Below are positions 1 through 64,000 of a DNA stretch of 64,000 nucleotides, piece after piece. This DNA is from Rhodobacter sp. TJ_12 (lineage in GTDB: Bacteria > Pseudomonadota > Alphaproteobacteria > Rhodobacterales > Rhodobacteraceae), in NCBI RefSeq assembly GCF_020023995.1, contig NZ_NRRD01000010.1, forward strand, positions 1-64,000, given 5' to 3'. The position numbers were made by a program, and so were the translations under genes. Positions within the stretch are counted from its first letter, which is position 1, and each line of letters opens with the position of its first letter. Under the pieces are notes generated by a model that worked only from the letters and a program-made list of their open reading frames with translations, was not told the origin of the DNA and did no database searches.

Positions 1-25
1 CCCCGGCCCCCTGCCCCCCGGTCCC

Positions 26-934
26 GTGACCGGCATCGCTCTCAAGCTGATGTCGGTCTTGTTCTTCATCGCCATGTCCAGCCTTGTCAAAGCCGTGGCC
101 CCCCATGTGCCGCCGGGCGAGACGGTATTCTTCCGGTCGCTTTTCGCCCTGCCGGTGATCCTTGCTTGGCTGGCGCTTCGGCGCGAATTGCGCGTCGGGC
201 TGAAGGTGCAAAACCCGATGGGCCATGTCTGGCGCGGCGTGGCGGGCACCACGGCGATGGGGCTGACCTTTTCCGGGCTCGCCCTTTTGCCGCTGCCCGA
301 GGTGACGGCGCTGGGCTATACCGCGCCGCTTTTGGTGGTGATCTTTGCCGCAATGTTTCTGGGCGAGGAGGTGCGTGCCTTCCGGCTGTCGGCGGTGAGC
401 CTTGGGCTGATTGGCGTGTTGATCGTGCTGTGGCCCCGGCTTGGCGGCGTCAGCGGCGACAACCCGACCGAAGCCTTGGGCGCGCTGGTGGTGGTGATGG
501 GGGCGACCTTTGCCGCGCTGGCACAGGTGTTCATCCGCAAGATGGTCGCGACCGAGCGCACCTCGGCCATCGTGTTTTGGTTCACCATCACCTCGGCGGG
601 GCTGTCGCTGATCAGCCTGCCCTTTGGCTGGGTGATGCCCGGCCCGCGCGAAGCGATCTTGCTGGTGTCTTGCGGCGTGCTGGGCGGCTTGGGGCAGATT
701 TTCCTGACCTCGTCTTACCGCTTTGCCGATGCCTCGATCGTGGCGCCGTTCGATTACGCCTCGATGCTGTTTGCACTGGCGATCGGCTATTGGTTCTTTG
801 ACGAGGTGCCCACGCTGTGGATGCTTGGCGGCGCGGGGCTGATCATTTTCGCGGGCGTGATGATCATCTGGCGCGAGCATCGGCTGGGGCTGGAACGGCG
901 GCGCGCGCGCAAGGCCGTCACGCCGCAGGGCTAA
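26..934 (+). CDS. DMT superfamily (EamA) transporter
   Basis: Predicted inner-membrane transporter of the drug/metabolite transporter superfamily, about 300 residues with roughly ten hydrophobic segments arranged as two EamA repeats (about residues 5-135 and 150-285). The repeats show the family's conserved proline and glycine positions, for example an FLGEEV stretch ending the first repeat and a WFFDEVPT stretch in the second. The substrate cannot be told; members export amino acids, nucleosides or other metabolites. The frame stays open to the left edge of the window, so the GTG at 26 is only the first usable start and the true one may lie upstream. The protein ends in a short basic tail. 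No partner genes are visible. Confidence 0.85.
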   Translation: MTGIALKLMSVLFFIAMSSLVKAVAPHVPPGETVFFRSLFALPVILAWLALRRELRVGLKVQNPMGHVWRGVAGTTAMGLTFSGLALLPLPEVTALGYTAPLLVVIFAAMFLGEEVRAFRLSAVSLGLIGVLIVLWPRLGGVSGDNPTEALGALVVVMGATFAALAQVFIRKMVATERTSAIVFWFTITSAGLSLISLPFGWVMPGPREAILLVSCGVLGGLGQIFLTSSYRFADASIVAPFDYASMLFALAIGYWFFDEVPTLWMLGGAGLIIFAGVMIIWREHRLGLERRRARKAVTPQG

Positions 935-1056
935 TGGCGGCGCGAGCCTCCGTTCACAGCGAGTCACGGCGATTTGTCGCGCCAATATGACCCAGAACAA
1001 TGACCCAAGGCCGATTCGGTGCTAGCTTGTGTCTGATGAAGCTGAAGGAGGCAGAC

Positions 1057-1251
1057 ATGACCCGTCACATCATCGACCATGCCGAGCCGAAGGCCGAAGG
1101 CACCCGCACCGCCCAATATGTGGATATCGACCGCAAGGATGGCGTGCATCCCGCCGTGGAAGAGTTGACCCAACGCCCCGAGGATCGGTCGGGCGCGAAA
1201 GTTCGGGAATTCGTGCGTATCGCGCGCGAAGAAGCCAAGGCGGAAGATTGA
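1057..1251 (+). CDS. Small conserved hydrophilic protein, 64 aa
   Basis: Small, highly charged protein of unknown function. The ATG at 1057 follows a perfect Shine-Dalgarno AAGGAGG at 1045-1051, so this start is preferred over one at 1000 in the same frame, which lacks a good site. The product has no membrane segment or signal peptide and is rich in Glu, Arg, Lys and Asp, ending in an acidic-basic helix-like stretch. I do not recognise a named family. The strong ribosome binding site and base composition like its neighbours are the main evidence that it is real. It converges with ilvE, and an inverted repeat lies between the two genes. Confidence 0.7.
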   Translation: MTRHIIDHAEPKAEGTRTAQYVDIDRKDGVHPAVEELTQRPEDRSGAKVREFVRIAREEAKAED

Positions 1252-1345
1252 TCCGGCTCTGACGCCGCGCGCTTTCGCCCATCGCAAACGCGTCCCCGGT
1301 TCGGGCCGGCGGTCGCGCAAACACTCACGGGACAAGATGCGCGAA

Positions 1346-1366
1346 GGGCACGCCTTTGGCGTGCCC
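1346..1366. terminator. Perfect 9-bp hairpin between convergent genes
   Basis: GGGCACGCC (1346-1354), loop TTT, GGCGTGCCC (1358-1366). It lies between the 3' ends of the 64-aa gene and ilvE, which converge. Neither side has a long T tract, so termination is inferred from position and stem strength. Confidence 0.5.
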
Positions 1367-1449
1367 CCGTAGCAAGGCTGGTTCCGTAGCAACTTCGGGC
1401 GGGCGCCGTTTCAGGGCCTGCCCGGAGGGTTGGCTCGACACGCGCCGCC

Positions 1450-2319
1450 TTAGGCGCGCACAAGCTTTTCGTAGCTTTCCGCGATATCGCGGGTTAGCGC
1501 GCCCACTTCGAAATGGAAGTCCCCGATCTGACCCACCGGGGTCACTTCGGCGGCCGTGCCGGTCAGCCAGCATTGTTCGAAGCCCGCCAGTTCCACGGGC
1601 TCGATATGGCGCTCGTGAACGGTGATCCCCTTGTCCTTCAGCATGGCGATCACCGTCTGGCGGGTGATGCCATTGAGGAAGCAATCGGGCAGCGGGGTGT
1701 GCACTTCGCCGTTTTTGACGAAGAACACATTCGCGCCCGTCGCCTCGGCCACATAGCCCCGGTAATCCATCATCAGCGCGTCCGAGCAGCCCTTGGCCTC
1801 GGCTGCGTGTTTCGACATGGTGCAGATCATGTAAAGACCCGCCGCCTTGGCCGCCGAGGGGATGGTATGCGGATCGGGGCGGCGCCATTTGGAAATGTCG
1901 AGCTTGGCGCCCTTCATCTTGGCATCGCCGTAATAGTTGCCCCATTCCCAACCGGCAACCGCCAGCCGCACCGGGTTGCGCCGCGCAGAGACCCCCATAT
2001 CATCGCCCGCGCCCCGCCATGCCACGGCGCGCACATAGGCATCTTTCCAGCCATTCGCCTCAAGCATCGCGTATTTCGCGGCCTCGATCTGTTCGACCGA
2101 ATAGGGGATCTCCATATCCAGCAATTCAGCCGATTTGCGCAGCCGCATCGAATGTTCCACGCCCTTGAAAATGCGGCCATTGTAGCAGCGCTCGCCCTCG
2201 AACACCGAAGACGCGTAATGCAGCGCATGGGTCAGGATATGGACCTTGGCTTCCCGCCAGTCGACCAGTTCCCCATCCAACCAGATCTTGCCATCGCGAT
2301 CATCATATGCGCCGTCCAT
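1450..2319 (-). CDS. ilvE: Branched-chain amino acid aminotransferase
   Basis: Class IV PLP-dependent aminotransferase that interconverts branched-chain 2-oxo acids with leucine, isoleucine and valine in the cytoplasm. The 289-residue product has the fold-type IV features: an SSVFEGERCY segment near residue 40, the PLP lysine in an SAAKAAGLY context, and an EATGANVFFV phosphate-binding stretch. Length is normal for IlvE. The ATG at 2319 is chosen because AAGGAGGGC precedes it; an in-frame ATG further upstream lacks such a site. It is divergent from petP. The intergenic region carries two identical palindromes (2353-2392) that may control either gene. Confidence 0.92.
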   Translation of the reverse strand: MDGAYDDRDGKIWLDGELVDWREAKVHILTHALHYASSVFEGERCYNGRIFKGVEHSMRLRKSAELLDMEIPYSVEQIEAAKYAMLEANGWKDAYVRAVAWRGAGDDMGVSARRNPVRLAVAGWEWGNYYGDAKMKGAKLDISKWRRPDPHTIPSAAKAAGLYMICTMSKHAAEAKGCSDALMMDYRGYVAEATGANVFFVKNGEVHTPLPDCFLNGITRQTVIAMLKDKGITVHERHIEPVELAGFEQCWLTGTAAEVTPVGQIGDFHFEVGALTRDIAESYEKLVRA

Positions 2320-2352
2320 GCTGCCCTCCTTCGAGCCCTTATTTTCCATAAA

Positions 2353-2392
2353 TTGCGCAAAACGGGCCAGCATAGGTCAGAAAGTTGCGCAA
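2353..2392. promoter_or_regulatory. Pair of TTGCGCAA palindromes between ilvE and petP
   Basis: TTGCGCAA occurs at 2353-2360 and again at 2385-2392. The centres are 32 bp apart, about three helical turns, within the divergent ilvE/petP region. The arrangement suits a pair of operators for one dimeric or tetrameric regulator. Which protein binds is unknown; PetP (MarR) or an Lrp-type regulator are candidates. Confidence 0.4.
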
Positions 2393-2467
2393 TTACTGCG
2401 CTTCGGTAACAATTGATTCTTGGAAAGTCAACAAGACTGTCCTAAAAGGGTCAAAAGCGAGGTTCAC

Positions 2468-2968
2468 ATGGCCGATACCGGGGCACCCGGGGGCGAAACG
2501 CTCCTGTTTCTGACCGACGAACAACTGCGCAAGGGCATCGAGGCGATGTTCTTTGCCTATCGCGGCTTCACCGCCGACCCTGACCGCATTCTGGCCAAAC
2601 ATGATTATGGCCGGGCGCATCACCGGGCGATCCACTTCATCAATCGCGAACCGGGGCTGACGGTGACGACGCTCATTTCCGTGCTTGGCGTGACCAAGCA
2701 AAGCCTGAACCGGGTCTTGCGTACCTTGATCGAGGATGGGCTGGTCGAAAGCCGCGTCGGCACCCGGGACAAGCGCGAACGCCACCTGTTTTTGACCGAG
2801 GCCGGGCAAGAGCTGGAACATGCGCTCTCCAAGGCGCAGCGCGGTCGCTTGCGCGCCGCCTATCGCGCCGCCGGGCCGCAAGCGGTTGCCGGCTTCCGGC
2901 AAGTGCTGGAAGCGATGATGGACCCGGACCTGCGCCGCCATTACCAGATGCTCAAGGACGAGGAATGA
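2468..2968 (+). CDS. petP: MarR-family regulator PetP
   Basis: Winged-helix transcription factor of the MarR family, 166 residues, placed directly before petR and petABC as petP is in Rhodobacter capsulatus. The wing/recognition region is visible around residues 60-110, where a TVTTLISVLGVTKQSLNR helix-turn-helix is followed by a charged DKRERH wing typical of MarR. The ATG at 2468 follows a GCGAGG purine stretch; a TTG at 2420 in the same frame is a weaker alternative. The stop overlaps the petR start as ATGA, so the two are translationally coupled. In R. capsulatus the petPR pair has been tied to respiratory and photosynthetic growth. Confidence 0.85.
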   Translation: MADTGAPGGETLLFLTDEQLRKGIEAMFFAYRGFTADPDRILAKHDYGRAHHRAIHFINREPGLTVTTLISVLGVTKQSLNRVLRTLIEDGLVESRVGTRDKRERHLFLTEAGQELEHALSKAQRGRLRAAYRAAGPQAVAGFRQVLEAMMDPDLRRHYQMLKDEE

Positions 2969-3675
2969 GCGCCTCTGCGCCGCACCTGCTGATCGTCGAT
3001 GACGATGAACGCATCCGGGGGCTTTTGCACAAGTTTCTGACGCGCAACGGTTTTTTAGTCACCGCCGCGCGCGATGCGGCGCATGCGCGCCGCCTGCTGG
3101 CGGGGCTTGAATTCAACCTGATCGTGCTGGATGTGATGATGCCGGGCGAGGACGGGCTTAGCCTGACGCGGGATTTGCGCACCAAGATGGCCACCCCGAT
3201 CCTGCTTTTGACCGCACGCGGCGAAACCCGCGACCGGATTGAGGGGTTGGAGGCCGGAGCCGATGATTACCTGCCCAAACCCTTTGAACCCAAGGAATTG
3301 CTGCTGCGCATCAACGCGATCTTGCGCCGGGTGCCCGCGGCCACCGTCACCGGCCCGAAATTTCTGGGCCTTGGCCCGCTGCGCTACGAGGTGGAGCGGG
3401 GCGAATTGTGGCAAGGCGAGTCCCCGGTGCGGCTGACCGCGACCGAAGCGGCGCTGATGCGGATTTTCGCCGCGCGCCCGGGCGAGGTGATCGGGCGCGC
3501 CGATCTGATCGAGGAGTTGGGCCGCGACCGCTCTGCCAGCACCGAAGAGGGCGCGGGCGACCGCGCGGTGGATGTTCAGATCACCCGGTTGCGGCGCAAG
3601 ATCGAGCCCGATCCGCGCGAGCCGCGCTATCTGCAAACGGTGCGCGGCGCGGGCTACATGTTGGCGCCGGATTGA
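2965..3675 (+). CDS. petR: OmpR-family response regulator PetR
   Basis: Two-domain response regulator of 236 residues. The receiver domain (about 1-120) has the acidic pocket D12-D14, the phosphoacceptor D56 in an LDVMMPG motif, T83 and K105 in a PKPF motif. The C-terminal winged helix (about 135-236) is OmpR/PhoB-like, ending in the typical LQTVRGAGYM segment. Position before petABC and overlap with petP identify it as PetR, reported as needed for cytochrome bc1-dependent growth in R. capsulatus. No histidine kinase gene is adjacent, so the phosphodonor is not encoded here. About 215 bases separate it from petA. Confidence 0.92.
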   Translation: MSASAPHLLIVDDDERIRGLLHKFLTRNGFLVTAARDAAHARRLLAGLEFNLIVLDVMMPGEDGLSLTRDLRTKMATPILLLTARGETRDRIEGLEAGADDYLPKPFEPKELLLRINAILRRVPAATVTGPKFLGLGPLRYEVERGELWQGESPVRLTATEAALMRIFAARPGEVIGRADLIEELGRDRSASTEEGAGDRAVDVQITRLRRKIEPDPREPRYLQTVRGAGYMLAPD

Positions 3676-3891
3676 GCATCACTGCTGCCTGAACGCGCAA
3701 GCCAAGCCCATGTGGCAGCGACAAAAAAGCGCGAATCGCCCCAACTTGCGGCATTTCGCCTCACCCCATTGTGATTGTCTGCTGGACTGACAAGGGCGTC
3801 GGCGTTAAACGGGTCGCATGGCTGGCTGCACCCTGTGCGGCCAGCAACGGCGCATCGGCTTGTAATTCAGGCTCGGGAAGGGAGAAGACTC

Positions 3892-4452
3892 GTGTCCCAC
3901 GCAGAAGACTACGAAGGAACTCGGAGGGATTTCCTCTATCATGCCACCGCCGCGACGGGTGTCGTGGTGGCTGGTGCGGCCGTTTGGCCGCTCATTGACC
4001 AGATGAACGCTTCGGCGGACGTCAAGGCGCTCTCGTCGATTTTCGTCGACATCTCGAGCGTCGAGGTGGGCACCCAGCTGACCGTGAAATGGCGCGGCAA
4101 GCCGGTGTTCATCCGTCGTCGTGACCAAAAAGACATTGACCTTGCGCGTTCGGTGCCGGTGTCGTCGCTGCGCGACAAATCGGCCGAAAACGCCAACAAA
4201 CCCGGCGCGGAAGCCACGGACCAAAACCGCACGCTCGACGAGGCGGGCGAGTGGCTGGTCATGATCGGCGTCTGCACCCACCTCGGCTGCGTGCCGATGG
4301 GCGGGGCTTCGGGTGATTTCGGCGGCTGGTTCTGCCCCTGCCACGGCTCGCACTACGACTCGGCTGGCCGTATCCGCAAGGGCCCCGCGCCGCGTAACCT
4401 TGACATCCCGGTGGCGGCCTTCGTCGACGACTCCACCATCAAGCTGGGCTGA
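3892..4452 (+). CDS. petA: Cytochrome bc1 Rieske iron-sulfur subunit
   Basis: Rieske subunit of ubiquinol:cytochrome c oxidoreductase, which takes the first electron from quinol at the Qo site. The GTG at 3892 is the likely start, preceded by GGGAGAAG and giving 186 residues, close to the Rhodobacter proteins. A twin-arginine TRRDFL motif at residues 10-15 and one transmembrane helix (about 20-36) show Tat export and membrane anchoring. Cluster ligands are C128, H130, C148 and H151, and C133-C150 would form the stabilising disulfide. The promoter should lie in the 3676-3891 gap, but I see no convincing -35/-10 pair there. petB starts 11 bases downstream. Confidence 0.97.
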
Positions 4453-4463
4453 GGGGAAGACAT

Positions 4464-5777
4464 ATGTCCGGAATTCCGCACGACCATTACGAGCCCAGAA
4501 CGGGCATCGAAAAGTGGCTGCATGATCGCATGCCGATCGTCAGCCTGATTTATGACACCATCATGATCCCCACGCCGAAGAACCTGAACTGGTGGTGGAT
4601 CTGGGGGATCGTCCTGGCCTTCACGCTGGTGCTGCAAATCGTCACCGGCATCGTGCTGGCGATGCACTACACCCCGCATGTTGATCTGGCCTTTGCCTCG
4701 GTCGAGCACATCATGCGCGATGTGAACGGCGGCTGGGCGATGCGCTACATCCACGCCAATGGCGCTTCGCTGTTCTTCTTGGCGGTCTACATCCACATTT
4801 TCCGTGGTCTCTACTACGGCTCCTACAAGGCGCCGCGCGAAGTGACCTGGATCATCGGCATGATCATCTACCTGCTGATGATGGGCACCGCCTTCATGGG
4901 CTACGTGCTTCCGTGGGGTCAGATGTCCTTCTGGGGCGCCACCGTTATCACCGGCCTGTTTGGTGCGTTCCCGGGCTTTGGCCCCGGCGTGCAAGAATGG
5001 CTTTTGGGTGGCCCGGCGGTCGACAACGCCACGCTTAACCGCTTCTTCTCGCTGCACTATCTGCTGCCCTTCGTGATCGTGGCCATGGTCGCGCTGCACA
5101 TCTGGGCGTTCCACACCACGGGCAACAACAACCCGACCGGTGTTGAAGTGCGTCGCGGCTCCAAAGAAGAAGCCGAAAAAGACACCCTGCCCTTCTGGCC
5201 CTACTTCGTGATCAAGGACCTGTTCGCGCTTGCGCTCGTGATGGTCGTGTTCTTCGCGGTCGTGGCCTATATGCCGAACTACCTTGGCCACCCGGATAAC
5301 TACATCCAGGCGAACCCGCTTTCGACGCCGACGCACATCGTTCCCGAATGGTACTTCTTGCCGTTCTACGCGATCTTGCGTGCCTTCACTGCGGACGTGT
5401 GGGTTGTGGCGATCGTCGACGGGATCACCTTCGGCATCGTGGACGCCAAACTGTTCGGCGTGCTGGCGATGTTCGGCGCGATCATCGTGATGGCGCTGGC
5501 GCCGTGGCTTGATACCTCGAACGTGCGTTCGGGCGCCTATCGTCCGAAGTTCAAACTGTGGTTCTGGCTGCTGGTTGCCGACTTCATCGTGCTGACTTGG
5601 GTGGGCGCGATGCCGACCGACTTCCCGTATGACTGGATCTCGCTCATCGCTTCGACCTATTGGTTCGCGTATTTCCTCGTGATCCTGCCGCTGCTTGGCG
5701 CGACTGAGAAGCCGCTGCCGATGCCGGCCACGATCGAGGAAGACTACAACAGCCATTACGGCAATCCGGCCGAGTGA
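4464..5777 (+). CDS. petB: Cytochrome b of the bc1 complex
   Basis: Membrane-embedded quinol-oxidising core of the bc1 complex, 437 residues, the same length as the R. capsulatus protein. Heme ligands H97 and H111 are seen, with the second histidine of each pair in the HYLLPF and HIWAFH segments near 198 and 212. The PEWY motif of the Qo site is present in a [11 protein letters not shown] context near residue 295. Eight transmembrane helices are expected. This is the undivided cytochrome b, not the split b6/subunit IV form. It sits between petA and petC in the normal order with short gaps, so it is part of one transcript. Confidence 0.98.
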
Positions 5778-5795
5778 GAGAAGAGGACTGAAATC

Positions 5796-6641
5796 ATGAA
5801 AAAGCTTCTGATCTCTGCTGCTTCCGCGCTGATGATCGGCGCAGGTGGGGCGATGGCCGCGGGCGATCACCAGGTTCCGGATTACGCCTTCAGCTTCGAA
5901 GGTCCGTTCGGCACCTATGATGTCGCGCAGTTGCGCCGCGGCTTCCAAGTCTACGACCAAGTCTGCTCGGCGTGTCACGGCATGAAATTCGTGCCGATCC
6001 GCACGCTGTCCGACGACGGCGGCCCGCAATTCGACCCCGCTTGGGTGCGCGATTACGCGGCCGGTCTGGACTATGTCTACGATCCGGAAACGGACGAAGA
6101 CCGTGACCGGAAGGAAACCGACATGTTCCCCGAGCGTAACGGCGACGGGATGGGTCCGGACCTTTCGGTGATGGCCAAGGCGCGTGCGGGCTTCTCGGGT
6201 CCGAACGGTCTGGGCATGAACCAGCTGTTCAAGGGCATCGGCGGTTCGGAATACATCCGCGCCTATGTCTCGCATTTTGAAGAAAACCCGGAATGTGCGC
6301 CTGACGGGATTGATGGCTACTACTACAACGCCATCTTCCAAAACGGCGGTGTGCCCGACAGCTGTAAAGACGCCAAAGGCAACAAGATCACCCACGGCAG
6401 CTGGGCGCAAATGCCGCCGGCGCTGTTCGATGACCTGATCGAATACGAAGACGGCACCCCGGCCACGGTCGACCAAATGGCCACCGACGTTGCGGCCTTC
6501 CTGACTTGGGCTGCCGAGCCGAAGATGATGGAGCGTAAGCAAATGGGCTTTGTGGCGGTGATGCTGCTCGGCCTGCTGACTGTGCTGCTTTATCTGACCA
6601 ACAAACGGCTTTGGGCGCCCTACAAAGGCAAACGTCCCTAA
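5796..6641 (+). CDS. petC: Cytochrome c1 precursor
   Basis: Periplasmic c-type heme subunit of the bc1 complex, which passes electrons from the Rieske centre to cytochrome c. The 281-residue precursor has a Sec signal peptide (about residues 1-21, ending in AMA), a CSACH heme site (C57, C60, H61), and a probable axial ligand M206 in an AQMPPALF segment. A C-terminal transmembrane anchor covers about 247-267 and ends in basic residues. The start is fixed by the signal peptide. A strong intrinsic terminator follows the gene, closing the petABC operon. Confidence 0.97.
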
Positions 6642-6664
6642 GCCGTTCCCGAGCCTGAAATAAG

Positions 6665-6691
6665 AAAACGCGCCCTTCGGGGCGCGTTTTT
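6665..6691 (+). terminator. Intrinsic terminator of petABC
   Basis: An 11-bp stem, AAAACGCGCCC (6665-6675) with GGGCGCGTTTT (6680-6690), closed by a TTCG tetraloop and followed by T residues. It begins 24 bases after the petC stop. Confidence 0.92.
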
Positions 6692-6805
6692 ATGTGTGCG
6701 GCGCCTTTGCTGATCGAAGAAAGGCACAAGACGCCATCGGTCGCAGCCTCGACATCGTGACGCCTGCCCGCAGACAGAAAGACCGATTTTGCGGGAAGGC
6801 GCCGC

Positions 6806-7432
6806 TTAGCCCTTGGTGCCGTAACGCGCCAAGAACATCTCGACCGCGCCATCAATGATCCGCTGGCGGCTTTCGTCGCTCACCTCATGGATCACACCGC
6901 AAACAAGGCAGTTGTGAATTTCAACCTTGCACAGTTCCGAAAACTGATCGGCGGCCAGATCGTAATCCTCGATCTGCAGTTCACCCCGCGCCACGGCGGT
7001 CTTGAGATATTCGACCAGCCGCGCGCGCACGAGCTGTGGGCCCGACGCATAAAATTGCCGCCCCAGTTCCGGAAAACGATCGCTTTCCGCCACGCAAAGC
7101 CTATAGGTCTGCCGCCCCAAATCCGACCGCAGGTAATCGATGATCACCCGCGCTGCATAGCGCAGCACTTGGGCCACGGGCTTTTCTTCGGCATAGATGA
7201 ATTCCACCGCCTCATCGGCTTGGCGCTGGCATTCGCCGGTGGCGATGGCCATGAACAGCAAACGCTTGTCGGGGAAATAGCTGTAAAGCGTGGCCTTGGA
7301 GACGCCCGCCTCGCGGGCGATGTCATCGACCGATGCCCCTTCGAAGCCATCGCGCAAGAAAACCTTGCGCGCGCCCTCGATCACCTGATCGAATTTGCGA
7401 CCCTTGCGGATCTTCGCCATTTGCTGTTCCAT
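6806..7432 (-). CDS. TetR/AcrR-family regulator
   Basis: Transcriptional repressor of the TetR family, 208 residues. The N-terminal helix-turn-helix (about residues 15-60) is clear, with the ASVDDIAREAGVSKATLYSYF consensus. The ligand-binding C-terminal region resembles the AefR-like group, with cysteines in an LCKVEIHNCLVC segment that could in principle sense oxidants or thiols; that is inference only. The ATG at 7432 has a GGGGGA purine tract upstream; an ATG at 7420 is a weaker choice. The gene faces petC and is divergent from the TerB-like gene, so either could be its target. Confidence 0.88.
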   Translation of the reverse strand: MEQQMAKIRKGRKFDQVIEGARKVFLRDGFEGASVDDIAREAGVSKATLYSYFPDKRLLFMAIATGECQRQADEAVEFIYAEEKPVAQVLRYAARVIIDYLRSDLGRQTYRLCVAESDRFPELGRQFYASGPQLVRARLVEYLKTAVARGELQIEDYDLAADQFSELCKVEIHNCLVCGVIHEVSDESRQRIIDGAVEMFLARYGTKG

Positions 7433-7565
7433 CCAGCGTCCCCCTAGGGCGATAATAGCCTTTCCGCCAGACCAACGGCAAGGGATCTGTATCGAATCAG
7501 GGCCTTGCAGGGCGGTCGGGGCTTGCGGGTCTTGTCCCCGCCCGGCCCCGCGCTAAACTGGGATC

Positions 7566-8015
7566 ATGTTCAAGTTCCTTTCCGGCCTGCTGGCCGACCC
7601 GCAACCCCATACCGACCCGCTCACCTCTGAGGATGCGGAATTGGCGCTGGCAGCACTTTTGGTGCGGCTGGCGCGCGCCGACAATCATTATGACGCGGAC
7701 GAACGCCAGCATATCGAACAGGTGCTGGCCGCGCGCCGGGGGCTCGGCCATGCCGAGGCCGCCGATCTGCGCCTGCGCGCCGAGGCCGCCGAGGCCGAAG
7801 CCCCCGATACGGTGCGCTTCACCCGCGCGCTGAAAGAGAAAATCGCTTACGAAGACCGGATCGGCGTGATCGAGGCGCTTTGGACCGTCGCCCTTGCCGA
7901 TGATGCCCGCGCACCAGAGGAAGATGCGCTGATCCGGCTGGCCACCAACCTGCTTGGGGTCAATGATCGCGATTCGGGGCTGGCCCGGCAAAGGGTGGCC
8001 GCGCGGCGCGGCTAA
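7566..8015 (+). CDS. TerB-family (tellurite-resistance-like) protein
   Basis: Cytoplasmic all-helical protein of 149 residues with the TerB/DjlA-N fold pattern. Acidic helix-loop segments, ARADNHYDADERQHIE near residue 37 and a matching DDARAPEEDALI segment near 115, are the conserved metal-binding type motifs of this family. Members are widespread in alphaproteobacteria, and tellurite resistance is usually not their actual role. It is monocistronic here, followed by a 133-base gap before the ABC transporter genes. The function in this organism cannot be stated. Confidence 0.75.
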   Translation: MFKFLSGLLADPQPHTDPLTSEDAELALAALLVRLARADNHYDADERQHIEQVLAARRGLGHAEAADLRLRAEAAEAEAPDTVRFTRALKEKIAYEDRIGVIEALWTVALADDARAPEEDALIRLATNLLGVNDRDSGLARQRVAARRG

Positions 8016-8148
8016 GCCGTCCACATGCCCAAAGTTCCGGCGCTTGCCTGTCCTTTTGGCGGCTCCCCTTGGGTCAAGGCCAACTCGCCGTTGCATTCGG
8101 CACAAAAATCGCGCCAAGTTGACCGACCGGACAAACAGAAGCCGAGAC

Positions 8149-8937
8149 GTGACCCAAGCCGTGACCGAACCCGCCCCCGTCATTGAAATCCGCAACCTGC
8201 ACAAAAGCTATGGCCCCCTTGAAGTGCTCAAGGGCGTGTCGATCCGCGCCGAGAAGGGGCATGTCGTCTCGCTCATCGGCTCATCGGGGTCGGGCAAATC
8301 CACGCTTTTGCGCTGCTGCAACCTGCTGGAAGACAGCCAGCAGGGCGAAGTCGTCTTTGCAGGCGAGCCGGTGCGCTGGCAGGGCTCCGGGCTGGCCCGT
8401 CGTCCCGCCGACCGCGCGCAAGTCACGCGGTTCCGCACCAACCTGTCGATGGTGTTTCAGCAGTTCAACCTGTGGAGCCATATGACGATCTTGCAAAATG
8501 TCATGGAGGCCCCGGTCACCGTGCTCGGGCGCAAGCCCGCGGAGGTGGAGCCGCTGGCGCGCAGCCTTTTGGCCAAGGTGGGCATCGGCGACAAAGCCGA
8601 CAACTGGCCCGCGCAGCTTTCGGGCGGGCAGCAGCAACGCGCCGCCATCGCGCGCGCGCTGTGCATGCAACCCGAGGCGCTTTTGTTTGACGAACCGACC
8701 TCGGCGCTTGATCCTGAATTGCAGCAAGAGGTGGTCAAGGTGATCAAAGACCTTGCCGCCGAACATCGCACGATGATCCTTGTGACCCATGACATGCGGC
8801 TGGCGGCCGAAGTGTCGGATCATGTCGTGTTTCTGCATCAGGGCCTGATCGAAGAGGAAGGCCCGCCTGAAACGCTTTTTGGCGCGCCCAAATCGGAACG
8901 CCTGCAACAATTCCTGTCGGCCACCGCGCCGGCCTGA
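8149..8937 (+). CDS. Polar amino acid/polyamine ABC transporter ATPase
   Basis: ATP-binding subunit of a HisP/GlnQ-type importer. Walker A GSSGSGKST, the signature LSGGQQQR, Walker B ALLFDEPTSALDP and the switch histidine region (LVTHDMRLA) are all intact. The long frame starts further upstream, but homology begins around the GTG at 8149 (a second GTG is at 8161), giving 262 residues. The ribosome binding site is poor, so the start is uncertain. It leads an apparent operon with its binding protein, two permeases and gamma-glutamyl-amine metabolic genes, which suggests the transported compound is a cationic amine or amino acid. Confidence 0.93.
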   Translation: MTQAVTEPAPVIEIRNLHKSYGPLEVLKGVSIRAEKGHVVSLIGSSGSGKSTLLRCCNLLEDSQQGEVVFAGEPVRWQGSGLARRPADRAQVTRFRTNLSMVFQQFNLWSHMTILQNVMEAPVTVLGRKPAEVEPLARSLLAKVGIGDKADNWPAQLSGGQQQRAAIARALCMQPEALLFDEPTSALDPELQQEVVKVIKDLAAEHRTMILVTHDMRLAAEVSDHVVFLHQGLIEEEGPPETLFGAPKSERLQQFLSATAPA

Positions 8938-8964
8938 GTGAAGACCCCAACTGTGGAGAGAGCC

Positions 8965-9687
8965 ATGAAGAAGCTGATCCTGACTGCCGCGGCATTTGCG
9001 CTGACCGCGGGCACCGCTTTTGCAAACGACGTCGTGCGCATGGGCACCGAGGGCGCCTACCCTCCCTACAACTTCCTCAATGACGCGGGCGAGGTCGATG
9101 GCTTCGAGCGCGAACTGGGCGATATCCTGTGCGAAAAAGCCGGTCTGACCTGCGAATGGGTCACCAATGACTGGGACAGCATCATCCCGAACCTGCTGTC
9201 GGGCAACTATGACACGATCATCGCCGGGATGAGCATCACCGACGAGCGGATGGAAACCATCGACTTCACGCAAAACTACTATCCGCCGGCGGCCTCGGCC
9301 TATGCGGCGCTGTCGAGTGACGTCGATCTGATGGGCGGCGTGGTTGCGGCGCAGGTGGGCACGATCCAAGCCGATTACGTCGCCCAATCGGGTGCGACGC
9401 TTTTGGAATTCGCCACGCTGGATGACACGATCGCGGCAGTCAAAAACGGCGAAGCCGATGCGGTCTTTGCCGATAAAGACGCGATTGCCCCGTTTGTGAC
9501 CGAAGGCGGCGACGTGGTGTGGGCTGGCGATGACGTGCCGCTGGGCGGCGGTATCGGCATTGGTGTGCGCAAATCCGACACCGAGCTGAAAGAGAAATTC
9601 AACGCCGTGATCTCGGAAATGAAAGCCGATGGCTCGCTCAACGAGATGATCCTCAAGTGGTTCGGCGACGAAGCCGCAACCTTCTGA
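8965..9687 (+). CDS. ABC transporter substrate-binding protein (family 3)
   Basis: Periplasmic solute-binding protein of the lysine/arginine/ornithine-histidine type (SBP_bac_3), 240 residues. A signal peptide covers residues 1-20 and ends in TAFA; the mature part starts near NDVVRMGTEG. Family segments YPPYNF, NDWDSIIPNLLSG and AGMSIT are present. The ATG at 8965 follows GGAGAG and directly opens the signal peptide, so it is preferred over a GTG at 8938. A hairpin just after the gene (9696-9719) may protect its message. Ligand is probably a basic amino acid or polyamine, judged from the neighbours. Confidence 0.93.
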   Translation: MKKLILTAAAFALTAGTAFANDVVRMGTEGAYPPYNFLNDAGEVDGFERELGDILCEKAGLTCEWVTNDWDSIIPNLLSGNYDTIIAGMSITDERMETIDFTQNYYPPAASAYAALSSDVDLMGGVVAAQVGTIQADYVAQSGATLLEFATLDDTIAAVKNGEADAVFADKDAIAPFVTEGGDVVWAGDDVPLGGGIGIGVRKSDTELKEKFNAVISEMKADGSLNEMILKWFGDEAATF

Positions 9688-9695
9688 AAATGACC

Positions 9696-9719
9696 GGGCG
9701 CGGGGGCAACTCCGCGCCC
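9696..9719 (+). other. Intercistronic 8-bp hairpin after the binding-protein gene
   Basis: GGGCGCGG (9696-9703) pairs with CCGCGCCC (9712-9719) over an 8-base loop, without a T tract. Such hairpins behind binding-protein genes often stabilise the upstream mRNA relative to the permease part. That role is inferred. Confidence 0.5.
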
Positions 9720-9729
9720 AATCCGCCCC

Positions 9730-10611
9730 ATGTTCGATTTCTGCGCCGATCCCAAAACCCTTGAAGGCCTGTCTTGGCTGATGTGCTACCTGACCACGGG
9801 TAAGCACATGATGTTTTATAGCTCGTTCTTCGTCGTGCTGGCCTTGATGCTGATTGTGGCGCCCGTGGCGCTAGCCTTTGGCTTTGGCGGCGCGATTGCC
9901 GCGCGCTCGCCCATCGCGCCGCTGCGCTGGCTGGGCAAGACCTACACCTCCATGGTGCGCGGCATTCCCGATATCGTGTTTTTCCTCTTCGTGCCGGTGG
10001 CGATGGATCAGGGGCTGGAATATCTGCGTTATCTCTACAAATGCCCGCATGATGGCACGCCCGTCTGGGCCAATAACGAATTCAGCGTCTGCGCTGCCGC
10101 GAAATTGCCGCTTTCGACCTCGCCCCAGATCTGGCACGAGGTCTATGGCTTCGCGCTTGCCGTGATCGCGTTTGCCATCGTGTTCGGCGCCTTTGCCGCC
10201 AATGTGCTTTATGGTGCGATGAATGCGGTGCCGCGCGCGCAGTTGGAAACCGCCGAAGCCTATGGCATGTCGCCCGCGCAGGTGCGCCGCCGCGTGCTTA
10301 TTCCGCAGATGTGGACCTATGCGCTGCCGGGCCTGTCGAACCTGTGGATGATCCTCATCAAGGCAACGCCGCTTCTGTTCCTGCTTGGCGTGGAAGACAT
10401 CGTTTATTGGGCGCGCGAGTTGGGCGCGACGAAATCGCAAATCTATGACTATCCGCACCCCGACTGGCGTTTTTGGTATGTATTGGCGCTTTTGGTGTTT
10501 TACCTTGGCATGACGAAACTTTCGGAACTGGCGCTGGATCGGTTGTCCGCGCGGCTGTCGAAGGGCCAAGCCACGATGGCGGGCGAAGCACAACGGAAGG
10601 CCGCGGCATGA
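9730..10611 (+). CDS. ABC transporter permease (HisQ/HisM type)
   Basis: Inner-membrane permease of an amino acid importer, 293 residues, with about five transmembrane helices and the EAA-type loop (ETAEAYGMSPAQVRRRVLIPQ) that contacts the ATPase. An insert between the second and third helices (about residues 95-135) contains two cysteines and is longer than in HisQ; it is predicted periplasmic. The start ATG lies 42 bases after the binding-protein gene. Its TGA overlaps the ATG of the second permease, so the two are coupled and probably form a heterodimer. Confidence 0.9.
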   Translation: MFDFCADPKTLEGLSWLMCYLTTGKHMMFYSSFFVVLALMLIVAPVALAFGFGGAIAARSPIAPLRWLGKTYTSMVRGIPDIVFFLFVPVAMDQGLEYLRYLYKCPHDGTPVWANNEFSVCAAAKLPLSTSPQIWHEVYGFALAVIAFAIVFGAFAANVLYGAMNAVPRAQLETAEAYGMSPAQVRRRVLIPQMWTYALPGLSNLWMILIKATPLLFLLGVEDIVYWARELGATKSQIYDYPHPDWRFWYVLALLVFYLGMTKLSELALDRLSARLSKGQATMAGEAQRKAAA

Positions 10612-11441
10612 GCGATAGCTGCACCCAGATCATTGCGGATTATGCCTTCCGCTCGCTTGGCTATGGCGAACGGCTGCTGCCGCGCAGCGATTTCACGCTG
10701 TGCCATGAATTCACGCTGATCGGCTCGGGCCTGATCTGGAACGTCTATTTTGGCACGCTGGCGCTTTTGTTCGGCTTTTTCTTTGCCACGGGGCTGGCGC
10801 TAGCCAAGGCCGCGCCCAGCGCCGCGCTGCGCCGCCCGGCAGAGTTGTTCATCTTTGTGTTCCGGGGCTCGCCGCTCTTCATCCAGTTTTTCTTGGCTTA
10901 TGAACTGCTGGTGATGCTGCCCAAGGCGGGCATCGATGTCTTTGGCATCACCATTGAAACCGCCTGGACGACGCGGGCTTGGGCTGGCGCGCTCTTTGTG
11001 CTGTTTCTCAACACCTCGGCCTATTCGGCGGAAATCTTCTATGGCGCGCTGCAAAGCGTGCCCAAGGGCGATATCGAGGCCGCCGATGCCTATGGCCTGA
11101 CCGGCTGGACCAAGTTTCGCCGCGTGCTTTGGCCAACGATGCTGCGCCTTGCCTGGCCGTCCTATACCAACGAGGCGATCTTTCTGTTTCATGCCACGAC
11201 GCTGGTGTTCTTTTCGGGCTTTCCCGCCTTTCAGCAACGCGGCGACGCGCTTTATTACGCCAAATTCTTTGCCGACAAGACCTTTAACCCCTTTATCCCC
11301 TACCCAATCACCGCCTTCTATTTCATCCTTGTGACGCTGGCGCTGATTGGTCTGTTTGGGATCGTCAACCGCCGTCTGAACCGCCACCTTCCGGGCCACC
11401 ACCGCCCCAAGCTGAGGATCAGGCCGCAAATCATCAGGTGA
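10608..11441 (+). CDS. ABC transporter permease (second subunit)
   Basis: Second HisM/HisQ-type permease subunit, 277 residues. Homology and the ATGA overlap with the preceding gene set the start at 10608. Helices and an EAA loop (IEAADAYGLTGWTKFRRVLWP) are visible, as are the FRGSPLFIQFFL segment and a basic cytoplasmic C-terminus. With the ATPase at 8149, the binding protein at 8965 and the first permease it forms a complete importer. The next gene, a glutamine-synthetase-like ligase, begins three bases after the stop. Confidence 0.9.
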   Translation: MSDSCTQIIADYAFRSLGYGERLLPRSDFTLCHEFTLIGSGLIWNVYFGTLALLFGFFFATGLALAKAAPSAALRRPAELFIFVFRGSPLFIQFFLAYELLVMLPKAGIDVFGITIETAWTTRAWAGALFVLFLNTSAYSAEIFYGALQSVPKGDIEAADAYGLTGWTKFRRVLWPTMLRLAWPSYTNEAIFLFHATTLVFFSGFPAFQQRGDALYYAKFFADKTFNPFIPYPITAFYFILVTLALIGLFGIVNRRLNRHLPGHHRPKLRIRPQIIR

Positions 11442-11444
11442 TAT

Positions 11445-12776
11445 ATGGACTGGCTCAAGGAACACCCCGAGGTGCGCACCATTCGTGTGGCAGCGGCCGA
11501 CCTAAACGGGGTGGCGCGGGGCAAACGGATCCCCGCACGTTTTGCAAGCAAGGTGTTCAGCGAGGGCACACGCTTTCCCTTTTCGGTGATGAACCTCGAC
11601 ATCTGGGGCGAGGACATCGAGGAAAGCCCGCTGGTGTTCGAAAGCGGCGATTGCGACGGATTGCTGTTGCCGACCGAACGCGGGTTTTTGCCGATGCCCT
11701 GGCTGGAGGCGCCGACTGCGCTTTTGCCGATCTGGATGCATCACATGGATGGGCGGCCCTATGCGGGCGACCCGCGCCAAGCGCTGGCCCGCGTGGTGGC
11801 GCGCTACGCCGAACAGGGGCTACGCCCGGTGGTGGCGACCGAGCTTGAATTTTTCCTGATCGACGATTCCGGAAAAACCCTGCGCGTGCCACCCAGCCCC
11901 CGCTCCGGCAAGCGCCGCTCTGGCGGGGAAACGCTGTCGCTGCGCGCGCTCGATGCCTTCGACATCTTTTTCACCAAGCTTTACGAGGCCTGCGAGGCGA
12001 TGGATATTCCCGCCGATACGGCGATTTCCGAAGCCGGGCCGGGACAGTTTGAAATCAATCTCATGCATCAGGCGGACCCGCTTAAAGCCGCCGATGACAC
12101 ATGGCTTTTCAAAATGCTGGTGAAGGGGCTCGCCCGGCAGCACGGCTTTGCCGCAAGCTTCATGGCCAAACCTTATGACATGTGGCCGGGCAACGGGATG
12201 CACACGCATTTTTCCGTGCTGGACGAAAGCGGGGCCAATATCTTTGACAATGGCACCGACAAAGGCTCGGATGCGCTGCGCCACGCGGTGGCGGGGTGTC
12301 TTGAGGCGTTGCCCGGCTCGACGCTCGTCTTTGCGCCGCATCAAAACAGCTACACGCGGCTGGTCCCCAATGCCCATGCCCCCACCGGCATCGGCTGGGC
12401 CTATGAAAACCGCACCGCCGCCTTGCGGATTCCGGCCTCCAGCCCCGCCGCGCGGCGAATCGAGCATCGCGTCGCGGGGGGGGATGTGAACCCCTATTTG
12501 ATGATCGCGGCAATTCTGGGCGCGGCGCTGGTGGGGATCGAAGATGAAATGACCCCCGAGACGCCGATCAACGGCAATGCCTATAGCCAAAGCCTGCCGC
12601 AACTGCCCGCCACTTGGAACATGGCGATCAACAGCTTTGCCAATTGCCCAATCATCCGTCGCGTGTTTGAGGAAGAACTGATTGCGAACCTTCTGATGAC
12701 CAAGCGGCAGGAACTGTATTACATGGCGGAACTGTCCGAAGAGGAACAGACCGAGCTTTATCTCGATACCGTTTAA
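11445..12776 (+). CDS. Glutamine synthetase-like gamma-glutamyl-amine ligase
   Basis: Member of the glutamine synthetase superfamily, 443 residues, close in layout to PuuA (glutamate-putrescine ligase) and GlnT-like enzymes rather than to ammonia-assimilating GlnA. Metal and ATP residues sit in the ATELEFF, GPGQFEINL, GNGMHTHFSV and ENRTAALRIP motifs. It would join glutamate to an amine using ATP. It is tightly linked to the upstream transporter and to a second ligase at 13681, an amidotransferase and an FAD oxidase. The amine is unknown; putrescine, another diamine or a monoamine are all possible. AGGTGAT precedes the start. Confidence 0.85.
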   Translation: MDWLKEHPEVRTIRVAAADLNGVARGKRIPARFASKVFSEGTRFPFSVMNLDIWGEDIEESPLVFESGDCDGLLLPTERGFLPMPWLEAPTALLPIWMHHMDGRPYAGDPRQALARVVARYAEQGLRPVVATELEFFLIDDSGKTLRVPPSPRSGKRRSGGETLSLRALDAFDIFFTKLYEACEAMDIPADTAISEAGPGQFEINLMHQADPLKAADDTWLFKMLVKGLARQHGFAASFMAKPYDMWPGNGMHTHFSVLDESGANIFDNGTDKGSDALRHAVAGCLEALPGSTLVFAPHQNSYTRLVPNAHAPTGIGWAYENRTAALRIPASSPAARRIEHRVAGGDVNPYLMIAAILGAALVGIEDEMTPETPINGNAYSQSLPQLPATWNMAINSFANCPIIRRVFEEELIANLLMTKRQELYYMAELSEEEQTELYLDTV

Positions 12777-12842
12777 GGGCACGCGGGGGTGGCCGCTGCG
12801 GCCAGCCCCTTGCCCAGCGCGCGCCCGAGGGCTAGGTTTCGG

Positions 12843-13544
12843 ATGTCCAATCACGAGAACCTCATGCGCATCGGCATCCTGCAAACAGGCCAATCTCCCG
12901 ACATTTTGCGGGAGGAAGCGGGCGATTACCCCGATATGTTCATGGCGCTTTTGGCGCCTCATGGCTTCGATCTGGTCACCTATGACGTTGAGCACATGCA
13001 GTTTCCCACCGACGTGCATGCCTGCGACGGCTGGCTGATCACCGGCTCGCGCCACGGGGCCTATGAAGAGCACGCCTTCATCCCCCCGCTCGAAGATTTT
13101 ATCCGCAAGGCTATGGCCGCGCAGGTGCCGCTGGTGGGCGTTTGTTTTGGCCATCAGATCATCGCGCAGGCGATGGGCGGCAAGGTTGAGCGCTACGCGG
13201 GCGGCTGGGCCGTGGGGCCGCAAAGCTACGATTTCGAAGGCACGCCGATCACCCTGAACGCGTGGCACCGCGATCAGGTCACAAAGCTGCCTGAAGGGGC
13301 CAAAGTCATCGCCTGCAACGATTTTTGCGAAAATGCGGCGCTGATTTATGGTGACACGGCGTTCACCGTGCAGGCACATCCCGAATTCAAAGATAGCTTC
13401 GTCGAAGGGCTGATGACCGCGCGCGGCCCCGGGCTTGTGCCCGATACCCTTATGGCAGAGGCGCGCGAAAAACTGGGCAAAGGCAATGATTCCGCCGCGA
13501 TTGCAGCGAAGATCGCGGCTTTCTTCCATCGGCACGAGGGCTGA
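12843..13544 (+). CDS. Class I glutamine amidotransferase-like hydrolase (PuuD-like role)
   Basis: Class I GATase-fold protein, about 230 residues, resembling stand-alone GMP-synthase-type amidotransferase domains. The nucleophile cysteine is in a VGVCFGHQI elbow near residue 108 and the catalytic His-Glu in a QAHPEF motif. In this neighbourhood it could hydrolyse a gamma-glutamyl bond, the job PuuD does in Escherichia coli, though PuuD belongs to the peptidase C26 branch and this one looks different. Start is uncertain between ATG 12843 and ATG 12864; both are in frame and neither has a strong ribosome binding site. Confidence 0.8.
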   Translation: MSNHENLMRIGILQTGQSPDILREEAGDYPDMFMALLAPHGFDLVTYDVEHMQFPTDVHACDGWLITGSRHGAYEEHAFIPPLEDFIRKAMAAQVPLVGVCFGHQIIAQAMGGKVERYAGGWAVGPQSYDFEGTPITLNAWHRDQVTKLPEGAKVIACNDFCENAALIYGDTAFTVQAHPEFKDSFVEGLMTARGPGLVPDTLMAEAREKLGKGNDSAAIAAKIAAFFHRHEG

Positions 13545-13680
13545 CCATGCCACAGCCGCGCCACCTGTGCCCCACCCCCGCGCCCCCCGGCATGGCCGAG
13601 GGGATGCCGCTGGCCCGGCTGATGCCCGACCCGATTGTCTGACTGTCTGCCCCCCTTCCCTTTCTTCGAAAGCAAAAGAC

Positions 13681-15048
13681 ATGTCTCAGATTCAGACCCA
13701 TTGGACCGATCTTATCCCGCAGGCCGCGCAAGATTACATTGAAGGCCGCCGCTTGGATGAGGTGGAATGTATCGTGGCCGATATTGCGGGCGTCGCGCGC
13801 GGCAAGGCGATGCCCGCCTCCAAATTCGCCTATCAGGATCGGTTCTACCTGCCAAATTCGATCTATCTACAAACGATCACCGGCGAATGGGCCGACAACC
13901 CGATGGGCGCTTTTACCGAGCCCGATATGGTGCTGACCCCCGATTGGAACACCGCCTCGGCGGCACCTTGGACCGCCGATATCACGCTGCAAGTGATCCA
14001 TGATGTGCATGACCAACAGGGCAAGCCGGTGCCGGTCGCGCCGCGCAATGTGCTGAAGCGGGTGGTGGCGCTTTACGAAGCGGCGGGGCTGAAACCCATT
14101 GTCGCGCCGGAGATGGAATTCTTTTTGGTCGCCCGCAATCTGGACCCGAACCAGCCGATTATCCCGCCGATGGGGCGCTCGGGGCGGCGTGCGGCGGGCA
14201 AACAGGCCTATTCGATGTCGGCGGTCGATGAATATGGCAAGGTAATCGATGACATCTATGACTTTGCCGAAGCTCAAGGCTTTGAAATTGATGGCATCTT
14301 GCAAGAGGGCGGCGCGGGTCAGGTGGAAATCAACCTTGCCCATGGCGACCCGGTCGCGCTGGCCGATCAGATTTTCTATTTCAAACGGCTGATCCGCGAG
14401 GCGGCATTGCGCCACGACTGCTTTGCCACCTTCATGGCCAAGCCGATTGAGGGCGAGCCGGGTTCGGCCATGCATATCCACCAATCGGTGATCGATACCG
14501 AAACGGGGCTGAATATCTTTTCCAACCCCGATGGTGGGGAAAGCGAGGCGTTCTTGCATTTCGTGGCCGGGATGCAAACGCATCTGCCCGCGGTGGTCGC
14601 GCTGCTGGCGCCCTATGTGAACAGCTATCGGCGCTACATTCCGGACTTTGCCGCGCCGATCAACCTTGAATGGGGCCGCGACAACCGCACCACCGGGCTG
14701 CGCGTGCCGATTTCCGGCCCCGAGGCGCGGCGGCTGGAAAACCGGCTCGCGGGGATGGATTGCAACCCTTACCTTGGCCTCGCCGCCTCGCTGGCTTGCG
14801 GCTATATCGGGCTGAAAGACAAGAAGATGCCCAGCCCCGAATGTTTGGGCGATGCCTATATGGGCGACAGTGATCTGCCCTATAACCTTGGCGATGCGCT
14901 TGATATTTTTGCCGATAGCGCACCGGTGCGCGACGTGCTTGGGGTGGAATTCTGCACCGTTTACGAGGCGGTGAAGCGCAATGAATACAAAGAGTTCTTG
15001 CAGGTCATCAGCCCGTGGGAACGCGAACACCTTCTGCTGAACGTGTGA
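13681..15048 (+). CDS. Second glutamine synthetase-like gamma-glutamyl-amine ligase
   Basis: Glutamine-synthetase superfamily protein of 455 residues, clearly related to but distinct from the ligase at 11445. It has an intact active site: APEMEFFL, GGAGQVEINL, GSAMHIHQSV and DNRTTGLRVP segments. It probably also makes a gamma-glutamyl amide, with a different amine preference, or the two proteins form a mixed oligomer. The ATG at 13681 begins the homology after a 136-base gap; the ribosome binding site is poor. The FAD oxidase starts three bases after its stop, so these two are cotranscribed. Confidence 0.85.
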   Translation: MSQIQTHWTDLIPQAAQDYIEGRRLDEVECIVADIAGVARGKAMPASKFAYQDRFYLPNSIYLQTITGEWADNPMGAFTEPDMVLTPDWNTASAAPWTADITLQVIHDVHDQQGKPVPVAPRNVLKRVVALYEAAGLKPIVAPEMEFFLVARNLDPNQPIIPPMGRSGRRAAGKQAYSMSAVDEYGKVIDDIYDFAEAQGFEIDGILQEGGAGQVEINLAHGDPVALADQIFYFKRLIREAALRHDCFATFMAKPIEGEPGSAMHIHQSVIDTETGLNIFSNPDGGESEAFLHFVAGMQTHLPAVVALLAPYVNSYRRYIPDFAAPINLEWGRDNRTTGLRVPISGPEARRLENRLAGMDCNPYLGLAASLACGYIGLKDKKMPSPECLGDAYMGDSDLPYNLGDALDIFADSAPVRDVLGVEFCTVYEAVKRNEYKEFLQVISPWEREHLLLNV

Positions 15049-15051
15049 TCG

Positions 15052-16359
15052 ATGAACCTGCTCTTCGCCAATGATCGCGCCGGGCAGTATCCGGCCAGTT
15101 TTTATGCCGAAACCCGCGACCCGGCCCCCGAACGCCCCAGTTTGCAGGGCGAAACCCGCGCCGATGTTTGCGTGGTGGGCGCGGGCTATACCGGGCTTTC
15201 GGCCGCTTTGCATTTGGCGCGCGCGGGGCGCCGCGTGGTGGTGCTTGAGGCGCATCGCGCGGGCTTTGGCGCCTCTGGCCGCAATGGCGGGCAAATCGGC
15301 TCGGGGCAGCGGCTTGATATGGCCACGCTTGAGAAAATGGCGGGGCAAGAGGTCGCCAAACGGCTGTGGGGCATGGCGGAAGAGGCGAAAGCCCTGACCT
15401 ATGCCTTGGCCGACGAAGCGGGCGTGCCCACCCATCGCGGCATCGCGCATACCGGGCGCAAGGCGTCAGAAGTGCGCTGGCTGCATGAAGAGGCCGAGCA
15501 TCTGGCCAAACACTACGGTTACACCCAGATCGAACCGCTTGACCGGGCCGCGACGCAGGCGTTGATCCCCTCCCCCGTCTATATCGGCGGCGATTTGGAT
15601 CATGGCGCGGGCCATGTGCATCCGCTCAACCTCTGCCTCGGAGTCGCACGCTTGGCCGAGGCGGCGGGGGCAGTGATTTATGAAAATGCGCCCGTCACAA
15701 ACATCATCCACGGCACCACCGCCAACAAACCCAGCCGGGTGGAAACCGCACAAGGCCATGTGATCGCCGATCAGGTGATCTTGGCGGCGAATGGCTATCT
15801 GGACCGGCTAGAACCGCAAATCGCCGCCCGTGTGATGCCGATCAACAATTACATCGTCGCGACCGAACCCTTGGGGGCGCGCGCGAAAGAGGTCTTTACC
15901 AAAGACATCGCTGCGCATGATCTCAAATTCGTCGTCAATTACTGGCGGCTGCACGAAGACCGGCTGATCTTTGGCGGCGGCGAAACGGTCAGCTACCGCT
16001 TCCCGCGCGATATCGCCGCCAAGGTGCGCAAACCGCTCGAAGAGATTTACCCGCAGCTGAAGGGCGTCAAAATTACCCATGCTTGGGGCGGCACGCTGGC
16101 GATCACCGTGAACCGGATGCCCTGCTTCCACCGCCCCGCGCCCAATTGCCTTTCGGCCTCGGGCTATTCGGGCCATGGCGTGGCGCTGGCCCTTCATGCG
16201 GGCAAGCTGATGGCAGAAGCAATCACCGCCACCGGCGACGGCTTCGACGTGATGGCACGCCTGCCGCAGCCCGCATTCCCCGGCGGTGGCGCGTTGCGCT
16301 GGCCGCTTTTGGTTGCGGGGATGAGCTGGTTTTCGCTGCGCGACAAGATCGGGCTCTAA
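15052..16359 (+). CDS. FAD-dependent amine oxidoreductase, PuuB-like
   Basis: D-amino-acid-oxidase-family flavoprotein, 435 residues. The dinucleotide-binding VGAGYTGLSAALHLA motif is at about residues 43-57, followed by the GASGRNGGQI segment typical of PuuB, glycine oxidase and related enzymes. The C-terminal part carries a SASGYSGHGV segment that holds the FAD. In a Puu-type route it would oxidise a gamma-glutamyl-amine to the aldehyde with release of ammonia and peroxide. No aldehyde dehydrogenase (PuuC) gene is adjacent, so that step must be encoded elsewhere. It overlaps no gene and ends 92 bases before the DegT-like gene. Confidence 0.86.
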   Translation: MNLLFANDRAGQYPASFYAETRDPAPERPSLQGETRADVCVVGAGYTGLSAALHLARAGRRVVVLEAHRAGFGASGRNGGQIGSGQRLDMATLEKMAGQEVAKRLWGMAEEAKALTYALADEAGVPTHRGIAHTGRKASEVRWLHEEAEHLAKHYGYTQIEPLDRAATQALIPSPVYIGGDLDHGAGHVHPLNLCLGVARLAEAAGAVIYENAPVTNIIHGTTANKPSRVETAQGHVIADQVILAANGYLDRLEPQIAARVMPINNYIVATEPLGARAKEVFTKDIAAHDLKFVVNYWRLHEDRLIFGGGETVSYRFPRDIAAKVRKPLEEIYPQLKGVKITHAWGGTLAITVNRMPCFHRPAPNCLSASGYSGHGVALALHAGKLMAEAITATGDGFDVMARLPQPAFPGGGALRWPLLVAGMSWFSLRDKIGL

Positions 16360-16451
16360 GCGGCTTCTGGCCGCGTCGTCAAACTTTCACTTGGCCCCGA
16401 GGCGCGCAACTTCTAAAGCTTTCCCGAATGTCACATTCAGGAAAGCTGAAC

Positions 16452-17636
16452 ATGCCGCGTGATGGACTGACCGCCCCGAATTGCTACGACGCCGAACCGA
16501 TCCCCGAAGCCGCCCGCGCCGAGATCGAGCGGCTGCTCGCAAGCGGAGACCTGTTCCGCTACACCTCTGACAATGCGCCCGTGGCCCAGCTAGAGGCCGA
16601 ATTCGCCGAAATGATGGGCGTGCGCTACGCGGTTTGCGTCGCCTCTTGCTCGGCGGCGCTCTTCTTGTCGCTCAAGGCGCTGGATCTGCCGCGCGGTGCG
16701 CGGGTGCTGGTGCCCGCCTTCACCTTTGCCGCCGTGCCCTCGGCCATTGTCCATGCCGATTGCGTGCCGGTGCTGGTCGAAGTGGGCCAAAACTTCCGCA
16801 TCGATCTAGAGGATTTCCGCGCCAAGTTTGATGACACGATCGACGCGGTGATGATCTCCCATATGCGCGGCCATACCTCGGATATGGATGCGATCATGGA
16901 ACTCGCCAATGCCAAAGGCGTGCCGGTGATCGAAGATGCCGCGCATAGCCTTGGCACGCTCTGGCATGGGGAAAAGATCGGCACGATCGGCAAAATCGGC
17001 TGCTTCAGCTTCCAAAGCTACAAGCTTGTGAATGCGGGCGAAGGCGGCGTTTTGGTGACCGACGACCCGGAATTGGCCGCGCGCGCGATCATCATGTCGG
17101 GCGCCTATGAGCATAACTGGAAAAAGCACCCCGGTTTGGCCAACAGCTTCGCGCATTGGCAAAACAAGCTGCCGCTTTACAACACGCGGATGCAAAACCT
17201 CTCTGCTGCCGTGATCCGCCCGCAGTTGGGTGAAGTGGCGCGGCGCGTGCGCGATGGGCTGGCCAACCACGATTATGTTGCCGCGAAACTCAATGAGAGC
17301 CCGTGGCTGGATGTGCCGCCGCCGCTTGGGCCGGAAACGCGCGCGCCCGACAGTCTGCAATTCAACCTTGTGGGCGAATGGACGGATGCCGAAGCGCGCC
17401 AGTTGCAAGCGGAAACCAAAACTCGGGGCGTGGGCGTGTCTGTTTTTGGCCTCTCGCAAGACAATGCGCGCGCCTATTGGAATTGGCAATTCTTGGGCGA
17501 TCTGCCCGATCTGCCGAAAACCCGCGCCATGTTGATGCGCGCTTGCGACACGCGCCTGCCCGCACGGCTCACCCGCCCCGAGCTTGATTTCATCGCCGAG
17601 GCGATTGTCGAGTCGGCAGCGGTCGTCAAAGGCTGA
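16452..17636 (+). CDS. DegT/DnrJ/EryC1/StrS-family aminotransferase
   Basis: PLP-dependent fold-type I aminotransferase of the sugar-aminotransferase (AHBA synthase) family, 394 residues. Motifs include VPAFTFAAVPSAIVHADCVP, EDAAHSLG and the PLP-lysine segment SFQSYKLVNAGEGG. ATG 16452 is preferred because AGGAAAG lies eight bases upstream; ATG 16428 is also in frame. No sugar-nucleotide or lipopolysaccharide genes are nearby, so a role in the amine pathway upstream (for example transfer from an amine or amino sugar) is as likely as surface sugar synthesis. It ends just before a terminator hairpin. Confidence 0.85.
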   Translation: MPRDGLTAPNCYDAEPIPEAARAEIERLLASGDLFRYTSDNAPVAQLEAEFAEMMGVRYAVCVASCSAALFLSLKALDLPRGARVLVPAFTFAAVPSAIVHADCVPVLVEVGQNFRIDLEDFRAKFDDTIDAVMISHMRGHTSDMDAIMELANAKGVPVIEDAAHSLGTLWHGEKIGTIGKIGCFSFQSYKLVNAGEGGVLVTDDPELAARAIIMSGAYEHNWKKHPGLANSFAHWQNKLPLYNTRMQNLSAAVIRPQLGEVARRVRDGLANHDYVAAKLNESPWLDVPPPLGPETRAPDSLQFNLVGEWTDAEARQLQAETKTRGVGVSVFGLSQDNARAYWNWQFLGDLPDLPKTRAMLMRACDTRLPARLTRPELDFIAEAIVESAAVVKG

Positions 17637-17643
17637 TCCGGTC

Positions 17644-17662
17644 AGGGGGGCAGCGCCCCCCT
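17644..17662. terminator. Hairpin between convergent genes
   Basis: AGGGGGGC (17644-17651), loop AGC, GCCCCCCT (17655-17662): a perfect 8-bp stem between the convergent DegT-like and CoA-binding genes. No T tract follows, so function is inferred. Confidence 0.5.
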
Positions 17663-17670
17663 ACACCGCG

Positions 17671-18090
17671 TTAGATCCCAAGCCGGGGCATCTCGATCTT
17701 GGGACAGCGATCCATCACCACGCGCTTCCCTGCGGCGCGCGCGTCTTGTGCCGCCGGTTCATGCACAACGCCAAGCTGCATCCAGAGGGTTTTCACCTCG
17801 GCCCGCGCGGTCAAAACCTGCTCGACGATCCCCGGCACAGCCGCGGGCGTGCGAAAGATATCGACCATATCCACCGCAATCTCGCGCGGAATCGCGGCGA
17901 GATCGGCATAGACCACCTCGCCAAGATACGTCTGGCCCGCGAGCCCCGGATTGACGGGAATCACCCGATAGCCGCGCCCTTGCAGCCACGCCGCAACCTC
18001 ATGCGCGGGGCGCGTGGGATTTGCCGAAAACCCCACGACGGCGATCACCTTGGTCTGGCTGAAGATTTCGCGTAGCTCTGCATCGGTCAT
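17671..18090 (-). CDS. CoA-binding protein (YccU family)
   Basis: Small Rossmann-fold protein of 139 residues in the YccU/COG1832 CoA-binding group. The nucleotide-binding segment VIAVVGFSANPTRPAHEVA is at about residues 14-33, and a VDMVDIFR motif lies near residue 75. It probably binds CoA or an acyl-CoA; no catalytic activity is assigned for the family. The ATG at 18090 begins the homology. An intrinsic terminator stands 21 bases upstream of this start on the same strand, separating it from rlmB. Confidence 0.85.
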   Translation of the reverse strand: MTDAELREIFSQTKVIAVVGFSANPTRPAHEVAAWLQGRGYRVIPVNPGLAGQTYLGEVVYADLAAIPREIAVDMVDIFRTPAAVPGIVEQVLTARAEVKTLWMQLGVVHEPAAQDARAAGKRVVMDRCPKIEMPRLGI

Positions 18091-18110
18091 AGCGGGCTTC
18101 CCTTGGCAAG

Positions 18111-18143
18111 AAAAAGCGCCCGAACCACAAGGGATTCGGGCGC
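18111..18143 (-). terminator. Intrinsic terminator (minus strand)
   Basis: Read on the minus strand, GCGCCCGAA (18143-18135) pairs with TTCGGGCGC (18124-18116), followed by TTTTT (18115-18111). It lies downstream of rlmB and just before the CoA-binding gene. Confidence 0.8.
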
Positions 18144-18172
18144 GAAAGTGTGGAACGAGGGACAGTGACTTG

Positions 18173-18199
18173 AAACGCGGCGGTTCCGGGGCCGCGTTT
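18173..18199. other. Second perfect hairpin behind rlmB
   Basis: AAACGCGGC (18173-18181) pairs with GCCGCGTTT (18191-18199), a 9-bp stem with A/T ends usable on either strand. It may be the first terminator of rlmB or part of a short RNA ending at the terminator at 18111. Confidence 0.45.
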
Positions 18200-18277
18200 C
18201 CTTAGTCAGACATAGGTATGTAAAAGGCGCGTTAAAGGGTCGCGGGGGAAAAAGCGCCGCGCCTCGCCCTTTCGTGA

Positions 18278-19063
18278 TCACATGCGATTGGCGGCGGCAT
18301 AAAGCGCAATCGCCGCCGCGTTCGACACGTTGAGCGACCCGAAATCGCTGGCAAAGGGCACCCGCACCAGCATGTCACAGGTCTCGCGGGTTTTTTCCCG
18401 CAGCCCCGGCCCCTCGGCCCCCAGCACCAGCCCGACAGGCCGCGTGCCCGCCTGTGCCAGCCCCGCGGCCAAGGTGATCTCGGCCTCCCCGGCCAGCCCC
18501 AAAAGCACATAGCCCATATTTTGCAATTCGCGCATCGCATCGGCCAGATTGACCACCCGCAAATAGGGCTGACGCTCCAGCGCACCCGAGGCGGTTTTCG
18601 CCAAAGCCCCGGTTTCAGGCGCAGAATGGCGATGCGGGGCCACCACGGCGCGCGCGCCAAACACCTCGGCCGAGCGCAAAATCGCGCCCACGTTATGCGG
18701 ATCGGTCACCCGGTCCAGCAGCACCACCAGCGGCGCGCCCGCCCCTTGCAGCGCCACATCGCCCAGCTTGCCCCAATCGAGCGGCTTGACCTCGAGCGCG
18801 GCCCCTTGGTGCACCTGATCGGGGCCCAGCGGCACATGCGAGTCAAATTTGCGCGGATCGACGATCTCGGGCGCCAGCCCGGCTGCGGCGATTGCCTCAC
18901 CCAGCTTATCCGCGGCGTTTTTCGTCAGCACCAGCCGTTGCTTCACCCGCGCCGGGTTCATCAGCGCATCGCGCACCGCATGCAAACCAAAAAGCCACAG
19001 CGTTTCCGCCGCCGCCGCACGTTTGGCCCGTTCCTTCTCGATCACCCAAGACGGTTTCTTCAT
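18278..19063 (-). CDS. rlmB: TrmH-family 2'-O-ribose RNA methyltransferase (RlmB-like)
   Basis: SPOUT-class methyltransferase that modifies ribose 2'-O in RNA, most likely 23S rRNA G2251 as RlmB does. The 261-residue protein has the substrate-binding N-domain (about 20-95) and the knotted SAM-binding domain with the three motifs: NVGAILRSAEVFGA, LVLGAEGPGL and SLNVSNAAAIALY. The ATG at 19063 follows GGGAG; extension upstream is unlikely because the protein then begins like the family. It is divergent from tRNA-Tyr, whose promoter lies in the short gap. Confidence 0.9.
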   Translation of the reverse strand: MKKPSWVIEKERAKRAAAAETLWLFGLHAVRDALMNPARVKQRLVLTKNAADKLGEAIAAAGLAPEIVDPRKFDSHVPLGPDQVHQGAALEVKPLDWGKLGDVALQGAGAPLVVLLDRVTDPHNVGAILRSAEVFGARAVVAPHRHSAPETGALAKTASGALERQPYLRVVNLADAMRELQNMGYVLLGLAGEAEITLAAGLAQAGTRPVGLVLGAEGPGLREKTRETCDMLVRVPFASDFGSLNVSNAAAIALYAAANRM

Positions 19064-19133
19064 CGCATGCTCCCGTTTGTGCCCTCTGTGCGCTGCCGCG
19101 CCCTCTTTGGCAAGGGGCGTGCGAAAAACCCGC

Positions 19134-19162
19134 TTGACGCCCACCGGCCCCTTCGCTACATC
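19134..19162 (+). promoter_or_regulatory. Probable promoter of tRNA-Tyr
   Basis: TTGACG (19134-19139), a 17-base spacer, then TACATC (19157-19162), ending ten bases before the tRNA. The match and spacing suit a sigma-70 promoter. Confidence 0.6.
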
Positions 19163-19172
19163 CGCCCCCGTC

Positions 19173-19256
19173 GGGTGACGAGCTGCAAGGTGCGGCAGCG
19201 GACTGTAACTCCGCCGGGGAGACCCATGCCTGGTTCGATTCCAGGGTCACCCACCA
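19173..19256 (+). tRNA. tRNA-Tyr (GTA)
   Basis: The cloverleaf is complete. Acceptor stem GGGTGAC (19173-19179) pairs with GTCACCC (19246-19252), followed by discriminator A and an encoded CCA (19254-19256). The anticodon stem GCGGA/TCCGC encloses loop CTGTAAC with anticodon GTA at 19205-19207. The T arm is CCTGG-TTCGATT-CCAGG. The 14-base variable region between 19215 and 19228 is the long arm expected of a bacterial class II tRNA-Tyr. A terminator follows at 19278. Confidence 0.96.
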
Positions 19257-19277
19257 CTTCCTTTTGGGAAGGGTGCG

Positions 19278-19303
19278 AAAACGGGGCCGTAAAGCCCCGT
19301 TTT
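19278..19303. terminator. Bidirectional intrinsic terminator
   Basis: AAAACGGGGC (19278-19287) pairs with GCCCCGTTTT (19294-19303). It serves tRNA-Tyr on the plus strand and, from its A/T-ended symmetry, the small exported-protein gene on the minus strand. Confidence 0.85.
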
Positions 19304-19313
19304 GCGTTTGGGC

Positions 19314-19727
19314 CTAGCGCATCAGAACTTGCGGGCGGGCAAAGATCGCCTCTTCTTCCGTGCCATCATCATAGACAAGCCGCAGCCGGATGTTTTGCAC
19401 CGAACCAAGCGGCTGGGCGATATAGATCGCATCTGTCTCAATCGCATTGGGCGCAGGCGTGCCCTCGTAGCACATTTCCATGAAAAAGGGCGTCGTGGGC
19501 GGGGCATCGTTGAGCCCGTAGAAAATTTGGCTAAGCCCGCAACGCCAACTGAGCAATTGCGTGAAATAGATCAAATCTTGGCCGTCATATTCGCGCACCG
19601 CCACCCATTGCCCCTTGGTGGCCGCCAAAATCGGGCGCACTTCGGCGGCTGTGGTGAATTGCTGGGCCTGCGCCGCGCCCGCCAGCCCTAGCCCGCCGAT
19701 CAGCGCCGTCAAAAGGATCTTTCGCAT
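19314..19727 (-). CDS. Exported protein of unknown function, 137 aa
   Basis: Small periplasmic protein. A signal peptide covers residues 1-21, starting MRKILLTAL and ending in AQA. The mature part is about 115 residues with two cysteines (in WRCGLSQ and EMCYEG) that could form a disulfide. ATG 19727 follows GGGGGAAG and directly opens the signal peptide; an in-frame ATG four codons upstream is less likely. I recognise no named family. It is monocistronic and ends at the bidirectional terminator behind tRNA-Tyr. Confidence 0.75.
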   Translation of the reverse strand: MRKILLTALIGGLGLAGAAQAQQFTTAAEVRPILAATKGQWVAVREYDGQDLIYFTQLLSWRCGLSQIFYGLNDAPPTTPFFMEMCYEGTPAPNAIETDAIYIAQPLGSVQNIRLRLVYDDGTEEEAIFARPQVLMR

Positions 19728-19807
19728 CACTTCCCCCATCGCATGGCTTTCACGCCACGCCGAAAGCCCTTATGTCTTGGGCAAACAAGAGGCGCAGCCG
19801 GAACATC

Positions 19808-20803
19808 ATGGCAAGGAAATCGGGCACCGGTCCATCCCCCAATGTCTTCTTCGTCGTGCAGGCGGGGCGGCTGGAATATGAGGCGGTGGTTTTCACCGCA
19901 AGCTTCCGCGCCGCAAACCCCGATTTTCAGGGCCGCCTGTTGGCGATGGAGCCCACCGGCGCGCGCTGGTCGCGCCCGGTGCAAATCTCGGACCCGGTGC
20001 GCAAATTCCTGTCCGACAATGGCGTGGAGATCGTGCCGTTCGAAAACCGCCATTTCGGCGAAAGTTACCCGCACGGCAACAAGATCGAGGCGATGGCCGC
20101 CCTGCCCGAGGGGCCGTTTGTCTTTTTTGACACCGATACGGTTTTCTTAGGCCCGCTTTCTTCGGTGGCCTTTGATTTCAACCGCCCTGCCGCCTCGATG
20201 CGCCGCGAGGGCACTTGGCCCGAGCCGCCGCTTTACAAAGTGGGCTACACCGAGATTTGGAAGAGCCTTTATGACAAGTTCGGGCTGGATTTCGAAAGCT
20301 CGCTCGACCTTAGCCAACCCAATGAATATTGGCGGCGGTATCTTTACTTCAACGCGGGCTGGTTCTTTGGCCCCGATGCGCCCAGTTTCGGCCAACGCTT
20401 TTTGGACTATGCGCATGCGATCCGCTGGGATACGCCCGACGAATTGGCCTGCCAATCGCTGGACCCTTGGCTCGATCAGGTGGCCTTGCCCTTAGTGATC
20501 CATTCCTTTGGCGGCGGGCGTCCGGGGCCAGAGCTTGACGGGCTGGATGGCGCAGTGACATGCCATTACCGCGCCCTGCCCTTGCTTTACGCACGCGAAA
20601 GCGATGCCGTGGTGCGCGCACTGGAAGCGGCGGTGACGCCGCAAAAGGTGAAAAAGATCCTACGCCTGCACGAGCCTGCGAAAAAGCTGATCTACCAAGG
20701 CAAGGGGATGAAACTGCGCGAAAAATTTGACCGCAGCAACCTGCCCAAGCGCGAACAGGTGATCCGCAATACGATCAAACGCGCGGGGCTTTGGCTGCGT
20801 TAA
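19808..20803 (+). CDS. Glycosyltransferase-like protein (GT-A type, DxD)
   Basis: Cytoplasmic protein of about 331 residues. A short beta-strand followed by FFDTDTVFLG near residue 115 gives a DxD-type motif, as in GT-A glycosyltransferases that bind nucleotide sugars through a metal. The segments before it (a Rossmann-like start with an FFVVQAGRLEYEA stretch) and the later NAGWFFGP segment also suit such a fold. I cannot name the donor or acceptor. Start is uncertain between ATG 19808 (GGAA five bases upstream) and ATG 19772. The C-terminus is strongly basic. No other polysaccharide genes are nearby. Confidence 0.6.
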   Translation: MARKSGTGPSPNVFFVVQAGRLEYEAVVFTASFRAANPDFQGRLLAMEPTGARWSRPVQISDPVRKFLSDNGVEIVPFENRHFGESYPHGNKIEAMAALPEGPFVFFDTDTVFLGPLSSVAFDFNRPAASMRREGTWPEPPLYKVGYTEIWKSLYDKFGLDFESSLDLSQPNEYWRRYLYFNAGWFFGPDAPSFGQRFLDYAHAIRWDTPDELACQSLDPWLDQVALPLVIHSFGGGRPGPELDGLDGAVTCHYRALPLLYARESDAVVRALEAAVTPQKVKKILRLHEPAKKLIYQGKGMKLREKFDRSNLPKREQVIRNTIKRAGLWLR

Positions 20804-20918
20804 GCCCCGCGCTGGCTGCCCCACCCCTGAAAGCGAAGCCCCATCGCACAGCGACGCGTGGGGCTGATGTGTCAACGCCCCGCCCTACCACCAGAGGCAC
20901 GGTGAACGGCGAGGTCTC

Positions 20919-20953
20919 GCCCGCAAGATGCCCCGCAAGATGCCCCGCAAATG
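20919..20953 (+). repeat. Three near-copies of a 12-base repeat
   Basis: CCCCGCAAGATG (20931-20942) is flanked by GCCCGCAAGATG (20919-20930) and a shortened CCCCGCAAATG (20943-20953). Non-coding context. No function is suggested. Confidence 0.6.
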
Positions 20954-21063
20954 CAAAGGCACATCCAAAGCCGCCCCCGCCAAAGCCATGTCAAACAAAC
21001 GCAAAAACAATGTCATAACGGTAGACATGCCTCAGCAAGACCAAGGCCCCCAAAAGCCGCGCG

Positions 21064-21087
21064 ACGCCTTTCAAACCCGAAGGGCGT
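21064..21087 (+). other. Hairpin in the probable metY leader
   Basis: ACGCCTTT (21064-21071) pairs with AAGGGCGT (21080-21087) with one G-T pair, over loop CAAACCCG. It lies 55 bases before metY. A regulatory RNA is possible but no known riboswitch consensus is recognised. Confidence 0.35.
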
Positions 21088-21141
21088 TGCCGCACCGCGC
21101 TCGCGCCGGTAGGTTGCGCAAGGAATGAAACGGAGGCCCCT

Positions 21142-22425
21142 ATGACCGACCATCGCTTTGAGACGCTGCAAATTCACGCCGGAACGGCCCCCGACCCGGC
21201 CACCGGCGCGGTGCAGGTGCCAATCTACCAGACCACCTCTTATGCGTTCAAAGATGCCGACCATGCGGCGCGGCTCTTCAACCTGCAAGAAGTGGGCTAC
21301 ATCTATTCGCGGCTGACCAACCCGACCGTTTCGGCGCTGGCCGCGCGGGTCGCCGCGCTTGAGGGGGGCGCGGGCGCCGTTTGCACCTCGTCGGGTCATG
21401 CCGCGCAGATCATGGCGCTGTTCCCGCTGATGGGGCCGGGGCTAAACATCGTCGCCTCGACCCGGCTTTACGGCGGCACGATCACCCAATTCAGCCAAAC
21501 GATCAAACGCTTCGGCTGGTCGTGCACCTTTGTCGATTTTGACGATCTGGCGGCCCTTGAGGCGGCGATCGATGACAACACCCGCGCAATCTTTTGCGAA
21601 TCGATTTCCAACCCCGGCGGTTACATCACCGACCTGCCCGCCGTCGCAGCACTGGCCGACAAAGCGGGCCTGCCGCTGATCGTCGATAACACGCTGGCCT
21701 CGCCCTATCTGTGCCGCCCGATCGAGCATGGCGCGACGCTGGTGGTGCATTCCGCCACGAAATACCTCACTGGCAATGGCACGGTGACCGGCGGTGTGGT
21801 GATCGATTCGGGTAAGTTCGACTGGTCGGCGAGCGATAAATTCCCCAGCCTCTCGGCCCCCGAACCAGCCTATCACGGGCTGAAATTCCACGAGGCCTTG
21901 GGGCCGATGGCCTTCACTTTCCATTCCATCGCCATCGGGTTGCGCGATCTGGGCATGACGATGAACCCGCAAGGGGCCCATTACACGCTGATGGGCATCG
22001 AAACGCTCAGCCTGCGGATGGACAAACATGTCGCCAATGCCAAGGCCGTGGCCGACTGGCTCGAAAAAGACCCGCGCATTGAATATGTCACCTATGCGGG
22101 GCTGGAAAGCTCGCCTTGGCATGGGCGTGCGCAAAAGCTGTGCCCCAAAGGGGCGGGGGCGCTGTTTACCGTTGCAGTCAAGGGCGGCTATGAAGCCTGC
22201 GTGAAGCTTGTCAACAATCTCAAGCTGTTCGGCCATGTGGCCAACCTTGGGGATGCGCGCTCGCTGATCATCCATTCGGCCTCGACCACGCACCGCCAAT
22301 TGACCGAAGAACAGCAGATCAAGGCGGGCGCCGCGCCCAATGTGGTGCGTCTGTCGATCGGCACCGAGAATGTCGACGATCTGATCGCGGATCTGGATCA
22401 GGCGCTGACAGCCGCCACCGCCTAA
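21142..22425 (+). CDS. metY: O-acetylhomoserine aminocarboxypropyltransferase
   Basis: PLP enzyme of the Cys/Met metabolism family, 427 residues, the length of MetY-type sulfhydrylases, which make homocysteine (or methionine) from O-acetylhomoserine and sulfide (or methanethiol). The start MTDHRFETLQIHAG, the YSRLTNPT segment, the catalytic lysine in SATKYLTGNGTV, and the C-terminal VRLSIGTEN signature all fit. GGAGG precedes ATG 21142. The structured leader upstream and a large hairpin downstream (22430-22513) bound it as a single-gene unit. Confidence 0.93.
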   Translation: MTDHRFETLQIHAGTAPDPATGAVQVPIYQTTSYAFKDADHAARLFNLQEVGYIYSRLTNPTVSALAARVAALEGGAGAVCTSSGHAAQIMALFPLMGPGLNIVASTRLYGGTITQFSQTIKRFGWSCTFVDFDDLAALEAAIDDNTRAIFCESISNPGGYITDLPAVAALADKAGLPLIVDNTLASPYLCRPIEHGATLVVHSATKYLTGNGTVTGGVVIDSGKFDWSASDKFPSLSAPEPAYHGLKFHEALGPMAFTFHSIAIGLRDLGMTMNPQGAHYTLMGIETLSLRMDKHVANAKAVADWLEKDPRIEYVTYAGLESSPWHGRAQKLCPKGAGALFTVAVKGGYEACVKLVNNLKLFGHVANLGDARSLIIHSASTTHRQLTEEQQIKAGAAPNVVRLSIGTENVDDLIADLDQALTAATA

Positions 22426-22429
22426 GCGT

Positions 22430-22513
22430 AAAACCGCCCGTCTAGGCCCGGCATCGCCCCACCGGCGATTTCGGGCCTATAGGGGGGCGATCACGAACCG
22501 GTGGGCGGCTTTT
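22430..22513 (+). terminator. Nested hairpin structure after metY
   Basis: An outer stem AAAACCGCCC (22430-22439) with GGGCGG-C-TTTT (22503-22513) encloses a perfect inner hairpin, TAGGCCCG/CGGGCCTA (22443-22450, 22472-22479), itself holding ATCGCC/GGCGAT (22453-22458, 22464-22469). The outer stem ends in TTTT, so it can act as an intrinsic terminator for metY. The inner structure is unusually ordered. Confidence 0.6.
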
Positions 22514-22593
22514 CATATGCGCTTTTCTTCTATACCAAAGGGGGCTGATCCGTTGCCGATTTCGGCCCCCGTTGTGAGTGGTAAAGCCCGCGC

Positions 22594-26049
<3,456 letters not shown>

Positions 26050-26254
26050 GCGGCTTTCCCCTCGCCCAAAAGAGCGTTGTCGATTTGTTGATGCGCTTTG
26101 GCGGCGCGCAGCCGGATCGCGCGCGCCTTACGCCGCTGATAGGGCTTGTGCCCCGGCGGCGTTGCGCTAGGCTAGCCCTGATCCCCGCGTCTTGCCCTGA
26201 CACCGCCACCGACCGGACCCGACCGGCGGTGCGGGGCCTCGAATGTGAGTTCCA

Positions 26255-28141
26255 ATGGAAGGTTTTCTGCTTCAGGCCACCCTTTATTTGACCGCGATCG
26301 TCGTTGCGGTGCCAATCGCCACCCGGCTGGGGCTTGGGTCGGTGCTGGGCTATTTGTTGGCCGGCGTCATTATAGGGCCGGTGTTCGGCCTTGTCGCCGA
26401 TCAAGCGCATGACCTGCAGCATTTTGCTGAATTCGGCGTGGTGATGATGCTGTTCCTGATCGGGCTCGAGATGAACCCGCGCGCGCTTTGGTCGATGCGC
26501 GACAAGCTGTTGGGTTTGGGCGGGTTGCAACTGCTGCTGACCACCACCGCAGTTGCCGCCGTCGCGCTGGTGGTGGGGCAACCGCCCCGCGCGGCGCTGG
26601 CGCTGGGGGGCATCTTGGCGCTTTCGTCCACCGCGATCGTGATGCAAACGCTCAATGAAAAGCGGCTGATGCAAACGGCGGGCGGACGATCGGCCTTTGC
26701 GGTCTTGTTGATGCAAGATATCGCGGTGATCCCGATGCTGGCGCTTTTGCCGCTTTTGGCGCTGCCCGGCGCGCGCGAATTGGCGCGCAGCGATACCGCC
26801 GGGCACGGGATGGCCGCGCAATGGCTCGATACGCTGCCCGCTTGGGGGCTAACGCTTGCCACGCTGGGCGCGGTCGGGCTGGTGGTGGTGGTCGGCCATT
26901 TCCTGATCCAGCCGCTGTTTCGCTTTGTTCAAGCCTCCAAACTGCCCGAGGTGCATACCGCCGTCGCGCTGATGATCGTGGTGGGCATTGCCTCGTTGAT
27001 GAATCTTGTTGGGCTGTCGCCCGCGCTTGGCACCTTTTTGGCCGGGCTGGTGCTGGCCGATAGCGAATTCAAACATGAGCTGGAAAGCAGTGTCGAGCCG
27101 TTCAAGGGCCTGTTGATGGGGCTGTTCTTCATCGCCGTGGGCGCGGGCATCGATTTGCGGGTGCTGTTCGCCGGGCCGTTGAAGATCTTGCTCTTGGTGC
27201 TGGCCTTTGTCGCGCTGAAATCGGCCATTCTCTACGGGCTGGGGCGGCTTTTCGGCCTGCGCGGTTCGGACCGGTGGCTTTTCGCCTTTGGGTTGGCGCA
27301 GGCCGGGGAATTTTCGCTGGTGCTGGTGTCTTTCGCCACAGCGCAGCGGATTTTGCCGCCGCCGGTTGCCGAAAAGGTGCTGTTGGTGATCGCGCTAAGC
27401 ATGTTGATTTCGCCCATTCTGTTCTTGATGCATGAACGGCTGGCCCGCCGCGCCACACCCAACGCCGGGCCGGACCCCGATACCGTGGATGAACACCATC
27501 CGATCATCATTGCCGGGGCGGGGCGTTTTGGGCAGGTGGTGAACCGCATGGTGACGATGTCGGGCTATGCCACCACGGTGATCGATGCCGATCTGCCCAC
27601 GGTGCAACGGCTGCGCACCTTTGGTTTCAAGGCCTATTTTGGCGATCCGACGCGGCCACAGCTTTTGGCGGCGGCGGGGCTGTCGAAAGCGCGGGTGATG
27701 GTGGTGGCGCTGGATGATAAATCTGCCGCCAATGCACTGGTCGCCTATGCCCGCAAGGAACGGCCCGATCTGCATATCATCGCCCGCGCGCGCGACCGCT
27801 ATCACGTGTACGATCTGTATGCCGCCGGTGCGAATGACATCGTGCGCGAAATGTTCGATAGTTCCTGCCGGGCGGGGCGCTATGTGCTCGAAAACGTGGG
27901 GCTCAGCGCCTATGAGGCGCATGAATTGGAACGGATGTTCTGGAAGCTGGACCGGTCCTCGGTGCGCGATCTGGCCGAGGTTTGGCAACCCGGCGTGCCA
28001 GTGGAAAAGAACGCGACCTATGTGGCGCGGTCCAAAGCGCTCAATGCCGGGTTTGAAACGCAGATGACCGCGCATATCGCCAAGCGGCGCAACAGCGAGG
28101 GCACGGGCCCTCAAGATGCCGATGTGATCGAGGAAGGCTGA
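26255..28141 (+). CDS. Monovalent cation:proton antiporter, KefB/KefC type
   Basis: CPA2-family antiporter of 628 residues. The membrane domain (about 1-390) has 12-13 helices with the conserved ALSSTAIVMQTL and QDIAVIPML segments of KefB/KefC. A TrkA-N Rossmann domain follows (about 405-525) with the nucleotide-binding AGAGRFGQVVNRM motif. It would move K+ out in exchange for H+, under control of NAD(H) or glutathione adducts in characterised Kef proteins. No ancillary KefF/KefG gene is adjacent. The 205-base gap before it shows no clear feature; the ATG at 26255 has an adequate context. Confidence 0.9.
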   Translation: MEGFLLQATLYLTAIVVAVPIATRLGLGSVLGYLLAGVIIGPVFGLVADQAHDLQHFAEFGVVMMLFLIGLEMNPRALWSMRDKLLGLGGLQLLLTTTAVAAVALVVGQPPRAALALGGILALSSTAIVMQTLNEKRLMQTAGGRSAFAVLLMQDIAVIPMLALLPLLALPGARELARSDTAGHGMAAQWLDTLPAWGLTLATLGAVGLVVVVGHFLIQPLFRFVQASKLPEVHTAVALMIVVGIASLMNLVGLSPALGTFLAGLVLADSEFKHELESSVEPFKGLLMGLFFIAVGAGIDLRVLFAGPLKILLLVLAFVALKSAILYGLGRLFGLRGSDRWLFAFGLAQAGEFSLVLVSFATAQRILPPPVAEKVLLVIALSMLISPILFLMHERLARRATPNAGPDPDTVDEHHPIIIAGAGRFGQVVNRMVTMSGYATTVIDADLPTVQRLRTFGFKAYFGDPTRPQLLAAAGLSKARVMVVALDDKSAANALVAYARKERPDLHIIARARDRYHVYDLYAAGANDIVREMFDSSCRAGRYVLENVGLSAYEAHELERMFWKLDRSSVRDLAEVWQPGVPVEKNATYVARSKALNAGFETQMTAHIAKRRNSEGTGPQDADVIEEG

Positions 28142-28224
28142 GCCCGGCCCGTTGCACCGCTTTATGGCCCCCCTTTATGCGGGGCCTTTTGGGCGACGCC
28201 CCGCGCGGCGGGACGACACATTGC

Positions 28225-29082
28225 TTAGCTGCCGCGCTGAATGATCTCGCGCACCCAGTCGGGCGCGACGACATGGCGATCCGAAAAGATTTCGAACGCG
28301 TCGATGCCTTGGTGAAAGTAAAGCTCATAGCCGCTTAGGAACTCGGCCCCGAGCGCCTCGACCTGCGCGCGGAATTGCGTATTTATGGGCGTGTAAACCG
28401 CATCAAAGGCCCAGCGCGGGGCGCCGGTCACACCCTCGGGCAAGGGGGACCCCTCGCGCCCGACCATGCCCAAAGGCGTGCAATTGACCACCCCGTCAAA
28501 GCCGGTCAGATCGGCGCCCGTGCCGGGCGTGCCCGCGCTGACCTTCATCAACGGCGCATGGCGCGCAAGCGCAGCCGCCAAGCTTTCGACCTTTGCCGCA
28601 TCCATATCGACCAAAACCAATTCCGTGGCATGCAGATCGGCCAGACCAAAGGCCACCGCGCGCCCCACCCCACCGGTGCCGAGCAAGAGCACGCGCCCCG
28701 GCAGCACCGCGCCGAAAGTCGCGTGATAGGCTGCCTTGAAGCCGGAATGATCGGTGTTGAATGCCAAAGGCCCCGCGGGCGTAAACTTGACGGTATTGGC
28801 CGCGCCCATCGCCGCCACCACCGGATCGCCCGGCGCGACCAGCGCCGCCGCCTCTTCCTTGAATGGATAGGTCACATTGACCCCGTCAAACCCCTGCGCC
28901 ACGCAATCGGCCAGCACCTCGGAAAAGCCTTTGCCGCGTTCGGCCGGAATGATCAGATCATAGGTCACATTGCGGTTGAGCGAGAGCCCACAGGTAATAT
29001 GCAGCGCGGGCGAGCGGGTGGCGGTGATATTGCCCCCGATCAGACCAAGGCGAAGGGTGCGCGGCGAAGGATGTTGCGTCAT
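28225..29082 (-). CDS. Quinate/shikimate dehydrogenase (AroE family)
   Basis: NAD(P)-dependent dehydrogenase of the AroE superfamily, 285 residues. The substrate-binding segment reads NVTYPFKEE instead of the biosynthetic AroE NVTIPHK, and the catalytic Lys-Asp pair is in place (FKEE and NTDHSGF). The nucleotide-binding LLGTGGVGRAVAFGL motif follows. This form resembles catabolic quinate/shikimate dehydrogenases (QsuD type). ATG 29082 is preferred because GGAA lies eight bases before it; ATG 29091 is possible. It is divergent from aroQ and, with QuiC at 39349, suggests a route from quinate or shikimate to protocatechuate. Confidence 0.85.
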   Translation of the reverse strand: MTQHPSPRTLRLGLIGGNITATRSPALHITCGLSLNRNVTYDLIIPAERGKGFSEVLADCVAQGFDGVNVTYPFKEEAAALVAPGDPVVAAMGAANTVKFTPAGPLAFNTDHSGFKAAYHATFGAVLPGRVLLLGTGGVGRAVAFGLADLHATELVLVDMDAAKVESLAAALARHAPLMKVSAGTPGTGADLTGFDGVVNCTPLGMVGREGSPLPEGVTGAPRWAFDAVYTPINTQFRAQVEALGAEFLSGYELYFHQGIDAFEIFSDRHVVAPDWVREIIQRGS

Positions 29083-29195
29083 GAAGTCCATTTCCGTTAG
29101 GCCGAGCGACGCGCAAGGCGCGGCGAGTCGGGGGCGCGAAAGATGCGCCAATCTAGACCGCACCTCCCCCCCGGAACCATGTTTTTCCAAGCCCG

Positions 29196-29217
29196 AAAAT
29201 GCATTTAAACGCATTTT
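29196..29217. other. AT-rich inverted repeat between the AroE-like gene and aroQ
   Basis: AAAATGC (29196-29202), loop ATTTAAAC, GCATTTT (29211-29217), in an AT-rich patch of an otherwise GC-rich divergent region. It could be an operator or a weak terminator. Confidence 0.4.
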
Positions 29218-29227
29218 TAGCGCAAAA

Positions 29228-29243
29228 AATTAACATCAAGGCA
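29228..29243. promoter_or_regulatory. Shared motif, copy 1 (AATTAACATCA...AAGGCA)
   Basis: AATTAACATCA (29228-29238) runs into ATCAAGGCA (29235-29243). The same two words occur at 34046-34072 in front of the LysR gene and the HMG-CoA-lyase-like operon. A common regulator site is suggested. Confidence 0.35.
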
Positions 29244-29321
29244 GGGATGAATTTCGCAATTGCAATAGAACCCGCGCGCGCCGCAAGCTAGGGTTCGCCG
29301 AACCTTTGACCGGAGGCAAAA

Positions 29322-29762
29322 TTGTCGAAGACCATCTTCATCCTGAATGGCCCGAACCTGAACCTGCTGGGCAAGCGCCAGCCCGAGATTTACGGCGCCG
29401 ACACGCTTGACGATGTCGAAAACAACTGCCGGGCGCTGGCCACCAGCCTTGGCTTCGATATCGAGTTGTTTCAGTCCAACCATGAGGGCGTGATCATCGA
29501 CACGATCCACCGCGCCCGCGAAGAAGCCGCCGCGATCATCATCAACCCCGGCGCGTTCACCCATACTTCGGTTGCCATTCTCGATGCGCTCAATGCCTAT
29601 GACGGGCTGGTATTCGAATGCCATATCTCGAACGTGCATAAGCGCGAAAGCTTCCGCCACCACAGCTTTGTTTCCAGTCGCGCCGATGGCGTGATGGCGG
29701 GCTTCGGCATCGAGGGCTATGAGCTTTGCCTGCGCCGGGCCTGTTCGCTGTTGTCGAAATAA
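29322..29762 (+). CDS. aroQ: 3-dehydroquinate dehydratase, type II
   Basis: Dodecameric type II dehydroquinase of 146 residues that interconverts 3-dehydroquinate and 3-dehydroshikimate. Active-site segments are all there: [17 protein letters not shown] with the catalytic arginine and tyrosine, [10 protein letters not shown], and ECHISN with the catalytic histidine. The start is a TTG at 29322 preceded by CGGAGG; the homology begins exactly there. The neighbouring divergent quinate/shikimate dehydrogenase hints at catabolic use, although an anabolic role is equally possible from the protein alone. The AEC transporter starts five bases downstream. Confidence 0.95.
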
Positions 29763-29766
29763 GCCG

Positions 29767-30681
29767 ATGCTGACCGTTCTGGCCCTGCTGCTGCCCGTCT
29801 ATTTGCTGGTAGCGGCGGGCTATGTGGTGGTGCGCACCAATTGGGTGGCCGGGTCCGAAATGGGCTCGCTGGGGCGGTTGGTGCTGCGGGTCTTTATTCC
29901 CGCCATGCTGTTTTACGCGCTGTCCAGCGCACCTTTGCATGAAACGATCCGCCCCGACTTTCTGGCCGCCTATGGGCTGGCTTCGGTGACGATGTGGGGG
30001 GCGACACTTGCGCTGTCGAAAGCGCTGGGGAATGGCCGCACCGACGCGGGGCTGGAGGCGATGGGCGCCTCTGTCTCCAACTCGGCCTATTTCGGCTTGC
30101 CGGTCGTGACCATGGTGTTTGGTCATGAATTGGCGCTGCGGGTATTTGCGCTCAACCTGCTGGTGGAAAACCTGATCGTTTTGCCGCTGGCAATTGGCTA
30201 TCTGGACACCGCCGGGGGGCGGGTCAGTGCCAAGGGGATTTTGCGCACCATCACCCGCAACCCGCTTTTGATTGCCTCGGTCGCGGGGCTCGCTTTTGGC
30301 GCGACGGGGCTGCCCCTGCCAGAGCCGCTCATTCGCACCTTTGAGATGTTGGGGCCCGTGGCAGCCCCGGTGGCGCTTTTGGTGATTGGCGCGGCGGTCG
30401 CCGATCTGAAAGCCAGCGCAATTGCCGGGGGCGCGTTGCGGCTCATCCCGATCAAGCTGATTGCCTTTCCGGCGCTGACAGCGACGCTGATGTTTGGCTT
30501 TGGGGTGGAGCCCACGCTGGCGAAGGCAGGCATTTTGACCGCCGCCGTGCCGATGATGTCAAGCTTCGCACTGTTCGGGCTGAATTATGGCCGCCCGCAA
30601 CTGGCGGCGAGCGCGGTGATTTTCACCACCGCGGTTTCCTTTGTCACGCTGACCGCGCTGATCACGCTGATGGGGGTCTGA
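29767..30681 (+). CDS. Auxin efflux carrier (AEC) family transporter
   Basis: Inner-membrane carrier of 304 residues with about ten transmembrane helices in two five-helix halves. The AEC family signature region (FYALSSAPLHE and the PVVTMVFGHE stretch) is visible. Bacterial members move malonate, malate or other carboxylates. It begins five bases after aroQ and is probably cotranscribed, so it may move quinate, shikimate or another ring acid; this is inference from position only. It converges with the CaiB-like gene, six bases away. Confidence 0.82.
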   Translation: MLTVLALLLPVYLLVAAGYVVVRTNWVAGSEMGSLGRLVLRVFIPAMLFYALSSAPLHETIRPDFLAAYGLASVTMWGATLALSKALGNGRTDAGLEAMGASVSNSAYFGLPVVTMVFGHELALRVFALNLLVENLIVLPLAIGYLDTAGGRVSAKGILRTITRNPLLIASVAGLAFGATGLPLPEPLIRTFEMLGPVAAPVALLVIGAAVADLKASAIAGGALRLIPIKLIAFPALTATLMFGFGVEPTLAKAGILTAAVPMMSSFALFGLNYGRPQLAASAVIFTTAVSFVTLTALITLMGV

Positions 30682-30687
30682 CCCCCG

Positions 30688-31911
30688 TCAGTCGGCTCTG
30701 GTGTAAAGCGCGCCACTGTCCAGCATCGCATCGACCTCAGCATCCGTGAAACCTAGTTCCAGCGCCAGATCCCGGTTGTGCTGGCCCAGCCCCGGTGCGG
30801 CGACCGGCGTGCCCAGATCAAGACCCGAGAATTTGAACGGAAGGTTCGGCACTTTCACCTTGCCCAGTTTCGGGTGGTCTTGTTCCAGCACCATATTGCG
30901 CGCGACGACCTGCGGGTCATTTGCCACTTCGGCAATGGTTTGAATGGGCGCGGCTGGCACGCCCGCAGCATCCAGCGCGGCAAGGGCGGCGGCGCGGCTG
31001 GGTTGCGCGGCACACCAAGCCCGCACCAGAACAATCGCCTCGGCATTATGGTCATTGCGATTGGCCGCGCCGTGGAAACGGGCATCGGCGGCCAGCGCCT
31101 CGCCCCCAATCAGATGCGCCAGCTTCAACCATGTGTCATCCACCTGTGCCGCGATCACCAAATCGCCATCGGGGGCAGAAAAACAGCCGTAAACGGTGGA
31201 ATCGGGCAGGTTATCGCCGGTGCGCTTGGGCATCTCGGCCCCGTCCGACATCAGGTAGCCTTGCAGCGCATAGTCATGCATCGAGACCATGCAATCATAA
31301 AGCGCAAGATCGACATGCTGGCCGCGCCCGGTTTGCATCCGGCTGATGATTGCGGCCAGAACAGCGGTCGCACCATGGCTGCCGGTATACATATCCGCCA
31401 AAGGCATGCGGAACAGCGGCGGCGGTGCACCCTCGGTGCCAACAATCGACATCGCGCCCGACATCGCTTCGGCAATCAGCCCAAAGCCGGGGCGTTCGGA
31501 CAGCGGCCCGGAATGGCCAAAGGCCGAAACCGAGGCATAGATCAGCCTTGGGTTCAGCTGCGAAAGATCCTCATAGCCCAGCCCCAGCTTTTTCAGCGCG
31601 CCGGGCCGGTAATTTTCCACGAACACATCCGCCGTAGCGGCAAGACGCTTCATCAACTCCACCGCCTGCGGCTGGCGCAGATCAAGGCACAAGCCCCGCT
31701 TGCCCATGTTCTGTTGCAGGAAATAGCCCGAAACGCCTTCGCGTTGGGTGGGCGAGGCCCGGCCCGCATCGCCCGCGCGCGGGCGTTCCACCTTGATCAC
31801 ATCGGCGCCCAACGCGGCCAACTGGCGCGACAGGAACGGCCCGGCAAGGAAGTGGCTGTAATCAATCACCTTAATGCCCGTCAGGGGCAGCGGCGCGGCG
31901 GGTGTGGTCAT
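30688..31911 (-). CDS. CaiB/BaiF family (class III) CoA-transferase
   Basis: Class III acyl-CoA transferase of 407 residues that swaps CoA between carboxylic acids through an aspartyl-CoA intermediate. The probable catalytic aspartate is in an RMPLADMYTG segment near residue 165; other family features are the N-terminal KVIDYSHFLAGPF and RGLCLDL stretches. ATG 31911 follows AAGGAG. The pair of acids cannot be told. A palindrome at 32031-32042, about 120 bases upstream, recurs ahead of the acyl-CoA dehydrogenase at 42386 and of lacI, so these genes may share one regulator and pathway. Confidence 0.88.
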   Translation of the reverse strand: MTTPAAPLPLTGIKVIDYSHFLAGPFLSRQLAALGADVIKVERPRAGDAGRASPTQREGVSGYFLQQNMGKRGLCLDLRQPQAVELMKRLAATADVFVENYRPGALKKLGLGYEDLSQLNPRLIYASVSAFGHSGPLSERPGFGLIAEAMSGAMSIVGTEGAPPPLFRMPLADMYTGSHGATAVLAAIISRMQTGRGQHVDLALYDCMVSMHDYALQGYLMSDGAEMPKRTGDNLPDSTVYGCFSAPDGDLVIAAQVDDTWLKLAHLIGGEALAADARFHGAANRNDHNAEAIVLVRAWCAAQPSRAAALAALDAAGVPAAPIQTIAEVANDPQVVARNMVLEQDHPKLGKVKVPNLPFKFSGLDLGTPVAAPGLGQHNRDLALELGFTDAEVDAMLDSGALYTRAD

Positions 31912-32030
31912 AGCGGGCTCCTTTTCTTGCGCCCTAGCTACAGGCCCGGCCCCGTCCGCCCAAGCCCAAGGCGGCGCCCCGGCGGCCCGAACCCGGCGCG
32001 TGGCGATGGTTTTCCGCCCTCACACAGGGC

Positions 32031-32042
32031 TTGATGCATCAA
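32031..32042. promoter_or_regulatory. Palindromic operator candidate, site 1 (upstream of the CoA-transferase)
   Basis: TTGATGCATCAA, a perfect 12-bp palindrome about 120 bases before the CoA-transferase start and overlapping the lacI stop. The core TGATGCATCA recurs exactly at 41204-41213 and 42511-42520. Confidence 0.55.
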
Positions 32043-33079
32043 ACGCCATCAAGGTCGCGGATATTTTCGCGCAAGATCAGCTCGGCCGGGATCGGGCGTA
32101 AATCAGGTGGCGTGCCGCGATGCTGGGCGATCACCGCCGCCACCGCGCGCGCCGCGATGGCCGCCATATCCTGATGGATCACCGCCGCCATCCGGCCTTC
32201 GATCAAGGCCACGCGTGACAAAGCTGTCAGATTGAAGGTCACGAAACAGACCCGCCCCAAGCTGCCGGCATCGGCCAATGCGCGTTCGATCCCACGGTTG
32301 CCCGCCGCAAAATTCACGATCCCCTCCAGATCGGGGCGCCGCGCCAGCAGATCACGCGCAAGGCGAAAGCACTCCTCAGGCGTGTCATTGGTCGAAAGCG
32401 TTTCAACCACCGTGATCTTGGGAAAATCTTCGCGCAGGATCGAGCGCAGCCCCGCCTCGCGTTCTTCATGGCTGCGATAGATCGCCTCGGAAAAGAAATA
32501 GGCGATCTTTCCCTGTCGCCCCAACATATTGGCCAAGATCTGCCCCGCCAGACGCCCCGCGCCACGATTGTCCAGCCCGATATAGGGCAGGCCCGTAACG
32601 CCCGGCAGCGTGGTCAATACGCTGACCACCGGCACCCCGGCTGTGATCAATTGGCCGATCGCATCGCGCACCAAAGGGTGTTCGGCGGGCTGCACGATCA
32701 CGCCTCCGGTGCCATCGCCAAGACATTCCTTGAGTGCCGCCGCCTGCGCCGCCGCATCGGTGCGGCGCAGAAAATCGAGCCGCAGCGCCACCCCCGTATC
32801 GCGCGCCACCGCACGCAAACAGCGGCCCAAAGACTCATTGGCAAAGCCCGGCGGGCCACCCAAAAACGCGCGCAGCGACAGCCCCGGCGGGGCGGGCGGC
32901 AACAGCCTTGGCCGCGCCCCCGAGGCCGCCAATTCCCGCTCCGCAGCGCGCACCTTTTCCACCGTGGCGGCGCGCACACCGGGGCGCCCATTCAGCACCC
33001 GATCCACGGTCGCCGTACCCACCCCCGCCAAAAGCGCGATATCGGAAATGCGGGGTTTGGGCGGGGCACTGTCACTCAT
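32039..33079 (-). CDS. LacI-family transcriptional regulator
   Basis: Regulator of 346 residues: N-terminal LacI helix-turn-helix (about 11-60: ISDIALLAGVGTATVDRVLN, with an unusual valine-aspartate in the recognition helix), then a periplasmic-binding-like sensor domain (about 75-340) with a GVIVQPAEHP hinge-side segment. The effector is probably a small sugar-like or acid molecule. The gene is collinear with the LysR gene upstream and the CoA-transferase downstream. A near-copy of the TGATGCATCA palindrome lies 12 bases before its start, which suggests autoregulation and makes it the best candidate to bind that motif. Confidence 0.88.
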   Translation of the reverse strand: MSDSAPPKPRISDIALLAGVGTATVDRVLNGRPGVRAATVEKVRAAERELAASGARPRLLPPAPPGLSLRAFLGGPPGFANESLGRCLRAVARDTGVALRLDFLRRTDAAAQAAALKECLGDGTGGVIVQPAEHPLVRDAIGQLITAGVPVVSVLTTLPGVTGLPYIGLDNRGAGRLAGQILANMLGRQGKIAYFFSEAIYRSHEEREAGLRSILREDFPKITVVETLSTNDTPEECFRLARDLLARRPDLEGIVNFAAGNRGIERALADAGSLGRVCFVTFNLTALSRVALIEGRMAAVIHQDMAAIAARAVAAVIAQHRGTPPDLRPIPAELILRENIRDLDGV

Positions 33080-33090
33080 ACAAATCAGAA

Positions 33091-33100
33091 TGAGGCATCA
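33091..33100. promoter_or_regulatory. Palindromic operator candidate, site 2 (upstream of lacI-like gene)
   Basis: TGAGGCATCA differs from TGATGCATCA at one base. It sits in the 42-base gap between the LysR and LacI genes, 12 bases before the LacI start. Confidence 0.4.
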
Positions 33101-33120
33101 AAATTGCCGCGTCCAGCCCC

Positions 33121-34020
33121 TTAGACCCCGGTGGTGACCGCGCGCATTTCCGCGCGCAACAATTCGATCAGTTCCTCGGCAAAGATCGAACGCGGGGTTT
33201 CGCTGTTCACCACCGCATAGGTGCGAAAGGTGGTTGGCTCTTTCAGTGCGATCACCTTCAGCCCGTCCAGAACTTGATCGGCCACCGAAAATTCATCGAT
33301 CAGGGCGACCCCTACGGCTTGGCGCACCAACGCTTGCACGGTCTGGCCAAAGCGTGCCTCGATGATGAAATCGACCGGAAGCCCCGCATCTTTCAAAGGC
33401 CGCGCAACAATCGCCCCATAAGGGTCAGAGGGCGAAATCCCGATCATCGGGTTTTTCGCCAGATCATAGATCGAGACGCGGGATTCCGCGGCCAATTCAT
33501 GCCCATCGGGCACCAAGGCGACCACCCGCCCGGTGCCCAAAGGCAAACAGGTCAGCCCCGGATGGTCGATCTTGAAGCTGTTGGCGACCAACTCGCCTTT
33601 ACGCAGCAACAAATAATCGATGCTTTCTTCGATCTTCGTCTGGTCGATGGTCATGCGCAGATCGGGGTAGCGTTCGCGCAAGCGCCGCACCGCATAGGGC
33701 AACACCCTTTGCGCGATCGACGGGACCGAGGCAAAGGCAAAGACCCGGTTTTCGCCGCGTTTGAGCATATCGATCGAGCTTTGCAGGTTTTCGACCTTAG
33801 CAAAGACCTCGTTGATCTGGGAAAAGATCCCCCGCGCCTCTTCGGTCGGTGCGAACCGGCCATGCGCGCGCGAAAAAAGCCGCAGTCCCAACTGGCTTTC
33901 CGTGTGCTTCATCACCCGGCTGATGCCCGGCGCAGACACGCCCAGCAAGTCCGCCGCGCCCTTGACCGTGCCGGTAATCAAGATGGCCCGGATCACCTCG
34001 ATCTGCCGCAATGTGAGCAT
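33121..34020 (-). CDS. LysR-family transcriptional regulator
   Basis: LysR-type activator of 299 residues. The helix-turn-helix (about residues 1-60, MLTLRQIEVIRAIL with ADLLGVSAPGISRVMKHTE) and the periplasmic-binding-like effector domain (about 90-290) are clear. AAGGAGG lies just upstream of ATG 34020. It is divergent from the HMG-CoA-lyase-like operon at 34138, the usual layout for a LysR regulator and its target. Motif words in the intergenic region (34046-34072) are repeated in the aroE-aroQ region, so both may be its targets. Confidence 0.9.
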   Translation of the reverse strand: MLTLRQIEVIRAILITGTVKGAADLLGVSAPGISRVMKHTESQLGLRLFSRAHGRFAPTEEARGIFSQINEVFAKVENLQSSIDMLKRGENRVFAFASVPSIAQRVLPYAVRRLRERYPDLRMTIDQTKIEESIDYLLLRKGELVANSFKIDHPGLTCLPLGTGRVVALVPDGHELAAESRVSIYDLAKNPMIGISPSDPYGAIVARPLKDAGLPVDFIIEARFGQTVQALVRQAVGVALIDEFSVADQVLDGLKVIALKEPTTFRTYAVVNSETPRSIFAEELIELLRAEMRAVTTGV

Positions 34021-34045
34021 GAACCCTCCTTGGCGCACCGGCAGA

Positions 34046-34072
34046 AATTAACATCACATACGCATCAAGGCA
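34046..34072. promoter_or_regulatory. Shared motif, copy 2 in the LysR/HMGL divergent region
   Basis: AATTAACATCA (34046-34056) and ATCAAGGCA (34064-34072), the same words as at 29228-29243 but spaced by seven extra bases. Placed between the divergent LysR gene and its probable target operon. Confidence 0.4.
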
Positions 34073-34137
34073 AATACGGATATTTGTTGTTATGAATTGC
34101 GCCGCCTATGGTCACGCCAACCCGAATGGGAGCGGGA

Positions 34138-35067
34138 ATGACCATGACCTTATCCAAAGCGGTGCTGATCGAAGACGAATTTCTGCGCGACGGCTTGCAA
34201 AACGAGACGCGCGTTTTCTCGGTCGCGGAAAAGCTGGCCTATGTGCAAGACCTGATTGCCGCCGGGGTAAAGCGCATTCAGGTGGGCAGCTTTGTGCATC
34301 CGAAATGGGTGCCCACGATGGCCAACACCGATGAACTGTGCGCCGCGCTGCCCGAAGCCGAAGGCGTGACCTATACCGCGCTGGTGCTGAACGGCGCGGG
34401 GCTCAAGCGCGCGCAGGCGGTGGGGCTGAAGCATCTGTCGCTGTCGGTTTCCGCGTCGGAAACGCATAGCCGCAAGAACACCAACCGCAGCATTGATGAA
34501 GGCCGCGCCGCGATGGCCACGGTAATTGAAGCCGCGTTGGCCGATGGCATTGCCGTGCGCGCGGGCATTCAGTCCGCGCTTGGCTGCGGCTTTGAAGGCA
34601 AGATCGACCCCGCGGTGGTGGTATCCATTGCCAAGCAATGGTCCGCCCTTGGGGTGGATGAGATCAACTTGGCCGATACGGCGGGGCTCGCCAATCCGGT
34701 GCAGGTGGCCGATCTGTGCGCGCGGGTGCGTGACGCGATTGCGCCCGAGGTGGCGCTGTCGCTGCATTTGCATGACACGCGCGGGCTGGGCATGGCGAAT
34801 ATGCTGGCGGGCCTGCAAGCGGGCGTGCGGGTCTTTGACACCGCGCTTGGCGGCCTTGGCGGCTGCCCGTTCATCCCGAAAGCCGCAGGTAACATTTCCA
34901 CCGAAGATGTGGCCTTTGCGCTTGAAGAAATGGGCTTTGAAAGCGGCATCAACTGGCGCGCCTTGCGCGGTGCCGTCGCCCGCGCCGAAGCGCAGCTAGA
35001 GCGCCCCCTGCCCGGACGCATGGGCCATATTTTCCAACCCGGTGAAGCGCAGGAGAATGCCGCATGA
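34138..35067 (+). CDS. Hydroxymethylglutaryl-CoA lyase-like enzyme
   Basis: DRE-TIM metallolyase of 309 residues, similar to HMG-CoA lyase, which cleaves 3-hydroxy-3-methylglutaryl-CoA to acetyl-CoA and acetoacetate. The substrate and metal motifs are visible: EDEFLRDGLQNE at residue 10, QVGSFVHPKW, LHLHDTRGLG with metal-binding histidines, and the cysteine loop GGLGGCPFIPKAAGN. The last differs slightly from the standard HMGL loop. Start ATG 34138 has GGGAG upstream; ATG 34144 is possible. It opens a four-gene operon. The natural substrate may be a related hydroxyacyl-CoA. Confidence 0.83.
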   Translation: MTMTLSKAVLIEDEFLRDGLQNETRVFSVAEKLAYVQDLIAAGVKRIQVGSFVHPKWVPTMANTDELCAALPEAEGVTYTALVLNGAGLKRAQAVGLKHLSLSVSASETHSRKNTNRSIDEGRAAMATVIEAALADGIAVRAGIQSALGCGFEGKIDPAVVVSIAKQWSALGVDEINLADTAGLANPVQVADLCARVRDAIAPEVALSLHLHDTRGLGMANMLAGLQAGVRVFDTALGGLGGCPFIPKAAGNISTEDVAFALEEMGFESGINWRALRGAVARAEAQLERPLPGRMGHIFQPGEAQENAA

Positions 35068-35900
35068 GCCGCCTTTATGCCCTTGAATATTTGACGGTTC
35101 CCGGCCTGACCCCGCGCGAACTTGTCACTGTGGCCGCCGATGCGGGCTATGATGCGGCAAGCTTCCGGCTCATTCACATGGGCGTGGCGGGCGAGCCCGA
35201 TTGCGACCCCTGCGACGCACAAATGATCCGTGAAACCAAGGCGGAACTGACTGCGCGCGGGCTGAAAGCCTATGATGTGGAATTGGCGCGCATCCTGCGC
35301 GAAACGCCCGCCGCTGACTATGAGCGCGCCTTTGCCGCCGCCGCCGAATTGGGCTGCACGCAGGCCATTTCCTCGGCTTGGACGGATGTGCGCAACGACC
35401 TGCCCTTTATCGTGGAACGCTTCGGTGAAATCTGTGCCCTTGGCGCGCAATATGGGCTGACGGTGAACCTTGAATATCCGGCCTTTTCGCGGCTGTGCTG
35501 CATTGAAGATGCGCAAGAGGTGCTGACACTGACCCGCGCGCCGAACCAAGGCCTCTTGATCGACACGCTTTATCACTATTTCACCGGCGGCAAGCTGGCA
35601 GACCTTGCCCGCGTGCCGAAGAAATGGGTCAACTTCCTGCATGTGAACGACACCCATCACATGGCCTTTTCCAAGGCCGAGATGATCCATATTGCCCGCG
35701 ACGCGCGGCTTTATCCGGGCGAAGGGGTCATTCCTTTCGCGATGATCGCCGCCACCTTCCCCGAGGCCGATATTGCCATCGAACTGCCCAATGCCGAGCG
35801 CATGGCGGTTCTTGGCCCCACCGAACACGCCCGCCGCGCGCTTATGGCCGCGAAACGCTTTTTCGACGATGGCGAAACCGCCACCGTCAGCGCCGCTTGA
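35064..35900 (+). CDS. TIM-barrel sugar phosphate isomerase/epimerase-like protein
   Basis: AP-endonuclease-2-type TIM barrel of 278 residues. Members include xylose-isomerase-like, hydroxypyruvate-isomerase-like and IolE-like enzymes, and all use a divalent metal held by Glu, Asp and His residues; here NLEYPAF, NFLHVNDTHH and IAIELPN segments are suitable ligand sites. It overlaps the HMGL-like gene (ATGA), so coupling is tight. The reaction is unknown: isomerisation, dehydration or decarboxylation of a hydroxylated acid would be typical for the fold. Confidence 0.78.
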   Translation: MSRLYALEYLTVPGLTPRELVTVAADAGYDAASFRLIHMGVAGEPDCDPCDAQMIRETKAELTARGLKAYDVELARILRETPAADYERAFAAAAELGCTQAISSAWTDVRNDLPFIVERFGEICALGAQYGLTVNLEYPAFSRLCCIEDAQEVLTLTRAPNQGLLIDTLYHYFTGGKLADLARVPKKWVNFLHVNDTHHMAFSKAEMIHIARDARLYPGEGVIPFAMIAATFPEADIAIELPNAERMAVLGPTEHARRALMAAKRFFDDGETATVSAA

Positions 35901-35926
35901 GCGCCCAGCCACTCAGGAGACCCGAT

Positions 35927-37333
35927 ATGGCCCGTGAACTCACCCAAGAAGAAATGGCGACCGCCGATGCGATGATCGCCCGCGCGCGTGCCGCGATGGA
36001 AGAAATCAAAGACTACGATCAAGAGCAGGTGGACCGTCTGGCCCGTGCGCTTGGCTGGAACTGCGGCAACGAAACCACCTTCTTGCGCATTGCCCAGATG
36101 GGCGTGGATGAAAGCGGCATTGGCGACCGTGCGGGCCGCGCGGGCAAACGCTTCAAAATCTTGGGCGTGTTGCGCGATGCTTTGCGTGGCAAATCGGTTG
36201 GCGTGATCGAAGAAGACACCGCCAAAGGCCTGACCAAGATCGCCAAGCCCGCCGGCGTCATCGCCTCGCTTATCCCGACCACCAACCCCGAGCTTACCCC
36301 CCCGGTGACCGGCATCTACGCCATCAAATGCAAAGATGCGGTGATCTTTTCGCCCCACCCGCGGGCCAAGAAAACCACCTTTGAGATGGTGCGTGTGATG
36401 CGTGAAACGCTCGCCAAACTGGGCGCGCCGCGCGACATTTTCCAATGTGTCGAGAACCCCTCGATCCCGATGACCGATTACCTGATGGCCCATTGCGATC
36501 TGACGATGGCGACGGGCGGCAAGCCGATGGTGCAGGCGGCCTATTCCTCGGGCAAACCGGCTTACGGCGTGGGCGCGGGCAATGCGACGATGGTGATTGA
36601 TGCCGATGCCGATATTGATGAAGCGGCGATGAACTCGCGCATCTCGAAAACCTCGGATTTCGGCTCGGGCTGCTCGGCCGATGGCAACTTGGTCATCCAT
36701 TCCGCCGTGTATGACGCGATGAAAGCGGCGCTGATCCGCGAGGGCGGCTATCTGTGCAACGCCGAAGAAAAAGAGCTTTTGGCAAAGGCGCTGTGGAAAG
36801 AAGACGGCTCCCGCCGCATTGAAACCGTGGCGATTGCCGCGCAGCGGATCGCCGAATTTGCGGGTTTCACCATCCCCGATGACCGCAAGTTCTTGATGGT
36901 CGAACAAGACGAGATCGGCAAAGAGCATAAATTCTCGGGCGAGAAGCTATCGGTCACCATGGCGCTTTATAAAGCCGCCGATTTTGACGATGCGCTGGCC
37001 AAAGTCCGCGCGATTTATGAGGTGGGCGGCAAAGGCCATAGCTGCGGGATCTATTCCTTCAACGAAGAGCATATCCTGCGCCACGCCGAAAACGCGCCGG
37101 TTTCCCGCGTGATGGTGCGCCAGCCGCAATCCAAGGCCAATGCGGGCTCCTTTGAAAACGGCATGCCGATGACCTCTTCGCTGGGTTGCGGCATCTGGGG
37201 CGGCAACATCACCAACGAAAACGTCAGCCTTAAGCACTATATGAACGTGACTTGGGTCGCGCGCCCGATCCCGATGGATCGTCCTTCGGACGAAGAACTG
37301 TTCGGCGAATTCTACAACACCGAGGTCATGTAA
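35927..37333 (+). CDS. CoA-acylating aldehyde dehydrogenase (SauS/EutE-like)
   Basis: Aldehyde dehydrogenase superfamily member of 468 residues, with the layout of acylating enzymes (EutE, PduP, sulfoacetaldehyde dehydrogenase SauS) that turn an aldehyde into its acyl-CoA with NAD(P). The catalytic cysteine is in a SDFGSGCSADGN segment near residue 250; nucleotide-binding residues precede it in an ATGGKPMVQAAYSSGKP stretch. ATG 35927 has AGGAGA seven bases upstream. The next gene, a ThDP enzyme, starts two bases after its stop. Together they could convert a 2-oxo acid to acyl-CoA. A sulfonate substrate is possible, but no Xsc or sulfonate transporter gene is present. Confidence 0.85.
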   Translation: MARELTQEEMATADAMIARARAAMEEIKDYDQEQVDRLARALGWNCGNETTFLRIAQMGVDESGIGDRAGRAGKRFKILGVLRDALRGKSVGVIEEDTAKGLTKIAKPAGVIASLIPTTNPELTPPVTGIYAIKCKDAVIFSPHPRAKKTTFEMVRVMRETLAKLGAPRDIFQCVENPSIPMTDYLMAHCDLTMATGGKPMVQAAYSSGKPAYGVGAGNATMVIDADADIDEAAMNSRISKTSDFGSGCSADGNLVIHSAVYDAMKAALIREGGYLCNAEEKELLAKALWKEDGSRRIETVAIAAQRIAEFAGFTIPDDRKFLMVEQDEIGKEHKFSGEKLSVTMALYKAADFDDALAKVRAIYEVGGKGHSCGIYSFNEEHILRHAENAPVSRVMVRQPQSKANAGSFENGMPMTSSLGCGIWGGNITNENVSLKHYMNVTWVARPIPMDRPSDEELFGEFYNTEVM

Positions 37334-37335
37334 GA

Positions 37336-39132
37336 ATGGTCACGACACATATCGAACCGGGCAAAGACCTGATCTCGAACCAGCTTTGCCGCTACCTTGA
37401 AGGCCGGGGCGTGAAACACGTCTTTGGCTTGTGCGGGCACACCAACATCGCCGTTTTGGCGGCGATGTCGGAAAGCGGCATTGAGTTTGTGAATGTGCGC
37501 CATGAGCAAATCGCGTCGCACGCCGCCGATGGTTACGCGCGGGTGACCGGCAAAGCCGCGGTCGTTCTCAGCCACCTGTCGCCGGGCCTGACCAATGCGG
37601 CCACCGGGGTGGCGAATGCCGCGCTTGATTGCATTCCTATGGTGGTGATCGCCGGGGATATCCCGTCTTACTACTACGGCAAACACCCGCACCAAGAGGT
37701 GAACCTGCACGCCGATGGCAGCCAGTATGAGATCTACCGCCCCTTCGTGAAGCGCGCTTGGCGGGTCGACACCCCCGAACTGCTGCCCGAAATCATGGAA
37801 AAAGCCTTCGCTTTGGCGGAATCGGGTCAGCCCGGCCCGGTGCTTGTGAACGTGCCGATGGATTACTTCTCGGCACAGGTTCCGAATGCGCTTTGGGATC
37901 GACTTTCGGCCAATACCAAAGACCTGCGCAAACCCTCGCTCGATGACGAAACCGCGCGGGAGATTGTCGGCAAACTGCTTTCCGCAGAACGCCCGGTGAT
38001 CTACGCGGGCGGCGGCGTCGCGCTGGCGAAAGCGTGGGATGAGCTGAAAGCGCTGGTCGATCATCTGCAACTGCCCGTCGCCCATTCGCTGATGGGCAAA
38101 GGCTGCCTGCCCGATGATCATCCGCTGGTGCTGGGGATGACCGGCTTTTGGGGCACCACCTTCACCAATGCGCAAACGCTTGGGGCGGATTGGCTCTTGG
38201 CGCTTGGCAGCCGCTTCAAGGAAGCCGATAGCTCATCGTGGTATCCCGAATATACGTTCGACATTGGGCCGGGCAAAACCAGCCTGATCCATATCGATAT
38301 TGAGCCGCAGGAAATCGGGCGCAACTACCCTGTCGAGATTGGCGCGGTGGCGGACTTGAAAGCAGCGCTGAAAGTGCTGGTGCGGGTGGCCAAAGAAATG
38401 TGCCCCGAAGGCGTGCAGCGCCCCGAACTGGTGGCTGAAATCGCGAAGTTCCGCGCCGAGTTCAAAGCCTCAAACACAGCGATGCAGACCTCAGACGCCT
38501 TCCCGATGATGCCCGAGCGCATCTTGGCCGACCTGCGCGCAGCCATGCCGCGCGACGCAATCCTGACCTCGGATGTGGGCTGGAACAAAAACGGCGTCGC
38601 GCAGCAGTTTGACATCTACACCCCCGGCTCGATCCTGATCCCGGGTGGCTTTGCGACGATGGGCTTTGGCCCGCCCGCCGCCGTGGGCGCCAAAGTGGCG
38701 GCCCCTGATCGCGTGGTGATCTCGCTTGTGGGAGATGGCGGCTTTGGCCAAAACCCCGCCGTGCTGGCGACCGCCGCCGCCGAAGGGCTGGCCGTGATTT
38801 GGGTGGTGATGAACAACAATGCCTTTGGCACCATCGCGGGGCTGCAAAAGGCGCATTATGACCTGACCTACGGCACCACTTTCCAAAAGGCCGAAAGCCC
38901 GCTGGAGCAAACGCCCGATTACGCCGCGATCGCGCGTGCCTATGGCGTGGACGGGGTGCGCGTGGCCTCGGCCGCCGACTTCAAACCGGCGCTGGAAGCG
39001 GCGATTGCCTCGGGCAAGCCCACGGTGATTGATGTGGCGATGATCAACAACCCCACGCCCACCTCGGGGCATTGGAACATTTTGGACATCTACTCGCCCG
39101 AGGGCGGCGTGGGTCACGTGACCACCGACTAA
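37336..39132 (+). CDS. ThDP-dependent enzyme, acetolactate-synthase/IolD-like
   Basis: Thiamine-diphosphate enzyme of 598 residues with three domains: Pyr (about 15-180, with the activating glutamate in a VNVRHEQIASHAADGYAR segment), central (about 205-345) and PP (about 390-570). The ThDP motif GDGGFGQN is followed at the normal distance by NNNAFG. A YYYGKHPHQEVNLHADGSQ segment is unlike ordinary acetolactate synthases and could shape the substrate pocket. It may decarboxylate a 2-oxo acid, cleave a hydroxyacyl compound or open an alicyclic dione as IolD and cyclohexane-1,2-dione hydrolase do. The ATG at 37336 starts two bases after the aldehyde dehydrogenase. Confidence 0.82.
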   Translation: MVTTHIEPGKDLISNQLCRYLEGRGVKHVFGLCGHTNIAVLAAMSESGIEFVNVRHEQIASHAADGYARVTGKAAVVLSHLSPGLTNAATGVANAALDCIPMVVIAGDIPSYYYGKHPHQEVNLHADGSQYEIYRPFVKRAWRVDTPELLPEIMEKAFALAESGQPGPVLVNVPMDYFSAQVPNALWDRLSANTKDLRKPSLDDETAREIVGKLLSAERPVIYAGGGVALAKAWDELKALVDHLQLPVAHSLMGKGCLPDDHPLVLGMTGFWGTTFTNAQTLGADWLLALGSRFKEADSSSWYPEYTFDIGPGKTSLIHIDIEPQEIGRNYPVEIGAVADLKAALKVLVRVAKEMCPEGVQRPELVAEIAKFRAEFKASNTAMQTSDAFPMMPERILADLRAAMPRDAILTSDVGWNKNGVAQQFDIYTPGSILIPGGFATMGFGPPAAVGAKVAAPDRVVISLVGDGGFGQNPAVLATAAAEGLAVIWVVMNNNAFGTIAGLQKAHYDLTYGTTFQKAESPLEQTPDYAAIARAYGVDGVRVASAADFKPALEAAIASGKPTVIDVAMINNPTPTSGHWNILDIYSPEGGVGHVTTD

Positions 39133-39170
39133 ATCAGACCCCGGGCCGCCCCTACCCCGGCGGCTCGGCC

Positions 39171-39197
39171 CCCTGCCCCGTGGGCCAACGGGCAGGG
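39171..39197 (+). other. Hairpin 1 between the ThDP-enzyme gene and quiC
   Basis: CCCTGCCC (39171-39178) pairs with GGGCAGGG (39190-39197) over an 11-base loop; AAAAG follows. First of two strong hairpins in a 216-base gap. Confidence 0.6.
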
Positions 39198-39204
39198 AAA
39201 AGAC

Positions 39205-39256
39205 GGGCGGCAGGGCAAACCACTTCCTCCCCATTTGCGGTTTGCACCTGCCGCCC
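39205..39256 (+). other. Hairpin 2 between the ThDP-enzyme gene and quiC
   Basis: GGGCGGCAGG+GCAAACC (39205-39221) pairs with GGTTTGC (39239-39245), A bulge, CCTGCCGCCC (39247-39256): 17 base pairs in all, 17-base loop. No T tract follows. It may separate expression of quiC from the upstream operon. Confidence 0.65.
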
Positions 39257-39348
39257 GGCTTCGACTAAACTGCCCCTATCGGAGCGTCCCGCTCCCCAGA
39301 TCAAGAATAACAACCGCTTGCAGCCCGCTGCACCGCCCGGAGGCCCTG

Positions 39349-41172
39349 ATGCGCGCGATTTCCTCGATCTCTTTCTCCGGCCAACTTGAAGACAAGATCA
39401 CCGCCGCTGCCGACAACGGCTTTACGGCGATTGAAATCTTCCGCGAAGATATCATCGGCTTTGATGGCACCCCCGACGATATTGGCGATTTCGCGCGCGA
39501 AGCCGGGATCCGGGTTCTCTCGCTGCAAAGCCTGCGGGACTTCGAGGGGTTGACCGGCCCCGCCCGGATTGAAGCGCTGGCGCGCGCGGAAAAGTTTCTG
39601 GAACTGGCCCAGCGGATCGGTGCGGAAATGCTGATCCTGTGCGCCAATACCCGGCCCGACAGCAGCGCTGAAGGGGCCTTGGAAGATTTGCGTTTGTTGG
39701 CCGATATGGCGGCGGCACGCGGGCTGAAGGTGGGCTATGAGGCGCTTGCCTCGTCGCGCCATATCACGTCCGTCGCGGCGGCCCATGCGGCGGTAAAGGC
39801 CGTCGGGCGGAAAAATTTCGGCCTTGTGATCGGGACCGTGCATCTATTCGCCTCGGCCAGCGGGTCTTTGGAAGATGCGCTCGCCACTCTGCGTGAGATC
39901 GAACCGGGTGATATTTTCCTTGTCCATCTGGCGGATACGCCCACCACCCGCATCGATCCGGCGCTGATTGCGGCCTCGTTCCGGCTGTTTCCGGGGCAAG
40001 GCTCGCTGCCCGTCGCCGCGCTTTACAGCCAACTGATCGTGCAAGGCTTTGAGGGGCCGCTGTCGATTGAAACTTTCAACGATCAAATCCGGTCGCTACC
40101 CGCCACGCGGATTGCCGAAGATGCGATGCGCGCCTTTCATTTGTTGGAAGAAACCCATGCCCGCGCCGCCAATCCGCGCTCGGATGTGCGCGCGCCGGGG
40201 TTGATCGAATTCACCGCGCAGGGCGAGGATGCAGAGGATTTCATCCGCCTGTTCACCGCGCTTGGCTTTGCCAAAACGCATGAAAACGGCGCAATCAGCC
40301 TGTGGCAACAGGGGCAAATCACGCTGGCGCTGAACACGACCACGCAGGGGCTCGCCCATTCGATCTATCTGGTGCAGGGGGCCTCAGTCTCGGGCATCGG
40401 GTTGGTGGTGGATGACATGCCGCTCATGCTGGACCGGATCGGGCTGTTTCACGGCGAGGCGGTGGATTTGGCCGAACCCTATGGGCTGGCGCGGCTGCGC
40501 GGCCCGGGCGGGTCGGTGCTGTTCTTGCAGCCCGGGGCCTACACCCCCGGGGCGGACTTTTCCGCAACCGGCGCGGCGCCCGGCACCGGGCTGACCCATA
40601 TCGACCATGTCGCGCAAGCGCTGCAACCGAACCTGTTCTTGTCGGGGCTTTTGTTCTACCGCGCCACCTTCGATCTGCGCGCGCATGAACTGCGCGACGT
40701 GCTGGACCCGCATGGCACGGTGCATTCGCGCACGCTGGTCAGCGATGATGCCGCCTTCCGGCTGTCGTTGAATGCAAGCTTCGGCGCGGGCACCACGACG
40801 CAGCGTTTCTTGGGCAAATCTGGCTTCGCCCCGGTGCATCACATTGCCTTGGCGAGCGACGATATTTTCGGCCTTGCCGCGCGGATGGCGCCGCAAGACG
40901 TTTTAACCGTGCCCGCAAATTACTATGAAGATCTGGCACTGCGCTTCGATCTGGCCCCCGATTTCATCGCCCGTCTGCGCGAGGGCAATCTAATGTATGA
41001 CCGCGACGAAAAGGGCACCTATCTGCAGCTTTATACCCGTGCGATCAACGGCTTCTTCTTTGAGGTGGTGGAGCGGCGCGGCTATACCGGCATGGGCGCG
41101 GCCAATGCGCCGGTGCGGATGCTTGCCCAATTGCGCGAGATCGAGGCCGAAGAGGCGCTGAACCTGCTGTGA
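39349..41172 (+). CDS. quiC: 3-Dehydroshikimate dehydratase, QuiC type (TIM barrel + HPPD-like)
   Basis: Two-domain protein of 607 residues. The N-terminal TIM barrel (about 1-270) matches AsbF/QuiC-type dehydroshikimate dehydratases that make protocatechuate; metal-ligand segments are VGYEAL, LVHLADT and SIETFND. The C-terminal half (about 285-600) resembles 4-hydroxyphenylpyruvate dioxygenase, with ligand-like histidines in LTHIDHVAQAL and VHHIALAS and the glutamate in FFFEVVERRG. In characterised QuiC fusions the dehydratase is in the first domain. CCCGGAGG precedes ATG 39349. No protocatechuate ring-cleavage genes are in the window. Confidence 0.88.
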   Translation: MRAISSISFSGQLEDKITAAADNGFTAIEIFREDIIGFDGTPDDIGDFAREAGIRVLSLQSLRDFEGLTGPARIEALARAEKFLELAQRIGAEMLILCANTRPDSSAEGALEDLRLLADMAAARGLKVGYEALASSRHITSVAAAHAAVKAVGRKNFGLVIGTVHLFASASGSLEDALATLREIEPGDIFLVHLADTPTTRIDPALIAASFRLFPGQGSLPVAALYSQLIVQGFEGPLSIETFNDQIRSLPATRIAEDAMRAFHLLEETHARAANPRSDVRAPGLIEFTAQGEDAEDFIRLFTALGFAKTHENGAISLWQQGQITLALNTTTQGLAHSIYLVQGASVSGIGLVVDDMPLMLDRIGLFHGEAVDLAEPYGLARLRGPGGSVLFLQPGAYTPGADFSATGAAPGTGLTHIDHVAQALQPNLFLSGLLFYRATFDLRAHELRDVLDPHGTVHSRTLVSDDAAFRLSLNASFGAGTTTQRFLGKSGFAPVHHIALASDDIFGLAARMAPQDVLTVPANYYEDLALRFDLAPDFIARLREGNLMYDRDEKGTYLQLYTRAINGFFFEVVERRGYTGMGAANAPVRMLAQLREIEAEEALNLL

Positions 41173-41202
41173 AGCGCAGCGCCTGATCTGATTTCAGCAA
41201 AG

Positions 41203-41214
41203 ATGATGCATCAT
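41203..41214. promoter_or_regulatory. Palindromic operator candidate, site 3
   Basis: ATGATGCATCAT, a perfect 12-bp palindrome at the junction of convergent quiC and the acyl-CoA dehydrogenase gene, overlapping the latter's stop codon. Same core as sites 1 and 4. Confidence 0.4.
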
Positions 41215-42386
41215 GCGAACGGGTCATACAGGCCCGGCTCGCCCTTCATCAAAGACCGCCCCATGACGGTGCGGTGAATTTCCGACGTGCCATCGAAAAT
41301 CCGGTAGATGCGGGCATCGCGGTAATAGCGTTCAATCGGCAGGTCTTTGCAAAAGCCCATACCGCCAAAGACCTGCACCGCGCGGTCAACGACCCGGCCC
41401 AGGGTTTCGGCGGCCTGCACCTTCACAAGGCTGATGCGGGTGCGCGGGTCCTTGCCCGCATCGATTTCCAACGCGGTTTGCCACAGCGCCAGCCGTGCGG
41501 CGTTGATCTCCATCGCGCTGTCGGCCAGCATCTGCGCCACCAGTTGAAACTCGCCAATGGCTTGGCCGAATTGCTTCCGCTCGCGGGCATAATCGATCAT
41601 CAGATCCAGCACTTTGGTGGCTTTGCCGATAGAGCGCGCGCCCACTTGCGCCAGCCGCACCCGGCCCAGCACGCCCAAGGCCATACGGAACCCCATGCCG
41701 CGCGCGCCCAGCATGTGAATGGGTTTCAGCGGCACGTCGTCGAAATGCAGTTCCACATGCGAGGTGCCGCGCAGCCCCATCATCGGCTGGTCGCGCCCGA
41801 TGGTCAGCCCCGGCGCGCCTTTATCGACCAAAAACAAGGAAATACCCTTTGCGCCCTTGTCCGGGTCCGTCACCGCCGACACGACGAAGAAATCCGACAC
41901 AAGCCCATCGGAAATGAAATGCTTGCTGCCCGAAAGGCGCCAGCCGCCCTGCCCATCTTCGACCGCTTTGGTGCGGATCGAGGCAGCGTCGGAGCCCGCG
42001 CCGGGCTCGGTGATGGCAATGGAACAGACCCGCTCGCCGCGCACGGCAGGGGTCAGCCAGCGATCCACCTGCGCGCCTTCGCAGGCCAAAAGCACCTCAT
42101 AGACATTGCCAAAGGCCCGGCGGATCAAGATATCGGAGGTGCGGCCGAACTGTTCTTCGACCAGCATCGTGTCAAAAGCCGACAAGCCGCCGCCGCCGAA
42201 TTCCTCGGGAATGTTCATCGCATAAAGGCCCAGGTCACGGCTTTTTGCAAAAATCCGGTCGGCATGTTCTTGCGCCAATGCGCCGCTTTCCTCGACCTCG
42301 TTTTCCAGCGGCGCGAGTTCCTCGGCGATGAAATCGCGCACCGTTTGCACAAGAAGTTGCTGCTCGTGGGAAAGGGTCAGATCCAT
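41211..42386 (-). CDS. Acyl-CoA dehydrogenase
   Basis: FAD enzyme of 391 residues that oxidises acyl-CoA to 2-enoyl-CoA. Family signatures are complete: AITEPGAGSDAASIRT near residue 130, the MMGLRGTSHVELHFDDV stretch, and the C-terminal QVFGGMGFCKDLPIERYYRDARI segment followed by the FDGTSEIHR motif. The usual catalytic glutamate position is near that last motif. ATG 42386 has AGAGGA upstream. It lies alone on the minus strand between quiC and the hexuronate operon. The palindrome TGATGCATCA about 125 bases upstream links it to the CoA-transferase and LacI genes. Confidence 0.92.
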   Translation of the reverse strand: MDLTLSHEQQLLVQTVRDFIAEELAPLENEVEESGALAQEHADRIFAKSRDLGLYAMNIPEEFGGGGLSAFDTMLVEEQFGRTSDILIRRAFGNVYEVLLACEGAQVDRWLTPAVRGERVCSIAITEPGAGSDAASIRTKAVEDGQGGWRLSGSKHFISDGLVSDFFVVSAVTDPDKGAKGISLFLVDKGAPGLTIGRDQPMMGLRGTSHVELHFDDVPLKPIHMLGARGMGFRMALGVLGRVRLAQVGARSIGKATKVLDLMIDYARERKQFGQAIGEFQLVAQMLADSAMEINAARLALWQTALEIDAGKDPRTRISLVKVQAAETLGRVVDRAVQVFGGMGFCKDLPIERYYRDARIYRIFDGTSEIHRTVMGRSLMKGEPGLYDPFA

Positions 42387-42509
42387 ATCATCCTCTGGGC
42401 TGGAAAGCTGCCCCTGCGTAGAAAACCGCGTCGCAACGGTCCAGCACAACGCCCCGCACAAGCGCAGCGATGCACGCCGCAAGCCATGGAAAACGCATCA
42501 TCCGCCGAA

Positions 42510-42520
42510 ATGATGCATCA
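42510..42520. promoter_or_regulatory. Palindromic operator candidate, site 4 (upstream of the acyl-CoA dehydrogenase)
   Basis: ATGATGCATCA (palindromic core 42511-42520), about 125 bases before the acyl-CoA dehydrogenase start. A reverse half site, GCATCAT (42495-42501), lies just to its left. Confidence 0.55.
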
Positions 42521-42529
42521 AAACCCGCA

Positions 42530-43396
42530 CTAGCGCGGGATGATCGCGCCCGGCTGGGCGATCACAGCGCAAGCCTGTAGATGGGCACGCCCCAATGCTT
42601 CGGTCTCCGAGGCGCCTTGCAAAACCGCCGCCAGATAGGCGCCGTTGAAACTGTCGCCCGCCGCAGTGGTGTCGACCACGCGCGGCGCAGGCGCATAGGC
42701 GGGCACGGCTATGCTGGCATCAAAAGGCAGCGCCCCCGCCGCCCCGCATTTCAGCGCGCCTTTGGCAAACCCCGCCGCGCGGAACCGGGAAAGAACCTGC
42801 GCCGGATCGGTTTCCTCGCCCAGCGCCATTTCATCATCGACCGAGGGCAAGGCAATATCGGTCACCGACCACGCGGCGGCAATCGCGCTGCGCGCGGTGG
42901 CAACGTCTTCCCACAGCCGGGGGCGATAATTGCTGTCAAACACCACCATCGCGGGATGCGCGGCCAGATGATCGATCAACCGCGCCCGCACAGCGGGCGG
43001 CAAGATCGCAAGGCTGATCGCGCTGAAATAGATCACGTCCACCCCCTCAAGCTGGTCAAATCCATCTTCAAACAGGGTGCGCGCTGCCGATTGGTTGCGC
43101 CAATAGCTGAAAGAGCGTTCGCCCGCCGCATCGGTGGCAATCGCATAGATGCCGGGCAGCCGGTCAGGGTGGTGGGTGATGCGATCGGTTCCCACCCCCT
43201 CTGCGCGGAAATAGGCCTCCATCCGGGCCGACATCGCATCACGTCCCAAGACGGTGACATAGTCGACCTGCGCGCCGGGAAAGCCGCGCGCCAGATAGAT
43301 CGCGGTATTGAGCGTATCGCCCGCATAGCCGATCTGCGCGCCCGCACGATCCGGGTTCAGCTCGATCATCGCTTCGCCGACACAGGCAATCTTCAT
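42530..43396 (-). CDS. kdgK: 2-Keto-3-deoxygluconate kinase
   Basis: PfkB-family sugar kinase of 288 residues, phosphorylating 2-keto-3-deoxygluconate to KDPG, the common product of the hexuronate branches. The family's C-terminal signature, VDTTAAGDSFNGAYLA with the catalytic aspartate, is at about residues 240-255, and the N-terminal MIELN and GDTLNTAIYLAR segments are typical of KdgK. ATG 43396 follows GAGGA. It is the last gene of the uronate operon. The next enzyme, KDPG aldolase, is not in the window. Confidence 0.9.
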   Translation of the reverse strand: MKIACVGEAMIELNPDRAGAQIGYAGDTLNTAIYLARGFPGAQVDYVTVLGRDAMSARMEAYFRAEGVGTDRITHHPDRLPGIYAIATDAAGERSFSYWRNQSAARTLFEDGFDQLEGVDVIYFSAISLAILPPAVRARLIDHLAAHPAMVVFDSNYRPRLWEDVATARSAIAAAWSVTDIALPSVDDEMALGEETDPAQVLSRFRAAGFAKGALKCGAAGALPFDASIAVPAYAPAPRVVDTTAAGDSFNGAYLAAVLQGASETEALGRAHLQACAVIAQPGAIIPR

Positions 43397-43403
43397 CGCA
43401 TCC

Positions 43404-44921
43404 TCACATCACCGCGCCAACCTGCCACGGCAGGAATTCATTATCGCCAAGGCCTTGCGCCTCGGATTTCGTCACTGCGCCCGAAGCCACGCGCAGGATT
43501 TCTTCGAATATCTGCGCACCCTTCTCGGCCAAGCTGACGCCCGAAAGCACATCGCCCGCATTCAGATCCATATCCTCGGGCATCGCGTCAAACAGCCGGT
43601 CCGAGGTGGCAATCTTGATCGTTGGGGCCGGTTTGGAGCCAAAGGCCGAACCGCGCCCGGTGGTAAAGACCACCAGTTGCGCGCCCCCCGCGATCTGCCC
43701 CGTGGCCGAAACCGGGTCATAACCGGGCGTATCCATGTAAACGAGGCCTTTGGCCGTGACCTGTTCCGCATAGTCATAATAAGCGCGCAGCGGCGTCGAC
43801 CCCGCCTTGGCGACCGCGCCAAGCGACTTTTCCAAGATCGTGGTGATGCCGCCTTGCTTGTTGCCCGGCGAAGGATTGTTGTCCATCGAACCACCACCTT
43901 GGGCGGCATAATCTTCCCACCACGCAAGGCAGGAAGTGAGTTTTTCGGCAACGTCCGCCGTGGTGCGGCGCAGCAAAAGCTGTTCAGCACCGTGAATTTC
44001 TGGCGTTTCGGACAAGATCACCGTGCCGCCCTGCGCCACGATCATGTCGGATGCCACGCCCAGCGCCGGGTTCGCGGTGATGCCCGAGAAGCCATCTGAC
44101 CCGCCGCATTGCAGCCCAATCGTCAGGGCGGAAACCGGGCAAGGCTGGCGGGTTATGGCATTTACCTGCGGCAGCAAGCGGCGCACCTCGGCCTTGATCT
44201 TCTCAATCGTGGCGCGGGTGCCGCCCATTTCTTGGATCGTCAACCCGTGAAACCGCTCGGCCCCCGCATCGCCAAACCGTGCCTGCATCCGGGCAAGCTG
44301 CATCACCTCACAGCCAAGCCCCACAAAGATCGTGGCGCCCACATTGGGGTGGGTGGCGGTGCCCCAAAGCACACGCTCCAGGTTATCTGCCCCGCGCCCG
44401 GCCGCAGCCATGCCGCAGCCGGTGCCATGGGCGAAAGCGGCAATCCCATCGACATTGGGAAAATCTGTCAACGCGCCTTCGGCCATCAGTTCTTGCGCCG
44501 CGTGACGAATGACCGTTGCCGAGCAATTCACCGTCGCACACAGCGCCACCATATTGCGCGTGCCCACGCGGCCATCGCCGCGCAGATAGCCCATGAAGCT
44601 GCGCGGCGCCATTGCCGGAACGGCGGCCTCGGCCTGCGCCAAATCCGCCCCCACCGCATAGCCGCGATCATGATCGCTAAAGGCGCAATTGTGGCTGTGG
44701 ACATGCGCGCCTGCCGCAATGGTTTCGGTGGCCAGACCGATGATCTGGCCAAACTTCACCACCGGCGTCCCCGGCGCCATCGCCACCCGCGCGATCTTGT
44801 GCCCAGCGGAAAGCGGCGCAGGCAGCGGCGCGCCAAGATCCAGCGGATCGGCCCCTGCCGCGGCGCGGGCCGTCAGCACCGCCACCGTATCGGCGGGGTT
44901 GAGGATCAGCACCTCAGCCAT
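43404..44921 (-). CDS. uxaA: Altronate dehydratase
   Basis: Iron-dependent dehydratase of the UxaA family, 505 residues, converting D-altronate to 2-keto-3-deoxygluconate in the galacturonate route. It contains the N-terminal SAF-like domain (about 1-90, VKFGQIIGLATE) and the larger catalytic UxaA domain starting at FMGYLRGDGRVGTRN. Metal-site cysteine and histidine segments such as NVDGIAAFAHGTGCGM and LQCGGSDGFSG are present. It overlaps uxuA by eight bases, evidence of a single transcript. Length is typical. Confidence 0.93.
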   Translation of the reverse strand: MAEVLILNPADTVAVLTARAAAGADPLDLGAPLPAPLSAGHKIARVAMAPGTPVVKFGQIIGLATETIAAGAHVHSHNCAFSDHDRGYAVGADLAQAEAAVPAMAPRSFMGYLRGDGRVGTRNMVALCATVNCSATVIRHAAQELMAEGALTDFPNVDGIAAFAHGTGCGMAAAGRGADNLERVLWGTATHPNVGATIFVGLGCEVMQLARMQARFGDAGAERFHGLTIQEMGGTRATIEKIKAEVRRLLPQVNAITRQPCPVSALTIGLQCGGSDGFSGITANPALGVASDMIVAQGGTVILSETPEIHGAEQLLLRRTTADVAEKLTSCLAWWEDYAAQGGGSMDNNPSPGNKQGGITTILEKSLGAVAKAGSTPLRAYYDYAEQVTAKGLVYMDTPGYDPVSATGQIAGGAQLVVFTTGRGSAFGSKPAPTIKIATSDRLFDAMPEDMDLNAGDVLSGVSLAEKGAQIFEEILRVASGAVTKSEAQGLGDNEFLPWQVGAVM

Positions 44922-46089
44922 GCGCCACCGCTGCCATCACACCGCGCAATTCGGCCAAGCCGCGCATCCGCCCAATAAGCGGATAGCCCGGGAAGGTGCC
45001 GCGCCCGATGTCGGCCAACAGTTCATGCCCATGATCGGGACGCATCGGAATGACCGCATCGGCCCGCCCCTCGGTCACGCGGCGCGCCTCTTCGGCCAAA
45101 AGCGCCTTCACCACGGCGACCATATCGGTATCGCCCCCCAGATGCGGCGCTTCTTCAAAGCTGCCATCGGGGTCTTTCTTCACATTGCGCAGATGGGCAA
45201 AGTGAATGCGCGGGGCAAAGCGCGCGGCAATCGCCGCCGGATCATTGGCCGGGTTCGCCCCCAGCGAGCCGGTGCACAGCGTCAACCCGTTCGCCACGCT
45301 TTCGACCGCCTGCAAGATCCAAGCAATGTCTTCGGCATTCGAGACCACACGCGGCAGGCCCAAAATATCGCGCGGCGGATCATCGGGGTGCACGCAAAGG
45401 CGCATCCCCAGTTCTTCGGCCGTCGGGATCACCTCTTCGAGGAAGCGTTTATAATTGCGCCGAATTTCGGCGCGCCCAATCCCCTCATAAAGCGCCAGTT
45501 GATCGCGCAGCCCCGCAATATCATAACGATCAAACGCGCCGGGAAGCCCCGACATGATCGCGTGCAACAGAGCGTTGCGATCCGCCTCGGTCGCGCCTTG
45601 ATACCACGCGGCGGCACGGGCACGCACCTCGGGCGCATAATCCGCCTCGGCCCCGTCACGGCCCAGCATATGGATCTCAAACGCGGCCATCCGATAGGCT
45701 TCGAACCGCAAGCAGGTGCCGCCGCGCGCGACGGGGGCTTGCAGATCGGTCCGCGTCCAATCCAGCACGGGCATGAAGTTGTAGCAGATCGTTTTGATCC
45801 CCTCTGCCGCCAGATTGGCCATCGACTGCCGGTAATTGGCAAAAAGCGTGGTCAAATCGCCGTCGTCGCGCTTGATGCGCTCATGCACCGGCAGGCTTTC
45901 CACCACCGACCAGCGAAACCCGGCCTGCTCGATCTCGCCCTTGCGCGCCGCAATCGCCGCGCGCGGCCAGACCTCGCCATAGGGGATTTCATGAAGCGCA
46001 TGCACGATCCCGGTGGCGCCCGTCTGGGCGATTTCGGGCAAGGTGATGCGATCAAATTCGGGGCCATACCAGCGCCAACATTCTTGCAT
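44914..46089 (-). CDS. uxuA: Mannonate dehydratase
   Basis: TIM-barrel dehydratase of 391 residues that forms 2-keto-3-deoxygluconate from D-mannonate in the glucuronate route. The conserved metal-ligand region LCVHPDDPP, the LCTGSLGANPAND segment and IHFAHLRNVKK are visible. ATG 46089 is preceded by GGAGG at seven bases; a GTG one codon upstream could also serve. The A of its ATG is the last base of the uxuB stop codon, so the two are coupled. It overlaps the downstream uxaA. Confidence 0.94.
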   Translation of the reverse strand: MQECWRWYGPEFDRITLPEIAQTGATGIVHALHEIPYGEVWPRAAIAARKGEIEQAGFRWSVVESLPVHERIKRDDGDLTTLFANYRQSMANLAAEGIKTICYNFMPVLDWTRTDLQAPVARGGTCLRFEAYRMAAFEIHMLGRDGAEADYAPEVRARAAAWYQGATEADRNALLHAIMSGLPGAFDRYDIAGLRDQLALYEGIGRAEIRRNYKRFLEEVIPTAEELGMRLCVHPDDPPRDILGLPRVVSNAEDIAWILQAVESVANGLTLCTGSLGANPANDPAAIAARFAPRIHFAHLRNVKKDPDGSFEEAPHLGGDTDMVAVVKALLAEEARRVTEGRADAVIPMRPDHGHELLADIGRGTFPGYPLIGRMRGLAELRGVMAAVAHG

Positions 46090-47540
46090 CACACCACCTC
46101 CTCAACGGCCTTGCGCGCACCCAGATCCACCAACCGGCCATAGGCTTCGGTCACGGGCGCTTGCAGCAGCGCGGCCATTTCGGCCGAAAACACATCGCGC
46201 AGACCCAAAAGCGCGGCGACCTTGCCTTCGGGCGTATCGGCCCCGTCGGACAGCGCGCGCAACCGCGCGGCCAGCGGGTCTTTCACCTCGATCGGCGCGC
46301 CGGTTTCATCGGTGCCGCCGACGTAGCGCATCCAAGCCGCCACCGCGAGCACAAGCCCCGGCGCCGTTCGGCCCGCCGCAAAAGTCTCGGCCAAGGTGCC
46401 CAGAATGCGCTGCGGTAATTTTTGGCTGCCATCCATCGCAATCTGCCACGTGCGGTGCCGGATCGCGGGGTTTGCGTAGCGCGCGGCCAAAGCCTCGGCA
46501 TAGGCGGCAAGGCTTTCGCCGGGGGGCGGGGTCAGCGCGGGAATGATTTCATCGGCCCAGAGTTTTTTCACAAAACGCGCAAAAACCGGATCGGCCATCG
46601 TGTCGGCAATTGTCTCATGGCCCGCCAGATACCCAAGATAGGCAAGCGCGGAATGCGTGCCGTTGAGCATGCGCAGTTTCATATGCTCATAGGGCGTGAC
46701 ATCGGCCACCATTTGCGCGCCGACCGCGCCCCAATCGGGCCGCGCACCATTCACGAAACTGTCTTCGATCACCCATTGGCGGAACGGCTCATGCATTACG
46801 GGCGCCGCATCATGGCAACCCGTCAGCGCTTCGACCTGCGCAATGTCCTCGGGCTTGGTGGCGGGCACGATCCGATCCACCATCGTGGCCGGGAAACGCC
46901 CCTTTTCCGCGATCCAATCGGCCAAGGCCGGATCGATTTCGCGCGCCAAAGCCAGCACCACGCCGCGCAGCACCTTGCCGTTATGAGGAAGGTTGTCACA
47001 GGTCATCGCGGTAAAGGGTGCGACGCCCGCCGCCTTGCGCCGTTGCAGCGCGCGCACAATATAGCCCGGCGCAGAGCGTGGCAGCGCCTGCGCAATGTCA
47101 TGCACGATATCGGGATGGGTCAGGTTGAGCGCGCCGGTCGAGGGTTCATGGCAATAGCCCTTTTCCGTAACCGTCAGCGAAACGATCTGCACCGCAGGAT
47201 CGGCCATCGCCGTCAACACGGCCTCTGGGTCTTCGGGCGCGACCAGCACGCCGGCAATCACCTGCACCGCATGCGGTTTCACGCCCTCGGGCGCAAGTTC
47301 CAGCGCGATATAGCTGCCGCCTTGCGGGGCCAGCGCATCGCGCGTGCCCGCGCTTTGCAACGACACGCCCAGAATGCCCCACTCCCCACCCGAGGCCGCA
47401 ATCGCCTCTTCGGTGAAAATCGCGCCATGGGCACGGAAAAAGGCCCCAAGGCCAAGGTGGACGATGCCGACCTTGGGCGCGGGGGCAACACGGTCAAGGC
47501 GGGGGGCAGTGTCAGCGGGCAAGCCAGCCTCCATCGACAT
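46089..47540 (-). CDS. uxuB: Fructuronate reductase, mannitol dehydrogenase family
   Basis: NAD-dependent polyol dehydrogenase of about 483 residues, the length of UxuB, reducing fructuronate to mannonate. N-terminal nucleotide-binding VGIVHLGLGAFFRAH and the catalytic-lysine region YEHMKLRMLNGTHSALAY are clear. The frame extends far upstream through kduD but the homology starts near ATG 47540 or ATG 47534, overlapping the end of kduD by roughly 25 bases. It is the only uronate reductase here, so it may also reduce tagaturonate, a job UxaB does in enterobacteria. Confidence 0.9.
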   Translation of the reverse strand: MSMEAGLPADTAPRLDRVAPAPKVGIVHLGLGAFFRAHGAIFTEEAIAASGGEWGILGVSLQSAGTRDALAPQGGSYIALELAPEGVKPHAVQVIAGVLVAPEDPEAVLTAMADPAVQIVSLTVTEKGYCHEPSTGALNLTHPDIVHDIAQALPRSAPGYIVRALQRRKAAGVAPFTAMTCDNLPHNGKVLRGVVLALAREIDPALADWIAEKGRFPATMVDRIVPATKPEDIAQVEALTGCHDAAPVMHEPFRQWVIEDSFVNGARPDWGAVGAQMVADVTPYEHMKLRMLNGTHSALAYLGYLAGHETIADTMADPVFARFVKKLWADEIIPALTPPPGESLAAYAEALAARYANPAIRHRTWQIAMDGSQKLPQRILGTLAETFAAGRTAPGLVLAVAAWMRYVGGTDETGAPIEVKDPLAARLRALSDGADTPEGKVAALLGLRDVFSAEMAALLQAPVTEAYGRLVDLGARKAVEEVV

Positions 47541-48255
47541 TAAGCACCGCGCCATGGATGTAACGCGCGGCGGCAGAACACAGGAAAGCGGCCGTGCCGC
47601 CGATATCTTCGGGCGCGCCCCAACGGCCTGCGGGAATACGCTCCAAGATCGCCTTGTTGCGCACCGGATCGGCGCGCAACGCCTCGGTGTTGTTGGTGGC
47701 GATATAGCCCGGGGCGATGGCGTTGACGTTGATCCCCTTGGCCGCCCATTCATTGGCCAAGATCTTGGTCAGCCCCGCCACGCCATGTTTTGACGCGGTG
47801 TAAGACGGCACACGAATGCCGCCCTGAAAGCTGAGCAGGGACGCGATATTGACCACCGCGGCAGGCAGCGTGTCTTGCGCCAGCGCGGCCTCGGCAAAGG
47901 CTTGGGTCGTAAAGAAAACCGCCTTTAGGTTGACATCCATCACCGCGTCCCAATCGGCTTCGGTGAAGGACAGGCTGTCGTCACGGCGGATGATCCCGGC
48001 ATTATTGACCAAGATCGAATAGCCCTGCCCGTCGAACACGCCTTGGCCCGCCATCGGATCGGCAAAATCGAGCGCCAGAAAATCGCCCTGCCCGCCCGCT
48101 TCGGCGATCCGGGTCAGCGTTTCATCACAGTCGCGCCGGCCCGCACAGGTGACCCGCGCGCCTTGTGCGGCCAAAGACACCGCAATCGCCTGCCCGATGC
48201 CGGTATTGGCCCCGGTCACCAGCGCGCGCCGCCCGGTCAGGGAAAACGGGCTCAC
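47512..48255 (-). CDS. kduD: 2-Deoxy-D-gluconate 3-dehydrogenase / DKII reductase
   Basis: Short-chain dehydrogenase of 247 residues. The Rossmann motif TGANTGIGQA, the active-site NNAGII segment and the catalytic YTASKHGVAGLTK are in place, as is the C-terminal DGGWLAR end. Next to kduI it would reduce 2,5-diketo-3-deoxygluconate to 2-keto-3-deoxygluconate, the last step for unsaturated pectin oligomers. The GTG at 48255 overlaps the kduI stop as GTGA, fixing the start. It is followed, with overlap, by uxuB. Confidence 0.92.
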   Translation of the reverse strand: MSPFSLTGRRALVTGANTGIGQAIAVSLAAQGARVTCAGRRDCDETLTRIAEAGGQGDFLALDFADPMAGQGVFDGQGYSILVNNAGIIRRDDSLSFTEADWDAVMDVNLKAVFFTTQAFAEAALAQDTLPAAVVNIASLLSFQGGIRVPSYTASKHGVAGLTKILANEWAAKGINVNAIAPGYIATNNTEALRADPVRNKAILERIPAGRWGAPEDIGGTAAFLCSAAARYIHGAVLNVDGGWLAR

Positions 48256-49076
48256 CGCAACGCCTCCGGCTGAATAAAGTCCATGTCGGTGTAATCGACA
48301 TTGTCGCCCGCCATCGCCCAGATGAACGTGTAAGGCCCGGTGCCCGCGCCCGCATGGATCGACCACGGCGGCGAGATCGCCGCCTCTTCATTGCCCACGA
48401 ACAAATGCCGGGTTTCGGTGGGTTCGCCCATCAGATGCATCACCCGGGCGCTGTCATCCATGTTCCAGTAAAGATAGGCCTCCATCCGGCGGTCATGCAG
48501 GTGCGCAGGCATGGTGTTCCACACAGAGCCATCCAAAAGCGTGGTATAGCCCAGCACCAATTGGCAGCTTTCCATCACCAGCGGATGGATGAACTGGTTG
48601 ATGACCCGCTTGTTGGCGGTGGCCGTATCGCCCAGCCGCAGTTCTTTGGCATCCGCGAGCCGGATCAGCCGCGAGGGGCAGGTGCGATGCGCGGGCGCCG
48701 AGGTGATGTAAAACCGCCCCGCCCCCGCGAAACTGACCGGGCCAGTGCCCATGCCCAGATAGAGCACGTCGCCACGCGCCATCGTGTAGCTTTCGCCCGC
48801 CGCCGTCACGGTGCCGGTCTCGCCAATATTGACGATGCCCATTTCGCGCCGATCCAGAAACGAGGGCGTGCGCGTTTCGTCGACCTTATCCAGCGTCAGC
48901 GTGCCCGCGCCGGGCACCGCGCCGCCCAGAACGAACCGGTCGTAATGGGTATAGACAAGGCGGATTTCGCCCGTCTCAAACAGGTTTTCTGCAAGGAAAT
49001 GCTGCCGCAGCCCCGCAGTATCGAGGGTTTTCGCGTGGTCTTGATGCACGGCGTGGCGGGTTTCGACACGAAGCAT
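48252..49076 (-). CDS. kduI: 5-Keto-4-deoxyuronate isomerase
   Basis: Cupin-fold isomerase of 274 residues, converting 4-deoxy-L-threo-5-hexosulose uronate (from unsaturated galacturonate) to 2,5-diketo-3-deoxygluconate. The metal-binding segment MPAHLHDRRMEAYLYW and a later HAGAGTGPYTFIWAMAGDN stretch are characteristic. ATG 49076 follows AAGGAGAG; a GTG upstream falls inside that site. It shows that the operon handles pectin-lyase products as well as free uronates. Confidence 0.94.
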   Translation of the reverse strand: MLRVETRHAVHQDHAKTLDTAGLRQHFLAENLFETGEIRLVYTHYDRFVLGGAVPGAGTLTLDKVDETRTPSFLDRREMGIVNIGETGTVTAAGESYTMARGDVLYLGMGTGPVSFAGAGRFYITSAPAHRTCPSRLIRLADAKELRLGDTATANKRVINQFIHPLVMESCQLVLGYTTLLDGSVWNTMPAHLHDRRMEAYLYWNMDDSARVMHLMGEPTETRHLFVGNEEAAISPPWSIHAGAGTGPYTFIWAMAGDNVDYTDMDFIQPEALR

Positions 49077-49087
49077 GGTCTCTCCTT

Positions 49088-49396
49088 TCACAGAAAATCG
49101 TCGCGGCGGGGGGCGAAGCTGTCGATCAGCACCCCCGGCTCAAGGCACAGGCAGCCATGCACCGCGCCCGAGGGGATTGAAAAGGCATCGCCCGGGCCCA
49201 CCTCGAACCGTTCTCCGGCCAGCTCGAAGCGGAACCGGCCCGATTGGCAATAGGTGGTCTGGACATGGGGGTGGGAATGCAAAAGCCCCTCGCCCCCCGC
49301 CTCGAAGGTGAAACGCACCACCATCAGATCGGGCGTTTCGGTCAGCACCTGGCGCGTGGCGCCAGGTCCGGTTGCAACAACGGGATAGCTTTGCAT
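49088..49396 (-). CDS. Small cupin protein (KdgF-like)
   Basis: Single-domain cupin of 102 residues with metal-binding histidines in LLHSHPHVQTTY and a second motif in IPSGAVHGC. In pectin operons such a protein, KdgF, catalyses ring opening of unsaturated galacturonate to its linear keto form, just ahead of KduI. That role fits its position between kduI and the TRAP genes. ATG 49396 follows AAGGAGG at five bases; ATG 49399 is possible. Confidence 0.78.
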   Translation of the reverse strand: MQSYPVVATGPGATRQVLTETPDLMVVRFTFEAGGEGLLHSHPHVQTTYCQSGRFRFELAGERFEVGPGDAFSIPSGAVHGCLCLEPGVLIDSFAPRRDDFL

Positions 49397-49406
49397 CATC
49401 CCCTCC

Positions 49407-50687
49407 TTAGTGGAATACGCTGGGCAGCCACAACGACAGGGCGGGGACATACGTCACCAGCATCAACGTGCCGAAAGCGGCGATATAGAAGGGCCAGATC
49501 GAACGGATCACCGACCAGATCGAAACGCGCCCCACCGCGCAGCCGACAAACAGCACCGCCCCCACCGGTGGCGTGCACAGCCCGATCCCAAGGTTCAGCA
49601 CCAAGATCACGCCAAAATGCACCGGGTCGATCCCGAAGGCCTGCGCCACCGGCAAGAAGATCGGCGTGCAGATCACGATCAGCGGCGACATATCCATGAA
49701 CGTGCCAAGGATCAGCAACACCACGTTGATCAACAGCAAGATCACGATCGGGTTGTCCGAAAAGCCTTGCAGCGCGCTGACCAGTGCCGTGGGCACCTTG
49801 AGGAAGGCCAAAAGCCAGCCAAAGGCCGCCGCGCAGCCGATCACCATCAGCACCATGGCGGTAGTGCGCACCGCCGCTTTGGTGGCGGCAACGAATTCCG
49901 AAAAGCTGAGTGTGCGATAGACCAGCGCGGTCACAAAGATCGCATAGACCACGGCAATGTTGGAGCTTTCCGACGCGGTAAAGATACCCGAGCGCACCCC
50001 GCCAAAGATGATCGCCACCAAGATCAAACCGGGCAGCGCATTGGCGAAGATCCGGCCCATCATATGCCATCCGGGGAATGGTTCGGTCGGATAGCCGCGT
50101 TTCTTGGCCACGAAATAGGCCGCCACCATCAATGACAGCGCCAGCGTGATGCCCGGCACGATGCCCGCGGTGAACAGATCCGCGATCGAGATTTTGCCCC
50201 CCGCCGAGATCGAATAGATGATCATATTGTGGCTGGGCGGCAGCATCAGCGCGATGATCGAGGCCACAACGGTGATGTTCACCGCGTAATCGGTGCCATA
50301 ACCGCGTTCCTTCATCTGCGGGACCATTAGGCCCCCCACGGCAGAGGCATCCGCCGCGGCAGAACCAGAGACGCCGCCAAACATGACCGAGGCCATGATG
50401 TTCACCTGCCCAAGCCCGCCGCGCAAATGACCCACAAGCGCCCCCGCAAGCGCCACCAGACGCCGCGCAATATCACCGCGCACCATTAGATCGCCCGCAT
50501 AGATAAAGAACGGAATGGCCATAAGGGCGTAAACAGAAACCCCCGAGTTCAGCCGCTGGAACACCACCACCGGCGGCAGACCCAGATAGACGACCGTCGC
50601 AAAGGAGGCAGCGCCAAGGCAAAAGGCGACCGGGGTGCCGATCAGCAAAAGCGACACGAAGGTGCCAAAGAGAATCCACAGTTCCAT
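49407..50687 (-). CDS. dctM: TRAP transporter large membrane subunit
   Basis: DctM-type membrane component of 426 residues, about 12 helices, of a tripartite ATP-independent periplasmic transporter. Typical segments are GVSGSAAADASAVGGLMVPQM and LPPSHNMIIYSISAGG. It works with the DctQ-like small subunit upstream and the DctP-like binding protein, importing an acidic sugar in symport with Na+. Within a hexuronate operon the substrate is probably glucuronate or galacturonate. GGAGG precedes ATG 50687. It starts three bases after the dctQ gene. Confidence 0.93.
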   Translation of the reverse strand: MELWILFGTFVSLLLIGTPVAFCLGAASFATVVYLGLPPVVVFQRLNSGVSVYALMAIPFFIYAGDLMVRGDIARRLVALAGALVGHLRGGLGQVNIMASVMFGGVSGSAAADASAVGGLMVPQMKERGYGTDYAVNITVVASIIALMLPPSHNMIIYSISAGGKISIADLFTAGIVPGITLALSLMVAAYFVAKKRGYPTEPFPGWHMMGRIFANALPGLILVAIIFGGVRSGIFTASESSNIAVVYAIFVTALVYRTLSFSEFVAATKAAVRTTAMVLMVIGCAAAFGWLLAFLKVPTALVSALQGFSDNPIVILLLINVVLLILGTFMDMSPLIVICTPIFLPVAQAFGIDPVHFGVILVLNLGIGLCTPPVGAVLFVGCAVGRVSIWSVIRSIWPFYIAAFGTLMLVTYVPALSLWLPSVFH

Positions 50688-50690
50688 GGC

Positions 50691-51239
50691 TTAGGCCTCC
50701 GCTTCGGTGGGTTTGGGGGTTTCGTCTTCGTGGTCATCCCCGAAGCGCGAGGTGGGCAGGCCAGCGGCGCGGCGCGCGATCCGCTCGATGCAAAACAGCA
50801 CCAGCAGGCAACCGCCCACGACGATGGGCAAAAAGTCGAAAGCGCCGGAAATCCCAAGGCTGGGCAGCTTGTTGTGGACGGTGCGTTCCGCCAGTTCCCA
50901 GCCGAACTTCACCATGCCCACGGCAAAGGCGCCCACCACCACATCCGAAACCGTGTAAAGCCAGAGCTTCACCTTTTGCGGCAGGAAATAAAGCACCACG
51001 TCAAAGCTGAGGTGATAGCCTTCGCGGATGCCCACGGCGGCCCCCAGAAAGATGAACCACCCCATGATCATCACTGCGGCCGGTTCCGTCCACGGCAGCG
51101 ACGAATTCAAAACGTAGCGGAAGAAGACCTGCATCGCGATGAACGCCGTCATCACGACCACGCCGGTTCCGGCAATCCAAAGCGCGACATTGCCCAGAAA
51201 TCCGGTCACCCGCGCCACTTGCAACATGAAGTCCTTCAC
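50691..51239 (-). CDS. dctQ: TRAP transporter small membrane subunit
   Basis: DctQ-type protein of about 182 residues with four transmembrane helices; the AAVMIMGWFIFLGAAVGIREGYHLSFD segment is the family core. A GTG at 51239 has GGGGAGGGG just upstream and is preferred over an ATG at 51260. The acidic C-terminus is cytoplasmic. A strong terminator-like hairpin separates it from dctP upstream. Confidence 0.88.
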   Translation of the reverse strand: MKDFMLQVARVTGFLGNVALWIAGTGVVVMTAFIAMQVFFRYVLNSSLPWTEPAAVMIMGWFIFLGAAVGIREGYHLSFDVVLYFLPQKVKLWLYTVSDVVVGAFAVGMVKFGWELAERTVHNKLPSLGISGAFDFLPIVVGGCLLVLFCIERIARRAAGLPTSRFGDDHEDETPKPTEAEA

Positions 51240-51261
51240 CGACCCCTCCCCGAGCTGCATC

Positions 51262-51300
51262 GAAAAACGCCGCGCGAAGGCCCGACCCCTCGCGCGGCGT
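51262..51300 (-). terminator. Terminator/attenuator between dctP and dctQ
   Basis: On the minus strand ACGCCGCGCGA (51300-51290) pairs with TCGCGCGGCGT (51277-51267), an 11-bp perfect stem over 12 bases, followed by TTTT. It lies inside the operon, so partial termination would leave more binding protein than membrane subunits. Confidence 0.75.
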
Positions 51301-51312
51301 ATATGGGTCAGA

Positions 51313-52290
51313 TCACTCGGTCGCTTGGATCCGAGCGACCAGATCCTTGAGCACGTCAGAGGTCACGTATTTTTCGTAAACCGGCTCCATCGCTTCGATG
51401 AACGGGGTCTTGTCGATATCGGTGACCACCTCGACCCCCGCCGCTTCCAGCTTGGCTTCGGATCTGGCTTCTTGCTCGGCCCAAAGGCGGCGCATTTCCG
51501 GCACCGAATCCCGCGCGGCTTGGCGCACGATCTCTTGGTCCTCGGCGCTCAGCCCGTCCCAGGTCCTTTTCGACATCACCAGCACTTCCGGCACGATCAG
51601 GTGTTGATCGAGCGTGTAGTATTTGGCGACCTCAAAATGGCCCGAGCTGTCATAGGACGGCCAGTTGTTTTCCGCCCCGTCAATAACGCCGGTCTGGATC
51701 GAGCTATAAACCTCGCCATAGGGCATCGGCGTCGCATTGGCGCCCACCGCGCTGACCATATCGACAAACAGATCCGACTGCATGACGCGGAACTTCATGC
51801 CTTCCAGATCGGCCATCGATTTGATCGGTTTTTGGCTGTTGTAGAAGCTGCGCGAGCCGCCATCATAGAAGGCCAGACCGATCAGATCATGTGGCGTGAA
51901 AGCATCCAGAATCTGTTGGCCAATCTCGCCATCCATCACCGTGTGCATGTGATCGACCGAGCGGAAGATATAGGGCAGCGAGGGAACTTGCGTTTCTTCG
52001 ATGATATTGTTGAACGGCCCAAGGCTGACGCGGTTCATATCGATCACGCCGAACTGGGTTTGTTCGATGCTGTCTTTCTCTTCGCCAAGCTGGGCAGAGT
52101 GATAGACTTCGATGCACAGACGGCCATCGCTGCGCTCTTGCAAAAGCTGCCCCATATATTTCACCGCTTCCACGGTGGGGTAGCCATCCGGATGCGTGTC
52201 CGACGAACGGAACGTGGTTTCACAGGCCGTTGCCGCGCCCGCGAACGCCACGCCCGCCAACAGCGCCGCAAGGGTGGTCAGATGTTTCAT
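51313..52290 (-). CDS. dctP: TRAP transporter substrate-binding protein
   Basis: DctP-family periplasmic binding protein of 325 residues with a signal peptide (residues 1-22, ending in ATA). Family segments are [14 protein letters not shown], the arginine-bearing [12 protein letters not shown] segment that holds the carboxylate, and [16 protein letters not shown] 52290 follows GGGAGGAG. It is the second gene of the operon after uxaC. The conserved arginine and location make a hexuronate its likely ligand. Confidence 0.94.
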
Positions 52291-52315
52291 GGTTTTTCTC
52301 CTCCCATGAGTTGGC

Positions 52316-53722
52316 TCAAAGCCGGTAGGCTTGCCGTGCAAGCCGGTGAGCGAGGTCTTGGGCGACCTCGAAGGCCTCATCCTCCGCCAGCCGCCCGGTG
52401 GCGACCAACGTGGCGAGGAAGGCAGAGTCGACCCGGCGCGACACATCATGACGCGCGGGGATCGAGCAAAAGGCACGGGTGTCGTCGTTGAAGCCGACGG
52501 TGTTGTAAAAGCCCGCGGTTTCGGTGGTCATCTGGCGGAACCGCCACATGCCCTCATAGCTGTCATGGAACCACCACGGCGGCCCCAGCCGCAGGCAGGG
52601 ATAGACCCCCGCAAGCGGCGCCAATTCGCGCGCATAGGTGGTTTCATCCAGCGTGAACAGGATCACCGTCAGGTTCGGCTCTTCGCCCACCGCGTCCAGA
52701 AGCGGCTTGAGCGCGGTGACGTAATCGGTGCGGCTTGGGATGTCATAGCCCTTGTCGCGGCCAAAACGATCCAGCACCGGACCGGAGTGGTTGCGGAAGG
52801 CGCCGGGGTGAATTTGCATCACCAGCCCGTCATCAAGCGACATTTTCGCCATTTCCGTCAGCATCTGCCCGCGGAACGCCTCGCGCTCCGCGGTGTCGGC
52901 CAGCCCCGTCATGACCCGGTCGTAAAGCGCAGCCGCTTCGGCCGGACCAAGGTTGTGAGTGGTGGCAGTGGGGTGGCCGTGATCGGTAGAGGTTGCGCCG
53001 AACTGCTTAAAATAGGCGCGCCGGTTGCGATGCGCGGCCAGATAGCCCGCATAAGAGCCCGGATCTTCGCCCGCCAGCGCGCAGAACTGTTCGACGTTTT
53101 GCACAAAGCCGCCGAAGTCCGGGTCGACCACCGGATCGGGGCGATAAGCGGTGATCACCCGCCCCGTCCAGCCGCTTTCGCGGATCATCCGGTGCCATTT
53201 AAGATCATCCAGCGGGCTTTCGGTGGTCGCGATCACCTCGATCCCGAACCGCTCGAACAGCGCGCGCGGACGAAACTCGGGCTTGGCGAGGCACGCGGCG
53301 ATGTGGTCGTAATACATGTCGGCGGTGGCGGCGCTGAGCCGCTGATCCAGACCGAAGACATTTTCAAACGCATGGTCGAGCCAGATCCGCGAGGGCGTCG
53401 CGCGCAGCAGATGAAAGTGTTCGGCAAAGCGGCGCCAGACCGTGCGGCCATCGGTTTCCACCGGCCCGCCATCGGCGCGCGGCACGCCCAGACTTTCCAG
53501 CCGTACCCCTTGGCTGTGCAGCATCCGAAACACGTAATGATCGGGCGTTACAAAAAGCTGGGCCGGGTCCGGAAAGGCCGCATTTTCGGCAAACCAACGG
53601 GGATCGGTGTGCCCATGGGGGGACAAGATCGGCGCATCCTTGACGGTATCATAAAGCGCCCGGGCCATGCCCCGCACCCGTTCTTCAACCGGAAACAGGC
53701 GGTCAGCGTCCAGCAGAGCCAT
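52316..53722 (-). CDS. uxaC: Uronate isomerase
   Basis: Amidohydrolase-family isomerase of 468 residues that converts glucuronate to fructuronate and galacturonate to tagaturonate. The N-terminal metal-binding [11 protein letters not shown] motif, the [16 protein letters not shown] segment and [15 protein letters not shown] are visible. ATG 53722 has GGGGGAGG upstream. It is the first gene of the uronate operon; the promoter (53777-53806) lies about 55 bases ahead. Confidence 0.95.
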
Positions 53723-53776
53723 GGTTCCTCCCCCATTCTCTTGGTATTGCAACGGTGGACGACGCCACCTTGATAA

Positions 53777-53806
53777 ACTAATATGCTAGTATAGCCGCGC
53801 CGTCAA
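53777..53806 (-). promoter_or_regulatory. Promoter and operator of the hexuronate operon
   Basis: On the minus strand TTGACG (53806-53801) and TATTAG (53783-53778) are spaced by exactly 17 bases. The -10 box is overlapped by a palindrome, ACTA-ATATGC-TAGT (53777-53790), the natural place for a repressor such as the divergent GntR-family protein. Confidence 0.65.
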
Positions 53807-53817
53807 TGAGGATGGAC

Positions 53818-54534
53818 ATGACCGACACATTGCAGTTACCCAAGCTCGATTTTACGCCGACGACCGTGGCAGATCAGGTGTATGCCGAGTTGCACCGGCA
53901 GGTATTGTCGCTTGAATTGAAGCCCGGCGCGAAGCTGTCGGAAGTGGAGGTTGCCAAGGCAATGGGCGTATCGCGCCAGCCCGTGCGCGATGCGTTTTAT
54001 CGCCTGTCAAAGCTGGGGTTCTTGCTGATCCGGCCTCAGCGCGCGACCACGGTCACGCTGATTTCTGCGGCGGCGGTGATGCGGGCGCGCTTCATTCGCA
54101 CGGCGCTGGAAGTCGAGACGATCCGCACCGCCGCGCCGCGCCTGACCGAGGCCGATCTAGACGCGCTGGCGGCGAATATCGCGGCGCAGGATGTGGCGAT
54201 CAAGGCCGATGACCGGGGCGGGTTTCATCAGCTTGACGATGCGTTTCACCGCGAAATCTGTGCCCGGGCGAATCTGTCCTTCACGTGGGAGCTGATCTCG
54301 GAAAACAAAGGGCATATGGACCGGGTGCGGATGCTGTCGCTGTCTTTCGCCTCGCGCACCGCATGGGAAGATCACGTCGCGATTCTGGCCGCGCTGCGGG
54401 GCCGCGACCCCGACGCCGCCACCGCGGCGATGCGCGCGCATCTGAGCCGGATCAAGGAACAGATCGACCGTATCTTGGAACAAAACCACGCCTATTTCGC
54501 CGATGAACCGGCGGATCTGCGCCTCGATTTCTAG
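53818..54534 (+). CDS. GntR-family (FCD/FadR subfamily) regulator
   Basis: Regulator of 238 residues: N-terminal winged helix (about 15-75, with LSEVEVAKAMGVSRQPVRDAFYRLSK) and the all-helical FCD effector domain (about 90-220), whose histidine-acid residues (DDAFHREI) bind a metal and carboxylate ligands. ATG 53818 is preferred (GAGGA just upstream) over ATG 53812 and 53806. It is divergent from uxaC and probably represses the uronate operon until a uronate intermediate binds, as UxuR/ExuR do. Confidence 0.88.
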   Translation: MTDTLQLPKLDFTPTTVADQVYAELHRQVLSLELKPGAKLSEVEVAKAMGVSRQPVRDAFYRLSKLGFLLIRPQRATTVTLISAAAVMRARFIRTALEVETIRTAAPRLTEADLDALAANIAAQDVAIKADDRGGFHQLDDAFHREICARANLSFTWELISENKGHMDRVRMLSLSFASRTAWEDHVAILAALRGRDPDAATAAMRAHLSRIKEQIDRILEQNHAYFADEPADLRLDF

Positions 54535-54552
54535 ACCGTTTGTGCCCAGCGC

Positions 54553-54575
54553 CGCGCCCGCCCATGCAGGGCGCG
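54553..54575. terminator. Hairpin between gntR and tusA
   Basis: CGCGCCC (54553-54559) pairs with GGGCGCG (54569-54575) over a 9-base loop, between the convergent GntR gene and tusA. No clear T tract. Confidence 0.45.
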
Positions 54576-54605
54576 CGCGTGCCGGTGGTGCTGTTTCGCT
54601 AAGGC

Positions 54606-54830
54606 TCAGTTGACCCGGATGTTGAACACATAGGTGCCGCCATCGACGCGATGATCCACCATCTCATTACCGGTAGACCGGCAGAACGCCTCGAAATCCT
54701 TGACCGCGCCCGGATCGGTCGCCTGAATTTCCAAAACCTGCCCGGCGGTCATTTCCTTGATCGCCTTTTTCGCACGCAGGATCGGTAGCGGGCAGTTCAG
54801 TCCCTTTGCATCAAGCACTTGGTCAGCCAT
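54606..54830 (-). CDS. tusA: Sulfur carrier protein TusA
   Basis: Small sulfur-transfer protein of 74 residues. The signature GLNCPLPIL with sulfur-carrying C13 and the double-proline is intact; the rest follows the two-layer TusA fold. ATG 54830 (or 54833) follows GGAAGG. In sulfur oxidisers TusA receives sulfane sulfur from a rhodanese or DsrE protein and feeds cytoplasmic oxidation. It is the last gene of the sHdr locus here, 14 bases after a DsrE-like gene. Confidence 0.93.
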   Translation of the reverse strand: MADQVLDAKGLNCPLPILRAKKAIKEMTAGQVLEIQATDPGAVKDFEAFCRSTGNEMVDHRVDGGTYVFNIRVN

Positions 54831-54844
54831 CATCTGTTCCTTCC

Positions 54845-55336
54845 TCAGATGTAAAGATTGATGTCGCAGCGCGTCGCGGCATCGACCCATGTGGCCGCGC
54901 CGCCCAGTTCCAGCCCGTCGATCATGTCGCTTGTCTTGTATTCGAACAAATCCATGGTCATTTGGCAGGCGATGATCTTCACATCGGCCTCGACCGCCAT
55001 TTCGCGCAACTCTTCGATCGAGGCGACGCCCTTTTTCTTGAGCATGTCCTTCATCATCGCGGTGGTCAGCGCGGTGGCACCGGGCATTGCCGCAACGATA
55101 TTGGGCATCGCCATATGCCTGCCACCCATCGGCATTTCCATCGCCGCATTGCCCAACGGGTTGATCTTCAGATCAGGCTTTTTCTTCAGCAGCGTCAGCC
55201 CGTAAAAGGTGAAGAACATCGTCACCTCTAGCCCCATAGCCGCAGCTGTGGTGGCCAAAATGAACGGCGGGTAGCCCCAATCGAGCGTGCCCTTGGTGAC
55301 GATGATCGACATGGATTTCGCTTCTGTATCCGTCAT
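54845..55336 (-). CDS. DsrE-family sulfurtransferase (DsrE3A-like)
   Basis: DsrE/DsrF-like protein of 163 residues. The conserved cysteine C124 is in an IIACQMTMDLF segment, the pattern seen in DsrE3A proteins that mobilise persulfide sulfur between rhodanese and TusA; C157 lies near the C-terminus. The middle (about 55-100) is methionine-rich. ATG 55336 follows GGGAGG. It is paired with tusA downstream and lbpA upstream. Two hairpins lie in the 123-base gap ahead of it. Confidence 0.88.
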   Translation of the reverse strand: MTDTEAKSMSIIVTKGTLDWGYPPFILATTAAAMGLEVTMFFTFYGLTLLKKKPDLKINPLGNAAMEMPMGGRHMAMPNIVAAMPGATALTTAMMKDMLKKKGVASIEELREMAVEADVKIIACQMTMDLFEYKTSDMIDGLELGGAATWVDAATRCDINLYI

Positions 55337-55352
55337 GCTCCCTCCCTTGAGC

Positions 55353-55375
55353 CCGGGCAATCCTTCACAGCCCGG
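55353..55375. other. Hairpin A between lbpA and dsrE
   Basis: CCGGGC (55353-55358) pairs with GCCCGG (55370-55375), 11-base loop, just upstream of the dsrE start. Possible control of the tusA-dsrE part of the transcript. Confidence 0.4.
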
Positions 55376-55396
55376 CCGCCACGGTCAGCCAGTGGT

Positions 55397-55414
55397 CGGG
55401 GCCTCCCTGCCCCG
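55397..55414. other. Hairpin B between lbpA and dsrE
   Basis: CGGGGC (55397-55402) pairs with GCCCCG (55409-55414) over CTCCCT. Located in the intercistronic gap. No T tract on the minus strand. Confidence 0.4.
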
Positions 55415-55459
55415 TTTCACATCCTCCCGGGCGGGGCCCGAGAGGAAAAGCTGGGTCAA

Positions 55460-55903
55460 TCAGGCCGTGCAGCCGGCGAAATTTTCGGCTTCCATCTTGG
55501 CCTCATAAGGTCCGGCCACTTCGCTGCCCGGGGTCAGAACCGCCGCCGCAGCGGCCGGATCTTCGGGCTTCACCCGCACCATCCAGCCCGCCCCATAGGT
55601 ATCGGTATTGGCCAGTTTCGGGCTGCCGGTCAGCTCTTCGTTGATCGCCACGATTTCCGAGCGGAACCCGATTTTCGCCGGGCCGACCCATTTGCCGCTT
55701 TCGACCGTCGCCACCGATTTACCGGCATCGATCGTCTTGCCAACCTTCTTGGCGGTAAAAGCGACCAGCGCCCCGGCCATAGCCGTGGCGATCATCGTCA
55801 TCCCAACGGTATAGGTGCCGTCGGACTCGGCACGATACCAAAGATTGTTGGGCACATCATAAAAAAGCTCGTCGGGCAGGTTACATCCGCGCACGATGGG
55901 CAT
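55460..55903 (-). CDS. lbpA: Lipoate-binding protein LbpA (GcvH-like)
   Basis: Protein of 147 residues with the GcvH fold. The lipoyl-lysine is K71 in a VATVESGKWVGP motif, where glycine-cleavage GcvH has ESVK. A cysteine (C7) and a FYDVPNNLWYR segment mark the start. Lack of gcvT/gcvP neighbours and the position beside the Hdr genes identify it as the lipoyl carrier of the sHdr pathway, not of glycine cleavage. ATG 55903 follows GAGGAGGAGG. C-terminal residues include a further cysteine (GCTA end). No lipoate ligase is in the window. Confidence 0.92.
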   Translation of the reverse strand: MPIVRGCNLPDELFYDVPNNLWYRAESDGTYTVGMTMIATAMAGALVAFTAKKVGKTIDAGKSVATVESGKWVGPAKIGFRSEIVAINEELTGSPKLANTDTYGAGWMVRVKPEDPAAAAAVLTPGSEVAGPYEAKMEAENFAGCTA

Positions 55904-55916
55904 GTCGTCCTCCTCC

Positions 55917-56333
55917 TCAGGCCGCCCCCGCCGCATGCAGCGGACGCGACGCACAACAAAATTCGCCCAGCCCCGTCTGCTCCAGCTTGCCGCCGACGAA
56001 GAGGGCCAAATGCTTCACCACCATCGCCTCCAATCGATGGGCGGTTTGGGCCTCTTTACCGTATGCCAGCGCGACGTTTCGGCGAAACACTATTTCACGG
56101 CAGGTTTCGCGGCAGGCATTGAAACTGGGCATGTCCTTGCAGCCTTGCCGGTGCAGCGCAAGCAAACGGAACCCGTCGACGTCGCCCGCTTCGGGCGTCT
56201 CGCCCCGCGCGGCAAGCCATGCTTCCAAGATCTGTTCGCCCATGGCGAGAAGCTCATCGGGCGCGGGCAGCGCGACACGGCGTTCCAGCCCTGCATCGAT
56301 CCGGGTCAGAATATCGGGAAAGGGCGTCTCCAT
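55917..56333 (-). CDS. Cys-rich protein of unknown function in the sHdr locus, 138 aa
   Basis: Unrecognised soluble protein. It has five cysteines: C65, C74 and C78 in an HRQGCKDMPSFNACRETCREI stretch, and adjacent C126-C127 near the end. The C-X8-C-X3-C spacing and the vicinal pair could bind a metal or carry sulfur. No signal peptide or membrane helix. The ATG at 56333 overlaps the hdrB2 stop and the next gene is lbpA, so it is cotranscribed with the sulfur genes. A helical, partly basic protein is expected. I know no named homologue; it may be an accessory or specificity factor of the complex. Confidence 0.75.
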   Translation of the reverse strand: METPFPDILTRIDAGLERRVALPAPDELLAMGEQILEAWLAARGETPEAGDVDGFRLLALHRQGCKDMPSFNACRETCREIVFRRNVALAYGKEAQTAHRLEAMVVKHLALFVGGKLEQTGLGEFCCASRPLHAAGAA

Positions 56334-57298
56334 CACCTCAGCCCCCGTTCCTTGAGATAGACGCGCGGATCGGCCATGTTTTCGGCCACGCCCACCTTGC
56401 GCTGTGACAGGCCCAGCGCCATCCCCAGAAGCTGGGTGAAATAGAGGATTTTCACGTTTGTCTTGCGACCCAGAAGCTTCTCGGCGCGCAATTGGTGGAT
56501 TTCCAGACTGGTGTGGCAGGTCGGGCATTCGGTGGCGATCACCTCTGCGCCGCAGGCCTCGGCAGTGGTAAGAATGTTCAGAACCAACTGCGTCGACGTG
56601 TCCGCGTCCGACATCGCATGCGCGCCACCGCAGCACGCGGTTTTCAGCGGGAAATCGACATTTTCCGCCCCGGCCGAGGCCAGGAGGTCGTCCATGAAAT
56701 GCGGCGCATGGGTCGATTCGCTGCCTGCGCCCTGATCCTTGTCGGGGAAGATATGGCGCGGTCGCGTATACATACAGCCATAGTAGTTCGCGATTTTCAT
56801 GCCCTTGAGCTTGCCGGCCGTGCGCCGCGCCAGCTCTTTTTCACCGACGGCGCGCTTGAGCCAATCCAACGCATGGATCGTCTCAACCCGGCCTGGCTGA
56901 TAAGCAGGATGCCCTGCCTTGGCGGAGATACGCTCGTTCGCCTCGACCGCCTGGGGGTTATGGGCCAAATCGTATTCGGCCTTTTTGAGATTGTGATAGC
57001 AGCCGTTGCAGGGTGCCATCACCACGTCAAAGCCCATTTCCTCGGTCTTGGTCAGGTTGCGCGCCGACAGATAGGTTTGCACCTGCGGGTCGATGTTTTT
57101 TACCTCCATCGCGCCGCAGCAGTTCCAGTCTTTAACCTCGACCAGTTCAAGCCCAAGCGCCTTGCCCACCGCCTTGGTCGAACGGTTATAGGCGTGCCCC
57201 GTCCCCTCAAGCGCGCAGCCCGGATAATAGGCCACCTGTTTGAGGTTTTTGTCTTTTGGATCGGATGTAAGATCCTGTTCCGTCATATCTTTGGCCAT
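56333..57298 (-). CDS. hdrB2: sHdr subunit HdrB2
   Basis: Heterodisulfide-reductase B-like subunit, 321 residues, with two CCG-domain motifs that would each hold a noncubane 4Fe-4S cluster: first C28, C60-C61, C97, C100; second C175, C222-C223, C258, C261. Both are complete. In methanogen HdrB these clusters do the disulfide chemistry; in sHdr they are thought to act on a sulfur-loaded lipoate. The start at 57298 overlaps hdrC2 (ATGA), and the stop overlaps the Cys-rich unknown. Cytoplasmic. Confidence 0.93.
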   Translation of the reverse strand: MAKDMTEQDLTSDPKDKNLKQVAYYPGCALEGTGHAYNRSTKAVGKALGLELVEVKDWNCCGAMEVKNIDPQVQTYLSARNLTKTEEMGFDVVMAPCNGCYHNLKKAEYDLAHNPQAVEANERISAKAGHPAYQPGRVETIHALDWLKRAVGEKELARRTAGKLKGMKIANYYGCMYTRPRHIFPDKDQGAGSESTHAPHFMDDLLASAGAENVDFPLKTACCGGAHAMSDADTSTQLVLNILTTAEACGAEVIATECPTCHTSLEIHQLRAEKLLGRKTNVKILYFTQLLGMALGLSQRKVGVAENMADPRVYLKERGLR

Positions 57299-58044
57299 CA
57301 GTGCCCCCCCTTCCCCGAAAGCCCAAGCGCGGCCGCCTGCTCGGCATGGCGTTCGCGCACATAGTCCTCAATCGCCGCACCGGTTTTGCCCCAGCCGCGC
57401 GTCTTGGGGCGGAGCACGGCGGTTTTCAGCAGATTGTACAGGTAAAAGACCGGCAGCTTCTTCACCAAGCCGAGGATCAAATCGCGCAGCCACGGCGGCG
57501 CCAACGGCTGCCCCGTGCGCCAAAAGAAGATGCGCAAGACATGGCCTTCTTCAATCTTGCCGGAATGCACCACATTGTCGGTAAAGCCGCGATCAAAGAC
57601 CGAAGACAGGCTTTCGCCAGTATGGCCCTTCAGTTCGAGCCAATGCGCGGTGGCCTTCATCACCGCTTCGGGCACCACATCGCGCGGGCAGGCATAGGTG
57701 CATTTGTTGCAACTTACGCATTGCCAGATGATATCCTTATCGCGCAGCAATTCCTCTTCCAGCCCCTGCCGGATCAGGTAAATCCAATAGCGCGGGTTGA
57801 ACTCGGGGTTGACCGCATTCATCGTGCAGGAATTGGTGCAAGAGCCGCATTGCCAGCAGCGGTGGATGTTCTCGCCACCCGGCAGAGCCGCGATTTCCGC
57901 CTGCATCTCCTCGTTATAATCGGTGATCGTGCGCGGCTTGATGAAGGTGGACCAATGGCCCGACACATCGACGCCATCGATCACCAACTCGTCATGGCTG
58001 ACAAGGTTTTCGGGCCGGATCAGGGTCTTTTCATGAATGGGCAT
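57298..58044 (-). CDS. hdrC2: sHdr subunit HdrC2
   Basis: HdrC-like iron-sulfur protein of 248 residues. Two 4Fe-4S sites are intact: C63, C66, C69, C73 and C109, C112, C115, C119. Hydrophobic segments near residues 180-200 are amphipathic and need not cross the membrane. ATG 58044 follows GGAGG and gives 14 bases of overlap with the upstream Hyp gene. It would link the HdrA flavin with HdrB2. Confidence 0.93.
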   Translation of the reverse strand: MPIHEKTLIRPENLVSHDELVIDGVDVSGHWSTFIKPRTITDYNEEMQAEIAALPGGENIHRCWQCGSCTNSCTMNAVNPEFNPRYWIYLIRQGLEEELLRDKDIIWQCVSCNKCTYACPRDVVPEAVMKATAHWLELKGHTGESLSSVFDRGFTDNVVHSGKIEEGHVLRIFFWRTGQPLAPPWLRDLILGLVKKLPVFYLYNLLKTAVLRPKTRGWGKTGAAIEDYVRERHAEQAAALGLSGKGGH

Positions 58045-58921
58045 CGGCAACCTCCGGGGCGTCGTCAGCGGGGGTGAGGTCAAGGCGGGCGGAAAGCGCG
58101 CCGCCGAATTCATGGGCCGCGCCATCGATCAGACGCAGCCGGGTGCGCCCGGTCTTGGTGTCGACGGCATCAAGCCCCAGCATGCGCCGCGTGTGCAGCA
58201 TCGGGTCACCCTCTTGGGTGAAGTCATTGCGCAGATATTGCCCACCGCGGTCATTGATATAGCCCGCGTAAATATGGGCCATCAGCAAATCGGCCATCCA
58301 AAGCCGGTCGCGATAGACGCCCTCGGTCTCCAGAAAGCCGTCAAGTTCCGCGCGCAATGTGGTGAAGGTGGCCAGATCGTCGGGCGCGGTGATCTGCGTG
58401 CAATCGACATCATCGGCATGCCAAATCTCGCGCAGCACCCCGGTAGAGACGCGGGCATCCCAGACCCAGCGCGCCATCAGCGGCACCGAGGGCTGGGTGA
58501 AATGCAATAGCTCCGCCCCAAGGTCGCGCACCCAGCGCATTTCTTTGCCATCGGGGAAACGCTCTATGAAAAACGCGAGTCGTTCCTCGACCGTGCCGCC
58601 GCCGTGCAACAAAACCTCGATCCGCGCGGCCATCTCTTTGATGCCGATCCGGGCGATGGCCGGGCCGATACGGCGGCGCACCGGGGCGATAAAGGCAGCC
58701 AGATCCAGAAATTCGGTTTCGCTGATGCCAATGGCGGTCTGGCCCAACAGATCTTTGAACAGGGCCGATTTAAGATGCAGTGCCGTAATGTAACGGCTGA
58801 CGCCGCCGGTGGGCTGCGCTGCCGCCCCCAAATCGGCGAAGGCGCGGCGCAGTCGATCCCCCGAAAGGTCAAGCACCGGCCCTGTCTTGCTTATCGCCTG
58901 TTTGCGCGCCCGGCCGAACAT
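58031..58921 (-). CDS. sHdr-associated conserved protein Hyp
   Basis: Protein of 296 residues found, in this position between HdrA and HdrC2, in the described type I sHdr order (C1-B1-A-hyp-C2-B2). It is soluble, mainly helical, with few cysteines and no cofactor motif that I recognise. Its start overlaps the HdrA stop as TGATG. The conserved slot argues for a structural or assembly role in the complex; function is not established from the sequence. Confidence 0.85.
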   Translation of the reverse strand: MFGRARKQAISKTGPVLDLSGDRLRRAFADLGAAAQPTGGVSRYITALHLKSALFKDLLGQTAIGISETEFLDLAAFIAPVRRRIGPAIARIGIKEMAARIEVLLHGGGTVEERLAFFIERFPDGKEMRWVRDLGAELLHFTQPSVPLMARWVWDARVSTGVLREIWHADDVDCTQITAPDDLATFTTLRAELDGFLETEGVYRDRLWMADLLMAHIYAGYINDRGGQYLRNDFTQEGDPMLHTRRMLGLDAVDTKTGRTRLRLIDGAAHEFGGALSARLDLTPADDAPEVADAHS

Positions 58922-59976
58922 CACTCTGCCGCCTGCGCTACACGAACGCCTTGGCGCGACAGCGCGGCTATCGCCGCTGCTTGGCCTTGGGCAATGGAAT
59001 CGTCAATTGTTTCAGGCCCGGAGGCCGCGCCGCATACGTAAACGCCCGGACGTGAGGTTTGGCCCGTGGTGGTGTAAGCCGCCGCCTTGCCGATATAGCC
59101 ATATTGGTTGAGATCGACGCCGAAGACCGCGCCCAGCGTCATATTATCGACATTCGGATCCATCCCGATCGCTTGCACGACCATGTCGAAGGGAATGGTG
59201 ATCGGGCGTTTGACCAGCGTATCTTCGCCCTTCACCACCAGCCGCTTGCCATCCGATGTGACCTCGGCGATGCGCGCCTTTATGTATTTGACCCGCGCTT
59301 CTTCTTGGCCTTTCCAGTAGAATTCGCCCTCGTAAAGCCCGAAGGTGCGGATATCCATGTAATAGACATAGACGTTGGTTTTGGGCGAGAGTTCGCGAAT
59401 TTCCATCGCCATATTGGCCGAGACGGTGCAGCAGATTTTCGAGCACCATTCGCGGCCAATCTGCCGATCCCGCGAGCCAACGCATAGCAAGATCGCCACC
59501 CGCTCCGGCACGCGGCCATCGGACGGGCAACGGATGCCCTTGCCCGAGGAAATCATCTGTTCCACCTGCACCGTGGTCACCACATCGGGATAGGTGCCAA
59601 AGCCCCATTCGGGTTTATTGAGGCTGTCGAAATGTGTGAATCCGGTGGCCAAAATCGCAGCATCGGCCTCGATTTTGGTGCCGTCACTAAGGGCCGCCAA
59701 GAAGTCCCCAGGATCGCCCGCGAAGCTTTGCACCTGCGCGCCCGTATGCACTGTGATATTGGCATTCGTCTGCACCCGCGTAACCATGCCGCCAATGGCG
59801 TCCTTGGCCCATTCATGGCTGGGCACCAGTTTCGCATAGCCTTGCAAGATCGGCGCGCCGCCCAAACGGTCAGCCTTGTCCACGATCACCGCCTGCCGGC
59901 CAGAAGACGCGACCGCATGCGCTGCCGACAGCCCCGCCGGGCCGCCGCCCACGATCAGGATGGGTTTCTCACTCAT
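58921..59976 (-). CDS. hdrA: sHdr subunit HdrA (flavoprotein)
   Basis: FAD-binding core subunit of 351 residues, the short HdrA form of sulfur oxidisers, without the added ferredoxin domains of methanogen HdrA. The dinucleotide motif is at residues 9-15 (VGGGPAGL), an ATG motif at about 110-112, and a 4Fe-4S site at C165, C178, C182 and C183 in the CVGSRD...WCSKICC segment. A second FAD segment near the end (YVCGAASGPETIDDSIAQG) completes the fold. It starts three bases after hdrB1. Confidence 0.94.
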   Translation of the reverse strand: MSEKPILIVGGGPAGLSAAHAVASSGRQAVIVDKADRLGGAPILQGYAKLVPSHEWAKDAIGGMVTRVQTNANITVHTGAQVQSFAGDPGDFLAALSDGTKIEADAAILATGFTHFDSLNKPEWGFGTYPDVVTTVQVEQMISSGKGIRCPSDGRVPERVAILLCVGSRDRQIGREWCSKICCTVSANMAMEIRELSPKTNVYVYYMDIRTFGLYEGEFYWKGQEEARVKYIKARIAEVTSDGKRLVVKGEDTLVKRPITIPFDMVVQAIGMDPNVDNMTLGAVFGVDLNQYGYIGKAAAYTTTGQTSRPGVYVCGAASGPETIDDSIAQGQAAAIAALSRQGVRVAQAAE

Positions 59977-59979
59977 ACT

Positions 59980-61359
59980 TCACGCTCCCTGTTCGGTTTT
60001 TTCGGGCAGGCTTTTCGGGGGTTTGACGTAGCCGGGGCCGGAGGTGATGGCGCGCTTTGGGTCATAAAGCGTCTCGATCCGGCCCTCTTTCACCTCTTCG
60101 AGATAGGTTTCGAACTCGGCCTTCGTCTTTTCCCAATCGATGCCCATCTTTTCGAGAAGCCCTTCGAACGGGCTGGCGTGCCAATGCAATTGCGCAAGTT
60201 TGTAGGGATGGGCGCCCATGGTGAGGGCGGCAAACTGGCAGTCCGCCATCACCGGCAGCGCATAGATTTTGTCGACCGCCTTGCCGATCCATTGGTTTTT
60301 ATCGAGCGTGGTGATGCAGCCGGTATCATGGCCAATCATCACATCCGAGCGCGCCTCTTCGACCGCCACCTTGATCTTGCGGTCAATCGCATAGGAGCGG
60401 GTGAATTCCCGCTCGCCGATGATGTGGCGGAACCCAAAACCGCAGCAATCATACCACGTCGAATAGTCGATCACCTGCGTGCCAAGGCTGTTCAAAAGCC
60501 CCGTCGTCACCGCGACCCGGTCACCATTCATCACCGTGTCGTCATAGATCACGTCTTCCGGCACCATTTTATAGACATGGCAGGCCGGGTGCACCGTGGT
60601 GCGGATGTTCGACACGTCGATTTGCTGGCGCTCTTTGATCCGGTGGCGCATGACATGCAGCCATTCCGAGTAATGCACGATCTCTTCCGGGATCAGCAAC
60701 TTGCCATCAACGAGCCGCCCCAACTTGCCGAGGATCTTTTTCACCTCTTCACGCAGCTCTGCCGAATGCAGCAAAAAGCCCCTGATTTCTTTGTAGTTTC
60801 CGAAAGATGTTCCGCAGTGGATCAGCGGGTAATAGGTGCCTTCTGGGAGCCCTTGCGCCTTGGCCGACACATAGGCCTGATGCATGTTGCGCAAGAACAC
60901 GGCGGCCAACGAAACCACATTGCCGATGCCCGAACCGTGGTAGTTCCATGCCGTGCAAGAGGTCTGATCGGTCTCGTCGAGATAGGTCAGCCCAAGCTCG
61001 TTCATGATCCAGAGCACCGAGGACGGATAGCCCGGAATATTGCCGCATTGGCCGCAGGATTTATGGTGCCACAGATTGGTGGTGGGGATTTTCTTGTCCC
61101 AGCCATAAAGCGTTTTCGCCATTTCGGGGGCGTGGTGATCGCCCACCCGATGCACGACGATCTCGCCCTCTTTTTCAAGCTGCCACAGGATATCGCGCAC
61201 ATCTTCCTTGCGGTCTTTGCCGGTCAGAAGGAAGCGCTTGTCAATCTTTTGCGTAACCCAATCGGTGGCGCGCCGCGCCTCGTTTTCGGTCAGGTTGGTG
61301 GGGGCCCAATCGGCGCCAAAGCCATTATAGGCGCCCTTGCCCTCTGTCTCCTCGGCCAT
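59980..61359 (-). CDS. hdrB1: sHdr subunit HdrB1
   Basis: HdrB-like subunit of 459 residues, longer than HdrB2. Cysteine groups are C102/C105 (HKSCGQCGN), C135, C182, C260 (HPACH), C305-C306 (YDCCGFGF), C348 and C374. The second CCG motif looks complete, while the first is altered (SCGQC instead of CCG), which may mean only one noncubane cluster. ATG 61359 is preferred (GCGGAAG and GGAGGAG upstream) over a GTG at 61368. It lies between hdrC1 and hdrA. Confidence 0.92.
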   Translation of the reverse strand: MAEETEGKGAYNGFGADWAPTNLTENEARRATDWVTQKIDKRFLLTGKDRKEDVRDILWQLEKEGEIVVHRVGDHHAPEMAKTLYGWDKKIPTTNLWHHKSCGQCGNIPGYPSSVLWIMNELGLTYLDETDQTSCTAWNYHGSGIGNVVSLAAVFLRNMHQAYVSAKAQGLPEGTYYPLIHCGTSFGNYKEIRGFLLHSAELREEVKKILGKLGRLVDGKLLIPEEIVHYSEWLHVMRHRIKERQQIDVSNIRTTVHPACHVYKMVPEDVIYDDTVMNGDRVAVTTGLLNSLGTQVIDYSTWYDCCGFGFRHIIGEREFTRSYAIDRKIKVAVEEARSDVMIGHDTGCITTLDKNQWIGKAVDKIYALPVMADCQFAALTMGAHPYKLAQLHWHASPFEGLLEKMGIDWEKTKAEFETYLEEVKEGRIETLYDPKRAITSGPGYVKPPKSLPEKTEQGA

Positions 61360-61403
61360 CTTCCGCACTCCTCCCTAAGTCGCGGTCCTCGTGGCGGCGA
61401 CGG

Positions 61404-62159
61404 TCAGTCGTCGTCGTCCTCCTCTTCCTGCTCTTCGAGCCATTCCTCCCATTCGTCGCGCTTCTCCTCCATCACGTCGGAAACCACGTCGAAAAGGTTT
61501 TCATCGACCTGTTCGAGTTGCTTGAGCACCCCGGTCGCCTCCCAAATCGTATAAAGCTCGACCGAGGTGCGCAGGTTCACCTCCCACGCTGTGTCGAGCG
61601 TGTGCATCGTCGGCATCGGGATCGCCTTGCGCAGCACCATCAAAGGCGCATCGACCTTGGCCACATTCGGCCCCCAATCGGGAAAGGCTTCCCGGGTAAT
61701 CATGTTCGGTGCCAATTGGTTGCCGGTCGACACAACTTTAAGCAGAACGCGCGAAAATGGCCGCAAAACCTCTTTCACCGAGGGCAATTCATGTTTGATC
61801 GCCACTTCGCGCAAGATCATCACCAACCCGCCGGGCGAGTTTTCAAACGGGCAGCGCGCAGCGCAGGTATAACATTGCGCACAGGCCCAGATTTTCTCGT
61901 GCATCGCGTCATAAATGCCTTCGAGATTTTCGGTCCAAAGCAGCTGCACAATCTCACGCGGCGAATAATCGTAATATTGCGCCGAGGGGCAGGTCGCCGT
62001 ACAGATCCCGCAATTCAAACAACCATGAATTTCATGGTCGTAAAGCGGATGCCCCCGCACATCGTCGAAGATCTGCTCAAGCGCTTCATAGGCCACGACC
62101 GGCTTTTCTGAGACCGGATCTGCAACCTTGGGTTGCGACATGTTGGTATGCGCATTCAT
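61404..62159 (-). CDS. hdrC1: sHdr subunit HdrC1
   Basis: Iron-sulfur protein of 251 residues with two 4Fe-4S sites: C47, C50, C53, C57 and C93, C96, C99, C103. It would carry electrons to or from HdrA. The last 25 residues (from about 227) are extremely acidic, ending in a run of Glu then four Asp, unlike most HdrC proteins; this tail could dock a basic partner. ATG 62159 follows GGAGGGG. First of the hdr genes proper. Confidence 0.93.
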   Translation of the reverse strand: MNAHTNMSQPKVADPVSEKPVVAYEALEQIFDDVRGHPLYDHEIHGCLNCGICTATCPSAQYYDYSPREIVQLLWTENLEGIYDAMHEKIWACAQCYTCAARCPFENSPGGLVMILREVAIKHELPSVKEVLRPFSRVLLKVVSTGNQLAPNMITREAFPDWGPNVAKVDAPLMVLRKAIPMPTMHTLDTAWEVNLRTSVELYTIWEATGVLKQLEQVDENLFDVVSDVMEEKRDEWEEWLEEQEEEDDDD

Positions 62160-62220
62160 GGCTGGCCCCTCCCCGGGCTGGCGCGACGGTCTATTCCGGC
62201 AAGTTGCGCGGCTAAAAACC

Positions 62221-62601
62221 CTAGTAGGTCAACACCTTGGCATCATCGTCTTCCATGATATCCTCGATCACTTTCGCCCCGCCGACGATCCCCGAACATT
62301 CGGGGATCAGGTCTTCTTCGGTCATGTCGAAAAGATCGAGATTGGGCGAACAGCACCAAAATTTCGCCCCGGCCCCATGCGCATCCTTGATGAAGTCATA
62401 GACCGTTTTGGGCGAACCTTCCTTGACCACAAGGCCTTCTGCCACGCCCGTTTTCATCAGCCGTCCAGCAGTCGCGGTGCAGACCACATCGACCTCGTAA
62501 TCCATTGCCGCGGCAACCGTGGCTTGAAAGAACGGGGCCCCCAATTCCTCGCCATTGCGCGGATCGGTATTGACCATAAGAATGATAAGTTTGCTCGCCA
62601 A
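62221..62601 (-). CDS. DsrE-family protein (DsrE3C-like)
   Basis: DsrE/F-like sulfur-transfer protein of 126 residues. Cysteines are C41, the vicinal C83-C84 (FWCCSPN) and C102 (PECSG). The start is a TTG at 62601, preceded by GGGAGGG; an upstream GTG frame lacks this. It heads the hdr genes in the position of the DsrE3C of described sHdr loci. A promoter candidate (62678-62706) lies about 80 bases upstream. Confidence 0.85.
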   Translation of the reverse strand: MASKLIILMVNTDPRNGEELGAPFFQATVAAAMDYEVDVVCTATAGRLMKTGVAEGLVVKEGSPKTVYDFIKDAHGAGAKFWCCSPNLDLFDMTEEDLIPECSGIVGGAKVIEDIMEDDDAKVLTY

Positions 62602-62677
62602 GGCGCCCTCCCAAACGACCGTGACCACATTTTTCGGAGTATTCGATCAGCGCTCCCTTCACCGTTCGAATGCTCAA

Positions 62678-62706
62678 ATCGTCAGATGTAATTTTTGGAA
62701 TGTCAA
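62678..62706 (-). promoter_or_regulatory. Promoter candidate of the sHdr operon
   Basis: On the minus strand TTGACA (62706-62701) and GACGAT (62683-62678), 17-base spacer, in an AT-rich stretch before dsrE. The -35 box is a perfect consensus, the -10 weak. CATTCGA-like words (62640-62648 and 62664-62672) lie just downstream. Confidence 0.5.
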
Positions 62707-62715
62707 AAGATTTTT

Positions 62716-63414
62716 TCAACGCTGCGTTGCAGAAGGCGCCATCCAGCCGGTTTGCGCGATCAGCGCGACCATGAACGGGCCGAGGCTTTCGGCAATCTGT
62801 TTCTGGGCCGTGCCCAGCGCCTCCAGCGCCGCCACGGTATCCGCCGGCGTTTCAGAAAATTCCATGATCAGATCTTCTGCCATACCGCGTTTCATCCCCG
62901 GATGCCCCAGCAGGCCAAGGCTGTTTTCCCCAACCGTGAAGCCCAGAACCTCGCCCCTCGGCCCGGTCATCACCGGGCCCATATCCGGGCCCAAAACCGG
63001 GCGGTCGCGCAAATAGCACGCCAAGGGCATTCGCTGCGGCGCGGCAGGGCCAAGCCCGGCGATTTGTGCCGCAAGAACCTCGAATCGCAGCGGCGCCTCT
63101 TCGGCACCGCCGCCACCCGCCACAGCCAGAATCAGCGCCCCCAGCCCAAGCCCCACCACCGGCTTACCCGCCTGCAAAAACGCCCGAGCCAAACGCAACT
63201 CTGGCCCGAGCGAGGGCAGGATATGCCCCGACACCACGCCGTAGGGGCCACCGCCCAGCAGCATCAGCCCATCTGCCGCTGTGCCCTCGGGCAGGCCACC
63301 CCCTGCAGCAAAGGGCCGGAAATAGCGAAACCGCAGATTCCGCCCCTCCAGATGGTCTTCGATCCATCCTAGATATTCGGCCTGTGTGTGCTGGATCACC
63401 CAGATCGTTTTCAT
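62716..63414 (-). CDS. Class I glutamine amidotransferase-like protein lacking the nucleophile
   Basis: GATase-fold protein of 232 residues. The order of elements follows GMP-synthase-type GATase domains: LLLGGG-like glycine turn at 53-56, nucleophile-elbow region at 86-92, and a HPG motif at 171-173. The elbow reads GLGLG, so the catalytic cysteine is replaced by glycine (about G90), and the glutamate after the histidine is missing (HPGM). Amidase activity is therefore not expected. GGGAGG precedes ATG 63414. It sits ahead of the sHdr genes on the same strand, so an accessory role in that pathway is likely. Confidence 0.82.
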   Translation of the reverse strand: MKTIWVIQHTQAEYLGWIEDHLEGRNLRFRYFRPFAAGGGLPEGTAADGLMLLGGGPYGVVSGHILPSLGPELRLARAFLQAGKPVVGLGLGALILAVAGGGGAEEAPLRFEVLAAQIAGLGPAAPQRMPLACYLRDRPVLGPDMGPVMTGPRGEVLGFTVGENSLGLLGHPGMKRGMAEDLIMEFSETPADTVAALEALGTAQKQIAESLGPFMVALIAQTGWMAPSATQR

Positions 63415-63476
63415 CGCAGCCTCCCTTTTGGGACCGATCAGAACAGGAAACCCCCACAAGTCAACGCCGCACCGAT

Positions 63477-63526
63477 CATTCGATTTGGTAGATTGTTTTG
63501 ATAATTTCATTTCGCTTTTCTGAATG
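63477..63526. promoter_or_regulatory. AT-rich divergent control region with CATTC/GAATG inverted repeat
   Basis: CATTCGATT (63477-63485) and GAATG (63522-63526) flank an AT-rich stretch between the GATase-like gene and the divergent exporter gene. The CATTCGA word also occurs at 62664-62672 (minus strand). A common regulator of the sulfur genes is suggested. Confidence 0.35.
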
Positions 63527-63591
63527 ACGGAATCGTATCAGGCTATGTGCATGTGAAGTCCCTTATCCACGCCAAGCCCGAAGGAACCGCC

Positions 63592-64000
63592 ATGACTGCC
63601 ACCGCCATTCCGGCCTCGGCGCCATCGATCTCGATCTGGCCCGGGGTGTCGCTGGTGGCGGCAATCGTGGCGGCCGCCTTCGCGCTGCGGCTGGTGCCCG
63701 GGATCTCGATGTTCAGCCCGCTGATCATTGCCATCATCCTTGGCGTTATCGTGCGCAACACCTATGGCCTGCCCGCCGGGGCGGTGCCGGGCCTTGCCTT
63801 TTCGCTGCGGCGATTGTTGCGGGCGGGCATTGTTACGCTGGGGTTGCAACTGACCCTTGGACAGGTGTTGTCGATCGGCGGCATGGGGCTTGCCACGATC
63901 CTGATCGGGCTGTTTGCCACCTATTTCTTCACGCTGGCAGCGGGGCGCTGGCTGGGGGTGGAGGCCGGTCTGACCCGGCTCATTGCCACTGGCACGTCGA
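63592..64000 (+). CDS. YeiH-family putative sulfate exporter (partial, right edge)
   Basis: Membrane protein cut by the window end; 136 residues are visible. The segment SPLIIAIILGVIVRN, the FSLRRLLRAGIVTLGLQLTL stretch and the LIATGTS end match the YeiH/UPF0324 family (putative sulfate exporters), which have about ten helices and 330-350 residues. ATG 63592 follows AAGGAACC; a GTG at 63553 in frame is an alternative. Divergent from the sHdr genes, it could remove sulfate or sulfite made by the pathway. Confidence 0.85.
   Translation, partial: MTATAIPASAPSISIWPGVSLVAAIVAAAFALRLVPGISMFSPLIIAIILGVIVRNTYGLPAGAVPGLAFSLRRLLRAGIVTLGLQLTLGQVLSIGGMGLATILIGLFATYFFTLAAGRWLGVEAGLTRLIATGTS

Follow-up and report, generated by a model that had tools for sequence, protein, structure and literature searches.

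Rhodobacter is a classic model of photosynthesis, and its family is known for oxidizing sulfur mainly through the Sox pathway. A set of putative sHdr sulfur-oxidation genes in Rhodobacter sp. TJ_12 raises the questions of which system they encode, how it came to be there and what sulfur it would oxidize. We analyzed the window, a stretch of 64,000 nucleotides at the start of contig C10 (NZ_NRRD01000010.1), together with the rest of the genome and its relatives.

Organization of the sHdr operon

According to the ORF list of the window, positions 54606-63414 of the minus strand hold twelve closely spaced ORFs running from lipX to tusA, which settles at twelve the eleven or twelve collinear genes of the original prediction. 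All twelve frames are intact, and neighboring frames overlap at 4 of the 11 junctions (A/H, H/C2, C2/B2 and B2/I), with C2 taken from an inner ATG. The features, including the two flanking genes, are as follows.

63592-64000, plus strand: start of a yeiH-like exporter gene, which ends beyond the window at C10:64581 and is followed by a YeiE-like LysR gene
62716-63414, minus strand: lipX, glutamine-amidotransferase-like, 232 aa (PRK07053, 51.7 bits, cut-off 250)
62221-62628, minus strand: dsrE3C-like sulfurtransferase, 135 aa (DsrE and DrsE_2 above Pfam cut-offs; the name DsrE3C is given by position)
61404-62159, minus strand: sHdrC1, two [4Fe-4S] motifs (Pfam Fer4, conserved Cys)
59980-61359, minus strand: sHdrB1, degenerate CCG-type sites (Pfam CCG and relatives; ORF open from a GTG at 61368)
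58921-59976, minus strand: sHdrA, short FAD/Fe-S HdrA-like subunit, 351 aa (Pyr_redox_2; 565 bits to 6tjr_A)
58031-58924, minus strand: sHdrH, mainly helical, function not assigned (by position and conservation in relatives)
57298-58044, minus strand: sHdrC2, two [4Fe-4S] motifs (Fer4, conserved Cys; ORF open from 58125)
56333-57298, minus strand: sHdrB2, two canonical CCG sites (two CCG stretches, conserved Cys)
55917-56333, minus strand: sHdrI, 138 aa, four near-invariant Cys (CxxxC and CC; named by position)
55460-55903, minus strand: LbpA, lipoate-binding protein with lipoyl lysine K71 (Pfam GCV_H, E 1.1e-29)
54845-55336, minus strand: dsrE2 (NF047629 above its NCBIfam cut-off, 229.9 versus 210)
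54606-54830, minus strand: tusA (NCBIfam TusA as best match, under its cut-off, 63.6 versus 78)
53806-54534, plus strand: GntR/FCD regulator, inside which the flank shared with the sHdr-less genome G007 ends, at 54474

Type I sHdr systems are defined by shdrC1B1AHC2B2 in one syntenic cluster (PMC11582611). The window carries these six genes as one such cluster, with H placed by position and conservation in relatives, and the order hdrC1-B1-A-hyp-C2-B2 first read from the DNA recurs in both the ORFs and their family matches. A chance gathering of genes is ruled out: of 80 related loci, 58 have the complete core of six genes at 45% identity or above, and many of the others are truncated by contig ends. 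On its sequence, the locus is a standard type I sHdr locus, and the presence of such a system in a Rhodobacter chromosome is borne out by the families, the relatives and the score to 6tjr.

Conserved ligands and components of uncertain function

To follow individual residues, we aligned the 80 fetched related loci with the window. The lipoyl lysine K71 of LbpA, which had been visible in the original prediction, is kept in 64/64 aligned rows; the protein scores under the NCBIfam GcvH cut-offs. Eight Cys of sHdrC1 are kept without exception in 76 to 78 rows, eight of sHdrC2 in 70/70, ten of sHdrB2 in 68/68, and four of sHdrA (C165, C178, C182 and C183) in 78/78. The earlier statement that all Fe-S ligands can be seen thus stands for C1, C2, B2 and A, but needs amending for sHdrB1, whose two CCG-like sites (C105, C108, C138, C185; C263, C308, C309, C351) are degenerate, yet kept in 81/81 rows. 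Additionally, C93 and C111 of the DsrE3C-like protein are kept in 76/76 rows.

sHdrI accompanies each of the 58 complete cores among the 80 loci, and its near-invariant cysteines are C74, C78, C126 and C127. A Pfam scan of 61 members gave weak, scattered matches only (top family in 14/61, best E 0.0044), and a fold search gave nothing at E <= 0.001 among the best 50 of 235 matches listed. The highest-probability fold match among those listed, 2q00 of Sulfolobus solfataricus (probability 0.93, TM 0.58/0.65, E 1.0), serves as a lead only. For sHdrH, the Pfam and NCBIfam scans returned no match, and a fold search with its AF2 model (pLDDT 84.1) gave nothing at E <= 0.001 among the best 50 of 215 matches listed, with a top probability of 0.06. 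LipX has no match in the Pfam scan, and the catalytic Cys and Glu seem to be missing from its sequence.

Comparison with known systems and flanking genes

The described type I sHdr-LbpA system of Hyphomicrobium denitrificans shares with the window the core order C1-B1-A-H-C2-B2 (PMC10451225, PMC11582611, PMC10332631), LbpA, DsrE3C and TusA within the locus, sHdrI by position, and an sHdrA alike over 338 residues; a putative lipS1-lipT-lipS2-slpl(AB)-lipX module corresponds to the one described there. Type II systems also have C1, B1 and A subunits (PMC11582611), but fuse C2 and B2 into B3 and add etfAB, whereas C2 and B2 are separate in the window and no etfAB occurs among those neighboring ORFs that we annotated.

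Putative lipoate assembly genes (LipS1/S2, LplA and LipT) lie about 2-6.5 kb upstream of lipX. Their best NCBIfam matches are under the cut-offs (LipS1, 181.5 versus 230; LipS2, 177.3 versus 270; lipoate ligase, 131.1 versus 280), and LipT, whose family match is the geranylgeranyl reductase superfamily, is named by place. A LipS-free pathway, considered from divergent LplA without nearby LipS, proved only partly right, with LipS2 encoded elsewhere in several such genomes.

Unlike in H. denitrificans, where the pair is Hden_0834/0835, away from Hden_0683-0698, the yeiH and LysR genes of the window genome are part of the block and separate lplA from lipX; R. aestuarii and R. maris likewise have the pair within the block. 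YeiH and YeiE are the best or near-best families for exporter and regulator, both under NCBIfam cut-offs. The LysR protein scores 112.3 bits to NdhR (5y2v) and 149.9 to 8sbf, against 104.3 and 92.5 to YeiE effector domains, which are shorter. YeiE and YeiH confer sulfite resistance in Salmonella (PMC12880088), and yeiH of H. denitrificans is reported to rise 526-fold with thiosulfate (PMC12423496, PMC11582611). RubisCO genes just outside the operon and a nearby LysR gene further set this genome apart from H. denitrificans. Contrary to the earlier claim, the locus does not adjoin petABC: the cytochrome b and c1 genes lie at 4464-6638, 48 kb away.

Distribution and descent of the block

Three of 18 Rhodobacter genomes carry sHdr, as do 10 of 394 in the family; its loci are scattered over Rhodobacterales and Hyphomicrobiales, in keeping with the earlier suggestion of an understudied lineage trait. 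The block and regions beyond it are collinear with R. aestuarii DSM 19945 (86.8% DNA identity) and R. maris JA276 (80.8%), and across these three species it diverges in the same range as its flanks. In a concatenated tree of the window and 69 of the 80 loci (those with at least four of five genes; the 80 being the best of 528 relatives), whose rows include no named reference from H. denitrificans, Acidithiobacillus, methanogens or type II systems, the window falls in a Rhodobacterales clade. The locus is able to move, as nested copies in two Mesorhizobium bins show, and the other Hyphomicrobiales lie outside. This 25-row clade is starred in the concatenated tree only; near the window, nothing wider than a pair or trio is starred in the LbpA and B2 trees.

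A horizontal origin had been proposed as the other option. As a recent import it finds no support: block and flanks diverge alike, and in the tree the block sits in the Rhodobacterales clade. An older acquisition, by an ancestor that the window genome shares with R. aestuarii and R. maris, is conceivable but somewhat doubtful. It would fit the patchy presence, the nested Mesorhizobium copies, the GC content of the block (59.4% versus 62.7% in the left flank) and the end of the match to G007 at 54474, close to tusA. The rest of contig C10 has no match in the 20 kb of G007 compared, which thus show no clean empty site. However, the shared divergence range and the Rhodobacterales clade speak against it, and differential loss accounts for the patchiness equally well.

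Sox, SQR and the source of sulfur

Sox enzymes often feed sHdr. Among the 18 Rhodobacter genomes, SoxB is above its cut-off in eight: six have SoxB and SoxC without sHdr, and two, R. aestuarii and R. maris, have SoxB and sHdr without a SoxC-type match; the window genome has neither SoxB above cut-off nor a SoxC-type match, and carries sHdr without Sox found. This series is new here. The separation of SoxC from sHdr is statistically weak (6 + 3 of 18, chance about 27%, by a hand calculation ignoring relatedness).

The absence of Sox from the window genome, in contrast to H. denitrificans, rests on the SoxB profile (best score 124.4 bits, cut-off 550) and on a DNA comparison of the sox cluster. 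Against the R. aestuarii sox region, R. maris aligns over 9.5 kb and genomes G006 and G007 align in multiple segments. The window genome gives just two short matches of 74-79 bp and one of 805 bp; we read the latter as covering an ORF that resembles a sugar isomerase and is not part of the sox genes. A truncated Sox feeding sHdr, as in the H. denitrificans pathway, was thus not found. With the assembly in 114 contigs (completeness given as 100), this absence could reflect an assembly gap. The genome does have an SQR gene (496 bits to 3sz0, with no NCBIfam match above cut-off), and searches for DmsC, which we take to be the SoeC marker, and for Mo-co_dimer (SorA/SoxC marker) gave no match, nor did a sulfur importer come to light.

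Since sHdr is complete and Sox apparently lacking, sulfide-derived sulfur may be the substrate. A role of the operon in the use of thiols, dimethyl sulfide or other volatile or organic sulfur compounds instead is unlikely: the same lack of SoxB and a sox cluster would suit such a role, and sHdr carriers include volatile organic sulfur oxidizers (PMC6067878), but SQR is present and the annotated neighbors include no organosulfur gene.

Selection and direction of the pathway

Between the window genome and R. aestuarii, dN/dS is 0.03-0.17 for the twelve operon genes, 0.08-0.11 for the lip, yeiH and lysR genes, 0.02-0.07 for three left-flank genes, and 0.02 for cbbL. The operon is shown to be under purifying selection. 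SoxB is present in both sister species, and against R. maris the window copies of sHdrI and LbpA (0.316 and 0.152) lie somewhat above those of R. aestuarii (0.213 and 0.074), which would fit decay after Sox loss; with every frame intact and operon dN/dS like that of the tested flanking genes, such a relic is highly improbable and disfavored.

A methanogen- or acetogen-type Hdr acting reductively has next to no probability: Fe-S families are held in common and B1, C1 and A match methanogen Hdr models under cut-off, but the genes are linked to LbpA, DsrE and TusA, and sHdrA matches the solved sHdrA 6tjr with 565 bits over 338 residues, against 168-182 bits to methanogen HdrA over a stretch of about 240 residues only. 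By score, the window HdrA is placed in the sHdr and not the methanogen lineage, so the sHdr reading survives the grouping that could have overturned it.

Proposed pathway and implications

Judged from its genes, the locus probably encodes a functional type I sHdr-LbpA system, with sulfur most likely from sulfide via SQR. Sulfane sulfur formed by SQR would enter the cytoplasm, where TusA and the DsrE proteins would carry it and hand it to the sHdr complex. This complex would oxidize it to sulfite, the lipoyl group of LbpA acting as intermediate carrier. LbpA, which is essential for the pathway in H. denitrificans (PMC6067878), would be lipoylated by the adjoining-gene products LplA, LipS1/S2 and LipT. 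Electrons would exit via the Fe-S subunits and HdrA, and could support the CO2 fixation encoded nearby, while the YeiE-like LysR regulator would sense sulfite and YeiH export it. Reaction direction and chemistry are carried over by analogy from the H. denitrificans work; SQR feeding, YeiH export and the RubisCO link we infer here.

Taken jointly, and more tentatively, the genes may describe a Sox-free route (sHdr-only if also Dsr-free) by which a purple non-sulfur bacterium turns sulfide into sulfane sulfur with SQR and then into sulfite, with sulfite sensor and exporter in the locus and RubisCO alongside. In this reading sHdr would replace SoxCD within Rhodobacter, and type I systems would include sHdrI as a so far unrecognized component with four cysteines, of Fe-S or redox function. 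The conserved cysteines of sHdrI and the apparent lack of catalytic residues in LipX are starting points for work on two components whose function is unknown or doubtful. At the genomic level, the yeiH-lysR pair embedded in the block supports the published proposal of sulfite export from sHdr by YeiH. Finally, a series within one genus, from SoxB with SoxC, through SoxB and sHdr without SoxC, to sHdr without Sox found, provides a setting for testing if sHdr takes the place of SoxCD and if SQR alone can feed it.

Organization of the sHdr locus and its neighborhood

The genome of Rhodobacter sp. TJ_12 comprises 3.58 Mb in 114 contigs, with a completeness of 100 and a contamination of 1.03. The predicted sHdr locus is real and correctly named, consisting of twelve successive genes. 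The following features were identified in the window and in L007, a stretch of the same contig (C10) reaching past the window end.

63414 to 54606, minus strand: lipX, dsrE3C-like, sHdrC1, B1, A, H, C2, B2, sHdrI, lbpA, dsrE2 and tusA, in this order (ORFs and family matches)
Downstream of tusA: GntR, glucuronate isomerase and TRAP transporter genes
4464-6638: cytochrome b and c1 genes
Beyond the window, L007, plus strand: YeiH-family exporter gene (TIGR00698, 168.5 bits against a cut-off of 232.6)
Beyond the window, L007, plus strand: LysR gene beside yeiH (best family YeiE, 206.9 bits against a cut-off of 480)
L007, after the yeiH-lysR pair, minus strand: lplA, lipS2, lipT, lipS1, a histone-deacetylase-domain gene and a second LysR gene
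L007, after the second LysR gene: RubisCO large and small subunits, CbbQ and a VWA protein

The original prediction placed the locus beside petABC, which is wrong because the cytochrome b and c1 genes lie at 4464-6638. From gene position, we infer that the 138-aa gene is sHdrI; the second LysR gene is likewise read as cbbR, and the VWA protein beside CbbQ as CbbO. The RubisCO is form I, since a small subunit is present. In Rhodobacter sp. Har01, the RubisCO genes lie on the opposite side of the sHdr operon (L071, 17800-21362; cbbL 93% identical), and given this arrangement the sHdr-RubisCO linkage is a repeated one. The histone-deacetylase-domain protein (PF00850; L007, 7934-9109; C10, 69934-71109) adjoins the lipoate assembly genes. 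Its homologue occurs in 11 of 80 related loci, 10 of which also carry lipS1, and our guess is that it could be a lysine deacylase for LbpA.

Family assignment and conserved residues

sHdrA scores 565 bits to 6tjr_A, which we take to be the H. denitrificans protein (the structure entry itself is labelled flavoprotein), versus 168-182 bits to methanogen HdrA over about 240 residues. A concatenated tree of five subunits, covering 69 of the 80 loci plus the window, was built by a quick method with SH-aLRT support only; this and the single-gene trees comprise no type II, methanogen or named H. denitrificans rows. In the concatenated tree, the window groups with R. aestuarii (98) and then R. maris (100). 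This trio belongs to a clade of 25 rows (99) made up of every one of the 17 Rhodobacterales rows, the bins of two Mesorhizobium, a bin labelled Exiguobacterium and 5 unassigned rows (window included); the remaining Hyphomicrobiales rows fall outside. The same trio is starred in the A, B1 and B2 trees, and only the window-R. aestuarii pair in the LbpA tree; the wide Rhodobacterales clade shows no star in any of these four. In the two Mesorhizobium bins (L069 and L070; contigs of 739 and 69 kb), the sHdr locus is nested among Rhodobacter rows, and its neighbors include yeiH/lysR and a RubisCO gene. These loci probably reflect transfer out of the Rhodobacterales, or else mis-binning.

Residues were counted in the rows of alignments that combine the window with the 80 related loci. 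Eight Cys are kept without exception in sHdrC1 (76 to 78 rows) and sHdrC2 (70/70), as are the two canonical CCG sets of sHdrB2 (68/68), C165, C178, C182 and C183 of sHdrA (78/78), and the lipoyl lysine of LbpA (64/64). sHdrB1 retains eight Cys in 81/81 rows, in an arrangement degenerate relative to the canonical CCG motif. sHdrI keeps C74 in 66 of 67 rows and C78, C126 and C127 each in all 67, and accompanies all 58 loci that contain the six core genes at ≥45% identity; the other 22 of 80 lack at least one at this threshold. The sHdrI model bears a weak likeness (E 1.0 or worse) to 2q00 of Sulfolobus solfataricus (prob 0.93, TM 0.58/0.65) and to HEPN domains. In LipX (62716-63414), the nucleophile Cys position is G in 54, E in 13 and N in 1 of 68 rows, and the HPE-motif Glu position is G in 68/68, these positions presumably being those of the class I glutamine amidotransferase motif. 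LipX has been described in the literature as a putative glutamine amidotransferase (PMC10332631), but with the catalytic Cys and Glu missing in all 68 rows it probably does not have this activity.

Lipoate assembly and sulfite handling

Many alphaproteobacterial relatives sharing a tree region (L069-L080 and others up to L109) carry, upstream of lipX, a second and divergent type of LplA that shares about 30% identity with the TJ_12 protein, and no LipS1/T/S2 genes are linked within these loci. The divergent LplA of Rhodobacter sp. SW2 contains the LplA-B catalytic domain. Among 24 genomes searched, that of L071 left out, LipS2 was located somewhere in the genome in 14 and not found in 10. Absence of LipS1/S2 from some sHdr bacteria is already known, since their presence is reported in 74.3% (PMC10332631).

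The yeiH-lysR pair lies within the sHdr-lipoate block of TJ_12, R. aestuarii and R. maris, and adjoins the ligase gene in the two Mesorhizobium bins; apart from TJ_12 these make up the 4 of 80 related loci that have the pair at a threshold of ≥45% identity. In H. denitrificans, where YeiH is a proposed sulfite exporter, thiosulfate raises yeiH 526-fold and its LysR neighbor 66-fold (PMC12423496, PMC11582611); Salmonella YeiH, under YeiE control, drives sulfite resistance (PMC12880088). The TJ_12 LysR protein scores 104.3 and 92.5 bits to YeiE effector domains and retains the IEG-motif Glu, which from residue numbering we would read as the sulfite-discriminating Glu145. Its scores to 8sbf (149.9 bits) and to the RubisCO-operon regulator 5y2v, an NdhR structure (112.3 bits), are no lower than those to YeiE, and NdhR and YeiE are the same two relatives named for the H. 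denitrificans LysR protein (PMC12423496).

Sox genes and sulfur feed

SoxB exceeds its cut-off in 8 of 18 Rhodobacter genomes, R. aestuarii and R. maris among them, and falls below it in TJ_12 (124.4 vs 550 bits); nine genomes lack both SoxB and sHdr. PF03404 proteins, found in 6 of 18, are read as SoxC because each is encoded on the same strand as SoxB and at most 1 kb away from it. All six of these genomes lack sHdr and the three sHdr genomes lack PF03404, an exclusion that, with so few genomes, could be chance (about 27% by hand calculation). Judging solely from gene order and general sequence features, we take the R. aestuarii ORFs around SoxB to be soxT-R-S-V-W-X-Y-Z-A-B-F-H, a gene order that, as read, lacks SoxCD. 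This 20-kb region matches R. maris over 9.5 kb and two other Rhodobacter genomes (G006, G007) in pieces at 64-77% identity; in TJ_12 its only matches are an 805-bp stretch that lies outside the sox genes and two short pieces of 74-79 bp. The TJ_12 SQR (427 aa, 496 bits to 3sz0), presumably type I, has no NCBIfam model above cut-off, and the genome yields no DmsC or Mo-co_dimer match. Some Rhodobacter grow photolithoautotrophically on sulfide or hydrogen (PMC6834548), and among Rhodobacteraceae the truncated Sox system is less frequent than the complete one (PMC10451225).

Distribution and inheritance

Within the genus, 3 of 18 genomes have strong HdrB1 matches; with TJ_12 counted, the figures are 10/394 for the family and 10/385 for a class sample (plus 8 weak matches). 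An HdrA search of the genus returned the identical three carriers, with 13 others of the 18 matching at ≤28 bits. A named-genome scan gave 528 relatives in 548 stretches, the best 80 of which were examined; relatives include Rhodobacter sp. SW2, Rhodobacter sp. Har01, Solirhodobacter olei, Acidimangrovimonas sediminis and Oricola nitratireducens. Among the papers listed, titles and abstract openings make no mention of sHdr for R. aestuarii, R. maris or SW2, and supplementary tables may well list these species; Hdr-like genes of a Rhodobacteraceae bin are described in one earlier report (PMC13384644), SW2 is named in PMC5972617, and 33 alphaproteobacterial bins were assigned sHdr (PMC12345210).

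TJ_12 and R. aestuarii are collinear over 31505-90709 at 86.8% identity, both limits being ends of the compared sequence. In R. maris the block aligns at 80.8%, and the left flank is also matched for the most part, apart from a gap at about 33-39 kb; in G007, which is without sHdr, the left flank is conserved to 54474 and stops there. Identity in 2-kb steps covers an equal range within and outside the sHdr block, and dS between TJ_12 and R. aestuarii ranges over 0.34-0.88 in the 12 genes of the operon and over 0.44-1.00 in three genes of the left flank. dN/dS across the operon is 0.03-0.17 against R. aestuarii and 0.02-0.17 against R. maris, sHdrI apart (0.316). This flank-like divergence and low dN/dS indicate that the last ancestor shared by these species already had the block, and that it is under purifying selection. 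The sHdr locus is a known kind of system, and its genomic setting is informative.
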